A stretch of 43,017 bases of DNA, taken from contig CALMON010000008.1 of assembly GCA_937871785.1 (NCBI GenBank), positions 1 through 43,017 of the forward strand, in the 5' to 3' direction. The position numbers were made by a program, and so were the translations under genes. Below the pieces are notes generated by a model. It made no database searches. It saw only the letters and a program-made list of their open reading frames with translations, and had not been told where the DNA came from. Numbering within the stretch: the stretch's first letter is position 1; the number at the start of each line of letters is the position of its first letter. This document shows positions 1 through 43,017 of the stretch, piece after piece. Origin of the DNA: an uncultured Granulicella sp. Lineage in GTDB: Bacteria; Acidobacteriota; Terriglobia; Terriglobales; Acidobacteriaceae.

Positions 1-56
1 AATGTAAACAAATTGATCGCTAATTCCCTGGGGCCGTCACGCGACCAGGTAAAATT

Positions 57-92
57 GGGGGGGCTGGGGTGGGGGCGGCAGTTGGGGGGGGG
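57..92 (+). repeat. G-tract cluster (potential G-quadruplex / slippage tract)
   Basis: GGGGGGG-CT-GGGG-T-GGGGG-CGGCAGTT-GGGGGGGGG read directly at 57-92. Confidence 0.7.
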
Positions 93-989
93 CAGCCGGG
101 TTTCGCTCAGCAGTCCCAACCGGCTCAATCGACGGGACAGAACCAGCCGATGGGGTCGGTTTCTGTGGCCGACGCGCATCTTACCGGAGGACTGGAGGTG
201 GAGGGTAGCCGCGCCACCCTGTTGTCGAATGTGAGCCTGCTGGCCTATGGACACCCCGCGACCGTCGCGCTGGCTCGTGGAGGAAGCGTGGAAGTCTGCG
301 CGACCAGCGGGTTGCACCTGCTGCATTCCGGCAGCGGCGATGCGCTGCTGTTTGCGCTAGACCATGGCGCTGCGGAGATCCGAACGGCCTCACGCGCTCA
401 GGATACTGTGTTGACGCCCGACATCCGCTTTACGCTGCTCGACAGCGGCGCGCTCGACCTGCGAGTGCGTGTGACGCCGGAAGCCGATACCTGCGTCGAC
501 AACCGTGGGTCCGCCGCGCCGACGCTGCAGTTGACCGAGGCCTTTGGCGCGGCGACCTACCGTTTGCGTCCGGGCCAGCATGTTCTGTTCGAGCACGGCA
601 GCCTGCGGGCGGTGGTCGACAACGAGCGCAGCGAGTGCGGCTGCCCCGGGGCCACACCGGCCATGGTCGCGTCTGGTGCGCGCAACGCGACGAGCGTGCC
701 CACAGCGCAGCAGGCCGCGGCGCTGAATCCCTTTCCCGTAGCGGAAAGCACTGGCCTGACCGTAACGCCGCCTCCTTTGGATGCGGCTGCCGCACAACCG
801 GCTGTGAACGCCACGTTGCGCTCCGGAACGGAGGCGGCTCCGGACGAAACGGCGCAAACTCCTGCGCCTATCTCCACGCCCGCGGAGCCGGCCCCAACGA
901 CACCGCCGCCTGCTCCTCCCGGAGCCCACCAGATAGCCCATTCCGTTGGCAATTTCTTTCGCCGACTGTTTGGGCGCGCACCGCGCTGA
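69..989 (+). CDS. hypothetical secreted/FecR-like protein with Pro/Ala-rich C-terminus (N-terminus uncertain)
   Basis: 306 aa ORF; a signal-peptide-like end (..GGGQPGFAQQ) sits directly on a poly-G tract, so the true start is unclear; beta-rich middle, Pro-rich tail. Confidence 0.55.
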   Translation: MGAAVGGGQPGFAQQSQPAQSTGQNQPMGSVSVADAHLTGGLEVEGSRATLLSNVSLLAYGHPATVALARGGSVEVCATSGLHLLHSGSGDALLFALDHGAAEIRTASRAQDTVLTPDIRFTLLDSGALDLRVRVTPEADTCVDNRGSAAPTLQLTEAFGAATYRLRPGQHVLFEHGSLRAVVDNERSECGCPGATPAMVASGARNATSVPTAQQAAALNPFPVAESTGLTVTPPPLDAAAAQPAVNATLRSGTEAAPDETAQTPAPISTPAEPAPTTPPPAPPGAHQIAHSVGNFFRRLFGRAPR

Positions 990-1080
990 ACCGCCCCGGC
1001 TGTACAAGCTACAATCAGTAGGTTGGACGGCACGCGCTTCGCGCGGCTTCCGCACACTTTACCCGTATTCAGGAGCTTTT

Positions 1081-1641
1081 ATGGCGATTCCCGCCACGCA
1101 GATGCGTCCCGGCATGATCATCAAGTACAAGGACGATCTCCATCTCGTCTTTTCCGTCGAGCACCGCACGCCCGGCAATCTCCGCGCGTTTATTCAGGCC
1201 AAGCTGCGCAATATCCGCACCGGTTCCATGTTCGTCGAGCGCTTCCGCTCGCCAGACCCCATAGAGCGCGTCCACGTCGATTCCGTGAAGATGGAATTCC
1301 TGTACGCCGACGGTGACGACTACTACTTCATGGACCAGGAAACGTATGAGCAAACTCACCTGAAGCGCGAAACGCTTGGCGACGCCGTCGACTACCTGAC
1401 CCCAAACCTGCTTATCGAGGTGTCAAGTCACGACGGAAAACCGGTTGGGATCGAGCTTCCGACATCGGTCGAAATGACGGTTATTGAAACCGAGCCGGGT
1501 ATCAAGTCGGCCACGGCCAGTTCCGTCACCAAACCCGCGAAAACCGAGACCGGTCTTGTCGTGCAGGTTCCCCCGTTTATCAACGAAGGGGAAAAAATCA
1601 GGGTAGATACGGCTGAAGGCGCGTACATGTCGCGCGCCTGA
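1081..1641 (+). CDS. efp: translation elongation factor P
   Basis: MAIPATQMRPGMIIKYKDDLHLVFSVEHRTPGNLRAFIQAKLRNIRTGSM..., the EF-P KOW/OB layout; start chosen at MAIPATQ inside the longer ORF 946..1641. Confidence 0.95.
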   Translation: MAIPATQMRPGMIIKYKDDLHLVFSVEHRTPGNLRAFIQAKLRNIRTGSMFVERFRSPDPIERVHVDSVKMEFLYADGDDYYFMDQETYEQTHLKRETLGDAVDYLTPNLLIEVSSHDGKPVGIELPTSVEMTVIETEPGIKSATASSVTKPAKTETGLVVQVPPFINEGEKIRVDTAEGAYMSRA

Positions 1642-1653
1642 TGGAGCGCGCAG

Positions 1654-1685
1654 AAAAGGCGTAGCCGGTATGGCTACGCCTTTTT
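1654..1685 (+). terminator. Rho-independent terminator after efp
   Basis: AAAAGGCGTAGCC-GGTAT-GGCTACGCCTTTTT. Confidence 0.9.
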
Positions 1686-1700
1686 CAGTGCGGAAGCAAG

Positions 1701-2399
1701 TTAGAAGCGGATGTAGCTGCTTACTGCCGGCTCCACCGTGGCGCGCCAGCTACCCGTGCTGATGGCTGGGGTGCTGAAATTCGGCGAGCGGTAGTACAGC
1801 GACCGTCCGCTGACGCGGAAACCAAGATGGGAGTTGTGCGTCGGTAGGTCGAAGCCAGCTTCCAGAAGACCCGCGCCGCGCCACTGATTACCTGCCGTGC
1901 GCGAAGCGAAATCAAGCGAACCTCCACCGATATTCACAAAGGGCTGGAAAGGGATGTGCTTAGGGTGGATGAGATATGCCGCAGTCAATTCGTGGACATC
2001 GTCCGAGCTGCTGGCGACCTGCGCCGTTGTGCTTCCATTCACGGGGCTGGTGTAGTTGAAGCTATAACGCTCCGACTTATGCGTGAAACCGTAGTTGATG
2101 GAAATACCGGCGAACGAAACAGGGTGGAACTGCAATTCCGTCACAAACCCCGTCGAATTTGTAGTGAACTGCTGCTGATTCGAAACAATAGTGGATACCG
2201 TACCAACGCCGGTGGTGTTCGGCACATTGAAGGTTCCCGCAGTGCTCTTCGACGTAAGGATTCTGTCGAACTGGCCGGTCGCGCCAAACGAAAGGCTACC
2301 GCCATGGTCCTTCAAGTACTTTGAATAGAACTGCGCGTGAGCAGTGACTGCGCCGAGAGCAAGCAGCAGCGGGAGGGTACGGCGTAGAACCTTGAACAT
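1701..2399 (-). CDS. outer-membrane beta-barrel protein
   Basis: Signal peptide MFKVLRRTLPLLLALGAVTAHAQ followed by alternating beta-strand pattern ending in an aromatic residue (SYIRF). Confidence 0.75.
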   Translation of the reverse strand: MFKVLRRTLPLLLALGAVTAHAQFYSKYLKDHGGSLSFGATGQFDRILTSKSTAGTFNVPNTTGVGTVSTIVSNQQQFTTNSTGFVTELQFHPVSFAGISINYGFTHKSERYSFNYTSPVNGSTTAQVASSSDDVHELTAAYLIHPKHIPFQPFVNIGGGSLDFASRTAGNQWRGAGLLEAGFDLPTHNSHLGFRVSGRSLYYRSPNFSTPAISTGSWRATVEPAVSSYIRF

Positions 2400-2607
2400 G
2401 TAGTATTTCCTCGATTACGTCTCGAGGGCGCGCAGCAGCCTGTAAAGGCTAAGTCAACCGAACGTCCCTCGTAGTTTTATAAGAACAACCACAGCGAAAA
2501 CGTTCGTTGCTGGTGGCGCATAAAAAGAAGCTGGTACCTTAAAAGACGCCGTTATTGCCGGGACGGTTGCCCACGGCTTCGGTTTGCGTGCGCCGCCTGT
2601 AACCTGC

Positions 2608-2624
2608 GAGACTGAGTCAGTCTC
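2608..2624. promoter_or_regulatory. perfect palindrome upstream of acyP (possible operator)
   Basis: GAGACTGA-G-TCAGTCTC, ending about 10 bp before the acyP start. Confidence 0.4.
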
Positions 2625-2634
2625 AAGAATAAGG

Positions 2635-2922
2635 ATGGTTATGGTCGTCCACTTTTTAGTGCGCGGACGTGTGCAGGGCGTCGGGTTCAGGTGGTTCGTC
2701 CACCGCGAAGCCGCGGAGCTCGGCCTGCGCGGATGGGTTCGCAACACGGACGCCGGTGACGTGGAAGCCGTGGCTGCGGGCGACGCCGAAGACCTGAACG
2801 ACCTGCGCTCCGCCTTGCACAAAGGATCGCGCGGCAGCCGCGTGGACGCGGTCACCGAGCACGAACTTACTGAAAACGAGGCCGCTACGCTGGGTCCGTT
2901 TCAAATCGAAGGAGCCTGGTAA
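2635..2922 (+). CDS. acyP: acylphosphatase
   Basis: [41 protein letters not shown]: acylphosphatase signature. Confidence 0.93.
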
Positions 2923-2927
2923 CAAGC

Positions 2928-3467
2928 ATGTCGACCGTCATCAACTGCGATCCTCTCAAGCAACTCATCCGTACCGTTCCCGATTTTCCGAAGCCGGGCA
3001 TTCTGTTCTATGACATCACCACGCTGCTCAAGGACCCAGGCGGCTTCGCGCAACTGATCGACGCCTTCGCGGCGTACTACATCGGCAAAGACGTGGATTT
3101 GGTCCTCGGCATTGAAGCGCGCGGCTTCATCTTTGGCCCGGCGCTGGCCTACCGCTTGAACGCCGGCTTCGTTCCCGTGCGCAAGCCGAAGAAGCTGCCG
3201 GCGCCGGTCGAAAAGGTGAGCTACGATCTGGAATATGGAACCGATTCGCTGGAAATTCATAAAGACGCGATCGCGCCCGGGCAGCGCGTCGTCATCGTCG
3301 ACGACCTTCTGGCCACGGGCGGCACCATGCAGGCTACGGTGCAGCTGGTCGAAAAACTCGGCGGGCAGATCGCCGGTCTGGGAGTCGCGATCGAGCTGGA
3401 CTTCCTGAAGGGCCGCAACAAGTTTCCGCAGCACGACGTCTTTAGCCTGCTGCACTACGACGACTAA
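2928..3467 (+). CDS. apt: adenine phosphoribosyltransferase
   Basis: [55 protein letters not shown] (PRPP motif). Confidence 0.96.
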
Positions 3468-3515
3468 CCTTGCCTGGGAGACTTCGCGCATCACATAGTG
3501 CAGGAGTCTTCATCT

Positions 3516-4562
3516 ATGCGAAGCCACGGTTACGCCGCCCTTACGAAGTCCGCGCCACTCACACCCTACAGCTTCGACCGCCGCGACCCCGGGCCGCTCG
3601 ATGTGGCTGTCTCCATTGACTATTGCGGCGTGTGCCACTCCGATATTCACCAGGCGCGCGGAGAGTGGGGCCGCGGCATTTTTCCCATGGTTCCGGGACA
3701 TGAAATCGTGGGACGCGTCACGGCTGTAGGCAGCGACGTGACGCGCTTCAAGGTGGGTGACCCCGCGGCAGTGGGAGTCATCGTCGAGAGCTGTCTCGCG
3801 TGCGTGAACTGCGAGCAGGACCTCGAGAACTACTGCGTGAAAGGGGCGGTCGACACGTACAACGCGACCACCTACGACGGTGCGCCCACGATGGGCGGGT
3901 ATGCGGATTCGATCGTGGCGCCAGAGCATTTTGTGCATACGCTTTCGCCGAAGCTCGACCCTGCCGGAGCCGCTCCGCTGCTGTGCGCCGGCATCACGAC
4001 CTACTCGCCGCTGCGCCACTGGGGCGTCGGACCGGGCAAGAAGGTGGGGGTCATCGGCCTGGGTGGACTGGGGCACATGGCGCTCAAGTTTGCTCACTCG
4101 TTCGGAGCGCATGTGGTGCAGTTCACGACCAGCGAGCGCAAGATCGCCGATGCGAAGCGGCTTGGCGCCGACGAGGTCGTCATGAGCAGCGATGCCGATA
4201 CGATGAAGCGGCACGCTGGCAGTTTCGACTTTATCCTGGACACGGTTTCGGCTGAGCACGACATCAACGCATACCTGCAGTTGCTCAAGCTCGACGCGAC
4301 GCTGTGCCTGGTCGGCATTCCGGAGCAGCCACCCGCGATTCACCCTTTTTCGGTAATCGCGAACCGGCGATCGTTTGCGGGTTCGGGCATTGGCGGCATG
4401 AGGGAAACGCAGGAGATGCTTGATTACTGCGCTGAACACGGCATCGCCGCGGATATCGAAGTGATCGGCTTCGACAAGCTCAATGAGAGCTACGAGCGTG
4501 TGCTGAAGGGCGATGTGAAGTACCGGTTTGTGCTGGACATGAAAACGCTCGGGAAGGCGTAA
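3516..4562 (+). CDS. NAD(P)-dependent zinc alcohol dehydrogenase (YahK/cinnamyl-ADH type)
   Basis: CGVCHSDIHQARGEWG, GHEIVGRV, CXXC zinc lobe, GLGGLGHMALKFA Rossmann motif; ATG with RBS-like AGGAG. Confidence 0.93.
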   Translation: MRSHGYAALTKSAPLTPYSFDRRDPGPLDVAVSIDYCGVCHSDIHQARGEWGRGIFPMVPGHEIVGRVTAVGSDVTRFKVGDPAAVGVIVESCLACVNCEQDLENYCVKGAVDTYNATTYDGAPTMGGYADSIVAPEHFVHTLSPKLDPAGAAPLLCAGITTYSPLRHWGVGPGKKVGVIGLGGLGHMALKFAHSFGAHVVQFTTSERKIADAKRLGADEVVMSSDADTMKRHAGSFDFILDTVSAEHDINAYLQLLKLDATLCLVGIPEQPPAIHPFSVIANRRSFAGSGIGGMRETQEMLDYCAEHGIAADIEVIGFDKLNESYERVLKGDVKYRFVLDMKTLGKA

Positions 4563-4573
4563 CCTACTTCGGC

Positions 4574-5737
4574 TTACACGAATTGCACGAACATCGGGGT
4601 GTTTGCGGCAACTGTCTGGACCGGTCCGGTCAGCTCACCGCTTTCGGCGTTGTGCGCGAACACGGTCACGCTGCCGGGGGCGGCCTGGTTGGCGCAGAGC
4701 AGGAAACGCCGCGTAGGGTCGAACGCGATGTGTCGCGGCGTTTTGCCCCCGCAGGAGATCCGTTGCTGCGTGTGGAGCGACCCATCGCGGTCCAGGCGGT
4801 ACACCGTAAGCATGTCGTCGCCACGCGTGCAGGCGTACAGAAAGCGGCCGTTCGCGCCCATGATGATTTCGCAGGCCGTGTTGCCTTCGCGTTTGGCGTC
4901 GAGCGGTAACGTGCTGATGGCGGTGCCTTCCTGCCGCAAAAGGCTCGCACGCCCGGCGATGACGCTCCAGTCGAAGCGCTCGATGGTGCAGTCGAGCTCA
5001 TGAATCACATACACCCAGCGGCCGTTTGGGTGAATCGCCATGTGGCGAGGCCCTGACCCGGGCCGCGCGGCGACGCGGAACGCCGCGCCCAGCGGATTGT
5101 CCGCTCCCGGCCGGATAGCGACGACCTCGATCGCATCGTCGCCGAGGTCGCAAGCCAGGACAAAGTCGTTCCCGGGCGAAATCGTAGCCGAGTGAAAGTG
5201 CGCGCCATCCTGGCGGTCGTGAACCGGACCGGGTCGCCCGCAGGCTGCTACGCCCTTGCATTGCAGGGTGCCTGTAGGCGGCAGCAGCAGCCCGTCAACC
5301 GTGAGGCCGAACGCCGCGAGGCTGCCGCCCGAGTAGTTCGCCACGAATGCGCTTCGTCCGGTGGCATCGATCGAGACGAAGCAGGGGCCCTCGCCGCGCG
5401 AAGGCTGCTGATTGATCAGGCGCAGGCTGCCGCGCAGTTTGTCGATTTCGAAGCAAGACACGGCGCCACTCGCCGCGTTCGCGGAGTACAAGCGCGGCAG
5501 GCGCGGATGAAGAGCCAGAAAGCCAGGCTGGTCGGCTTTCGCGGCAAGCTCCGTCTCGCCCAAGCGACCGGCGGCCGCGTCCCAGGCGCACCAGTAAAGG
5601 CCGGCTCCCGCGTCGGTGCCGAGAAAAACCCATCGGGGAGCGGCTTCGGGCGGGTCCGCCGAGGCCAGCGCGCGCAGGGCTGAAGGCAGCGCGGCTCCAG
5701 CTACCAGGAACTCGCGCCGTGTGAAAGAAGGCGTCAT
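4574..5737 (-). CDS. lactonase family beta-propeller protein (6-phosphogluconolactonase type, probably Tat-exported)
   Basis: TRREFLVAGAALP Tat-like signal; FVANYSGGSLAAFGL, GPRHMAIHPNGRWVYVIHELDCT, GGKTPRHIAFDPTRRFLLCANQ propeller repeats. Confidence 0.88.
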   Translation of the reverse strand: MTPSFTRREFLVAGAALPSALRALASADPPEAAPRWVFLGTDAGAGLYWCAWDAAAGRLGETELAAKADQPGFLALHPRLPRLYSANAASGAVSCFEIDKLRGSLRLINQQPSRGEGPCFVSIDATGRSAFVANYSGGSLAAFGLTVDGLLLPPTGTLQCKGVAACGRPGPVHDRQDGAHFHSATISPGNDFVLACDLGDDAIEVVAIRPGADNPLGAAFRVAARPGSGPRHMAIHPNGRWVYVIHELDCTIERFDWSVIAGRASLLRQEGTAISTLPLDAKREGNTACEIIMGANGRFLYACTRGDDMLTVYRLDRDGSLHTQQRISCGGKTPRHIAFDPTRRFLLCANQAAPGSVTVFAHNAESGELTGPVQTVAANTPMFVQFV

Positions 5738-5778
5738 GGATGGAAGGGCCTGCGGCGACACCCGGGGGCAGGGCCGCG

Positions 5779-6225
5779 TTACAGCGTTTCCGTCGCGGTG
5801 CGCGGCTCGCCCGGAAGCTTGAAATCGAACTCCGCCGGGTGTGCATCGTCGTTAATGACAGGGAGGCTGGGCAGGTGGTCTGTGCGGCCCGCTTCCTTCA
5901 CCACCGCCGCCGCGTGCTCCAGCACCTCGTCGACGGTCATGGTGTACATTTCGCGTCCATTATCGTAGCCGGATTCGATGGCCTGCTTCAGGTAACGGCC
6001 GGCAATCTGTGCGGCAAGGTAGTCGGTGATGACCTTGCCGTTGCGGCGCTTCTGCTCCACCCAGGCAACGTTCGGCAGGGCGACCCACACCGGGCGGCCG
6101 TTGACGGCGTAGCGGACGTCGGTGGCATCGGCGTGGCGCGTGGCGATGGCGACTACCGTGCCCTTCCAGACGCAATGAAGACTTTCATCCGTCCATCGGT
6201 CTACTGTCGTGAAGTCTTCATACAT
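5779..6225 (-). CDS. conserved hypothetical protein
   Basis: 148 aa ORF starting MYEDFTTVDRWTDESLHCVWKG..., within the longer ORF to 6309; coding-like composition. Confidence 0.6.
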   Translation of the reverse strand: MYEDFTTVDRWTDESLHCVWKGTVVAIATRHADATDVRYAVNGRPVWVALPNVAWVEQKRRNGKVITDYLAAQIAGRYLKQAIESGYDNGREMYTMTVDEVLEHAAAVVKEAGRTDHLPSLPVINDDAHPAEFDFKLPGEPRTATETL

Positions 6226-6505
6226 GGCTGCACTGAGGGTAGACTTTCCGGCCCGCTGAGGCAAGCCACCGCGAAAACAGTCATGGACGCCGGTCGCCGG
6301 TGCCGTCACGGAATGCGTTCTCCCAGCGGAGGGGAATCGCGCAAGGAGGCAAACGGAGCAGTAACGGAACCCCGGGCCGCTCGTCTCATCGGGAGCAGAT
6401 CGCTTCCGGAGTGTTCTAATAAGGGAGAGCTTTTACGGCAGCGCGGGGATACGCCCGCTTGATCGTGGAAGGCCAGCGAGATTTTTTGGCAGGGAGCAAG
6501 ACCGG

Positions 6506-7201
6506 ATGTTTGGTGTACGCAAGTTGTTGATGTATGGGGTTGTTGCCGCAGTCGCCGTGGCCCTGGTGCCCGCCGCGGGGGCGCAAAAGTCGAAGACGCA
6601 GAAGCGTGCGCGGCGCGAATCGAATACCGCCCGTAAGGCGCGCGTCGCCCGCACGATCGATGCGACGTACACGCATAAATACGAGATTTTCGGCGGCGGC
6701 GGCTACATGCGCTTCCGCTCCGGAGACACGCTCAAGAAGAACAACGAAGTCACCTGGGCAGCCAATGGCAGCTACTATTTTTCGCCGAAAGTCGCGGTGA
6801 TCGCCGCGGCGGGGGGCGAGTTCGGCCACGCCAATGCCTCGATCAACAATATCTATGGCGTGTACAAGCCGCAGATCAACGAGTACACGTTTTTAGGCGG
6901 CGGCAGCTATCGGTTCTACGCGACCGAGCGGGTAGCGTTGAGCGCGCAGGCTCTCGGCGGTGTGGGCTGGGGCATTTTTTCGGGCGGCTCGAAGGGCATT
7001 CCGTCGACGCTGCTGGGCATCTACCCGGATGGCTTTCGCCCTGCGTTCTCGTTTGCGGTTTCAGCGGACTACAACTTCTTTCCGAACCTCGCCTTCCGCT
7101 TTTCGCCGACCTACCTGGGCACTACCTTTGGCGGAGGCGTGCAGAACAACCTCGGGGTAAATGCGGGGGTTATCTACCGTTTCGGCAGACAAGGGCAGTA
7201 G
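6506..7201 (+). CDS. outer-membrane beta-barrel protein
   Basis: Signal peptide ending VPAAGAQ; beta-strand pattern; C-terminal VNAGVIYRFGRQGQ. Confidence 0.75.
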   Translation: MFGVRKLLMYGVVAAVAVALVPAAGAQKSKTQKRARRESNTARKARVARTIDATYTHKYEIFGGGGYMRFRSGDTLKKNNEVTWAANGSYYFSPKVAVIAAAGGEFGHANASINNIYGVYKPQINEYTFLGGGSYRFYATERVALSAQALGGVGWGIFSGGSKGIPSTLLGIYPDGFRPAFSFAVSADYNFFPNLAFRFSPTYLGTTFGGGVQNNLGVNAGVIYRFGRQGQ

Positions 7202-7223
7202 CCGGGCGGGACGTGTGTGGGAG

Positions 7224-7576
7224 ATTTGCACCTTTGTCGAGCAGCGCCTGCAACTCACGAAAATTCGATCCCGTGTGCCTGACGTCCTGGTGATGCCGCG
7301 CACCTGGAAGAAAGTTCCCATCATCGGAGAGGCTCCCCTGCTTCGCATCGAGGTCCTTTCTCCGGAAGACGCCTTTTCGCGCACGCAGGTGAGATGCCGC
7401 GATTACCTGACGATGGCGTCCCGGAAATCTGGGTGTTCGACCCCGGGGAGCGGTGTGTCCTCGTCATGACGAAGGCTGCCACAGCCGAACATCGCACCGG
7501 GAGCCTGCGGCTTTCTGGTACACCAATAGAGGTCTCCGTCGGCGCCATGTTTGCCGTGCTCGATGAAGGCCGCTGA
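7224..7576 (+). pseudogene. Uma2-family (DUF820 putative endonuclease) remnant, N-terminally truncated and frameshifted
   Basis: SRVPDVLVMPRTWKKVPIIGEAPLLRIEVLSPEDAFSRTQVRCRDYLTM in one frame continues as GVPEIWVFDPGERCVLVM... in another; no own start codon. Confidence 0.75.
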
Positions 7577-7597
7577 CATTTTCCAGGTAGGCACATC

Positions 7598-9145
7598 ATG
7601 GTCCCCGTACAACAATCCGATCTTATTGAATCCGTTCGCGCCGCGCTCCAGTACATCAGCTTTTACCACCCGGTCGACTACATCGAAAACCTGGCGCGGG
7701 CCTATGAGCTGGAAGAAAGCCCGGCCGCCAAAGACGCGATGAAGCAGATTCTGGTGAATTCGCGCATGTGCGCCGAAGGCCACCGCCCCATTTGCCAGGA
7801 CACCGGCATTGTCACAGTCTTCATCAAGCTCGGGCTCGAGTGCCACCTGCTCGATGGCGACTCGCCGGCCACGATGTCCCTGCAGGAGATGTGCGACGAA
7901 GGCGTTCGCCGCGCCTGGCTGGACCCCGACAACAAGCTGCGCGGCAGCATTCTCGCCGATCCGGCATTTGCCCGCAAAAACACGAAGGATAACACCCCCT
8001 GCGTGGTCGAGGTGTCGCTTGTTCAAGGCGGCAAGCTTGATGTCACCGTCGCGGCTAAAGGGGGAGGCTCCGAGGCGAAGTCGAAGTTCGTCATGCTCAA
8101 CCCGTCGGACTCGGTCGTCGATTGGGTGCTCAAAACTATCCCGACCATGGGCGCGGGCTGGTGCCCTCCCGGCATGATCGGCATTGGGCTGGGAGGCACG
8201 GCGGAAAAGGCCATGCTGCTGGCGAAACAGTCGTTGATGGGCGATATCGACATGCAGGAACTGAAGGCGCGCGGGCCGGAAACGGCGATCGAAAAGCTGC
8301 GCGTGGAGCTGTACGACAAGATCAACGCGTTAGGCATCGGCGCGCAGGGTCTCGGCGGCCTGACGACCGTGCTGGACGTCAAGATCCTCGACTGGCCCAC
8401 CCACGCCGCCAACCTGCCTGTAGCGATGATTCCGAACTGCGCCGCCACGCGCCACGCGCATTTTGTCATGGACGGCACCAGCCCGGTGTACCTTGACCCG
8501 CCCTCGCTGGAGCATTGGCCGAAGCTCACCTATGAAGCTCACGGGGCGACCCGCGTCGATCTCGCGACGGTGACTCGCGAGGACGTGAAGACCTGGAAGC
8601 CCGGGCAGGTGCTGCTGCTGAACGGCAAGCTGCTGACCGGGCGCGACGCCGCGCACAAGCGCATGACCGACATGCTCAACCGCGGCGAAATGCTGCCGGT
8701 GGATTTCACGGGCAAGTTCATCTACTACGTGGGCCCGGTAGACGCGGTGCGCGACGAGGCCGTCGGCCCGGCAGGCCCTACAACCGCCACGCGTATGGAC
8801 AAGTTCACGCGGCAAATGCTTGAGTCCACCGGCCTGCTCGGCATGGTTGGCAAGGCGGAGCGCGGCGTCACCGCGATCGACGCCATTCGGGACAACGAAG
8901 CCGTCTACCTGATGGCGGTGGGCGGCGCGGCCTACCTGGTCTCGAAAGCGATCAAGCACTCGACGCTGCTGGCGTTCCCGGACCTCGGCATGGAGGCCAT
9001 CTATGAGTTCGACGTGGTGGATATGCCGGTGACGGTGGCGGTCGATAGCCAGGGGACCAGCGTTCACATCACGGGCCCGGAAGAGTGGCGCGAGCGCATT
9101 GCCCGCAGCATGGCAGTGGGCGGCGTGCCCATTCTGGGCCAGTAA
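7598..9145 (+). CDS. class I fumarate hydratase (FumA/FumB type)
   Basis: RPICQDTGIVTVFIKLG, CPPGMIGIGLGGTAEKAMLLAK, GAQGLGGLTTVLDVKI, YVGPVDAVRDEAVGPAGPTTATRMDKF. Confidence 0.95.
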   Translation: MVPVQQSDLIESVRAALQYISFYHPVDYIENLARAYELEESPAAKDAMKQILVNSRMCAEGHRPICQDTGIVTVFIKLGLECHLLDGDSPATMSLQEMCDEGVRRAWLDPDNKLRGSILADPAFARKNTKDNTPCVVEVSLVQGGKLDVTVAAKGGGSEAKSKFVMLNPSDSVVDWVLKTIPTMGAGWCPPGMIGIGLGGTAEKAMLLAKQSLMGDIDMQELKARGPETAIEKLRVELYDKINALGIGAQGLGGLTTVLDVKILDWPTHAANLPVAMIPNCAATRHAHFVMDGTSPVYLDPPSLEHWPKLTYEAHGATRVDLATVTREDVKTWKPGQVLLLNGKLLTGRDAAHKRMTDMLNRGEMLPVDFTGKFIYYVGPVDAVRDEAVGPAGPTTATRMDKFTRQMLESTGLLGMVGKAERGVTAIDAIRDNEAVYLMAVGGAAYLVSKAIKHSTLLAFPDLGMEAIYEFDVVDMPVTVAVDSQGTSVHITGPEEWRERIARSMAVGGVPILGQ

Positions 9146-9279
9146 TCGAGCTTTTGTTGTAGTGCCGGACGTGTCTGGCGGTTCCTCGCCGGACACCCTT
9201 TGGCTCCTCTTCGCATCCTAGTTCCTGATGCTGTTCGCAGCAGTGAGCCATGTTGTCTGTGGTCCTCAGGAGACACTCC

Positions 9280-10854
9280 ATGTACGGAAAGACGAAATTT
9301 GCCGCGGCGCTTCCCCTGGCCCTGCTGTTCAGCGCGGGTATCGCTCGCGCGCAGGAACCGAACCCCACCACGGTGGCTCCCGGTGTCCGCAAGGCCGATG
9401 TGATTGAAGAAGGCCCCAACGGCATATACATCTACCATGTGAAGACCGTGCAGCGGTCATTGGACGCGGTGAACTACCTAAACCGCAGCGGTGCGACCCA
9501 TATCGGTTTTCAAGGGACGGAATTGCTCCCCAACGCGAGCGGCGACGCCAAGGTCGAATCGGTTACCGGAAAGACCAAGATTTCTGCAAAATTTGAGGGT
9601 TTAACTCCAGCAAACGGCTTTGGCCCCGAGTATCTCACGTATGTCATCTGGGCGATTTCCGCTGACGGGCGGCCTCAAAATTTGGGTGAACTGGAGCTTT
9701 CCGGGAACAAGGCGAACCTTGATGCTTCGACAAGCTTTCAGTCCTTCGGCCTGATCGTCACGGCTGAGCCTTACTTTTCCGTATCGCAGCCGAGCGATGT
9801 GGTTGTTCTGCGCAATGTCTTCACCGACCGGACGCAAGGCGTGTTGCAGCAGGTCAATGTTCACTATGCGCTTTTGCCCAAGGGGCTCTATGCGAATACA
9901 GACGGTGCCCAATCGGTGGATCGTCCGATTACGGACCGTGAGCACTACCCGCTTGCCCTGTTCGAAGCTCACAACGCCGCTCGCATCGCGCGGATTGCGG
10001 GTGCCGACAAGTATGCGGCAGACATTATGGCCGAGGTCGCGACCGACCTGAAGAACGCCGACGACATTCAGGACAGCAAGCATCGCGATGTGAAGGCCGA
10101 GTTTACGTACGCCCGCGAAGCCACGCAGCGCTCGGAAGATGCGCGGATCACCACCCTTCGCAAGCAGGCCAACGAGCGCAGCCGCGCTGAACAGCAGGCG
10201 ACCGCCGATGCGCAATCGCAAGCCGCCGCCTCTCAGATAGCCGCTGCGAACGCCCAAGCCGATGCTGATCGCGCTGCTGCCGCCAAGGCGCAGGCTGACG
10301 CACAGCGTGCGCAGGCCGATGCCGCCGCCGCGCGTGCGCAGGCCGATGCCGCCGCCGCCAATCAGCGCGCCGCCAGCAGTGAGCAATCTGCGGAAGCGTT
10401 GCGCAAAAAGCTGCGTGATCAGTTGAACGCCGTTCTGGTGACGACTGAAACAGCGCGCGGTCTTGTCGTCAATATCGGGGACATCAATTTCGATACCGGC
10501 AAATACACTCTGAAAACCAACGCGCAGGTGTCGCTAGCTAAAATTGCGACAATCATTGCGCTCTACCCGACCCTGCACATCCAGGTGGAAGGGTACACGG
10601 ACTCCACCGGCAGCCCGGCTCTGAACCAGACACTAAGTGAGAATCGCGCCGGGACTGTGATGCAGTTCCTGGACGTTAACGGTGTGCCGCAAGCGAACGT
10701 CACGGCACAGGGTTACGGCGCAACGAACTTCGTGGGCGACAACGCAACGGCAGCCGGCAAGGCGCAGAATCGTCGTGTAGACCTGGTAGTGTCAGGCGAC
10801 GCGATTGGCGTCCCAACGACGGCTCCGACAGCCGCGACCCCTTCCGCTCAATAG
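9280..10854 (+). CDS. OmpA family protein with Ala/Gln-rich coiled region
   Basis: Signal peptide MYGKTKFAAALPLALLFSAGIARAQ; C-terminal INFDTGKYTLKTNAQ...LHIQVEGYTDSTGSPALNQTLSENRA...NRRVDLVV. Confidence 0.92.
   Translation: MYGKTKFAAALPLALLFSAGIARAQEPNPTTVAPGVRKADVIEEGPNGIYIYHVKTVQRSLDAVNYLNRSGATHIGFQGTELLPNASGDAKVESVTGKTKISAKFEGLTPANGFGPEYLTYVIWAISADGRPQNLGELELSGNKANLDASTSFQSFGLIVTAEPYFSVSQPSDVVVLRNVFTDRTQGVLQQVNVHYALLPKGLYANTDGAQSVDRPITDREHYPLALFEAHNAARIARIAGADKYAADIMAEVATDLKNADDIQDSKHRDVKAEFTYAREATQRSEDARITTLRKQANERSRAEQQATADAQSQAAASQIAAANAQADADRAAAAKAQADAQRAQADAAAARAQADAAAANQRAASSEQSAEALRKKLRDQLNAVLVTTETARGLVVNIGDINFDTGKYTLKTNAQVSLAKIATIIALYPTLHIQVEGYTDSTGSPALNQTLSENRAGTVMQFLDVNGVPQANVTAQGYGATNFVGDNATAAGKAQNRRVDLVVSGDAIGVPTTAPTAATPSAQ
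10306..10359 (+). repeat. 27-bp in-frame tandem duplication (RAQADAAAA x2)
   Basis: CGTGCGCAGGCCGATGCCGCCGCCGCG then the same unit differing only at the last base. Confidence 0.9.
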
Positions 10855-10873
10855 TTATCAATCTCATGAGCGT

Positions 10874-10906
10874 CAGCCTGAACCCGATTGAACCGGGTTC
10901 AGGCTG
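10874..10906 (+). terminator. perfect 13-bp hairpin after the ompA-like gene
   Basis: CAGCCTGAACCCG-ATTGAAC-CGGGTTCAGGCTG; no strong T-run. Confidence 0.65.
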
Positions 10907-10947
10907 TCTGTCGTAGTCGTCGCCGTATCACTCGGGAAAGATCACTT

Positions 10948-11724
10948 ATGGGCGTTTCTCTTCAAGGCAAAACGGTTCTCATCACAGGTGCCAGCGCGGG
11001 TATCGGTGCTGCGACAGCTCTTTGTTTCGCGCAGCAGGGATGTCGGCTTCTGCTTTGCTCCCGCCGCCTCGAAGTGCTTCGGCAGCAGGAAGCCGATCTA
11101 CGAAATGCCGGAGCGCCCGCTGTATTTTCGTTCGAGCTCAACGTGCGGGTGCGAGACGATGTGCAAGGGGTACTGGGTACGCTTCCGTCTGACTGGCAGG
11201 AGATTGACGTTCTGGTCAACAACGCCGGCCTAAGCCGCGGGCTCACCAAATTATGGGAAGACAACGTCGATGATTGGGAAGAGGTCATCGACACGAATGT
11301 CAAGGGACTGCTTTACGTCACGCGAGCGGTCGTTCCAGGCATGGTGCAGCGCAAGCGCGGCCACGTCATCAATCTCGGCTCAATCGCCGGCCACATGGCC
11401 TATGCCAACGGCGCGGTGTACTGTGCGACCAAGGCAGCGGAGCGCTTTCTTTCGGACGGTCTGCGGATCGACCTGAACGGCACGGCCGTGCGCGTCACCT
11501 CGATCGACCCCGGTATGGTCGAAACCGGTTTCAGCAAAGTGCGTTTCCATGGCGATGAGGAACGCGCCGCGAAGACCTACGCGAACGTCGATCCGCTACA
11601 AGCAGAAGACATCGCCGATGCGATCGTGTGGGCGGCGACAAGGCCCGCTCACGTCAGCATCCAAAGTGTGGTGCTTACGCCAACGGCGCAGGCCAACCCC
11701 TTTGTGATTACCCGGCGCACATAG
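10948..11724 (+). CDS. SDR family NAD(P)-dependent oxidoreductase (YdfG-like)
   Basis: TGASAGIGAA, NNAGLS, YCATKAAERF, IDPGMVETGFS. Confidence 0.93.
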   Translation: MGVSLQGKTVLITGASAGIGAATALCFAQQGCRLLLCSRRLEVLRQQEADLRNAGAPAVFSFELNVRVRDDVQGVLGTLPSDWQEIDVLVNNAGLSRGLTKLWEDNVDDWEEVIDTNVKGLLYVTRAVVPGMVQRKRGHVINLGSIAGHMAYANGAVYCATKAAERFLSDGLRIDLNGTAVRVTSIDPGMVETGFSKVRFHGDEERAAKTYANVDPLQAEDIADAIVWAATRPAHVSIQSVVLTPTAQANPFVITRRT

Positions 11725-11822
11725 CTTGCACGCAGAGTGCCCTGACCCCTATCCGGGACTACGGACGATTGACTATCGTCTTCCATTGAGTGCAAGGTAG
11801 TTCCCAGCAGCGGAGAACAGAC

Positions 11823-12581
11823 GTGCCGATCCTTACCGTAGTCCGTCAGGTTCCTGACGCCGAGTCCACCATCATGATCAGCGGCGGATTCGTCGACCTT
11901 TCGGGCAACAAGCTGGTAATGGACACAATGGACGAGTACGGCGTGGAACAGGCGCTGCGCCTGCGCGATGCCGATCCGGAGCAGCAGGTGATTGCGCTTG
12001 CCGTGGGTCCGGCGCGCTGCGAAGAAGCGTTGCGTTCGGCGCTTGCGATGGGCGCGGATCGCGCCATTTTGGTTGAAACGCCCGAAACTTTGGACGTGAT
12101 CGCCACCAGCGCTGTGGTCGCGAAGGTAGCGCAGGCGGAAGCGATTGATCTTCTTTTCTGCGGCGGGCAGCAGGCGGACTGGGATAGCCATGGCCTGGGT
12201 CCGGCTGTTGCCGAGCGGCTTGGATGGGCGCAGGTGACGTGGACGAATGCGCTTACTCTCGCCAACCGGCAACTGACCGGCAAGCACGATGTAGAGTCCG
12301 GTAGTGAGTCGTTCGAGATAGCTCTACCTGCCGTGGTGACGACACAGCAGGGGCTCAATGAGCCGCGCTATCCCACGCTGCTGGGGCTGCGTAAGGCAAG
12401 CAAAAAGGAGCTCCGCAAAGATCCGCTGAGTGCGTATGCGGTTACGCCCCAGGTGAAGCTGCTGGGCGCAGAGGTGCAACTGCTGGAGCGACGGCGAGCG
12501 ATGCTCGACGGCCGTGATCCGGAAGTGGCCGCCGCCGCACTGGTCGACAAGCTGCGCCGCGAAGCAAAGGTGATTGCATGA
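11823..12581 (+). CDS. etfB: electron transfer flavoprotein beta subunit
   Basis: VRQVPDAES...[14 protein letters not shown]...[27 protein letters not shown]; likely GTG start. Confidence 0.93.
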
Positions 12582-13534
12582 TTCTTGTCGTTGCGGAGCA
12601 CGCCGAAGGAAAGCTGAGCAAAAGCACCTATGAGCTTGCGGAAGCGGCCTGTACGCTTGGCCGCGAAGGGCCTGTGACGCTGCTTGTTCTGGGTAGCGGG
12701 GTGGCCACGGTTGCGGCTGAAGCCGCTCGGCTTGCGGATCAGGTTCTCGTCGCCGACCTGCCAGCGTTGGAGCACCACGACCCCACAGTCTGGGGCGGCG
12801 CGGTCGCGCAGATCGCCGCGGAGGGCGAAGCGCACACGATTCTAATCGCAGCCACACGCACCGGTCGCGAGTGGAGCCCGCGCGTCGCCGTCAAGCTGGA
12901 GGCACCTCTTCTCGAAGACGTCGTCAGCCTTGAAGATGTAGGCGGCGCGCTGCGGGCGTCGCGCTACACCTTTCTTTCCCGGGTCACGGAGCGGATGGAG
13001 GCGGCAGGCCCGGTGGTCGTCGTGACGATCAAGCCGGGAGCCTTCGCCGCCAAAGCTCCCAGCGCCGAAGTCGCCGAGCAGTTTGACGTCGAGCTCAATC
13101 TTGCCACGCCGCTGCTCCGCGTCACGGGGCGTACGCTTGAGAAAACCGAGCGGGTTTCGCTGACAGACGCCGAGATCGTCGTCGCGGGGGGCCGTGGCGT
13201 GGGCAGTCAGGAAGCGTTTACGAAGCTGGTTGAGGGCCTTGCGGACGAACTTGGTGCGGCTGTGGGCGCGACGCGCGCGGTCGTCGACGCTGGCTGGCGG
13301 CCGTATTCTGAGCAGGTGGGACAGACCGGAAAGACTGTGCAGCCCAAGGTGTACGTTGCGCTCGGCATTTCCGGCGCCGTGCAGCATATTTCGGGCATGG
13401 GCAAAAGCCAGGTGATTGTGGCGATCAATCGCGATGCGGATGCGCCGATCTTTCGCGATGCGGATTACGGCATTGTCGGCGATGTAAAGCAGATCGTTCC
13501 AGCGCTTATCCGTCAGCTCAAGGGCACCGCCTAG
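12578..13534 (+). CDS. etfA: electron transfer flavoprotein alpha subunit
   Basis: ATGA overlap with etf[41 protein letters not shown]...[29 protein letters not shown] domain. Confidence 0.95.
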
Positions 13535-13559
13535 CGCTGCGGAAGGGACGCGCCGACCA

Positions 13560-16217
13560 ATGCTTCCGTTTCCGCAAAGAATTGCTTTTCTGCTGCTTGT
13601 GCTCGTCACGGGAGTTCTGGGCGGGCGCGGTTTCCTTCGCCTTTATCGGCGTATTGCCGCTGGCCAGCTGGACACCGATCGGCGCTTCAACCATCCGCTA
13701 CGGCGCGTCTGGGACGCTGCCGTCACCACGCTCACGCAGAGCCGCACGTTTCGCAAACGGCCCTGGATCAGTTTCTTTCACTCCTTCATTTTCTACGGCT
13801 TTGTCTTTTATCTGCTCGTCAATCTGCTCGATGCGATAGACGGGTTCGTTCCGTTGTCGTTCAGGTCGCTGGGCGCGTTTGGGGAGTTTTACACCTTGTG
13901 CGCGGATGTCCTGAGCGCCCTTGTTCTGTTTGGGACGGTCGCGCTGCTTTGCCGGCGTTTTCTCGTGCCAAGCCGGTGTGACTTCACCTTCAATCCGCGC
14001 ACGATGCTGCACCGCGACGTAGAAACCCGGTACATCACGCGCGACTCTTTGATCGTGTCCAGTTTTATCCTGTTCCACGTCGGTTCGCGAGCGATAGGTG
14101 CCGGTGCGAAGATCGCGCTCGAAGGCGCAACCCGCTATGCTCCGTTCGCGACTCTCGTGTCCCACCTGTTTTCTCCCGCAAACGCCACAGCGTGGCGGAT
14201 TTTTGGTTACTGGGGCGCTCTCGGTAGCGTTTTGCTGTTTCTGCTCTACTTCCCGTATTCGAAGCACGTCCACATCTTTTTAGCGCCTGTGAAGTACATG
14301 GTCGCGCGCGACGTTCCGACCGGCGTGCTATCCGCGCTCGATTTGGACACAGCGGCGGATGAGCCGAAACTTGGGGCCAACAAGATTGAAGACCTGGCGT
14401 GGCCACGGCTGCTCGATGCGTACGCCTGCATTCAGTGCAATCGTTGCCAGGATGTGTGCCCCGCTACGGCGACAGGCAAGGCGCTCAGTCCTTCCGCGCT
14501 CGAAATCAACAAGCGCATGGAGTTGAACGAGCTTGCGCGGCACCAACCCGGCTTTGAGCACGGCGAGTCGAGTCCGTGGCCGCTTCTCACTTTCGCGCTT
14601 TCTCCGGAGGCGCTCTGGGCCTGCACAACCTGCGGTGCCTGCGTGGATGTTTGCCCCGTGGGCGACGAACCGATGCTCGACATCGTCGACATACGCCGGC
14701 ACCAGGTAATGGTGGCGGGGGACTTTCCCGTGCCCCTGCAAACCGCGTTTCGCGGCATGGAACGCACACAGAATCCGTGGGGCATCAACCCGGCCAAGCG
14801 CATGCATTGGGCCGCCGGTCTGCAAGTCCCGACGACCGAGGACAATCCGCAGCCGGACGTCCTTTTCTGGGTTGGCTGCGCGGCCAGCTACGATCCCGAA
14901 TCGCAGAAAACCGCGCGGGCTTTCGTGCAACTGCTGGACCACGCCAAAGTCGACTTTGCCGTTCTCGGTAAGCGCGAGTGCTGCACAGGCGACAGCGCCC
15001 GTCGTGCCGGAAACGAGTTTCTGTACCGCCAGCTTGCGGACGGCAATGTTGCCACGCTGAACGAGATCAGGCCCAAACTGATCGTTGCTACGTGCCCGCA
15101 CTGCATGAACTCGCTCGGTAAGGAATATCCGCAGATCGGCGGCGACTACAAGGTGATGCACCACACCGAGTACCTTGCGGGCCTGATCGCGGAGGGCAGG
15201 CTCGTGGCCGAGCCTACCGCGGCGACGGTCGCCTTCCATGACCCCTGCTACCTTGGCCGTCACAACGCGGTGTACGACGCGCCGCGCAACATCCTCAATG
15301 TGCTGAGCCACTCGGTCGTGGAACTCGACCGGCATCGTGAGAATTCTTTCTGCTGCGGCGCGGGAGGCGCGCAGTTCTGGAAGGAAGAAGAAGCGGGCAC
15401 CGAGCGCATCTCCGACAATCGCTACCGCGAAGCGCAGGCCGTCCTGGCCGGCGCGGAAGAAAAGGTACTCGCAGTCGGCTGTCCATTCTGCAAGAGCATG
15501 TTGAACAGCACACCGGCGAGCGCGGACAAGCCGCTCGCGGTGCGCGACCTCGCGGAACTGCTCTGGGAAGGAGTGCGGAAGCGAGAAGGCGGGCACGTCA
15601 CTGAAGGCGCGCCAGAAGCGTTGATGCCGACTTCGGCGCTTCCGGTAAGCTCCGGGGAGTTGTCCCTGGTTGCAGCCATAGTGCCCGAACGGGTGCCCTC
15701 CACGCTGGAAAAGCCGGTTGCGCATTCCGTGAAATCTCCGCTGCCGGAACTTCGCGACAGTGCAGGTCCCGGGAGCGCCGCGGAAAGCGCCACACCCCTT
15801 GCGGCTCAGGCTCCTGCACGTAAAAAGTGGAAGGGAACAGCTGCGGCGCTGCCCGTGTCGTCTCCCGAAGCAACGGTTGCCACGACGATGGTTTCCGCTC
15901 CGGCGCGAACTCCGCCTCAGGGGACAGAACTGAGTGCCGACACAGGACCGCCGTTGCCCGAAGCAGCCACGTCCCCGGTGCTGACTCCTGCGCCCGAACG
16001 GAAAAAGTGGCAAGGGAAATCAAAAGCAGCCGCAGGCGCGGTCCCGGAGCCCGTTACGCCGCCTCCATCCATACCGCCGCCAGTCGATGCGTCCCCGGCA
16101 CCTACGGCCGTTCGCAAAGCCTGGGTTCCCAAGCGTCGGGCCCCGTCGGACGACTCGACAGAAAGGGCAGCGCCGGCAATGGCGAACACGACAGAGGAAA
16201 AGCGACAAGACCCGTAA
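13560..16217 (+). CDS. membrane-bound Fe-S oxidoreductase, ETF:quinone oxidoreductase type (NarI-like TM domain + 2x[4Fe-4S] + CCG domains), with ~200 aa Pro/Ala C-terminal extension
   Basis: N-terminal TM helices; CIQCNRCQDVCP and CTTCGACVDVCP; HDPCYLGRHN, ENSFCCGAGGAQFW, VGCPFCKSML; directly downstream of etfBA. Confidence 0.88.
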   Translation: MLPFPQRIAFLLLVLVTGVLGGRGFLRLYRRIAAGQLDTDRRFNHPLRRVWDAAVTTLTQSRTFRKRPWISFFHSFIFYGFVFYLLVNLLDAIDGFVPLSFRSLGAFGEFYTLCADVLSALVLFGTVALLCRRFLVPSRCDFTFNPRTMLHRDVETRYITRDSLIVSSFILFHVGSRAIGAGAKIALEGATRYAPFATLVSHLFSPANATAWRIFGYWGALGSVLLFLLYFPYSKHVHIFLAPVKYMVARDVPTGVLSALDLDTAADEPKLGANKIEDLAWPRLLDAYACIQCNRCQDVCPATATGKALSPSALEINKRMELNELARHQPGFEHGESSPWPLLTFALSPEALWACTTCGACVDVCPVGDEPMLDIVDIRRHQVMVAGDFPVPLQTAFRGMERTQNPWGINPAKRMHWAAGLQVPTTEDNPQPDVLFWVGCAASYDPESQKTARAFVQLLDHAKVDFAVLGKRECCTGDSARRAGNEFLYRQLADGNVATLNEIRPKLIVATCPHCMNSLGKEYPQIGGDYKVMHHTEYLAGLIAEGRLVAEPTAATVAFHDPCYLGRHNAVYDAPRNILNVLSHSVVELDRHRENSFCCGAGGAQFWKEEEAGTERISDNRYREAQAVLAGAEEKVLAVGCPFCKSMLNSTPASADKPLAVRDLAELLWEGVRKREGGHVTEGAPEALMPTSALPVSSGELSLVAAIVPERVPSTLEKPVAHSVKSPLPELRDSAGPGSAAESATPLAAQAPARKKWKGTAAALPVSSPEATVATTMVSAPARTPPQGTELSADTGPPLPEAATSPVLTPAPERKKWQGKSKAAAGAVPEPVTPPPSIPPPVDASPAPTAVRKAWVPKRRAPSDDSTERAAPAMANTTEEKRQDP

Positions 16218-16236
16218 GTAGCAGCAAGCAGACGCC

Positions 16237-17106
16237 TTACGGGAACAAATCGCGGCGGCTGGAATGGCCGGCGACATCCAGATCGAACTTGCCTCGGGGG
16301 ATGTCGTCGAGGTCCAGGTCGGCATACAGGATCGACTCCCCTGCAGCGGGTCCGGCCAGTACGTCGCCCTGCGGAGACACGATGACGCTTCCTCCCGCGA
16401 TCACGCCCACGGCACTCTCGCCCATGGGGCGCCGCACGTCTTCGGGCCAGTCTTCCGCTACCAAGTGCTGGCAGGCGCTCAGCACGAAGCATCGGCCTTC
16501 ATACGCAATGTGTCTCATGCTGGTTTGCCACAGGGGCCGGGCATCCACGGTGGGCGCGCACCACAGCGTCACGTGCTGGTCGTACAGATGCTGGCGATAG
16601 CGTGGCATGTAGTTTTCCCAGCAGATCGCGATGCCGACGCGTCCCAGCCGAGTTTCGGCTGTGTGGAGGTCCGAGGCGTCGCCCTGTCCCCAGATGAGGC
16701 GTTCCGTCCCAGTCGGCATCAGCTTGCGGTGGCGCAGCACAAGTCCTCGAATCGGCGTGATCAGCAGGCCCGTGCAGTACAGCGAGCCGCCGTCGCGCTC
16801 CACTACGCCGACCACGATGTGGAGGTCGAGCTCGCGGGCAAGGGCGCAAAGCCCTTCGCTTTCCGGGCCGGGGCAGGCGATGGCGGACTGGAAGTAGCGC
16901 ACGAACAGATCTTTGCCCGCGGGGCTTCGACTACCGACGACCGCGCCGAAGGCCAGCCCCTTGGGATACCCGCCGATCAGGGCTTCGGGCAGCACCAGCA
17001 ACTCGGCTCCGGCTGCTTTTGCGTCGCGGCAAACCCGTTCTACCCGCAGCAGCGTTGCGGGCGTGTCGAAGAGAACACTACCGATCTGCGCCGTTGCGAC
17101 CCTCAT
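16237..17106 (-). CDS. carbon-nitrogen hydrolase (nitrilase family)
   Basis: LLVLPEALIGGYPKG (E), HRKLMPTGTERLIWGQGD (K), GIAICWENYMP (C): the catalytic triad context. Confidence 0.93.
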   Translation of the reverse strand: MRVATAQIGSVLFDTPATLLRVERVCRDAKAAGAELLVLPEALIGGYPKGLAFGAVVGSRSPAGKDLFVRYFQSAIACPGPESEGLCALARELDLHIVVGVVERDGGSLYCTGLLITPIRGLVLRHRKLMPTGTERLIWGQGDASDLHTAETRLGRVGIAICWENYMPRYRQHLYDQHVTLWCAPTVDARPLWQTSMRHIAYEGRCFVLSACQHLVAEDWPEDVRRPMGESAVGVIAGGSVIVSPQGDVLAGPAAGESILYADLDLDDIPRGKFDLDVAGHSSRRDLFP

Positions 17107-17128
17107 CCTGCCGTCCTGTCGTGGGAGC

Positions 17129-18073
17129 TCACGGCCAGAAGTTGGGATGAGCGGACATCTTCTTTTTGCTGCCGAGGGGGAGCCTGCGTTCCATTTTGCC
17201 CAACGTGTAGCCGGCGGACTTGAGCGCGGTGCGAAGCAGCGCTACCGGAACGAGCCAGGGAGCGGAGCGGCACAGGAACCTGAACTCCGACTGCACAAAG
17301 CGCTTACCTTCCTTACCGGCGGTGCCAAATGTTTCCAGCAGCCAGGGCTGCCGCGCGTGAAAAACGCCAATGTCGAAGTAGCGTGAAAATTCCTGCCGCA
17401 GGGTCAGCCGATGCGAATGGATGACCAGGGCATCGGCCCGGTACACGATCTTCCAGCCGTGCATCAGCAGACGGGCGGCCACTATTGAGTCTTCCCCAAG
17501 AATCACATCCGCCGGAAATCCGCCGACCGAGTCCAGGGCGGCGCGACGATAAACGGCGAAGCTGTTTGAAAAGAACGCCGCCTTAATGCCAAGCTGATGC
17601 CGGCTTTCAAAGGTGCGCACATGAGACTCGGCAGGGTAGTTGAACAACCGGGCGTGGCTTTCAATGGGATCCGCCGCGACTCGGGGTAGTTGCCGGCCAA
17701 ACGCCGCGCCGACCGTTTGATCGTTAAGTGCCGAGCAAAGATTGCGCACGGAAAACTCGTCGGCAAGAACGGCGTCCTGCGTCATGTACAGCAGCAGGTC
17801 GGCACCGGGAAGGTGAGAAATCGCAGTCTGGCGGGTGACGCCGTGGCCGAAGGTTTCCTGTGGAACGCACACCACGGTGTAGCCGCACTGGCGGGCCAGC
17901 GTACAGGTTCCGTCGGTGGAGTCGGAATCGATGATCAGAATCTGCTGGGGCGGGATCCCCTGGCGCAAAAGCGAACTGTGGAGGGCTGGCCAGTCCTGTG
18001 CCGCGTTGTGAGTCGGGACAACAAGGCCAACAGCCGCCGGGAACGTTTTTGGCAGCGCCCCGGAAGTGCTCAC
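17129..18073 (-). CDS. family 2 glycosyltransferase (rhamnosyltransferase-like)
   Basis: VGLVVPTHNAAQDWPAL, ILIIDSDSTDGT, MTQDAVLA, FFSNSFAVYRRAALDSVGGFP; GTG start with AGGAG upstream (longer ORF to 18172). Confidence 0.9.
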   Translation of the reverse strand: MSTSGALPKTFPAAVGLVVPTHNAAQDWPALHSSLLRQGIPPQQILIIDSDSTDGTCTLARQCGYTVVCVPQETFGHGVTRQTAISHLPGADLLLYMTQDAVLADEFSVRNLCSALNDQTVGAAFGRQLPRVAADPIESHARLFNYPAESHVRTFESRHQLGIKAAFFSNSFAVYRRAALDSVGGFPADVILGEDSIVAARLLMHGWKIVYRADALVIHSHRLTLRQEFSRYFDIGVFHARQPWLLETFGTAGKEGKRFVQSEFRFLCRSAPWLVPVALLRTALKSAGYTLGKMERRLPLGSKKKMSAHPNFWP

Positions 18074-18365
18074 TGCGGCTCCTGTTTCTCTTGCATAGAC
18101 TCGACAATCAAGTGCGAAATAGGCAGCGTGGGTAATACCGTAAAGCCGAACATGGTGAAGCAGGTAGAGCAATGACTCACAATGCAGGAGTGTATCAGAT
18201 ACAAGCGACTCTCTTCCCGCTGTCAGTTCGCTTATAGGTTAGCTGCTGCCAGGCACGCAGAATGACGCCGTGCGCCTCGCCAAGGGGGCGCACAGCACCG
18301 CTGGAAGAGGCGCCGGACCCTGGCCTGTTTCGGAGCGTGACCGGGGCCCTGCTTCGTAAGGGGCG

Positions 18366-18881
18366 CTACTTTTCGTCGGCGGTGGGGCCAAAAAGCGCGG
18401 GCACAGGGATATCGAGCAGCCGCAGGTACACGCCCAACTGAGCGCGGTGGTGGATCATGTGATTCACACCCATGTTCCGGAACGCGCCGTACATGGTGCC
18501 AGAAAAGACGACATTGCCGGCGCGCGTCGCCTGCCAGGGAGCAAAGAACGCGGCGTCGTCCGCAGCCCCGAGCGCGGCAAGGGTGCTGGCGGCCAGTTCG
18601 TCGAATGCCTTCAGGACGGCGGCGATGCTGGTCTCCTTCACGATGCGTCGCGGGTCGGACGGGCTGCCCATATCGAGGCTTTTTACCGTTAGGATGGTGC
18701 CGATGATGCCCGAAACCGTGGTGAGGTGATTGCACAACGTCAGCAGGGGCATCGACTTTTCATGCGGCTTAAAGGAGGCGTGTTCGTCGCCGGCGCGCTC
18801 AAGGCTTTTGCGGGATTTGGCGAGCTCGGCGGTGAGCTCGGTGAGGAAAAGCTCGCTCATCTTGGCAGGGGTGTCTGGCAT
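18366..18881 (-). CDS. DinB family protein
   Basis: 172-codon ORF with LCNHLTTVSGIIGTIL and NHMIHHRAQLGVYLRLLDIPVPALFGPTADE; RBS GGAGA before ATG. Confidence 0.88.
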   Translation of the reverse strand: MPDTPAKMSELFLTELTAELAKSRKSLERAGDEHASFKPHEKSMPLLTLCNHLTTVSGIIGTILTVKSLDMGSPSDPRRIVKETSIAAVLKAFDELAASTLAALGAADDAAFFAPWQATRAGNVVFSGTMYGAFRNMGVNHMIHHRAQLGVYLRLLDIPVPALFGPTADEK

Positions 18882-19084
18882 GGGGTCTCCGTGAGTGGGT
18901 GAGAGCGGTTGGGCAGAAGGACGCAGACTGGGCGGCTGAGTGGCACGCGGCGCGCCCGCCCGCAGTACCAGCGAGTATACCGTTGTGGGTCGTGGATCCT
19001 CGGCAGCTTCCCTTGCGAGGGATTGTGTCTCCGAGGTCATGTTGCGTCGGCGAAGTGTGGTCGGCTTGGGAGCATCTCGCGTTT

Positions 19085-20059
19085 TCAGCGCTTCGGCTGC
19101 AAAGCGTAGGCCGCGGCAATGGCCTGCCACACCTCCGGCGGCGCTCCGTACCTGCCCAGCTCCTTTTCTCCGAGAGAAAAGACGGTTTCGCAGTTCCGGC
19201 GGGCATGCTCGATGTCTGGCGTATCGAGCAGCAACGCCCCTCGGCGGGCGTCGGGGTACACCTCAAACGACACCTGTACGCCATAGGTCGCGTCGTAGAT
19301 TTCCTTGCAATCCGGGTCGGCGTCGCGGGAAGCCTGTCGCTGCAGCGAGGGCACCTGCAGCCAGCCGGCGACCAGGCCGTCGTCCAGATACCCATGCACA
19401 CCCGCCGTGCCGCGCGGCAGCAACCGCAGCCAGTTCACCGGTTTGCCGGTTTCAAGATCGAAGACCAGGGCAGAGCTTCGCGCCAGCTCCGGATAAGCGC
19501 CTCCGCAACTGTAGTTGGTGCCCATGGTGTAGCTCAGGAAGCGCGGCCCGCGCATCGTGACGTCGACGCTGCGCTGCCAGGCGTCAGCCGTCTCGTCCGC
19601 TTTCAACGCCGGCTGCTGTTGCTTCAGATCGTCACGGCACTGCAAAGCAGTCGTTTTGGCGGCGGCTTCATCGTGGGTCAGGGCAGCGTTGATCTTGTCC
19701 GCGACGCCCTGCGTTACGGCCGGACCGGGGACGACGCGCGGGAAAGCTTGCACTTCACCCGCAAGTACGTCGGGCTGTGGCTGCAGGTCGACCGGCCCAA
19801 GCACAAGGGGCAAAGCCCCGTCTCCACTTTGCGGGAGAGGGTTGCCGATAGATTTCTCGCTTGAAGCGGCGTTTCCCGCAGCCGGAAAAGGAGGTTGGGC
19901 GTGGCGGTCGCTTCCTATGTGGAACGCGGCCGCTTGCGACCCTCCGGTTGAGGGCCTCGGCTGTCGGCGACAGCTTGCTATGAAGAGCAGGAGGCAGGCG
20001 GTCAAACCAACCGCAACACCGTGGGCCGCTCTTTTCCGCCACCGAAGACATATCCTCAT
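19085..20059 (-). CDS. DUF3298/DUF4163-type (RsiV/PdaC-like) lipoprotein
   Basis: Signal MRICLRWRKRAAHGVAVGLTACLLLFIASC with lipobox-like Cys; YTMGTNYSCGGAYPELARSSALVFDLETGKPVNWLRLLP. Confidence 0.75.
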   Translation of the reverse strand: MRICLRWRKRAAHGVAVGLTACLLLFIASCRRQPRPSTGGSQAAAFHIGSDRHAQPPFPAAGNAASSEKSIGNPLPQSGDGALPLVLGPVDLQPQPDVLAGEVQAFPRVVPGPAVTQGVADKINAALTHDEAAAKTTALQCRDDLKQQQPALKADETADAWQRSVDVTMRGPRFLSYTMGTNYSCGGAYPELARSSALVFDLETGKPVNWLRLLPRGTAGVHGYLDDGLVAGWLQVPSLQRQASRDADPDCKEIYDATYGVQVSFEVYPDARRGALLLDTPDIEHARRNCETVFSLGEKELGRYGAPPEVWQAIAAAYALQPKR

Positions 20060-20151
20060 GCAGTCGGGCCCTCTTCGCCGATGTCGATCCGCATGCAGGA
20101 AGGTCCCGGGAGATCTGTCGACCTGGCTCTGCAAACTTCTCACAACGATTA

Positions 20152-20241
20152 TGGCGGAGGGAGAGGGATTCGAACCCCCGGAGCCCGCTAGGGCTCAGCG
20201 GTTTTCAAGACCGCCTGTTTCAACCACTCACACATCCCTCC
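20152..20241 (-). tRNA. tRNA-Ser (anticodon TGA), CCA encoded
   Basis: Complement GGAGGGATGTGTGAGTGGTTGAAACAGGCGGTCTTGAAAACCGCTGAGCCCTAGCGGGCTCCGGGGGTTCGAATCCCTCTCCCTCCGCCA; long variable arm, acceptor 7 bp. Confidence 0.97.
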
Positions 20242-20288
20242 GCGTCGGTTTCGCGGATGCCTTCAGCATACCAGTGCGCGAGCCACAG

Positions 20289-21875
20289 TTATCGCGAAGC
20301 CAAAAAGTGCTCGGCGGTCCGTAGCGACAGGGCCATGATGGTCAACGCCGGATTCGCCGCCAGCGAGGACGGGAAGACCGAGTTGTCGCAGATCCACAGA
20401 TTGCCGAGGTCGTGGCTTTGCCCGAAAGACCCGACCACAGACGCTTCCGGCGACGACCCCATACGGCAGGTACCGATGGTATGGGCTGTGCGCTCGAGCG
20501 TCCACATGTCCTCGGCCCCGGCGGCCTGCCATGCGGCTTTCAGCAGCGTGACGGCGTGCTCGCTCATGGCCAGCTCGCTTTTGCCGTAGCTGAAGTGGAC
20601 GCGCGGCTTCGGCAGGCCGTTGCGGTCGACCTCTTCAGAAAGCTCCAGATAGTTGCCCTTCACGGGAACGCAGTCGCCGTTGATCCCAATGCCCGCGACG
20701 AAGTTGTACCGGTCCAGGTAGCTGACGAGCTCTTCCCCAAACAGGCCGCGACCGCGCGCGACACCCTGCGCCCAGGTGACGGGTGTTACGCCAAGGCTCT
20801 GGACGAGGTAGCCCCCTGTAAACGGCGCGCCGGCGGGCCGCAGCATGTCTTCCGAAATTACCGTCGCCGGGAAGCCCTTGTTCATACCGACGCGTCCCGC
20901 AAAGGTGCCCCACACCTGTGTGGCGACGTGCGCCATAAAGTTGCGGCCCACCTGTCCGCTGCTGTTGGCGAGCCCGGTGTGCAGCAGCAACCGCGGCGTT
21001 TCAATGCCTCCCGCGCAAAGAAAGACGGCGCGGGTACGTTGCCGGCGCTCAGTTCCCGCTTTGCCCGCGGTTCCCGTCTGGCGGAACAGCACAGACGTAA
21101 TATTGCCGCCAGATCCGCGCTCAAAACCGTGGACAAACGAGTCAGGCCGAATTTCGGCTCCGTCGCGCACAGCCCAGGGCAGATACGTAGCGTCCATACT
21201 CGCTTTGGCGCCGTTGCGGCAACCCTGGTGACAAAATCCGCGGTTGACGCAGGCCGGCCGCTGCCCGTACTCGGGCCGGGCGTAGGGCTCGCTCAACGCG
21301 GCAATCGGCGCGGCGGAGGTCCGGAGGCCGAGCGCTGCGAACCCGCGTTGCATCAACTGGCCGGGAGCGTTGATCGGCACGGGACCCGTGGGGTAGCGCC
21401 GGCCGCTGTCCCACGGATAGTGCGCCGGCCCGCTCACACCGAGGAACGTTTCGACTTCCTCATAATAGGGAAGCAGGTCGGCGTACGTGAGCGGCCAGTC
21501 GGCGCCTTCGTGGAAGTCGGTGTGGATGCGCAGGTCACGGGGGTCGGCGCGAGGCACGAACGCGCCCCAGTGCAGCGTGCTGCCGCCTACGCCGGTGCCG
21601 CTGTTGTTGCCTCCGAAAACAACCGACGTGTCCCCCGCGCTCAGTCGCTCGTCGGTCCAGTAAATTTTGGAAGCAGAGGTCTCGTCGGTCGCAAACTGCT
21701 CCGCGGGAGCTTCCCACCAGGGTCCGGCTTCCAGAGCGACGACACGAAGACCGGCTGCCGCCAGCTTGGCCAGCAGCGGGGCTCCCCCGGCACCCGTGCC
21801 GATGATGACGGCATCGACCACTTCGTCATCTTGGTAGCGGCGCATCGAGATACGATTGTGTGCGAGTTGATTCAT
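20289..21875 (-). CDS. GMC family oxidoreductase (gluconate/sugar dehydrogenase large-subunit type)
   Basis: AVIIGTGAGGAPLLAKLAAAGLRVVALEAG, CVNRGFCHQGCRNGAKAS, CAGGIETPRLLL, HTIGTCRMG..., C-terminal ANPALTIMALSLRTAEHF. Confidence 0.94.
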   Translation of the reverse strand: MNQLAHNRISMRRYQDDEVVDAVIIGTGAGGAPLLAKLAAAGLRVVALEAGPWWEAPAEQFATDETSASKIYWTDERLSAGDTSVVFGGNNSGTGVGGSTLHWGAFVPRADPRDLRIHTDFHEGADWPLTYADLLPYYEEVETFLGVSGPAHYPWDSGRRYPTGPVPINAPGQLMQRGFAALGLRTSAAPIAALSEPYARPEYGQRPACVNRGFCHQGCRNGAKASMDATYLPWAVRDGAEIRPDSFVHGFERGSGGNITSVLFRQTGTAGKAGTERRQRTRAVFLCAGGIETPRLLLHTGLANSSGQVGRNFMAHVATQVWGTFAGRVGMNKGFPATVISEDMLRPAGAPFTGGYLVQSLGVTPVTWAQGVARGRGLFGEELVSYLDRYNFVAGIGINGDCVPVKGNYLELSEEVDRNGLPKPRVHFSYGKSELAMSEHAVTLLKAAWQAAGAEDMWTLERTAHTIGTCRMGSSPEASVVGSFGQSHDLGNLWICDNSVFPSSLAANPALTIMALSLRTAEHFLASR

Positions 21876-23344
21876 CGGGCGTCCTGTCGTGCTTGTGCCG
21901 TGGTGTTTTCGAAATCCTCGAGTTCTCCGAGGCGGATGTGTGTAAAGCCGTGATCGTCGGCGAAGCCTGTAAAGCCGACGCGTTCGAGCGTGCGTGGGTC
22001 GGTCATATACAGTTTGGCCAGTTCACCGCGCACATCTTCAAACCAGTCTTTCATCTGCTCCGGAGTAAAGCTTTCCGCACCCGCACCGAGGTACAGAGCG
22101 CCGAGCAAGCCTCTGCCCAGCGTTCCGGCAGCAGCCTGCTTTAAAAGCTCATCCTGACGGGCCCCGTCCAGAGCGGCAAACGGAACGCCGAACGTGCGTT
22201 TCGACGCCGCCTCAAACGACGCGAGTCCCTGCAGCCATGCGTCCGCGTCCGCCGGAAGCGAAGCACGGCGCGAGCCGTCCTGTTGTGGCCGCGTCAACTG
22301 CTCTTCAAGCTTGCTGGCGAGGTCTTGCGGTGCCGCCGGAACGACACGGCGAGCCAGCGCTCGTGCGGCGTGGCGTTGCGAGGAAGTGAAAATTGCCGGA
22401 AAGAACGCCTGCGGCGTAAGGCGCTGTAGCAGGAGACTACGCGTTTGTGGCGACGTGCAATCGGAATCGATCAAACGCAGAAAGCCCGGCGAAAGTGTCG
22501 TTGCAGGCAAGCTCTCAGTGCGCTCTGGCCACGACATTCCAAGCGACGCGACAAAATCGGTGATGTGCTCGATGAGTTCCCATGGCCGCTCCAGCGGCCC
22601 CAAATGGCTGCTGCCTTCAAGAGGCACAAGCGTAGCCCGGCTGAAGTGAGCAAGCGTGTGCTTGCGTTGCGCCGCAGGGTTCAGCGCAGACTCTTCCGTG
22701 CCCGCCAGCACAAGCGCCGGAGTAGAAAGCGTGCCGACGCGCTCAGCCCAATCTTCCTTGCTGCCTCCAGTCATCCAGGCGCGCAGAGCGGCGCGGCTCA
22801 TGTGCAGGACGTCTGCTGTGGTGCGCTGTTCGATTGCCTCGGGCAACGCGAGTTTGCCGACATTGTCGTCGACGAAAGCCTTTGCGTGCTCACGGTCTTT
22901 TTCGGCGTCGCCGGTGCTCTGCCCTAGATCGCGCAAAGCGTCTTCACGCTTGCTTTCGGTCATCGGTTCAACGCCCGGAGGCGAGGGCGAAACCAGAAAC
23001 ACTCCACGGAGGTTTTGTAGATCCACCTCCCCGTTTTCGGCAGCACGGGTAAGCACCGCCGCGAGCTTTCCGCCCATTGAGTGACCGGCGAGAAACCACG
23101 GCTCCTTAGAAGCGGCACCGCGCAAGCCGCGGACGGTTTCGAGGACGGCCGTCGACATCTGCGCTACGGAAAAGCGGTCGTCATCGACAGCGCGGCCAAA
23201 GCCTGGGAGATCGAGGGCGGCGCAACGAAAGTCACGCGCCACCAGCCCGGCGCTTACCTCGGTCCAGGTGTTCGCGCTGCCGCCAAGCCAGTGGAGCATC
23301 ACGATCAAGGGGCCATGTTTGCCGTTTAGAGTGTACGGAAGCAT
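21872..23344 (-). CDS. fusion: alpha/beta-fold hydrolase (N) + gluconate 2-dehydrogenase subunit 3-like domain (C)
   Basis: N: HWLGGSANTW, GHSMGGKLAAVL nucleophile elbow. C: WLQGLASFEAASKRTFGVPFAALDGARQDELLKQAAAG...WFEDVRGELAKLYMTDPRTLERVGFTG, small-subunit-like. ATGA overlap with GMC gene. Confidence 0.8.
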   Translation of the reverse strand: MLPYTLNGKHGPLIVMLHWLGGSANTWTEVSAGLVARDFRCAALDLPGFGRAVDDDRFSVAQMSTAVLETVRGLRGAASKEPWFLAGHSMGGKLAAVLTRAAENGEVDLQNLRGVFLVSPSPPGVEPMTESKREDALRDLGQSTGDAEKDREHAKAFVDDNVGKLALPEAIEQRTTADVLHMSRAALRAWMTGGSKEDWAERVGTLSTPALVLAGTEESALNPAAQRKHTLAHFSRATLVPLEGSSHLGPLERPWELIEHITDFVASLGMSWPERTESLPATTLSPGFLRLIDSDCTSPQTRSLLLQRLTPQAFFPAIFTSSQRHAARALARRVVPAAPQDLASKLEEQLTRPQQDGSRRASLPADADAWLQGLASFEAASKRTFGVPFAALDGARQDELLKQAAAGTLGRGLLGALYLGAGAESFTPEQMKDWFEDVRGELAKLYMTDPRTLERVGFTGFADDHGFTHIRLGELEDFENTTAQARQDAR

Positions 23345-23617
23345 ACAGGGTAGATGCGGCTCGAAGGCATTGTCTGAAAGTTTATTGCGGCGAACTGCAT
23401 TCCATCATGCGGAATCGGACGAACATGCAATGAGGTGAAATCGCTCCACAGCTTGTGGCAGGGCAAGCGAGCCAGCGGCACTTCCGCGCGTAGTGTACGT
23501 GCGGTGCACGACATTATGACGATGTCGAGACGAGGCCGCGGGCGACCGCAATTCCCATCCTTCGCGCGCATCTTAGTAGAAGTACGAAGGAACAGTTCAC
23601 TCGGGAGACGGAACATC

Positions 23618-24409
23618 GTGGCAAATCAATTGGCTTTAGTAACAGGAGCTTCAAGTGGCATCGGGCTGGCACTCGCCCGGGAGTTGGCCGAACGCGGATA
23701 CGATCTCGTGATCTGCTCGGCAGGGGACAGGCTCGACGCGGTTGAGCATGAGTTGAGCGGCGGCGCGGTGCAGGTATTGGAGGTGAAAGCCGACCTCGCT
23801 ACACGAAAGGGTGTGGACGAACTATGGACAAAGGTTGCCGCGATGGGTCGGCCTGTCGATATCGCTTGTCTCAACGCGGGTGTGGGTGTCGGCGGTTTGT
23901 TTGCGGAAACGGACCTCGACGCCGAGTTGAACATGATCGAGTTGAATTGTGTCAGCACGGTGCATCTGGCAAAGCATGTAGTCAAGCAGATGGCGGCGCG
24001 TAATGCGGGTAAGATTCTTTTCACCGCATCAGTTGCCGGCGAAATGGTGGCACCGCGGGAAGCGGTTTACGCCGCAACCAAGGCTTTCGTTCTGTCATTC
24101 GCTCATAGTGTTCGCTATGAGTTACGCGAGACTGCCGTCACTGTAACTGCTCTGCAACCTGGCCCCGTCGATACGGATTTCTTTCATCGTGCCGGCATGG
24201 ACGATACTGAAGTTGGACAGACTGGAAAGAAGGATAGCGAGCCCGAAGACGTCGCGAAGCAGGGAATTGATGCCCTTCTGGAAGGCAAAGAGCACGTCTA
24301 CGCCGCATCCATGAAACTGAAGATGCAAGGCATGATGTTTAATCTGGTACCCGGAGACGTGAAGGGTGCCATGCACGAGAAACAGGCAAAACCTCTCAAC
24401 GAAAAGTAA
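23618..24409 (+). CDS. SDR family oxidoreductase
   Basis: LALVTGASSGIGLALARELAERG, LNAGVGVGG, YAATKAFVLSF; GTG start with GGGAGA upstream. Confidence 0.92.
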   Translation: MANQLALVTGASSGIGLALARELAERGYDLVICSAGDRLDAVEHELSGGAVQVLEVKADLATRKGVDELWTKVAAMGRPVDIACLNAGVGVGGLFAETDLDAELNMIELNCVSTVHLAKHVVKQMAARNAGKILFTASVAGEMVAPREAVYAATKAFVLSFAHSVRYELRETAVTVTALQPGPVDTDFFHRAGMDDTEVGQTGKKDSEPEDVAKQGIDALLEGKEHVYAASMKLKMQGMMFNLVPGDVKGAMHEKQAKPLNEK

Positions 24410-24453
24410 GTTACGTTCGACTTCCTCACGCTACCTGTTTTGAAAGGAACTTT

Positions 24454-25107
24454 ATGTCTACACCGTTGACCGAAAAGCCTGCAGTCGAACCCTTGCCGCG
24501 TACGGCAGGCGCGGCGTCCATGATCGATGGCCACTATGCTCCACCACCTAAAGACAAAGATGGAAAAATGTGGGTTCGCACGTCCGCCATTATCCAGGCC
24601 GACCCACAGACTTTGTATGAACGCTGGAGTGATCTCGAATCAAGCCCGAGTTGGCAGGAAGAGATTACTTCCGTTAAAAAGACAGGGCCAAAAACGTCTC
24701 ACTGGACGATGAAGTCGGGCGACAAAACGATTGAATGGGACGCGGAAACATTGGCAAGTGAACCGGGTAAACGCATCGCCTGGCATTCCACGGCGGGCGA
24801 TATCCATGAAGCAGGAGAAGTGGTGTTTGAGCCCGCACCGGCAGGTCGTGGAACAATCGTCACGATTCTGATGATGTTTGAAATGGGTAAGATTGCCGCT
24901 ATGTGGGAGACATTTGTCGGGCGTAACCCGAAGCAGGCTGTGGTCGAGAATCTACGCCACTTCAAAGCTCTGGTGGAAGCGAACGAGATCCCGCGGGTGT
25001 ACCCCGTCCCGCATGGACCGCGCGGAACGATCGGTAGTCTCAAGGAGTCGGCTTTCGGTGAGAAACTGCCGATCCCCGCCGGTTCCAACGCTTCACAACC
25101 CGCCTAG
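24454..25107 (+). CDS. SRPBCC family (polyketide cyclase/dehydrase-like) protein
   Basis: [33 protein letters not shown]...[21 protein letters not shown]. Confidence 0.88.
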
Positions 25108-25147
25108 CCTGGCGACGTCGAGCCCCGTTGCGGGCAAGGAGATTGGT

Positions 25148-26326
25148 ATGAAAGCAGTTTGCTGGATGGGAACGAGCAAGGTTGAAACACTTACGGTGGA
25201 TGACCCGCAACTATTAAACGCGCAGGATGCCATCATCAAAATCACCCGGACGGCGATTTGCGGATCCGACCTTCACCTGTACGACGGCATGATCCCCACC
25301 ATGGAAGCAGGCGATGTGCTTGGCCATGAGTTCATGGGCATTGTTGAAGAAGTCGGCAAGGATGTCACCAAGATCAAACGTGGTGACCGTGTCGTTATTC
25401 CGTTTACGATCGCCTGCGGTAACTGCCTTTTCTGCAAGAAAAAGATCTGGGCTGCTTGCGATAACAGCAATCCAAATGCTCAGTTGATGGAAAAGGCGTA
25501 CGGCTATTCCGGGTCGGGTCTTTTTGGCTACTCCCATATGATGGGCGGCTATGCGGGTGGGCAAGCGCAATATGCTCGTGTTCCTTACGCCAATGTCGGT
25601 CCATTGAAGATAGAGAGTGACCTGTCGGATGAGAAAGTACTTTTCTTATCGGATATTTTTCCGACCGGTTACATGGCCGCCGAAAATGCCCAGATCACGG
25701 AAGGCGATACGGTAGCTGTCTGGGGTTGCGGTCCTGTCGGTCAATTCGCAATTGCGAGTGCATTCATGCTTGGTGCTGCGAAGGTTATCGCTATCGACCG
25801 GTTTCCTGAGCGGCTGGAGCTCGCCCGCTCCCTCGGCGCAATCACGGTTGATTACAGTGAAGAAGATGTAAGTGTTCTCGAAGCCCTGAAGGATCTTACG
25901 GGCGGCATTGGTCCGGATGCGTGCATCGACGCGGTTGGCCTTGAGGCTCACTCTAGTGATCTGCAAGGCGTTTACGACACCGTAAAAACGGCCTTGTTGC
26001 TCGAAACCGATCGCCCTATCGTTCTTCGGCAGGCCATCATGGCTGTTCGAAAAGGAGGTACGTTGTCGATCCCTGGGGTGTACGGCGGCCTGCTCGATAA
26101 GGTTCCGTTTGGAGCTGCTTTCGGGAAGGGCATCACCATGAAGATGGGTCAGACAAACATGCATAACTACATGACCCCTCTTCTGGAGCGCATTGAAAAA
26201 GGACAGATCGATCCGTCGTACATCATTTCCCATCGCATCACTCTCGACCAGGCACCGGACATGTACAAGATATGGCGAGACAAAAAGGAGAAGGTGACAA
26301 AGATTGTGATCGATCCTTGGGCCTGA
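25148..26326 (+). CDS. zinc-dependent alcohol dehydrogenase (glutathione-independent formaldehyde dehydrogenase-like)
   Basis: [79 protein letters not shown]. Confidence 0.93.
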
Positions 26327-26343
26327 ATCGAATGAGCAAGCTG

Positions 26344-26372
26344 ATCCCGGCGATGAGCCGGGATTTCCTTTT
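26344..26372 (+). terminator. Rho-independent terminator after SDR/SRPBCC/ADH operon
   Basis: ATCCCGGC-GATGA-GCCGGGAT-TTCCTTTT. Confidence 0.85.
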
Positions 26373-26414
26373 ACAGAGAAGCGTATTGTGCAGTCACTCA
26401 CGTAGTCTTGCATC

Positions 26415-28118
26415 ATGAAGCGTCTTTGGATTCCGTTTGCCGTTTGGGTCTGTGCAGGGATACATGTAGCTGCACAGGGTAGCCATCGCACTGTCAGTAC
26501 GTCGGCGTTTTCAGGGGGAGATCTCGGCCTCCGATTAAGCGCCGCGGATGCGGCGTTGGGTGAGGACGCAGGCACAATTGAAGTCGACACTCCCGGCACC
26601 CTCGCGAGCGCTGTAAATCTGCGCGCGAATCATCTCGTCCACTTGACCGTGCCAATCACACTCGCAGCGCCGATCCATTTCGCCACGGGCGACACGCTGC
26701 TTTGTAACGGCGAATCATCGCTAATTACCTCTACATTGCCCTACAATGCCGCAATCCTTCAGCCTGCCGAGGGAGCGGACGGACTGCTGATCGAGAATTG
26801 TTCGGTGGCGTCCATGCACAACTACTTCGTGAGCTTACCTACCGGCACCCATGTCACCAACTTTCGCATGCGGGGTGTTTACGGCCACCAAACGAATTTA
26901 TTTCTGCAGGCGAACCCGGCGGGCACTCTCCCGAGCAGTAACCTGGTCTTTGACCATAACATCGTTGCGTATGCCGCCGCTGACCCTCAGCAAGGAGAAG
27001 GGGGCATCGTCCTTTCCGGTCCGGTGCGTGACGTTACCGCGAGTGGCAATCACTTCACGGGCGGCGGACATGGCATTGAGCAGTTTGGCGCGGACGCGGC
27101 AGCGTACCCGGACTTACAAAAAATTATCGCTGCCCACTCGAGTAACTCCACTTACATAGGAAATAGTTGCAATCACGTTGCCGGCGCCTGCATCTGGGGT
27201 TCAGTGATGAACGCCGTCGTGATTGCGAATAACGTAGCAGATGGTTGCGGAGACGTGTGCTTCGACGCGGAAGGGTCTGCCCATGTAACGATCGAAGGAA
27301 ATACGGCGCAGGGTTGCGGTTTCGGCTGTTTCTCACAATTCTTCAGTGCCTATAGCAACAGCTTCAGAAATAACACCGGAATCTCCACGAGTTCGCCTAT
27401 CATTCTTTTCAAGAATGCAGATCCTGGGGTGCCGCAGCATCAGCAGCATACGGCTCTCGCGAACAATCTTCTTAGCTGCACCGGAAGTGTTCCTTGTCCT
27501 GCGATGTACCTTGAATCGAACTATGAGACCTTGATCGAAGGAAATACGATCGTGAACGGAAATATTGTTTCCTCCAACAATTCTCCGCTGATCAGCCTGC
27601 GAAATAATACGATCACCTTCAGTGTTATCACGACGGCGGGTCTCACGATTCCCAACCAGGTGGATGGGGGCTTGAGCCAGATAAGCGGCAATGTTATCCG
27701 CTCGACCACGACCCAGGCTCCCGGTACTCCCTGCATGGTGAGCGTCAGCAGTGGGTATTCGGTGGTGGACACCTACGTGATTCAAGGTAACACCTGCTCT
27801 GGTTTTGGCACGCCGGACCTTCACCTGACCAACGTCGGCGGCAACCGAGGGGTCCCGACCTTCTGGACGGTAACGGGGAACTCCTTTCCTCATCTTGCCG
27901 TTGTGGTCGATGGCTCTAATCCGGCCACCGGATATATACATTCCGGTAACTGCAACGTGGATAGCTGCGACACGGTGACCGCTGGTTCCGCGAAGTGGAC
28001 CTCCGGTGCCGCTGTTCCGACCGGTGCCTGCCACACGGGAGACTTGTACACTAACACTGCTGGACAGGCTGGTTCTACTTTCTTTGTGTGCCAGAATGCT
28101 GTCTGGGCAGCGAAATAG
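26415..28118 (+). CDS. secreted right-handed parallel beta-helix protein
   Basis: Signal peptide MKRLWIPFAVWVCAGIHVAAQ; repeated VIANNVADGCG / VTIEGNTAQGCG / TLIEGNTIVNGNIV / LISLRNNTITF coils. Confidence 0.85.
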   Translation: MKRLWIPFAVWVCAGIHVAAQGSHRTVSTSAFSGGDLGLRLSAADAALGEDAGTIEVDTPGTLASAVNLRANHLVHLTVPITLAAPIHFATGDTLLCNGESSLITSTLPYNAAILQPAEGADGLLIENCSVASMHNYFVSLPTGTHVTNFRMRGVYGHQTNLFLQANPAGTLPSSNLVFDHNIVAYAAADPQQGEGGIVLSGPVRDVTASGNHFTGGGHGIEQFGADAAAYPDLQKIIAAHSSNSTYIGNSCNHVAGACIWGSVMNAVVIANNVADGCGDVCFDAEGSAHVTIEGNTAQGCGFGCFSQFFSAYSNSFRNNTGISTSSPIILFKNADPGVPQHQQHTALANNLLSCTGSVPCPAMYLESNYETLIEGNTIVNGNIVSSNNSPLISLRNNTITFSVITTAGLTIPNQVDGGLSQISGNVIRSTTTQAPGTPCMVSVSSGYSVVDTYVIQGNTCSGFGTPDLHLTNVGGNRGVPTFWTVTGNSFPHLAVVVDGSNPATGYIHSGNCNVDSCDTVTAGSAKWTSGAAVPTGACHTGDLYTNTAGQAGSTFFVCQNAVWAAK

Positions 28119-28224
28119 CGACAGAGATCGAAGCGAATTTGAACTCATCAATACGGCTTCGGCTTTGATGGGCGGGTAAGAAACATCGCTCACCCTTCGC
28201 AAAGTCGCGCGGTACAGTACAAGC

Positions 28225-29529
28225 ATGCACGATTCCGAGGTCGACCCCGCCAAACTCTACCGGAAGATTACTTGGCGGCTGATTCCATATCTTTTTACTC
28301 TGTACATTCTCGCGTATCTTGACCGCGCCAACGTAGGCTTTGCCGCCGTCGAGTTCAAGCGCGACCTGCACCTTACCGAAACGGTCTACGGCATAGGCGC
28401 GGCCGTGTATTTTCTCGGTCAGTTCCTGTTCGACCTACCTAGCAATCTGCTTCTGCAAAAAGTAGGTCCGCGGCTCTGGATTACCCGCATTATGATCACC
28501 TGGGGCATCATTGCGACCTGCATGATGTTCGTCAAAGGCGAGCACTCGTTTTATGCGATGCGATTGCTGCTTGGTATTTCGGAAGCGGGATTTTTCCCAG
28601 GCATTATTCTGTACCTCACCTACTGGTTTCCTTCGGCGCAGCGTGCAAAGGCTGTTGCTGCGTTTATGACGGCCACGTCGATCGCCGGAGTTCTTGGCGC
28701 GGAGCTTTCCCGCGTCTTGCTGAAGCTTGAAGGCCATTTGCATCTGCACGGCTGGCAGTGGCTTTTCCTGTGTGAAGGAGTGCCCACCGTTCTGCTGGGG
28801 GTTTCGGTGCTTTTCGTTCTGCGTGACCATCCCGACGACGCACCGTGGCTCACCGGTCCGGAAAAGAAGTGGCTTGATGCGGAACTGGAGCGCGACCGCA
28901 ACGAAGGGGGTGCCACCGACAAGCACAATCTACTCGACGCCTTTAAGCTGCCGATGGTCTGGGTTCTGGCCGCCATCTTCGCGCTCGACCAGCTTGGCGT
29001 GTACACCGTCACCTTGTGGATGCCGTCGGTGCTGGCAGGCTTTCTGCACACTGATCCGCGCGCGGGGGCGGCCACCATCGGACGCTTTGCCGCGGCACCG
29101 TACCTCGCCGCTGCTATTTGCACGGTACTGATCGGCTGGTCGAGCGACCGAACTGGCGAGCGCCGCCTGCACATCGCCGCTTGTCTGCTGATTGCCGCAT
29201 CGGGTTTCGGTTGGGCGGCCTACGCGCATTCGCTTCCTGCCGCGCTCATGGCGTTCGGGCTGGCGGCGGTGGGGTATTTCTCGCTGATGGGGCCGTTCTG
29301 GGCGCTGCCGACCCGCGTTCTGGGCGGCAAAGCGGCCGCCGGCGGAGTCGCCATCATCACCATGATTGGCTCGCTTGGTGGCTTTGCCGGCCCGGCGCTT
29401 ACGGGCAAACTGAAGGACATGACGCACAACTACACGGCAGGCCTGCTGGTGATTGGCGGCCTTGCTATCGTCGCGGCGATACTGTGCCTGCTGCTGCCGA
29501 AAGCGCGCGTGGAGCCTTCCGTAGCGTAG
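28225..29529 (+). CDS. MFS transporter (anion:cation symporter-like)
   Basis: RKITWRLIPYLFTLYILAYLDRANVGFA, GISEAGFFPGIILYLTYWFPSAQRAKAVA; 12-TM pattern. Confidence 0.94.
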   Translation: MHDSEVDPAKLYRKITWRLIPYLFTLYILAYLDRANVGFAAVEFKRDLHLTETVYGIGAAVYFLGQFLFDLPSNLLLQKVGPRLWITRIMITWGIIATCMMFVKGEHSFYAMRLLLGISEAGFFPGIILYLTYWFPSAQRAKAVAAFMTATSIAGVLGAELSRVLLKLEGHLHLHGWQWLFLCEGVPTVLLGVSVLFVLRDHPDDAPWLTGPEKKWLDAELERDRNEGGATDKHNLLDAFKLPMVWVLAAIFALDQLGVYTVTLWMPSVLAGFLHTDPRAGAATIGRFAAAPYLAAAICTVLIGWSSDRTGERRLHIAACLLIAASGFGWAAYAHSLPAALMAFGLAAVGYFSLMGPFWALPTRVLGGKAAAGGVAIITMIGSLGGFAGPALTGKLKDMTHNYTAGLLVIGGLAIVAAILCLLLPKARVEPSVA

Positions 29530-29561
29530 ACGCAAGCGGATGGCCTACCTGGCTCAAATAG

Positions 29562-29590
29562 CAAAGCCGCCCTGGAGGGCGGCTTTGTAA
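29562..29590 (+). terminator. hairpin terminator between MFS gene and tRNA-Cys
   Basis: CAAAGCCGCCC-TGGA-GGGCGGCTTTG. Confidence 0.8.
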
Positions 29591-29596
29591 GGAATC

Positions 29597-29672
29597 TGGA
29601 GCACCGAATGGGATTTGAACCCATGAATACTGGTTTTGCAGACCAGCGCGTTAGCCACTTCGCCATCGGTGC
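29597..29672 (-). tRNA. tRNA-Cys (anticodon GCA), CCA encoded
   Basis: Complement GCACCGATGGCGAAGTGGCTAACGCGCTGGTCTGCAAAACCAGTATTCATGGGTTCAAATCCCATTCGGTGCTCCA; U discriminator. Confidence 0.96.
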
Positions 29673-29718
29673 AGCGGCGGCTCGGAGGTACTCTCCGAAG
29701 ACCGCGGGTAAATCTAGT

Positions 29719-30375
29719 TTACTGCGGCTGCGTGGTGGTGCGCAGGTACGGCTTCAACGTCTTGTAACCCGGAAATACCGTGTTGGCTTCCTCGTTGGAC
29801 ACCGCGGCGGTAATGATGACGTCGTCGCCCTGCTTCCAATTTGCCGGCGTGGCGACCCGGTGCTTGGCCGTCAACTGCATGGAATCGAGCACGCGGAGGA
29901 TCTCGTCGAAGTTGCGGCCGGTCGTCATCGGGTACGCGAGCAGCAGCTTGATGCGCTTGTCAGGGCCGACCACGAACACGGTCCGCACTGGAGCGTTGTT
30001 TGCCGGCGTGCGGCCTTCGGAGGTCTCCCCGGCGTCGGCCGCAAGCATGTCGTACAGCTTGGCGACCTTCAACTCGGGGTCGCCGATCATGGGGAACCCG
30101 ACCTTGTGTCCGCCGACATCTTCAATATCCTGCGACCATTGCGTGTGGTTCGAGACGGGATCCACGGACAGGCCGATCACCTTCGCGCCGCGCTTGGCAA
30201 ACTCATGCTCCAGGCCGGCAACGGCTCCCAACTCTGTGGTGCATACCGGAGTAAAGTCTTTCGGGTGCGAAAAAAGCACAGCCCAGCTGTCGCCGATCCA
30301 CTCATGAAAGTGAATGGTGCCTTGCGTCGTTTCAGCGGTAAAGTCAGGAGCTATATCGTTGATGCGGAGAGACAT
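29719..30375 (-). CDS. peroxiredoxin (1-Cys/Prx6 type)
   Basis: MSLRINDIAPDFTAETTQGTIHFHEWIGDSWAVLFSHPKDFTPVCTTEL; long C-terminal Prx6-like part. Confidence 0.95.
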   Translation of the reverse strand: MSLRINDIAPDFTAETTQGTIHFHEWIGDSWAVLFSHPKDFTPVCTTELGAVAGLEHEFAKRGAKVIGLSVDPVSNHTQWSQDIEDVGGHKVGFPMIGDPELKVAKLYDMLAADAGETSEGRTPANNAPVRTVFVVGPDKRIKLLLAYPMTTGRNFDEILRVLDSMQLTAKHRVATPANWKQGDDVIITAAVSNEEANTVFPGYKTLKPYLRTTTQPQ

Positions 30376-30702
30376 CGTCGTTGATCCTTTGAGAGCAGAT
30401 GGAAGCAGATTCAGTTCATTGGACCGGGGCGTACACGACAAACCCACCCGGCTCCGTGGCCTTAGGTGGGTTGATTTGCAGCGGCGCTACTGTTTCGCTT
30501 GCCTATCGACACACCCAGAAGCGGCCACAGCAACAGCAGCGGCTGGCGGTGAAGATCGACTTGGGCGCGAAAGGCGTCATAGAAAGAGTCACCGCAGGAG
30601 CAGTTTGCGCGTCGTGCGGTATGTCTAAAGTACGCGCGGTAGGGCGGTGTGTCAATGTCGCGAGCCCGCCCGGCTGCGGAGACCCGTCCAGGAGAAAATT
30701 AC

Positions 30703-31644
30703 ATGGCGCCTCGAAATCTTGCGTATTCCATTCTCGATGTCTTTGCGGAGCGGCCGCTCGAAGGGAACCCCCTGGCCGTTTTCCACGACGCCCGCTCGCT
30801 AACCACGGCGAACATGCAGGCGCTGGCGCGCGAAACCAACCTGGCGGAAACGACGTTCGTGCTGCCTGCTGACGATCCGGAAGACGACCGGCGAGGGGTG
30901 CGCGTCCGTATCTTCACCACGCAGGAGGAGCTGCCCTTTGCCGGGCACCCGACACTCGGGACGGCGAGTTGGCTTCACGCCAATCACCCGGCGCTGCGCG
31001 GCGAGGAGGAGATTACCCTACAACTCAACGTGGGGCCCATCATCGTCCGGTTCGCCGCTGGAAATGCGTCGGGCCCGGGCGCCGGGTCAGGAGGGGAGTC
31101 CGGAGTGGTGGCGCGCATGAGGCAAAACGATCCGATCTTCGGTGTGGTCCATCCACGTGAAGCGGTGGCTGCCGCCCTTGGTCTGACTGCGGACGACCTC
31201 GATCCGGCGCACGCACCACAGACCGTATCCACGGGGCTGCCGTTCTGCATTGTTCCGTTGCGGTCGCTCGCGGTCGCGCGCCGGCTGCAGATCGCCCAGC
31301 GCGACGCGCAGCGCTACCTGGAGGCCTCGGACGCTAAGTTCTTCTACTGCATTGCGCCCGCCGCTACGCTTGGCCAGCCCGGCGAGCCGCAGTGGCATGC
31401 ACGCATGCAGTTTTACGGCGGCGAAGACCCCGCAACGGGCTCGGCCGCGGGCTGCTGTGCTGCCTATCTGGTGCAACATGGGCTGGCGGCATCCGCAGAG
31501 CCCGTGGTGCTTGAACAGGGTGTCGAAATGCTGCGGCCGAGCCGAATCACCGTGGAGTCCACACTTCAACAGGGCAAAGTGGAAAAAGTCTTTGTGGGTG
31601 GACGCACCATCCCTGTGGCAACGGGATCGTTTTTCCTGCCGTAA
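30703..31644 (+). CDS. PhzF family isomerase
   Basis: YSILDVFAERPLEGNPLAVF, ETNLAETTFVLP, RIFTTQEELPFAGHPTLGTA, MQFYGGEDPATGSAAGCCAAYLV. Confidence 0.94.
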   Translation: MAPRNLAYSILDVFAERPLEGNPLAVFHDARSLTTANMQALARETNLAETTFVLPADDPEDDRRGVRVRIFTTQEELPFAGHPTLGTASWLHANHPALRGEEEITLQLNVGPIIVRFAAGNASGPGAGSGGESGVVARMRQNDPIFGVVHPREAVAAALGLTADDLDPAHAPQTVSTGLPFCIVPLRSLAVARRLQIAQRDAQRYLEASDAKFFYCIAPAATLGQPGEPQWHARMQFYGGEDPATGSAAGCCAAYLVQHGLAASAEPVVLEQGVEMLRPSRITVESTLQQGKVEKVFVGGRTIPVATGSFFLP

Positions 31645-31682
31645 CCAGTTTGATTCCCACAGGCTCTCATGAGGAATCTCCA

Positions 31683-31862
31683 ATGTTAACGGCGGGTTAC
31701 GCGAGGGCAGTGGAACCGCGAGAGAAATCGGCATCGGCTTTCGCCTTTATTTCGCCGGTTGCCACGCGAGGTACGCCCGCCTATGGTCAGGAAGTCGTCA
31801 GCACGGGGCAACGCCCTGAGCAACGAACCGCTTTCGCCAGAGTTACAGACAACCTGAACTGA
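31683..31862 (+). CDS. possible 59 aa small ORF
   Basis: ATG preceded by GAGGAATCTCC; no family recognised; ends at the hairpin-rich tract. Confidence 0.25.
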   Translation: MLTAGYARAVEPREKSASAFAFISPVATRGTPAYGQEVVSTGQRPEQRTAFARVTDNLN

Positions 31863-31900
31863 GGAAGGCTGGTCCACGGCCTCCGCTGCCTCCCTGCGCG

Positions 31901-32300
31901 CCCGGGTAACCGGGGACAGGATGTGCAACCGGAGCTACCAGCTTCTTCGCTAAACCGCGGCCTGCCTGCGCCTGAACTGTTCGGGCGCAGGTTCACCGAG
32001 GGTCACTGCTCCCTTTGCGAGCGGACGGGAGAGCCTTGCCTCTTCGCGTTTTCCGCGCTCCTCCTCGCAAAGACGAGCACGTCTGCGTGCGTCCCGTGTT
32101 TGCGGGACGGCGCGGCAACGACCCCTCTGCGCCTTGAAAGCGCAGACAGACGCGGTTCGCTTCGCCTGTTTTCGGGCATCGGCGCCAAACGTGTGCTTGC
32201 ACGCGGACGCCCTTGCTCGGCCCAAAATGTCCTCGCTGCGCTTGCAGCGAGCCCAGCACACCCGGTCACACGACCCCAACACGATAGCCGGCACACCGGC
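31901..32300. other. hairpin-dense intergenic tract (about nine consecutive stem-loops), possible structured RNA or repeat element
   Basis: Stems read directly, e.g. CCCGG-GTAA-CCGGG (31901-31914), CCTGCGCC..GGCGCAGG (31965-31991), TCTGCGC-CTTGAAA-GCGCAGA (32126-32146), CTCGCTGC-GCTT-GCAGCGAG (32232-32251), GCCGG-CACA-CCGGC (32287-32300). Confidence 0.6.
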
Positions 32301-32317
32301 ACGGAGAACGATTCGAC

Positions 32318-32755
32318 ATGCGCCCTCGTAAAACCATCCTTTGCGTCGAAGACAACGAACAGATCCTTTCGGTTCGCAAGTTTCTGCTCGAAACCCGCGG
32401 CTATCGCGTGCTCGCCTTTGCGACCGCCGCGGAAGCTCTCGAGGTTCTGCAAACGTCGCTTCCGGGATCGATCGATCTGCTGCTTTCGGACGTGATCATG
32501 CCGCAAATGGACGGCAACGAGCTGGTGCGGCGTGCCAAGCAACTGCATCCGTGCCTACCGGCGCTGCTGGTTTCCGGCACCGTGACGAGCTTCGACCGCG
32601 CCGCCGCGGCAGACGCCTTTCTGCCCAAGGGCGCGTGCACGCCGGTCGAACTGCTCGACCGCATCCGCATTCTGGTGGCTCGCAAACGCGGACCCAAGAA
32701 GCAGCCGACGGCGGTGCAACCGGAAATAGCGCAGGCGCTGCAGCAGGCTAGCTGA
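32318..32755 (+). CDS. stand-alone response regulator receiver protein
   Basis: ILCVEDNEQILSVRKFLLETRGYRV, LLLSDVIMPQMDGNELVRRAK, LLVSGTV, FLPKGACTPVELLDRI; no output domain. Confidence 0.93.
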   Translation: MRPRKTILCVEDNEQILSVRKFLLETRGYRVLAFATAAEALEVLQTSLPGSIDLLLSDVIMPQMDGNELVRRAKQLHPCLPALLVSGTVTSFDRAAAADAFLPKGACTPVELLDRIRILVARKRGPKKQPTAVQPEIAQALQQAS

Positions 32756-32951
32756 GCTATCCGTAAGGAGTTGTAAGTTGTACATCGTGAGTTCGCTGCC
32801 GGCTTCCTCCTGCAGCTCCGGTGGACTTCGATGTCAGGCCTGAAGGCTCGCCTCATGACCCGGAACCGCCGTATACCGGACTAAAACTGAGAATTGAGAA
32901 CTGGAAATTTGCCCGTACGTGCTCGCAAGACACCCTATAGCTCGGATCGCC

Positions 32952-35471
32952 TTATGCCTCTACAAGCCCGTAACGGCGTTGCCATTGATGCTTCAGCCTG
33001 GCCCACACCGCATCGATTTCCGCGCGCTCCAGAGCGTCGCGGGGGCCTTCGACGAAGGCAGTGGCCTCGGCTTTGGCAAGCTCCAGTAAATCGCGATCGC
33101 GCAACAGGGAAGCGACGCGGAACTTGGTCATGCCGGACTGTTGCGTGCCTGCAATCTCTCCCGGGCCGCGTAGCTGCAGGTCCAGGTCGGCGAGCTCGAA
33201 ACCGTTCTGCGTGCGGACCATGGCGTCGAGACGAGCTTCGGCATTCTCCGACGGGTTATCGCCGGTGAGCAGGACGCAGTAGCTCCGGGCTGCTCCCCGG
33301 CCGACGCGCCCGCGAAGCTGGTGCATCTGCGCCAGGCCGAAGCGATCCGCGTGTTCGATGACCATTACCGTAGCGTTCGGCACGTCGACACCGACTTCGA
33401 TCACCGTCGTCGAGATGAGCACGTCGATCTCGCCGCGCTTGAAGCGGGCCATCGTCACTTCCTTGTCGTCGGCCGACATGCGGCCGTGAAGCAGACCGAG
33501 CTTGACCCCGGCGAGCGGGCCCGTCGCCAGTACCTCATACATCTGGGTGGCGGAGCGAAGCTCAGGCCGCTCTCCGTGATGGGGGGAGGCCGTTTTCCGA
33601 GGCGCATCGGCTTTTGTCTTCGGCCGCGCTCCGTTCAGCTTGCCGGCGACCGGCGCAAGAGGGCCGAGCGTCGCTTCCGTGCGCGCGGCTCGCGGTTTCA
33701 GCACGCGCCTGGCCGCGGCGTGGCCTCCGTGCCGCGAGGCCAACTCTTCAACACCCAGGCGGAAGGCGTCGGTCTGTTTTTGACTGTCCGGCACTTTTGC
33801 GGCAGGCAACTCGCTTTCATCCTGGGCGAAGTCGAGCTCCGGCTGATCGTCTTTGCTACCCTCGATCAGCGGGTACACGATGTAGGCCTGCCGCCCGGCT
33901 TGCACCTGCTTGCGCACGAAGCCCCACACTTCATCGGCGCGGCTGTGCGTCATGCGGCGGGTGACGATAGGCGTGCGGCCAGGGGGAAGCTCGTCGATGA
34001 CGCTCGCGTCGAGGTCTCCGTAGACGCTCAGCGCCAAGGTGCGTGGGATGGGGGTCGCGGTCATCACCAGCACGTCGGGTTCCGCAGCGACGCTGTTGGC
34101 CGAGTCGTGCGCGCCGCCGGCGCTGGCTTTGCGCGAAAGCTGGAAACGCTGCTGCACGCCGAAGGGGGGTTGCTCGTCGATGATGACCAGGCCGAGATTC
34201 TCGAAATCCACCTTGTCTTCGACGAGCGCGTGCGTTCCGATTGCGAGGTCCGTCTCCCCGCGGAAAATCCGGGCGCGGGCTTCCCGCTTCGACCTTTCGT
34301 CGAGCGAGCCGGTAAGTAGCGTGATGCGGTACGGCTTGCCCGTGTGTGGCGAAAGCACACCGCCAAGCAGCTTCTTCGCAGCGAGATAGTGCTGCGTGGC
34401 GAGGATTTCCGTGGGTGCCATCATCGCGGCCTGATAGCCGTTCTCGATCGCGACGAGAGCCGCCTGAAGAGCCACGATGGTTTTGCCACTGCCTACGTCG
34501 CCCTGCAGCAGGCGGCGCATCGGTCGCGGCTCGCGCATGTCGGCGACGATTTCACCCAGCACACGCTTCTGCGCCGCCGTCGGCTTGAAAGGCAGCACCT
34601 GCTTGAGCGCCTCCCGCACCGTTTCATCCGTGCGAAAGGCGGTTCCGGCACGCTCGCGAAGGCGTCTGCGCTTTAACTCCAGGCCGAGTTCGAGATACCA
34701 GAACTCTTCAAAAATAAGGCGTCGGTGCGCAGGGGTCCGCGCGCTCATCAGGTCGTCGACCGGCGTTCCGGCGGGAGGAAAATGCAGGGCTTCTAGCGCG
34801 GCCATGCGTCCCGGCATCGCGAGTCGCTCCAGCATGGCTCGCGGAAGTGTCTCGTCAGCCACAGTGCCGCTCTCCGTAAGCTGCCGGAAGACGGTCCAGA
34901 CCACGCGCCGCAGCCAGCGCGAGGTAAGCTTCGCACCCCATGGGGTTTTGCCGCCCAGCGATTCATATACCGGAACGATGCGTCCCATTTCGAGCATGGT
35001 GAACTCGGCGTCTTCGCCGGTGTCGGTCGGTTCGGGGAGGATTTCAAAGGTGGGCTGCACCATTTTGAACCGTGTCGCCCCGGGAACCGCGCCGACGGCG
35101 TTACCGCTGCGAGAGCCTTCGAGCTTGCCATACAGGGCAATCTGCTGGCCGAGCTTGAACTTGTCCTGAAGGTACGCGCCGTGGAACCACATGCACTTGA
35201 CCGACTGCACACCCTGGCCGACGGTCATTTCGAAAATAGGCGCCGAACGCGTGCGCAGCAGCACGGTGCCCCGCACCTCCCCGATGACCGAAGCCATCTG
35301 ACCCGGTTCAAGCTCGTGGATCGGCTTGGGATGCAGGCGATCTTCGTAGCGGAAAGGGAGGTGGTACAGCAGGTCTTCGACGGTTTCTACGCCGCGCGTG
35401 GCGAGGTTCGCCGCGATGCGGTCGCCCACTCGCTTGATGTATTGGATCGGGGTGGAAAGCTCCAGGCGCAC
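32952..35471 (-). CDS. recG: ATP-dependent DNA helicase RecG
   Basis: RMRRLLQGDVGSGKTIVALQAAL, MTATPIPRTLALSVYGDLD, GLLHGRMSADDKE, HQLRGRVGRGAARSYCVLL. Confidence 0.96.
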   Translation of the reverse strand: MRLELSTPIQYIKRVGDRIAANLATRGVETVEDLLYHLPFRYEDRLHPKPIHELEPGQMASVIGEVRGTVLLRTRSAPIFEMTVGQGVQSVKCMWFHGAYLQDKFKLGQQIALYGKLEGSRSGNAVGAVPGATRFKMVQPTFEILPEPTDTGEDAEFTMLEMGRIVPVYESLGGKTPWGAKLTSRWLRRVVWTVFRQLTESGTVADETLPRAMLERLAMPGRMAALEALHFPPAGTPVDDLMSARTPAHRRLIFEEFWYLELGLELKRRRLRERAGTAFRTDETVREALKQVLPFKPTAAQKRVLGEIVADMREPRPMRRLLQGDVGSGKTIVALQAALVAIENGYQAAMMAPTEILATQHYLAAKKLLGGVLSPHTGKPYRITLLTGSLDERSKREARARIFRGETDLAIGTHALVEDKVDFENLGLVIIDEQPPFGVQQRFQLSRKASAGGAHDSANSVAAEPDVLVMTATPIPRTLALSVYGDLDASVIDELPPGRTPIVTRRMTHSRADEVWGFVRKQVQAGRQAYIVYPLIEGSKDDQPELDFAQDESELPAAKVPDSQKQTDAFRLGVEELASRHGGHAAARRVLKPRAARTEATLGPLAPVAGKLNGARPKTKADAPRKTASPHHGERPELRSATQMYEVLATGPLAGVKLGLLHGRMSADDKEVTMARFKRGEIDVLISTTVIEVGVDVPNATVMVIEHADRFGLAQMHQLRGRVGRGAARSYCVLLTGDNPSENAEARLDAMVRTQNGFELADLDLQLRGPGEIAGTQQSGMTKFRVASLLRDRDLLELAKAEATAFVEGPRDALERAEIDAVWARLKHQWQRRYGLVEA

Positions 35472-35529
35472 GGCACCTCCATGGTACCTGTACGAGGGCT
35501 GTGGGATGGAGCGTGGACCCGTGCCGAAG

Positions 35530-35703
35530 CTAGTGCTTGATGGCCCACATCAGCCAGCTCGCGGCGATGGTGATGCCAACGAACATGACGAAGCAGAAGG
35601 CACCAAAGCGGATCATCATACGCGGCTGCGCGCGTTGTGTAATGCCGAAGACGATCGAAATGAACAGGGCGGCGAGAAGGACGGCGCTGAAATGAGTGAG
35701 CAT
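35530..35703 (-). CDS. 57 aa small membrane protein
   Basis: Not in the supplied ORF track. MLTHFSAVLLAALFISIVFGITQRAQPRMMIRFGAFCFVMFVGITIAASWLMWAIKH*: two hydrophobic segments, adjacent to the DUF6677-like gene. Confidence 0.65.
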   Translation of the reverse strand: MLTHFSAVLLAALFISIVFGITQRAQPRMMIRFGAFCFVMFVGITIAASWLMWAIKH

Positions 35704-36171
35704 TTAGGCGACCCTCTTTACGGTTACGATGTCGTCCGCGAGATCGGCCTTGCGGCCAGTGGCCAAGGCATGAGCGTCGATGGCGGAAATATAGTTGAGA
35801 AGACCGGCAAAAAGGAGGAACTTGGTGCCGTAATCCTGCAGTGTGATGGAGACCGTAGACGCGCCCCATCCCATCACCTTTGCCAGCAGGAACATGAGGC
35901 CAGAGCCGAGTTGGCCTACAAAGCCGAGCTTGTCGAGCAGATCGTCGGCTCCGAAGGAGTCGAGCTTACCCTGCAGGCCGAGGCCGATCAAAAACAGCCC
36001 CAGGATGGAGACGAACAGTAGCGTGCCGCGAACGTATTTGCCGAGCAGGAAGTGTCCGCCGCCCGGAATGAGCCAGCCCAGAAAGAGGGCGAAGGCGGGA
36101 ACGCTGGACTTTTCGCCGGGAATGCGTTGGGCGATCTGTTGCCGATCCGCGCTTTGCTGTGCCGTGGTTGC
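35704..36171 (-). CDS. small integral membrane protein (DUF6677-like)
   Basis: FALFLGWLIPGGGHFLLGKYVRGTLLFVSILGLFLIGLGLQGKL and further TM segments. Confidence 0.75.
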   Translation of the reverse strand, partial: ATTAQQSADRQQIAQRIPGEKSSVPAFALFLGWLIPGGGHFLLGKYVRGTLLFVSILGLFLIGLGLQGKLDSFGADDLLDKLGFVGQLGSGLMFLLAKVMGWGASTVSITLQDYGTKFLLFAGLLNYISAIDAHALATGRKADLADDIVTVKRVA

Positions 36172-36263
36172 CATCGAGAATGATTCTACCAGCGGTTTAC
36201 CGGATGGGACCGCGCTCGGCATGCGGAGGCAGGAACGACGTCTGAGGCTAAGCTAACCGGCGT

Positions 36264-36812
36264 TCAATCTATCGCTTCGCGCTCGACTTCAACATGTTCG
36301 CGGCGAAGGGTGACGACCTGCGTGTCACGACGTTCAGTGTCGCGACGGGTGACTCGAATCTCTTCCTTGAGCACGAGCTGTTTGGTCAGGATGAGCTGCT
36401 CTTCCACCAAGGGGTAGATCGTTGTTTCACCTTCCTGCCGCATGCCGGGTGCAGTTTCCACGGACTGATTCAGGATGACGCGCTCTACATCAAAGGTGCG
36501 CACGGCGAGCGGTTCATCGAGCTGCGCATCGAATTCCTGAACCGTTTTGGTGAGTCGTACCTTGCCTGTGACGAGCGTCCGTTTGCCGACCGTAAGCCGC
36601 TCTTCGACGATCGGGATTACTGTGTCGACGTCGGCGCGAAGTTCGTTTCCCAGGGGTTGTTCGAAAGATGCAGAACCAAGCAGCATCGCCGTGGGAAGTT
36701 GCAGAATGCGACCATCCGCGAAAGTAATCTCTGTTAGGGCGAGTGTTGTGTCGAGGGTACCTGTGGCCGTCAGGGAGTTCTGAGCTTCTTGGCCGGACAG
36801 CAGGGTAGACAT
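36264..36812 (-). CDS. DUF2382 (YsnF/AvaK) domain protein
   Basis: IPIVEERLTVGKRTLVTGKVRLTKTV... and IYPLVEEQLILTKQLVLKEEIRVTRRDTERRDTQVVTLRREHVEVEREAID. Confidence 0.82.
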   Translation of the reverse strand: MSTLLSGQEAQNSLTATGTLDTTLALTEITFADGRILQLPTAMLLGSASFEQPLGNELRADVDTVIPIVEERLTVGKRTLVTGKVRLTKTVQEFDAQLDEPLAVRTFDVERVILNQSVETAPGMRQEGETTIYPLVEEQLILTKQLVLKEEIRVTRRDTERRDTQVVTLRREHVEVEREAID

Positions 36813-36903
36813 GGTGACTTCCTTAGCGTTGTGTGCCTATGCGGAGCGGAAACGATTTCGGGCGACAGCGTTGGCAAGGGCGCCAGCGCTGTCGCTCCGG
36901 AGG

Positions 36904-37755
36904 CTACAGAGTAGTTTTGGTGCCGGTTGTGGTGGTGTCTGTGGTGTAGCCGGTCGTAGTGGCACCGACCTGCTCGACTTCCACTTCCGTCTTGCGGACG
37001 CTGTCGTGAATAGCTTCCGTACGCTGCGTGCTTTGCTTGCCGACGACGACTTCTTCAACGACACGAGCCGTCTTGCCGACAACGGCTTCTTCGCCGGTAG
37101 CATTCAGTTCTATCGTGGACCCACGGCCGGCTTCGAAGTCCGCAGCCGTAGCGATGCGGCTTACCGGACGACGTTCAACATTGATGAACTCATCGCGCAA
37201 GGTCACGTCGGCACTTACCGGCGTTTCGACGACGTGCGAGTAGACGCGGACACCGCCACGATCCACCTCGCGCTTGCCGACCACAAGTTCTTCTTCCACA
37301 ACCGGAATCGTTTCTCCCGTGGTGGATGCCGCTGCGCCGCCGCCATAGACGGGCACACCCGCTTCGGCGGAACCTTCGAAAGCGCCGTCGATATCGCGCG
37401 CTCCGTGCTGTTTCAGCAGCGCCGCAACTTCGTACGCTTGTTCATCGGGGCAGGTAACCGCAAGCAGACCGCCGCCCTCGTTGATGCCGCTGGCGTAGTG
37501 GTGATGCACATCCTTATCGCCGCCGGTAAGGCCGCCGAAGAAGTTGCTGATCTTCGAGCCGATGCCCGTTCCGGAAGTTGCTTCCACCGCGGTGCCCGTG
37601 GTCGTTTCGGAGGTGCTGACGTCGTCCATCGTATCGTCGCCGTCATTCGCAACCACGGTGATGTGTTGCGCTTCGAAACCCTTTGCGACAAGAGCGGTCT
37701 TGACGGTATTCGCTTCGGCGATGGTGCTGAACAACCCTACAACTGTCTTAGCCAT
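36904..37755 (-). CDS. YsnF/AvaK (DUF2382) stress-type protein with N-terminal 17M-like domain
   Basis: MAKTVVGLFSTIAEANTVKTALVAKGF...IPVVEEELVVGKREVDRGGVRVYSHVVETPVSADVTLRDEFINVERRPVS. Confidence 0.88.
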   Translation of the reverse strand: MAKTVVGLFSTIAEANTVKTALVAKGFEAQHITVVANDGDDTMDDVSTSETTTGTAVEATSGTGIGSKISNFFGGLTGGDKDVHHHYASGINEGGGLLAVTCPDEQAYEVAALLKQHGARDIDGAFEGSAEAGVPVYGGGAAASTTGETIPVVEEELVVGKREVDRGGVRVYSHVVETPVSADVTLRDEFINVERRPVSRIATAADFEAGRGSTIELNATGEEAVVGKTARVVEEVVVGKQSTQRTEAIHDSVRKTEVEVEQVGATTTGYTTDTTTTGTKTTL

Positions 37756-37799
37756 ATAAATCTCCTTGGCCGGCGATAAGCGCAAGCCGGTAATGCGGG

Positions 37800-38309
37800 T
37801 TACTGTTGCGAAAAAAGTTCGACGCGACGATTGTCGGCTTTGCCGGAGGATGTCGCATTGGTGTCGGCCGGGTTGGCCTCTCCAAAGCCGCTGCCGGTAA
37901 GGCGGTTGCCGTCAATGCCTTTGCCTTTGAGGTAGTTCGCTACCGCGATGGCGCGCTGCTGCGAAAGGGAAAGGTTGTGCGGATCGGTGCCGGTCGAATC
38001 GGTGTAGCCTTCGAGGCGAAGATGCGCGGCCGGGTTCGACTTCATCGCATCGGCTGCCTGATCGAGCGTGGCCATACCGGCTGCTGTAAGGGTCGCCTTG
38101 TCCGTGTCAAAATGCACGGTACCGAGGTCAGGGAACTTCGTCGGCGTGCTTTGCGTCACCGGGGTTTGCGTAGCGACGGCGGCAGGCTGGTCATGATGCC
38201 GGGTGAGGAAGTAGGCGAGCAGCGCCGCGATCAGAATCAACGGCAGGAGCCATGCCCAGATGGGCAGGCCGGATTTCTTTTCTTCGTAAACTTTGACGTG
38301 ATCTGCCAT
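37800..38309 (-). CDS. OmpA-family protein with N-terminal membrane anchor
   Basis: LPIWAWLLPLILIAALLAYFLTR anchor; VHFDTDKATLTAAGMATLDQAADAMKSNPAAHLRLEGYTDSTG...SQQRAIAVANYL...DNRRVELF. Confidence 0.92.
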   Translation of the reverse strand: MADHVKVYEEKKSGLPIWAWLLPLILIAALLAYFLTRHHDQPAAVATQTPVTQSTPTKFPDLGTVHFDTDKATLTAAGMATLDQAADAMKSNPAAHLRLEGYTDSTGTDPHNLSLSQQRAIAVANYLKGKGIDGNRLTGSGFGEANPADTNATSSGKADNRRVELFSQQ

Positions 38310-38351
38310 AGAGGTTCTCCGTTTGTACGTGCGATTGGGTGAGGCGTGGGC

Positions 38352-39140
38352 CTAGTATTTGTCGGTGGCGACGGTGGTGCGAACCGGGTCGACGACAGCG
38401 GGAACTTCTTCCACAGCCACTTCGGTGCGGCGTACTGTATCCGCAATCGTTTCTGTGTGCTGCGAGGCTGTCTTTCCGACGACTACTTCCTCCACCACGC
38501 GGGCGGTTTTGCCGACAACAGCTTCTTCCGCGGTTTCGGTCAGTTCGATCGAGCGATCCTTGAAAGCCAAATCTGCGTCCGTGACAGGACGGTCGACAGC
38601 GACACGACCTACGTTGACGTGCTCTTCGCGAAGGTCGACAGAGGTTTCAACCGGAATTTCCACGACGCGCCGGTAGACGCGAACGCCACCCTGGTCCACA
38701 TTGCGCTTGCCGACGGTGAGCTCTTCCTGCACGATCGGAATCGCAGTCTCGCCGGCAGCTTGGGTCGCCATCAGCGGAGCGGCAACCGCGGCGAGAGGCT
38801 CGGTAGGGGCATAAGTCTTGTCAGCCTCGTCGATTTTGGTCGCGCTGTGATCGTGGAAAACACGCTCAACCGTTTCAACATGGTCGCTTCCGCAGGTGAC
38901 CGACACGACGTACCCGTTTTCGCGCAGACCCTGTTTCAAGTGGTCATAATCTTTATCGGGCATACCAAGTCCGGCGAGTTCCGTCTTTTCGAAATTGCTT
39001 TCTGCATCGTCGGGGCCTCCGATGACGGCGATGGCGGAATCGGGGATACCCGCTTTACGCAGGTCTTCAAGAGCGGCGCTTGCGTAGTCGTGATGATGGA
39101 ACAGACACACCAAGGTGGTGAGATCGTCCTGCATAGCCAT
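38352..39140 (-). CDS. YsnF/AvaK (DUF2382) stress-type protein
   Basis: IPIVQEELTVGKRNVDQGGVRVYRRVVEIPVETSVDLREEHVNVGRVAVDRPV; EEAVVGKTARVVEEVVVGK block shared with the 36904..37755 product. Confidence 0.9.
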   Translation of the reverse strand: MAMQDDLTTLVCLFHHHDYASAALEDLRKAGIPDSAIAVIGGPDDAESNFEKTELAGLGMPDKDYDHLKQGLRENGYVVSVTCGSDHVETVERVFHDHSATKIDEADKTYAPTEPLAAVAAPLMATQAAGETAIPIVQEELTVGKRNVDQGGVRVYRRVVEIPVETSVDLREEHVNVGRVAVDRPVTDADLAFKDRSIELTETAEEAVVGKTARVVEEVVVGKTASQHTETIADTVRRTEVAVEEVPAVVDPVRTTVATDKY

Positions 39141-39433
39141 GGATCCTCCGGCATAAGTTGTAAGGGTTTGACAGATTGGAACCACAATCTTCTGCGGTGA
39201 CACTTCGCGCAGCGGAACAACTGTGGCGTGCATCCTCTGGGAGAGGTAGGTGGGGAATAGAACCTTCGGGTCGATACCTGCAGTTCTGTCCCTCGTACTG
39301 AGTTGCGCCCTAGGGGGTCGCGGTTGCACCAGGAGCGCCAGTTTTCATGCGATTGCAACACCTATTGAGATTTGCATCCTTTGCGGTCGGTTCGAGAAGG
39401 CTGCGCGCCCGTCGAATTTCTGGCTCCGTTCCG

Positions 39434-40453
39434 CTATGGTTTGCCAGTGGTTTTCGAAGCCGGCGTTGCGGACGGATCAGTTTGTACGCGGATGGGCGGC
39501 AGGCCGACGATCTCGTACGTTCCCGAAGCGACACCGATGCCAGACTTGTCGAGAGCGTCGATAATCTGGCGGCTCATACGGTCTTTGAGTCCGCGGATCT
39601 CGTGGTCTTTGCAGATGAAGCGAACAGTGAGCTCAACCCAGTTGTCGGTAAGGCGAAAGTACACGCGGGGCTCGAGATCCACCTTTTGGATAGCGTAGCG
39701 CTCCTCGAGGAGATCGATGGTAGGCTGCGCAATGTCGGCGATAGGGATCGTTTCGCGTCTGGCGACGTCGAGCAGAATCCGCTCGGCGGCGTAGCGGTCG
39801 TCCTTGTAGGAGATGGGCAGATGCATTTCTTCCCAGATAAAGGGAAAATCCTGCGTGTAGTTGTAGACAGGCTCATCGAAGATTTTAGAGTTGGTGACGG
39901 TGACGATGCGGCCGGAGTACTGGCGCGACTGCACCCACATACCAGGGTCGGATGCCTGCACACTGGGCGGCTGGCCCATTTCCATAATGACTGTCTGGAT
40001 GAAATTCAGCGCGATCACGTCGCCGCGAACGCCGCCCATGGTAATGCGGTCGCCTACGTTAAAGGTTTTTCCACGCAGGATGACGAAGTAGCCGGCAAAG
40101 CTGGTGATCACCTTTTGCAGCGCAAACGCGAGCCCCGCACCGACCAGACCGATACCGGTGGCGAGCCGCGCCGGGTTGTCGAACCAGATAGATACGAAGC
40201 CCAGCAGGGAAAGCAAGAAGGTGATGAGCGAAATGCCCTGGCGGGTCCAGAAGGTGACGCGGTGAGCTTTCTTGTTATCGATATTGGTGTGCGCAATGGC
40301 GCGCAGACCTTTAGAAATGAGCCACATGATGAGAAAGAAAACGCCGGTAAACAGGGCTTTGCGGGCGTTGTGAGCATCGACGCCGAGAAGGCGAATGCCG
40401 AATACCTGCACACTGTGGGTGGGGCCGACGAGTTCAAATGCGCGGGTGGTCAT
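39434..40453 (-). CDS. MscS family mechanosensitive ion channel
   Basis: LATGIGLVGAGLAFALQKVITSFAGYFVILRGKTFNVGDRITMGGVRGDVIALNFIQTVI: pore helix and beta domain. Confidence 0.94.
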   Translation of the reverse strand: MTTRAFELVGPTHSVQVFGIRLLGVDAHNARKALFTGVFFLIMWLISKGLRAIAHTNIDNKKAHRVTFWTRQGISLITFLLSLLGFVSIWFDNPARLATGIGLVGAGLAFALQKVITSFAGYFVILRGKTFNVGDRITMGGVRGDVIALNFIQTVIMEMGQPPSVQASDPGMWVQSRQYSGRIVTVTNSKIFDEPVYNYTQDFPFIWEEMHLPISYKDDRYAAERILLDVARRETIPIADIAQPTIDLLEERYAIQKVDLEPRVYFRLTDNWVELTVRFICKDHEIRGLKDRMSRQIIDALDKSGIGVASGTYEIVGLPPIRVQTDPSATPASKTTGKP

Positions 40454-40538
40454 TCTGTTTGTGATGCGTGCGCCGAAGGCGCTGCGTTAGAACACCGCGG
40501 CGGGTTGCATGGGAATTGCGCTGTGGTGGTCGCCGTGA

Positions 40539-41738
40539 TCAGACGCGGAGGAGCTCATTCTGGGCAGGGCCGGAGACCATGGCCCGACCGGGCCGGGTGA
40601 TCATGTTGACTTCGTTGCGAATGCCGAACTCGCCCGGGAAATACAGGCCCGGTTCTACCGAAAAGCAGGTGTTCGGCAGCAGCAAACGTTCGTCGTGAGT
40701 TTCAAGGTTGTCGAGGTGCGCTCCATTGCCGTGGAGCTCAACGGCAATGTTGTGGCCGGTGCGGTGGGTGAACTGGTCGGCGAACCCGGCGGCGCGAATC
40801 ACGCCACGCGCCGCGTCGTCGGCTTGCCAGCCGGCGATGGTCTGATGCGCGGCATAGGCGGTTTGAACAGCGGCGATGGCGGCATTGCGGGCGTCGCGGA
40901 CGGTCGCAAAAACCAGGGTTTCTCGGTCAGTCGGCGAGCGGTCGACGACGGCCGTCCAGGTGATGTCGTACCAGATGGCGTCGGGCTGCGGCACGGCAGG
41001 ATCGCGGTCGAGACCCAGCTTGGCCCAAAGGTCGATCAGGACGAAGTCGCCGCGGCGGATGGAACGAGACGTGGCGGCGGTGGGTTCATAGTGGGAGTCC
41101 GCGGAATTCGGTCCGGCGGAGCAGTTCGGGCCGTGGTCGGTGAAGAGGCCTTCGCGCCCGAAGCCGCTGAGGATGTGTTGCACGACGGCCATCTCGTCGG
41201 TTCGCCCGGCCTGCGAGCGGGTTTGATCGCCGATGAACTTCCACGCCGATTCGAGGACGCGGTCGACGCGCTCTTGAGCTTCAACATGCGTGGTTATCTG
41301 CGCGTCGGTGAGCACGGCTTCAAACAGGCTGACCAGATCGGCCGAGCTGCGGACGTCCTTGCCGAACGAGCGGACAAGCTCCACGGTGCCGGCATCGACC
41401 ATGGACACGTACATGATGGCGTTGCGCGGGGAGTATTGCATCGCTATCGTCGTGGCGCCGGTCAGCATCGCCTGAAGCTTTGCTTCAAGCTCCTGCCAGG
41501 AACTGTACTCGGCTTTGACGCCGGGCAGCGTGTCGAGCTTGCCGGCCTCAATGCGATGAACGAGTTTTTGCGGTTCACCGGTCGCCGGCACGAAGTAGAA
41601 CCAGCGGCGCGACACAAACGACGCAGCGTCAAGACCGAGGATGCGGTAGGCGATCGGGTCGCGATGGTGGTGATCGTAAAAAAGCCAGCCATCGAGTTTC
41701 TGGTCGCGCAGAGCGGTTTGAAGGGCGTCGAGAGTCAT
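40539..41738 (-). CDS. M24 family metallopeptidase (Xaa-Pro aminopeptidase-like)
   Basis: VLIDLWAKLG...YDITWTAV, FTHRTGHNIAVELHGNGAHLDNLETHDERLLLPNTCFSVEPGLYFPGEFGIRNEVNMI. Confidence 0.92.
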   Translation of the reverse strand: MTLDALQTALRDQKLDGWLFYDHHHRDPIAYRILGLDAASFVSRRWFYFVPATGEPQKLVHRIEAGKLDTLPGVKAEYSSWQELEAKLQAMLTGATTIAMQYSPRNAIMYVSMVDAGTVELVRSFGKDVRSSADLVSLFEAVLTDAQITTHVEAQERVDRVLESAWKFIGDQTRSQAGRTDEMAVVQHILSGFGREGLFTDHGPNCSAGPNSADSHYEPTAATSRSIRRGDFVLIDLWAKLGLDRDPAVPQPDAIWYDITWTAVVDRSPTDRETLVFATVRDARNAAIAAVQTAYAAHQTIAGWQADDAARGVIRAAGFADQFTHRTGHNIAVELHGNGAHLDNLETHDERLLLPNTCFSVEPGLYFPGEFGIRNEVNMITRPGRAMVSGPAQNELLRV

Positions 41739-41927
41739 CAGAAGCCTAGTGTAGTTGGCGGCGGCGATTCTTTTACACATCTTTCCGTTTCCGTGGCGGA
41801 ACTACATGCGTCCGCGTGACGTAGAACGGTCGTAGTGATGAACGTACGGAAAGTTCCGCCGCAACGGCTTGCGCCATGGTGGTGAGCGGCAAAGGCTGGC
41901 ACAAAGAACGGTGAAGGTGAAGCAGTG

Positions 41928-43017
41928 ATGTTGGCAGGAAAGCGGATAAGGCTTGCGCGTGTAGCGCTGGCGTGGGCCGGTGTGTTGTTGTGCGGCGCGT
42001 GTGCGGCGCAGGATACCAAGAGCGGCGCGGCCGGCGCAGTGACGACCGGAGCCGCAAGCGGTGTGGCCGCCGGGGCGGAAGTCGGCGCGGCCAAGCAGCC
42101 GACGACGGACGATCGCAAGGTTCCGCTGCTGTCGAAACCGGTGACTCTGGCGGATTTCGCCGGCATGAAGCCGGGCGGTGCGGTCGCTGGGGAAATGTCG
42201 GTAGCGGATAACTTTTCGCAAACGTCGCCGACCGATGGCGCGCCCCCGAGTGAAAAGACGGCGGTCTACTTCGGACGCACGAAGTCGGCTCTGTATGTTG
42301 TGTTTCTTTGCTTCGACAAGCACCCGAACCTTATCCGTGGGCACCTGGCGCGGCGCGAAAACATCCTGAACGACGATACGGCGCAGATCATTCTCGATCC
42401 GTTCCAGGACCGGAGGCGCGGCATCCTTTTCCAGGTAAACCCCGTCGGTGTGCAGGCAGATGCCTCGTTTACCGACAACAATGGGCCGGATTACAGCTAC
42501 GACCAGGTCTGGAATTCGGAGGCGAAGGTGAACACGCAGGGGTGGATGGCGATCATGGTCATTCCGTTCCAGAGCCTGCGGTTTCGCTCGGCGGGCGGCA
42601 ACTGGGGCATTGTGGTTTCGCGCAAAATACCACGCAACAATGAGACCGACCACTGGCCCCGGGTGTCACAGTCGATCAACGGCACCCTGGCCCAGGAAGG
42701 GACGCTGCGCGGCATCGAGGGTGTGACGGGATCGCACAACATCCAATTGAATCCGTATGCGATTGCGCAGAACGAGAAGTCGCTGGACGCGACCAATCCC
42801 GTAGCTCCCGCCTTTCGCGACCGACATCTCGAGGGCACCGGCGGTGGCGACGCGAAGCTGATTGTGAAAGATTCGATCGTGGTCGACGCGACGATCAACC
42901 CGGACTTCAGCCAGATAGAATCCGACCAGCCGCAGTTCACGGTGAACCAGCGATACCCGGTGTATTTCCCGGAACTGCGTCCGTTCTTTCTTGAAAATGC
43001 CAATTACTTCGCGACGC
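41928..43017 (+). CDS. carbohydrate-binding family 9-like / DUF5916 protein, truncated by window end
   Basis: Open frame from ATG 41928 to the window edge, absent from the ORF track: signal MLAGKRIRLARVALAWAGVLLCGACAAQ; DDTAQIILDPFQDRRRGILFQVNPVGVQAD, NPDFSQIESDQPQFTVNQRYPVYFPELRPFFLENANYF. Confidence 0.85.
   Translation, partial: MLAGKRIRLARVALAWAGVLLCGACAAQDTKSGAAGAVTTGAASGVAAGAEVGAAKQPTTDDRKVPLLSKPVTLADFAGMKPGGAVAGEMSVADNFSQTSPTDGAPPSEKTAVYFGRTKSALYVVFLCFDKHPNLIRGHLARRENILNDDTAQIILDPFQDRRRGILFQVNPVGVQADASFTDNNGPDYSYDQVWNSEAKVNTQGWMAIMVIPFQSLRFRSAGGNWGIVVSRKIPRNNETDHWPRVSQSINGTLAQEGTLRGIEGVTGSHNIQLNPYAIAQNEKSLDATNPVAPAFRDRHLEGTGGGDAKLIVKDSIVVDATINPDFSQIESDQPQFTVNQRYPVYFPELRPFFLENANYFAT

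Follow-up and report, generated by a model that had tools for sequence, protein, structure and literature searches.

A fused alpha/beta-hydrolase and Gluconate_2-dh3-like small subunit paired with a GMC dehydrogenase: a candidate unexported oxidation-hydrolysis complex

Small subunits of the Gluconate_2-dh3 family (PF13618), as in gluconate 2-dehydrogenase and many GMC pairs, are encoded with a GMC oxidoreductase, and canonical members are ~200 aa proteins with a twin-arginine start. We analysed a stretch of 43,017 nucleotides from an uncultured Granulicella sp. (contig CALMON010000008.1; hereafter the window) in which a GMC gene likewise has a PF13618-type partner. Unlike canonical members, this partner and its branch have no such start and carry a 270-residue hydrolase in front. 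Is this fused gene genuine, and what might a dehydrogenase subunit do with a hydrolase where an export signal is expected? The features of the pair are collected in Table 1.

Table 1. Positions of the fusion gene, the GMC gene and their functional residues in the window
Feature	Position	Strand	Basis
Fusion gene, alpha/beta-hydrolase + Gluconate_2-dh3-like small subunit, 490 aa	21872..23344	(-)	ORF, Pfam, AF2, orthologues
Hydrolase domain, residues 1-268	22541..23344	(-)	Abhydrolase_6 + Foldseek/HMM
Catalytic Ser89 codon (GHSMGG)	23078..23080	(-)	Ser in 70/73 aligned fusions
Catalytic acid Glu218 codon	22691..22693	(-)	D 69, E 3, gap 1 among 73 fusions
Catalytic His247 codon	22604..22606	(-)	His in 72/73 aligned fusions
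Flexible linker, ~residues 269-285	22490..22540	(-)	pLDDT <50 at 276-281
Small-subunit half, residues 286-490	21875..22489	(-)	PF13618 match 325-452
ATGA stop/start overlap (translational coupling)	21872..21875	(-)	sequence
GMC oxidoreductase catalytic subunit, 528 aa	20289..21875	(-)	Pfam GMC_oxred_N + GMC_oxred_C
Cys209, Cys215, Cys219, putative 3Fe-4S-ligand counterparts	21219..21251	(-)	alignment to FAD-glucose dehydrogenase
GMC catalytic His465 codon	20481..20483	(-)	87/87
GMC catalytic Asn508 codon	20352..20354	(-)	87/87

Architecture of the fused gene and its coupling to the GMC gene

The fusion ORF starts with ATG and ends with a TGA at 21872-21874 on the minus strand. Pfam matched Abhydrolase_6 to residues 14-256 (E 1.6e-15, 58.8 bits, cut-off 26.3), with the GHSMGG motif at residues 87-92, and PF13618 to residues 325-452 (E 4e-11, 43.8 bits, cut-off 23.4), which places the C-terminal half in the Gluconate_2-dh3 family. 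Both halves had been read in this way in a preliminary description made from the sequence alone, and the Pfam search bears it out. An AlphaFold2 (AF2) model built with 43 homologues gave two confident domains (pLDDT 89.3, pTM 0.87) joined by a low-confidence linker at ~276-281. In the window genome, which is 83% complete, no PF13618 protein other than the fusion was found. Public NCBI records name the fused genes that we checked just "alpha/beta hydrolase" or alpha/beta (fold) hydrolase, so public annotation conceals the system.

We observed that the small-subunit half is recognisable at the family level. Pfam detected PF13618 in 34 of 43 fusions, and a profile-profile comparison with canonical Tat-type subunits of the same order gave a probability of 94.9 (E 4.6e-8, 89 columns). 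PDB searches with the small-subunit profile and with the canonical PF13618 profile both reached no dehydrogenase small subunit, and homology to the gamma chain of the Burkholderia cepacia FAD-glucose dehydrogenase (BcGDH) is therefore not established by sequence. For the whole fusion, Foldseek listed hydrolases only, which left the C-terminal half without a fold match.

The fold (AF2, Foldseek) and the Ser-acid-His triad place the N-terminal half in the alpha/beta-hydrolase superfamily. The catalytic acid is Asp in most relatives and Glu218 in the window protein. Because the triad is conserved, the hydrolase domain is probably active. Its best Foldseek/HMM matches were the EaEST esterase, the type-A feruloyl esterase 7dq9 and the enol-lactonase 2xua, the last being among the top Foldseek folds. 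The best-scoring NCBIfam models, enol-lactonase and MenH, stayed far under their equivalog cut-offs (PcaDC 71 bits vs 390, PcaD 49.8 vs 255.85, MenH 62 vs 208.55). PcaD enol-lactonase, MenH and aryl/feruloyl esterases share the fold and the Ser-Asp/Glu-His triad with this half, but at such scores their specificity is not transferable. Judged by these comparisons, the lactonase likeness is generic, with esterases scoring equally well or better.

The start codon of the GMC gene (ATG, 21873-21875) lies within the stop codon region of the fusion, as the preliminary description had stated. Among 88 loci whose small-subunit half was recognised, 87 showed an NTGA overlap, in which a TGA stop and an NTG start share four bases (ATGA 53, GTGA 21, TTGA 13); a few genomes were fetched twice, so these loci are not independent events. 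The proposed pairing and translational coupling of the two genes also held across the survey described below.

Conservation of the fusion

To survey the fusion, GTDB-species contigs were scanned with the GMC subunit, using two peptides, which yielded a non-exhaustive list of at least 80 loci. Fusions were called with home-made profiles of both halves trained on four Granulicella sequences; the Pfam matches are independent of these profiles. A scan of genome contigs with the fusion protein itself gave no matches, the back-translated patterns being too specific. The fusion lay directly upstream of the GMC gene at 70 of 80 loci, in Acidobacteriota, Pseudomonadota and Actinomycetota. Carriers include Granulicella, Acidiphilium and other Acetobacteraceae, Sphingomonas, Aureimonas, Comamonadaceae, Microbacterium and other Microbacteriaceae. 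The full-length fusion and its GMC gene also occur in three other species of the genus, with 47-55% identity and on contigs that measure between 125 kb and 1.06 Mb. Their gene neighbourhoods are unrelated, and the Granulicella relatives have no neighbours in common.

Three of the ten exceptions are truncated by contig ends. In Edaphobacter the hydrolase, small subunit and GMC are three adjacent separate genes in the same order, and in Terriglobus roseus the hydrolase gene is divergent and sits beside the small-subunit gene. No hydrolase was detected at the loci of two Aureimonas and one Antarcticirhabdus, which keep the small subunit (+ GMC); in Granulicella rosea only the GMC gene was found, with neither hydrolase nor small subunit detected. 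When mapped on the GMC tree, the fused label required 6 changes compared to 19.3 with shuffled labels (a quick tree with long branches).

The split genes of Edaphobacter speak for an assembly or frame error that joined two genes in the window; the preliminary description had itself raised an assembly join. The same join recurs in ~70 assemblies that are independent of one another, some of them large contigs from cultured strains or plasmids recorded as circular, and the AF2 model resolves two confident domains. We regard an artefact as refuted, although split homologues do exist. The hydrolase/small-subunit fusion is real, old and widely conserved.

Inferred location and proposed electron route

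We inspected N-termini for export signals. Neither window protein has a hydrophobic or twin-arginine N-terminus, in agreement with the preliminary description, and the same was true of the fused, split and hydrolase-less small subunits of the branch. The fused proteins start straight at the first hydrolase strand. The twin-arginine signal that marks the canonical PF13618 small subunit is thus absent from the window protein and its relatives; in a sample of canonical PF13618 proteins of that bacterial order, most begin with MxRRxxLxLL. Because signal-like N-termini are absent, we infer that the pair is located in the cytoplasm.

In BcGDH the small subunit is a Tat hitch-hiker (PMC9727119; a similar role is described in PMC8630023), and Cys213 of the alpha chain forms a disulfide with it (PMC9727119). 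The residue aligned with this cysteine is Val210 in the GMC protein of the window, which is what a reducing compartment would lead one to expect. The pair might instead leave the cell by some export path not yet recognised and be a normal periplasmic dehydrogenase whose N-terminus is unusual; such a reading would agree with the periplasmic location of all well-known GMC and small-subunit relatives (general knowledge; PMC9727119, PMC8630023). The lack of a signal-like N-terminus in the inspected small subunits and the window GMC protein, together with the loss of the intersubunit-disulfide cysteine, makes this very improbable.

The AF2 model of the GMC protein (pLDDT 87, pTM 0.91; residues 88-104 weak) matched the fructose dehydrogenase large subunit and BcGDH alpha best in Foldseek (E 1e-42 or better), followed by pyranose/C-glycoside oxidases (1e-27). 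With TM 0.80-0.83 at ~25% identity to the two best matches, its fold is closest to that of the FAD-GDH/FDH-type GMC dehydrogenases. We aligned its cysteines to the B. cepacia enzyme (u144829), with ligand numbering by elimination from Cys213, the disulfide cysteine (PMC9727119). All three of Cys209, Cys215 and Cys219 were present in 76 of 87 GMC proteins and all three were missing in the other 11, which all come from one Microbacteriaceae branch. Such joint loss is as predicted by a metal site, and the cysteines are putative 3Fe-4S cluster ligand positions. In BcGDH the 3Fe-4S cluster is the primary acceptor of FAD electrons (PMC9727119). No multiheme cytochrome c gene adjoins the GMC gene in the window or appears among the recurrent neighbours, and no cytochrome or other electron-acceptor gene was seen linked to the pair.

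The cysteine-less Microbacteriaceae branch of the fused system (L134, L137-L139, L150, L153-L158) offers a natural comparison for the electron route.

BcGDH (PDB 6a2u, 8grj) and the Gluconobacter fructose dehydrogenase (7w2j, 8jej) share with the window protein the three aligned cysteines in 3Fe-4S positions, and in them, too, a small partner subunit is encoded with the GMC protein. They differ in that the small subunit takes them out through Tat and electrons pass to a heme c subunit, whereas the pair has no export signal or linked cytochrome. In the pair, moreover, the disulfide cysteine is Val, a hydrolase is fused, and profile searches with the small-subunit sequence do not reach the solved ones. 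Methylacidiphilum GmcA/GmcB (PMC8630023) likewise combines GMC large and small subunits, but is Tat-exported and has no hydrolase. Clusters of a membrane protein, subunit 3 and GMC in related genomes, at L066, L078 and L079, lack a Tat signal, as the fused branch does, and L079 has a stop/start overlap with its GMC gene like that of the window pair. In contrast to the fused pair, these clusters have no hydrolase, a membrane protein of ~316 aa precedes, and the GMC protein is just ~40% identical; TPP-enzyme-like and enolase-superfamily-like genes also precede the pair in L078 and L079.

Proposed coupled chemistry and gene neighbourhoods

The preliminary description had proposed a cytoplasmic two-gene module coupling oxidation of an alcohol or sugar to hydrolysis of the product. 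Its structural side stands: the domains, the GMC pairing, the coupling, the lack of a Tat or other signal, and conservation of both catalytic sites, the last as a bifunctional oxidation-hydrolysis module predicts. For its chemistry, we give about an even chance to an unexported two-chain complex in which a sugar/alcohol GMC dehydrogenase works with a tethered hydrolase that acts on its product. The GMC chain would be an FAD dehydrogenase of the fructose/FAD-glucose-dehydrogenase type, with electrons probably leaving through the 3Fe-4S cluster. The other chain would be a PF13618-type small subunit with a working serine hydrolase in place of the twin-arginine export signal. Its small-subunit half would keep GMC binding and thereby hold the hydrolase beside the dehydrogenase. 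The cytoplasmic substrate of the GMC chain would be a sugar, a polyol or another alcohol; the hydrolase tethered beside it would then open the oxidation product, in the simplest case a lactone formed at an anomeric carbon, and so pull the reaction forward. Complex formation, order of steps and substrate class are what we infer from sequences and models.

The main rival reverses the order: the hydrolase would first cleave an ester, such as an aryl or sugar ester from plants or lichens, leaving the freed alcohol to be oxidised by the GMC chain. The sequence data are almost equally compatible with this order. Esterases, among them the type-A feruloyl esterase, are the nearest hydrolases of solved structure, and alcohol dehydrogenases occur among GMC enzymes, a Methylocella GMC enzyme converting acetol (PMC8630023). 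Our impression from the strain names is also that many carriers were isolated from leaves or lichens or as endophytes. We nevertheless consider hydrolysis first unlikely, since the GMC fold groups with sugar dehydrogenases and the recurrent neighbours indicate sugars rather than aryl esters.

These neighbours are a GH15 trehalase-like gene (TREH_N + Glyco_hydro_15), found within ~4.5 kb of the pair at 15 of 80 loci, and a YghA-like SDR, found within the same distance at 41 of 80. With two GH15 genes per 4 Mb genome, ~0.4 GH15 neighbours would be expected by chance in 80 loci, which are not independent. The GH15-bearing loci belong to Actinomycetota, alpha- and betaproteobacteria and Edaphobacter. 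On a plasmid of a leaf Comamonadaceae strain, GH15-SDR is divergent from the fusion-GMC pair. Together, these GH15 and SDR genes suggest that in other phyla the pair is connected with the metabolism of sugars. Granulicella itself lacks GH15 and YghA-SDR neighbours. The divergent SDR, SRPBCC and Zn-ADH genes of the window (23435-26326) are not the YghA-type set. The GH15 matches of the window genome lie on two other contigs, which rules out such a neighbour here.

Alternatively, the hydrolase could be merely parked on the small subunit. The fusion would then serve co-expression and stability, and the enzymes would have substrates with no relation to each other or take part in a shared stress response with no sequential chemistry. 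The plasmid p1-AD3 of Roseomonas mucosa (L195) encodes a free hydrolase with 41% identity to the fused one (7950-8789), which adjoins GH15 and has neither small subunit nor GMC beside it. Judging by this gene, the hydrolase can take part in GH15-linked chemistry where no dehydrogenase is present, which argues against the complex. A few Aureimonas-type relatives, in which the small subunit and GMC are kept and the hydrolase is undetected, also count against it, as do the missing GH15/YghA-SDR neighbours in Granulicella, the lack of a linked electron-acceptor gene and the generic nature of the lactonase likeness. In addition, Dps, Rieske-FAD reductase, SDR and GH15 neighbours resemble stress-related genes; Dps adjoins the pair on annotated plasmids of two Sphingomonas. 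Against a parked hydrolase, the fusion is kept over three phyla, the split genes are still adjacent and ordered, and both active sites are conserved. We judge it improbable.

In Sphingomonas loci L097, L098, L102, L105, L106, L109, L193 and L197, Dps is divergent from fusion-GMC, with a Rieske-FAD reductase in most. An EcfG-type general-stress promoter was considered upstream of 28 alphaproteobacterial loci and rejected, with just 3 scattered matches.

The coupled oxidation-hydrolysis complex can be extended to a broader, more tentative reading. Here, a cytoplasmic 3Fe-4S GMC sugar dehydrogenase spread over three phyla may have had its export subunit turned into a tethered hydrolase, giving a dehydrogenase-plus-lactonase (or esterase) in one complex. 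This tentative reading would also tie the complex to a sugar-stress gene cluster with GH15 and SDR, carried by bacteria associated with plants, lichens and bogs. Each part belongs to a known family; in the literature searched, most subscription papers excepted, we found no description of the hydrolase/small-subunit fusion, its breadth or the loss of the export signal, and the combination is new within that scope. That in a large branch the Tat hitch-hiker subunit bears an enzyme where a signal is usual suggests an intracellular role for the family as well, and would set the binding role of the small subunit apart from its export role. With just two genes, the system lends itself to biochemical work and perhaps to the development of biosensor enzymes, because the nearest solved relatives are direct-electron-transfer glucose and fructose dehydrogenases (PMC9727119).

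Two minor observations concern other genes. The Klebsiella pneumoniae plasmid pKpn13-1 (L196) carries a related free hydrolase (7959-8747, 32% identity) that adjoins a LysR regulator and sits between IS26 copies on a conjugative plasmid; other plasmids of Klebsiella and of Salmonella gave comparable matches. In the window, the gene at 13560-16217 (+), read by eye, looks like a membrane Fe-S oxidoreductase of the HdrD/CCG kind, and its protein ends in an Ala/Pro-rich tail of ~200 residues with a repeated basic-Trp motif (RKKWKG, RKKWQG, RKAWVPKRR).

Follow-up and report, generated by a model that had tools for sequence, protein, structure and literature searches.

A long structured RNA in the Acidobacteriaceae, probably a cis-regulatory 5' leader of a stand-alone receiver gene

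Introduction

What is encoded in the long, GC-rich intergenic tract in front of a stand-alone receiver gene in an uncultured Granulicella sp.? The tract (positions 31863-32310) lies in a 43,017-nucleotide stretch of DNA, here called the window (GenBank assembly GCA_937871785.1, the whole of contig CALMON010000008.1), and is flanked by a PhzF-family gene (30649-31644, identified with Pfam) and the receiver gene. An initial annotation described it as a tandem array of stem-loops and offered three readings: a structured noncoding RNA, a long 5' leader belonging to the receiver gene, or a lineage-specific palindromic element. Acidobacteria rank among the commonest soil bacteria. In the open literature searched, regulatory RNAs of Acidobacteria were almost absent and an Acidobacteriaceae leader of this kind was undescribed.

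Results

The gene following the tract (32318-32755, plus strand) encodes a CheY-like protein of 145 amino acids. A Pfam search found PF00072 (E = 4.6e-15) and nothing else, in agreement with its earlier description as a stand-alone receiver, and direct inspection revealed that both the Asp (LLLSDV) and the Lys (LPKGA) are conserved. By this protein, the nearest named relatives are Granulicella sapmiensis and G. mallensis, and a related receiver was present in 151 of 151 family genomes examined. recG follows downstream of the receiver gene in convergent orientation.

When 1.35 kb around the tract (31600-32950) was scanned, the sole promoter-like site was a predicted sigma70-like promoter, TTGCCA-17 nt-TATGGT, at 31759-31787 on the plus strand (-35 at 31759, -10 at 31782). 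With transcription starting some 6 to 7 nt past the -10 hexamer, the predicted leader has about 524 nt (31794-32317, plus strand; z = -4.47 on the plus and -3.10 on the minus strand). The feature thus exceeds the tract as annotated, beginning at about 31794 and reaching the receiver ATG at 32318 without a terminator.

All ten inverted repeats listed in the initial annotation are present, and nine of them pair with probabilities of 0.55 to 1.00 in the full-leader ensemble. The tenth, CACG/CGTG at 32078-32089, has a pair probability of 0.00 because its bases are used by a longer stem (32081-32097/32102-32116). The picture of a simple tandem array had to be given up: the small hairpins nest within larger, comparatively supported stems, namely 31861-31873/31937-31948 and a long-range stem described below. 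The number of hairpins was also discarded as evidence; counting nonoverlapping, perfect hairpins with a stem of at least 5 and a loop of 3 to 10, the tract has 6, dinucleotide shuffles have 3.9 ± 1.6, and 80 of 500 shuffles equaled the tract. The minimum free energy (MFE) of the tract, by comparison with shuffles, was indeed low: -215.5 kcal/mol on the plus strand, with a z of -4.22 and none of 100 shuffles as good (z = -2.88 on the minus strand). The stem-loops are real and the overall fold is beyond chance, whereas the count of short hairpins is ordinary for GC-rich DNA.

Single folds, alignments and the fold of the window gave a common general layout. Immediately 3' of the promoter stands a hairpin (31801-31821, plus strand; pair probability 0.93), whose equivalent was predicted in most of the orthologues inspected. 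It is followed by a largely single-stranded segment carrying CTTTCGCC and (T)GACAACTTGAGTTGAGAG, and then by Domain I and Domain II. In the window, Domain I (31861-31948, plus strand) is closed by a stem of 12 bp, GAGGAAGGCTGGT/ACCAGCTTCTTC (31861-31873/31937-31948; probability 0.88); orthologues close it with stems of the GAGAG/CTCTC type. Domain II (31953-32159, plus strand) is framed by the long-range stem, in which AACCGCG.CCTG (about 31954-31966) pairs with CAGA.CGCGGTT (about 32146-32158). The 3' strand of this stem has two rival partners in the window: the pairing with 31954-31966 appears in the fold of the tract, and addition of the 5' part shifts the 3' strand to 31824-31831 (P = 0.98). 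Examples of Domain II closing stems are CCGCATCCTGGTCC/GGACCAGGTGCGG and CCCCGCGGTCCGGC/GCCGGACCACGGGG. A long-range stem at a similar position recurred independently in the MFE folds of many unaligned leaders. Inside it, the order of elements is CACTG-hairpin-GAGCGGACAGGAGAG-CTTTGT-CTCT, and the signature core of the window, CACTGCTCCC..GAGCGGACGGGAGAGCCTTGCCTCTTC (31991-32045, plus strand), was matched by a covariance model (R1; see below). Another hairpin region lies 3' of Domain II, and a final hairpin ends a few bases short of the ribosome-binding site. A probable Shine-Dalgarno sequence, GGAG at 32303-32306 (plus strand), was found by direct inspection 11 nt 5' of the ATG and is predicted to be largely unpaired (0.67).

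Upstream DNA was gathered for about 140 best receiver matches. It contained 117 distinct Acidobacteriaceae leaders at the orthologous locus, hereafter the long-leader group, with a median length of 505 nt; predicted lengths in the family range from about 350 to 650 nt. Throughout this group the promoter is kept at the equivalent position upstream of the orthologous gene, with the 17-bp spacing preserved and the sequence TTTACA or TTGCNN-17-TACTCT, and wherever the leader was found it stood immediately 5' of the same gene. A DNA similarity search, suggested as a way to trace the tract in relatives, barely detects these orthologous leaders because their sequence diverges very fast. Even the Granulicella leaders align poorly among themselves. 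Long invariant blocks are few, and both the positions and the sequences of stems shift fast while total stability is maintained. What is conserved are words, CTTTCGCCTG, CTGACAA, TGAGTTGAGAGA and GGCAACCTGC, together with the hairpin pair CACTG..GAGCGGACAGGAGAG; several of these are shared between genera. One Edaphobacter-clade leader (L020, 1197-1397) carries the signature hairpin twice, as AGGAGAGCTTTGCCTCTT and GGGAGAGCTTTGTCTCTT, nested within a single long stem, which suggests growth of the leader through local duplication. One genome of low completeness (G053) has two leader-receiver loci of different types on two contigs (L012 and L117), reflecting either a paralogue or contamination.

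A short word, TTCGC, is found on both sides of the promoter. It forms a direct repeat with a distance of about 11 bp just 5' of the -35 element (31739-31758 in the window), and among the 117 promoters of the long-leader group it occurs at -41 in 91 and at -30 in 50. By their sequence, these repeats look like a transcription factor operator on one helix face. Inside the leader, the word is seen again as CTTTCGCC (31831-31838, plus strand); TTTCGC was present at +15 to +140 from the -10 element in 96/117 leaders versus 8 in an adjacent window of equal size. Since TTCGC recurs 5' of the -35 element, CTTTCGCC may be a DNA operator instead of an RNA element. A role of CTTTCGCC as an anti-Shine-Dalgarno sequence that closes the leader was hinted at by two alignments, but it was not general: pairing of the 5' element with the ribosome-binding site averaged 0.13 across leaders, with the Shine-Dalgarno sequence about 43% unpaired.

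The same gene occurs with a short leader in a sister clade (18 rows, support 100/97). There, the promoter reads TTTACA-17-TANNAT and the leaders have 69 to 228 nt without excess structure (z near 0). Where inspected, a PhzF-like coding sequence lies 5' of the receiver in this clade (L053 to L074). The receiver tree requires four switches between long and short leaders, far below the 20.8 obtained when labels are shuffled; its resolution is poor and its root uncertain, and the direction of change cannot be read from it.

If the fold matters as RNA, the two strands should differ, because G-U pairs have no counterpart on the opposite strand. Most of 49 leaders tested folded better than shuffles, with a mean MFE z of -3.41 on the plus strand versus -2.51 on the minus strand, and z was lower on the plus strand in 37/49 (Wilcoxon P = 1.5e-5). 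With G-U pairs being lost on the reverse complement, this difference points to a fold at the level of RNA. RNAalifold, compared with column shuffles, gave z values of -14.5 for 22 Edaphobacter-clade leaders, -10.8 for 20 leaders of other genera and -9.3 for 10 Granulicella leaders, and the signal was stronger on the plus strand in all three alignments. In an alignment-free swap test, pairing of the 5' part of a leader was better with the 3' part of the same leader than with foreign 3' parts from nine other species (P = 4.7e-5, 7.9e-4 and 3.2e-7 at three cut points).

Covariation gave the same picture. In a plain alignment (A5), the covariation score of the core stems was reached by 0 of 500 shuffles. 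A model-fitted alignment of 34 sequences had compensatory changes at 16 of 34 core pairs (32 cells versus 8.0 in shuffles; 0 of 500 as high), with the reservation that such an alignment is biased towards the model and that neither shuffle control fully removes relatedness. The Edaphobacter counterpart of the long-range stem of Domain II had compensatory changes at 8/13 pairs. Moreover, R1, a covariance model trained on Edaphobacter-clade leaders only, matched the core of the window on the right strand and in the right place, with E values of 0.0003 in 43 kb and 0.0017 in 240 kb, and detected cores in other genera too. As judged from these comparisons, selection acts on the predicted fold at the level of RNA, and we consider it highly probable that the tract is a conserved structured RNA leader. 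None of the three observations named at the outset as contrary to a structured RNA was made: covariation was found, the MFE was below that of shuffles, and there was no homology to a decayed gene.

Several known modes of control were considered. Attenuation by an intrinsic terminator was rejected, because the predictions were scattered (28/119) and their position was not constant. A CsrA/RsmA sponge was rejected too, given the absence of a CsrA gene from the genome of the window and from 8 relatives and the frequency of GGA in loops (0.38 per leader versus 0.63 for control trinucleotides). A two-state switch of Domain II, of the kind expected in a riboswitch or bistable attenuator, was suggested by eye in Edaphobacter and lacked support across the set, where 10/91 leaders reached P < 0.05 and the mean z was -0.34. 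In Edaphobacter, the alternative helix A-B was paired in 96% of cells and its covariation was not above shuffles. In columns 11-17, 29-36 and 169-175 of alignment A5 (Edaphobacter), the strand GGTCCGGC has two potential partners, GCCGGAC close by and GCCGGACC farther away; both pairings are maintained, and covariation was observed with the distant GCCGGACC only.

A search with Rfam 15, as proposed in the initial annotation, found two tRNAs in the whole window and nothing else. Up to E = 10, the leader region had two chance-level matches on the minus strand, far under gathering, and the leader-bearing loci of 23 relatives yielded, up to E = 1, only tRNAs and one chance match outside the leader.

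Discussion

Our favored reading, which we regard as probable, is that the tract serves the receiver gene as a long, multidomain, structured 5' untranslated leader, which has its own predicted promoter and tunes the receiver. The sequence has what a cis-acting leader should have: a predicted promoter of its own, continuity with the gene, no intervening gene or terminator, and a covarying fold. The predicted leader is noncoding, single copy, restricted to one locus and specific to a large section of the Acidobacteriaceae. Among the three readings offered at the start, the long 5' leader is now well supported, by a conserved promoter at its head, the lack of a consistent terminator and the covarying fold; the palindromic element is disfavored.

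A DNA-level palindromic element, REP-like or otherwise mobile, would account for an intergenic tract full of GC-rich inverted repeats. However, the tract was found at a single place in the genome, which confirms the view of the initial annotation that it differs from simple repeats, and R1 had significant matches at only one locus per genome over 31 genomes. Locus and promoter were constant in every genome and the plus strand folded better in 37 of 49 leaders, all of which makes such an element very improbable. We hold a decayed or unrecognized protein-coding gene to be more improbable still. There are open stretches of more than 100 codons in several frames, as expected for GC-rich DNA, but the leader had no Pfam match and its gap lengths were not codon-like (multiples of three in just 574 of 4,604 pairwise cases), in line with the earlier view that no plausible protein is encoded, and the compensatory base changes also speak against coding.

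Two other explanations accept the RNA and dispute its role. It could be a separate, trans-acting structured RNA, or one excised from the transcript, with the receiver as a mere neighbor or a partner; its size and fold resemble those of large bacterial noncoding RNAs, it is strongly structured and present in one copy, and the predicted Shine-Dalgarno sequence is rather accessible, with no consistent control by the fold. We nevertheless consider this unlikely: neither a terminator nor a 3' end is conserved ahead of the gene, the same gene follows immediately wherever the RNA occurs, and the final hairpin abuts the ribosome-binding site. Somewhat less likely again is a passive stabilizer or spacer that shields a long untranslated leader from RNases or Rho, with stability alone being selected and no switch. 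Fast turnover of sequence and stems at preserved stability, with few long invariant blocks, would fit this, but the conserved words and the CACTG..GAGCGGACAGGAGAG hairpin pair exceed what stability alone needs.

If the RNA is a cis-acting leader, as we think probable, the nascent transcript would fold into Domain I, Domain II with its long-range stem around the conserved hairpin pair, and the 3' hairpins, which would end just short of the ribosome-binding site. A change of fold, or binding of a protein or small molecule, could then tune the amount of receiver protein once transcription has begun, acting through translation or the survival of the transcript and not through an intrinsic terminator. 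Action in cis on the receiver is itself graded as probable here; we infer regulation of the receiver from the position of the leader only. More tentatively, and with rather less than even confidence, we propose a new large class of Acidobacteriaceae RNA in which a leader of 350 to 650 nt senses a signal and controls synthesis of the stand-alone receiver.

How does this RNA compare with known ones? The atoC motif (RF01733) is a cis-regulatory candidate of delta-Proteobacteria whose status as a switch is marked "?" (Weinberg et al. 2010, PMC2864571). The present leader is likewise a cis-regulatory candidate, but the Rfam model of the atoC motif fails to match it or its orthologues. The name of that motif presumably points to a response-regulator gene. 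Acido-1 (RF01686) and Acido-Lenti-1 (RF01687) are structured RNA candidates from Acidobacteria that were marked as not cis-regulatory (PMC2864571); neither model matched at E ≤ 1, be it in the window or in the 23 loci of relatives that carry a leader. OLE, GOLLD and ROOL are large ornate bacterial RNAs, long and elaborately folded (PMC12286853). The present RNA is long and elaborately folded as well; unlike them, it apparently precedes the coding region within an mRNA, and it has a fast-diverging sequence. The function of OLE, GOLLD and ROOL is uncertain. These families are, we assume, included in Rfam, in which case they have no match here. mgtA and cspA have long untranslated leaders, and the fold of these leaders controls how the gene behind them is expressed. 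Like these, the present leader is long and structured, but the gene is a different one, no known model matches and sensing is a proposal. Judged from sequence, it is most likely a new cis-regulatory leader RNA.

A conserved, structured leader of about 500 nt in front of one signaling gene in about a hundred genomes would amount to a new RNA family in an understudied phylum. Fast turnover of the sequence with the fold being kept would explain why conservation-based searches missed it. The sister clade with its short leaders is the natural comparison for expression studies. If the reading as a cis-acting leader is true, it would be a rare, strong case of RNA-level control over a single-domain response regulator, and if the leader also senses a signal, the output of a two-component system would be set by RNA besides phosphorylation.
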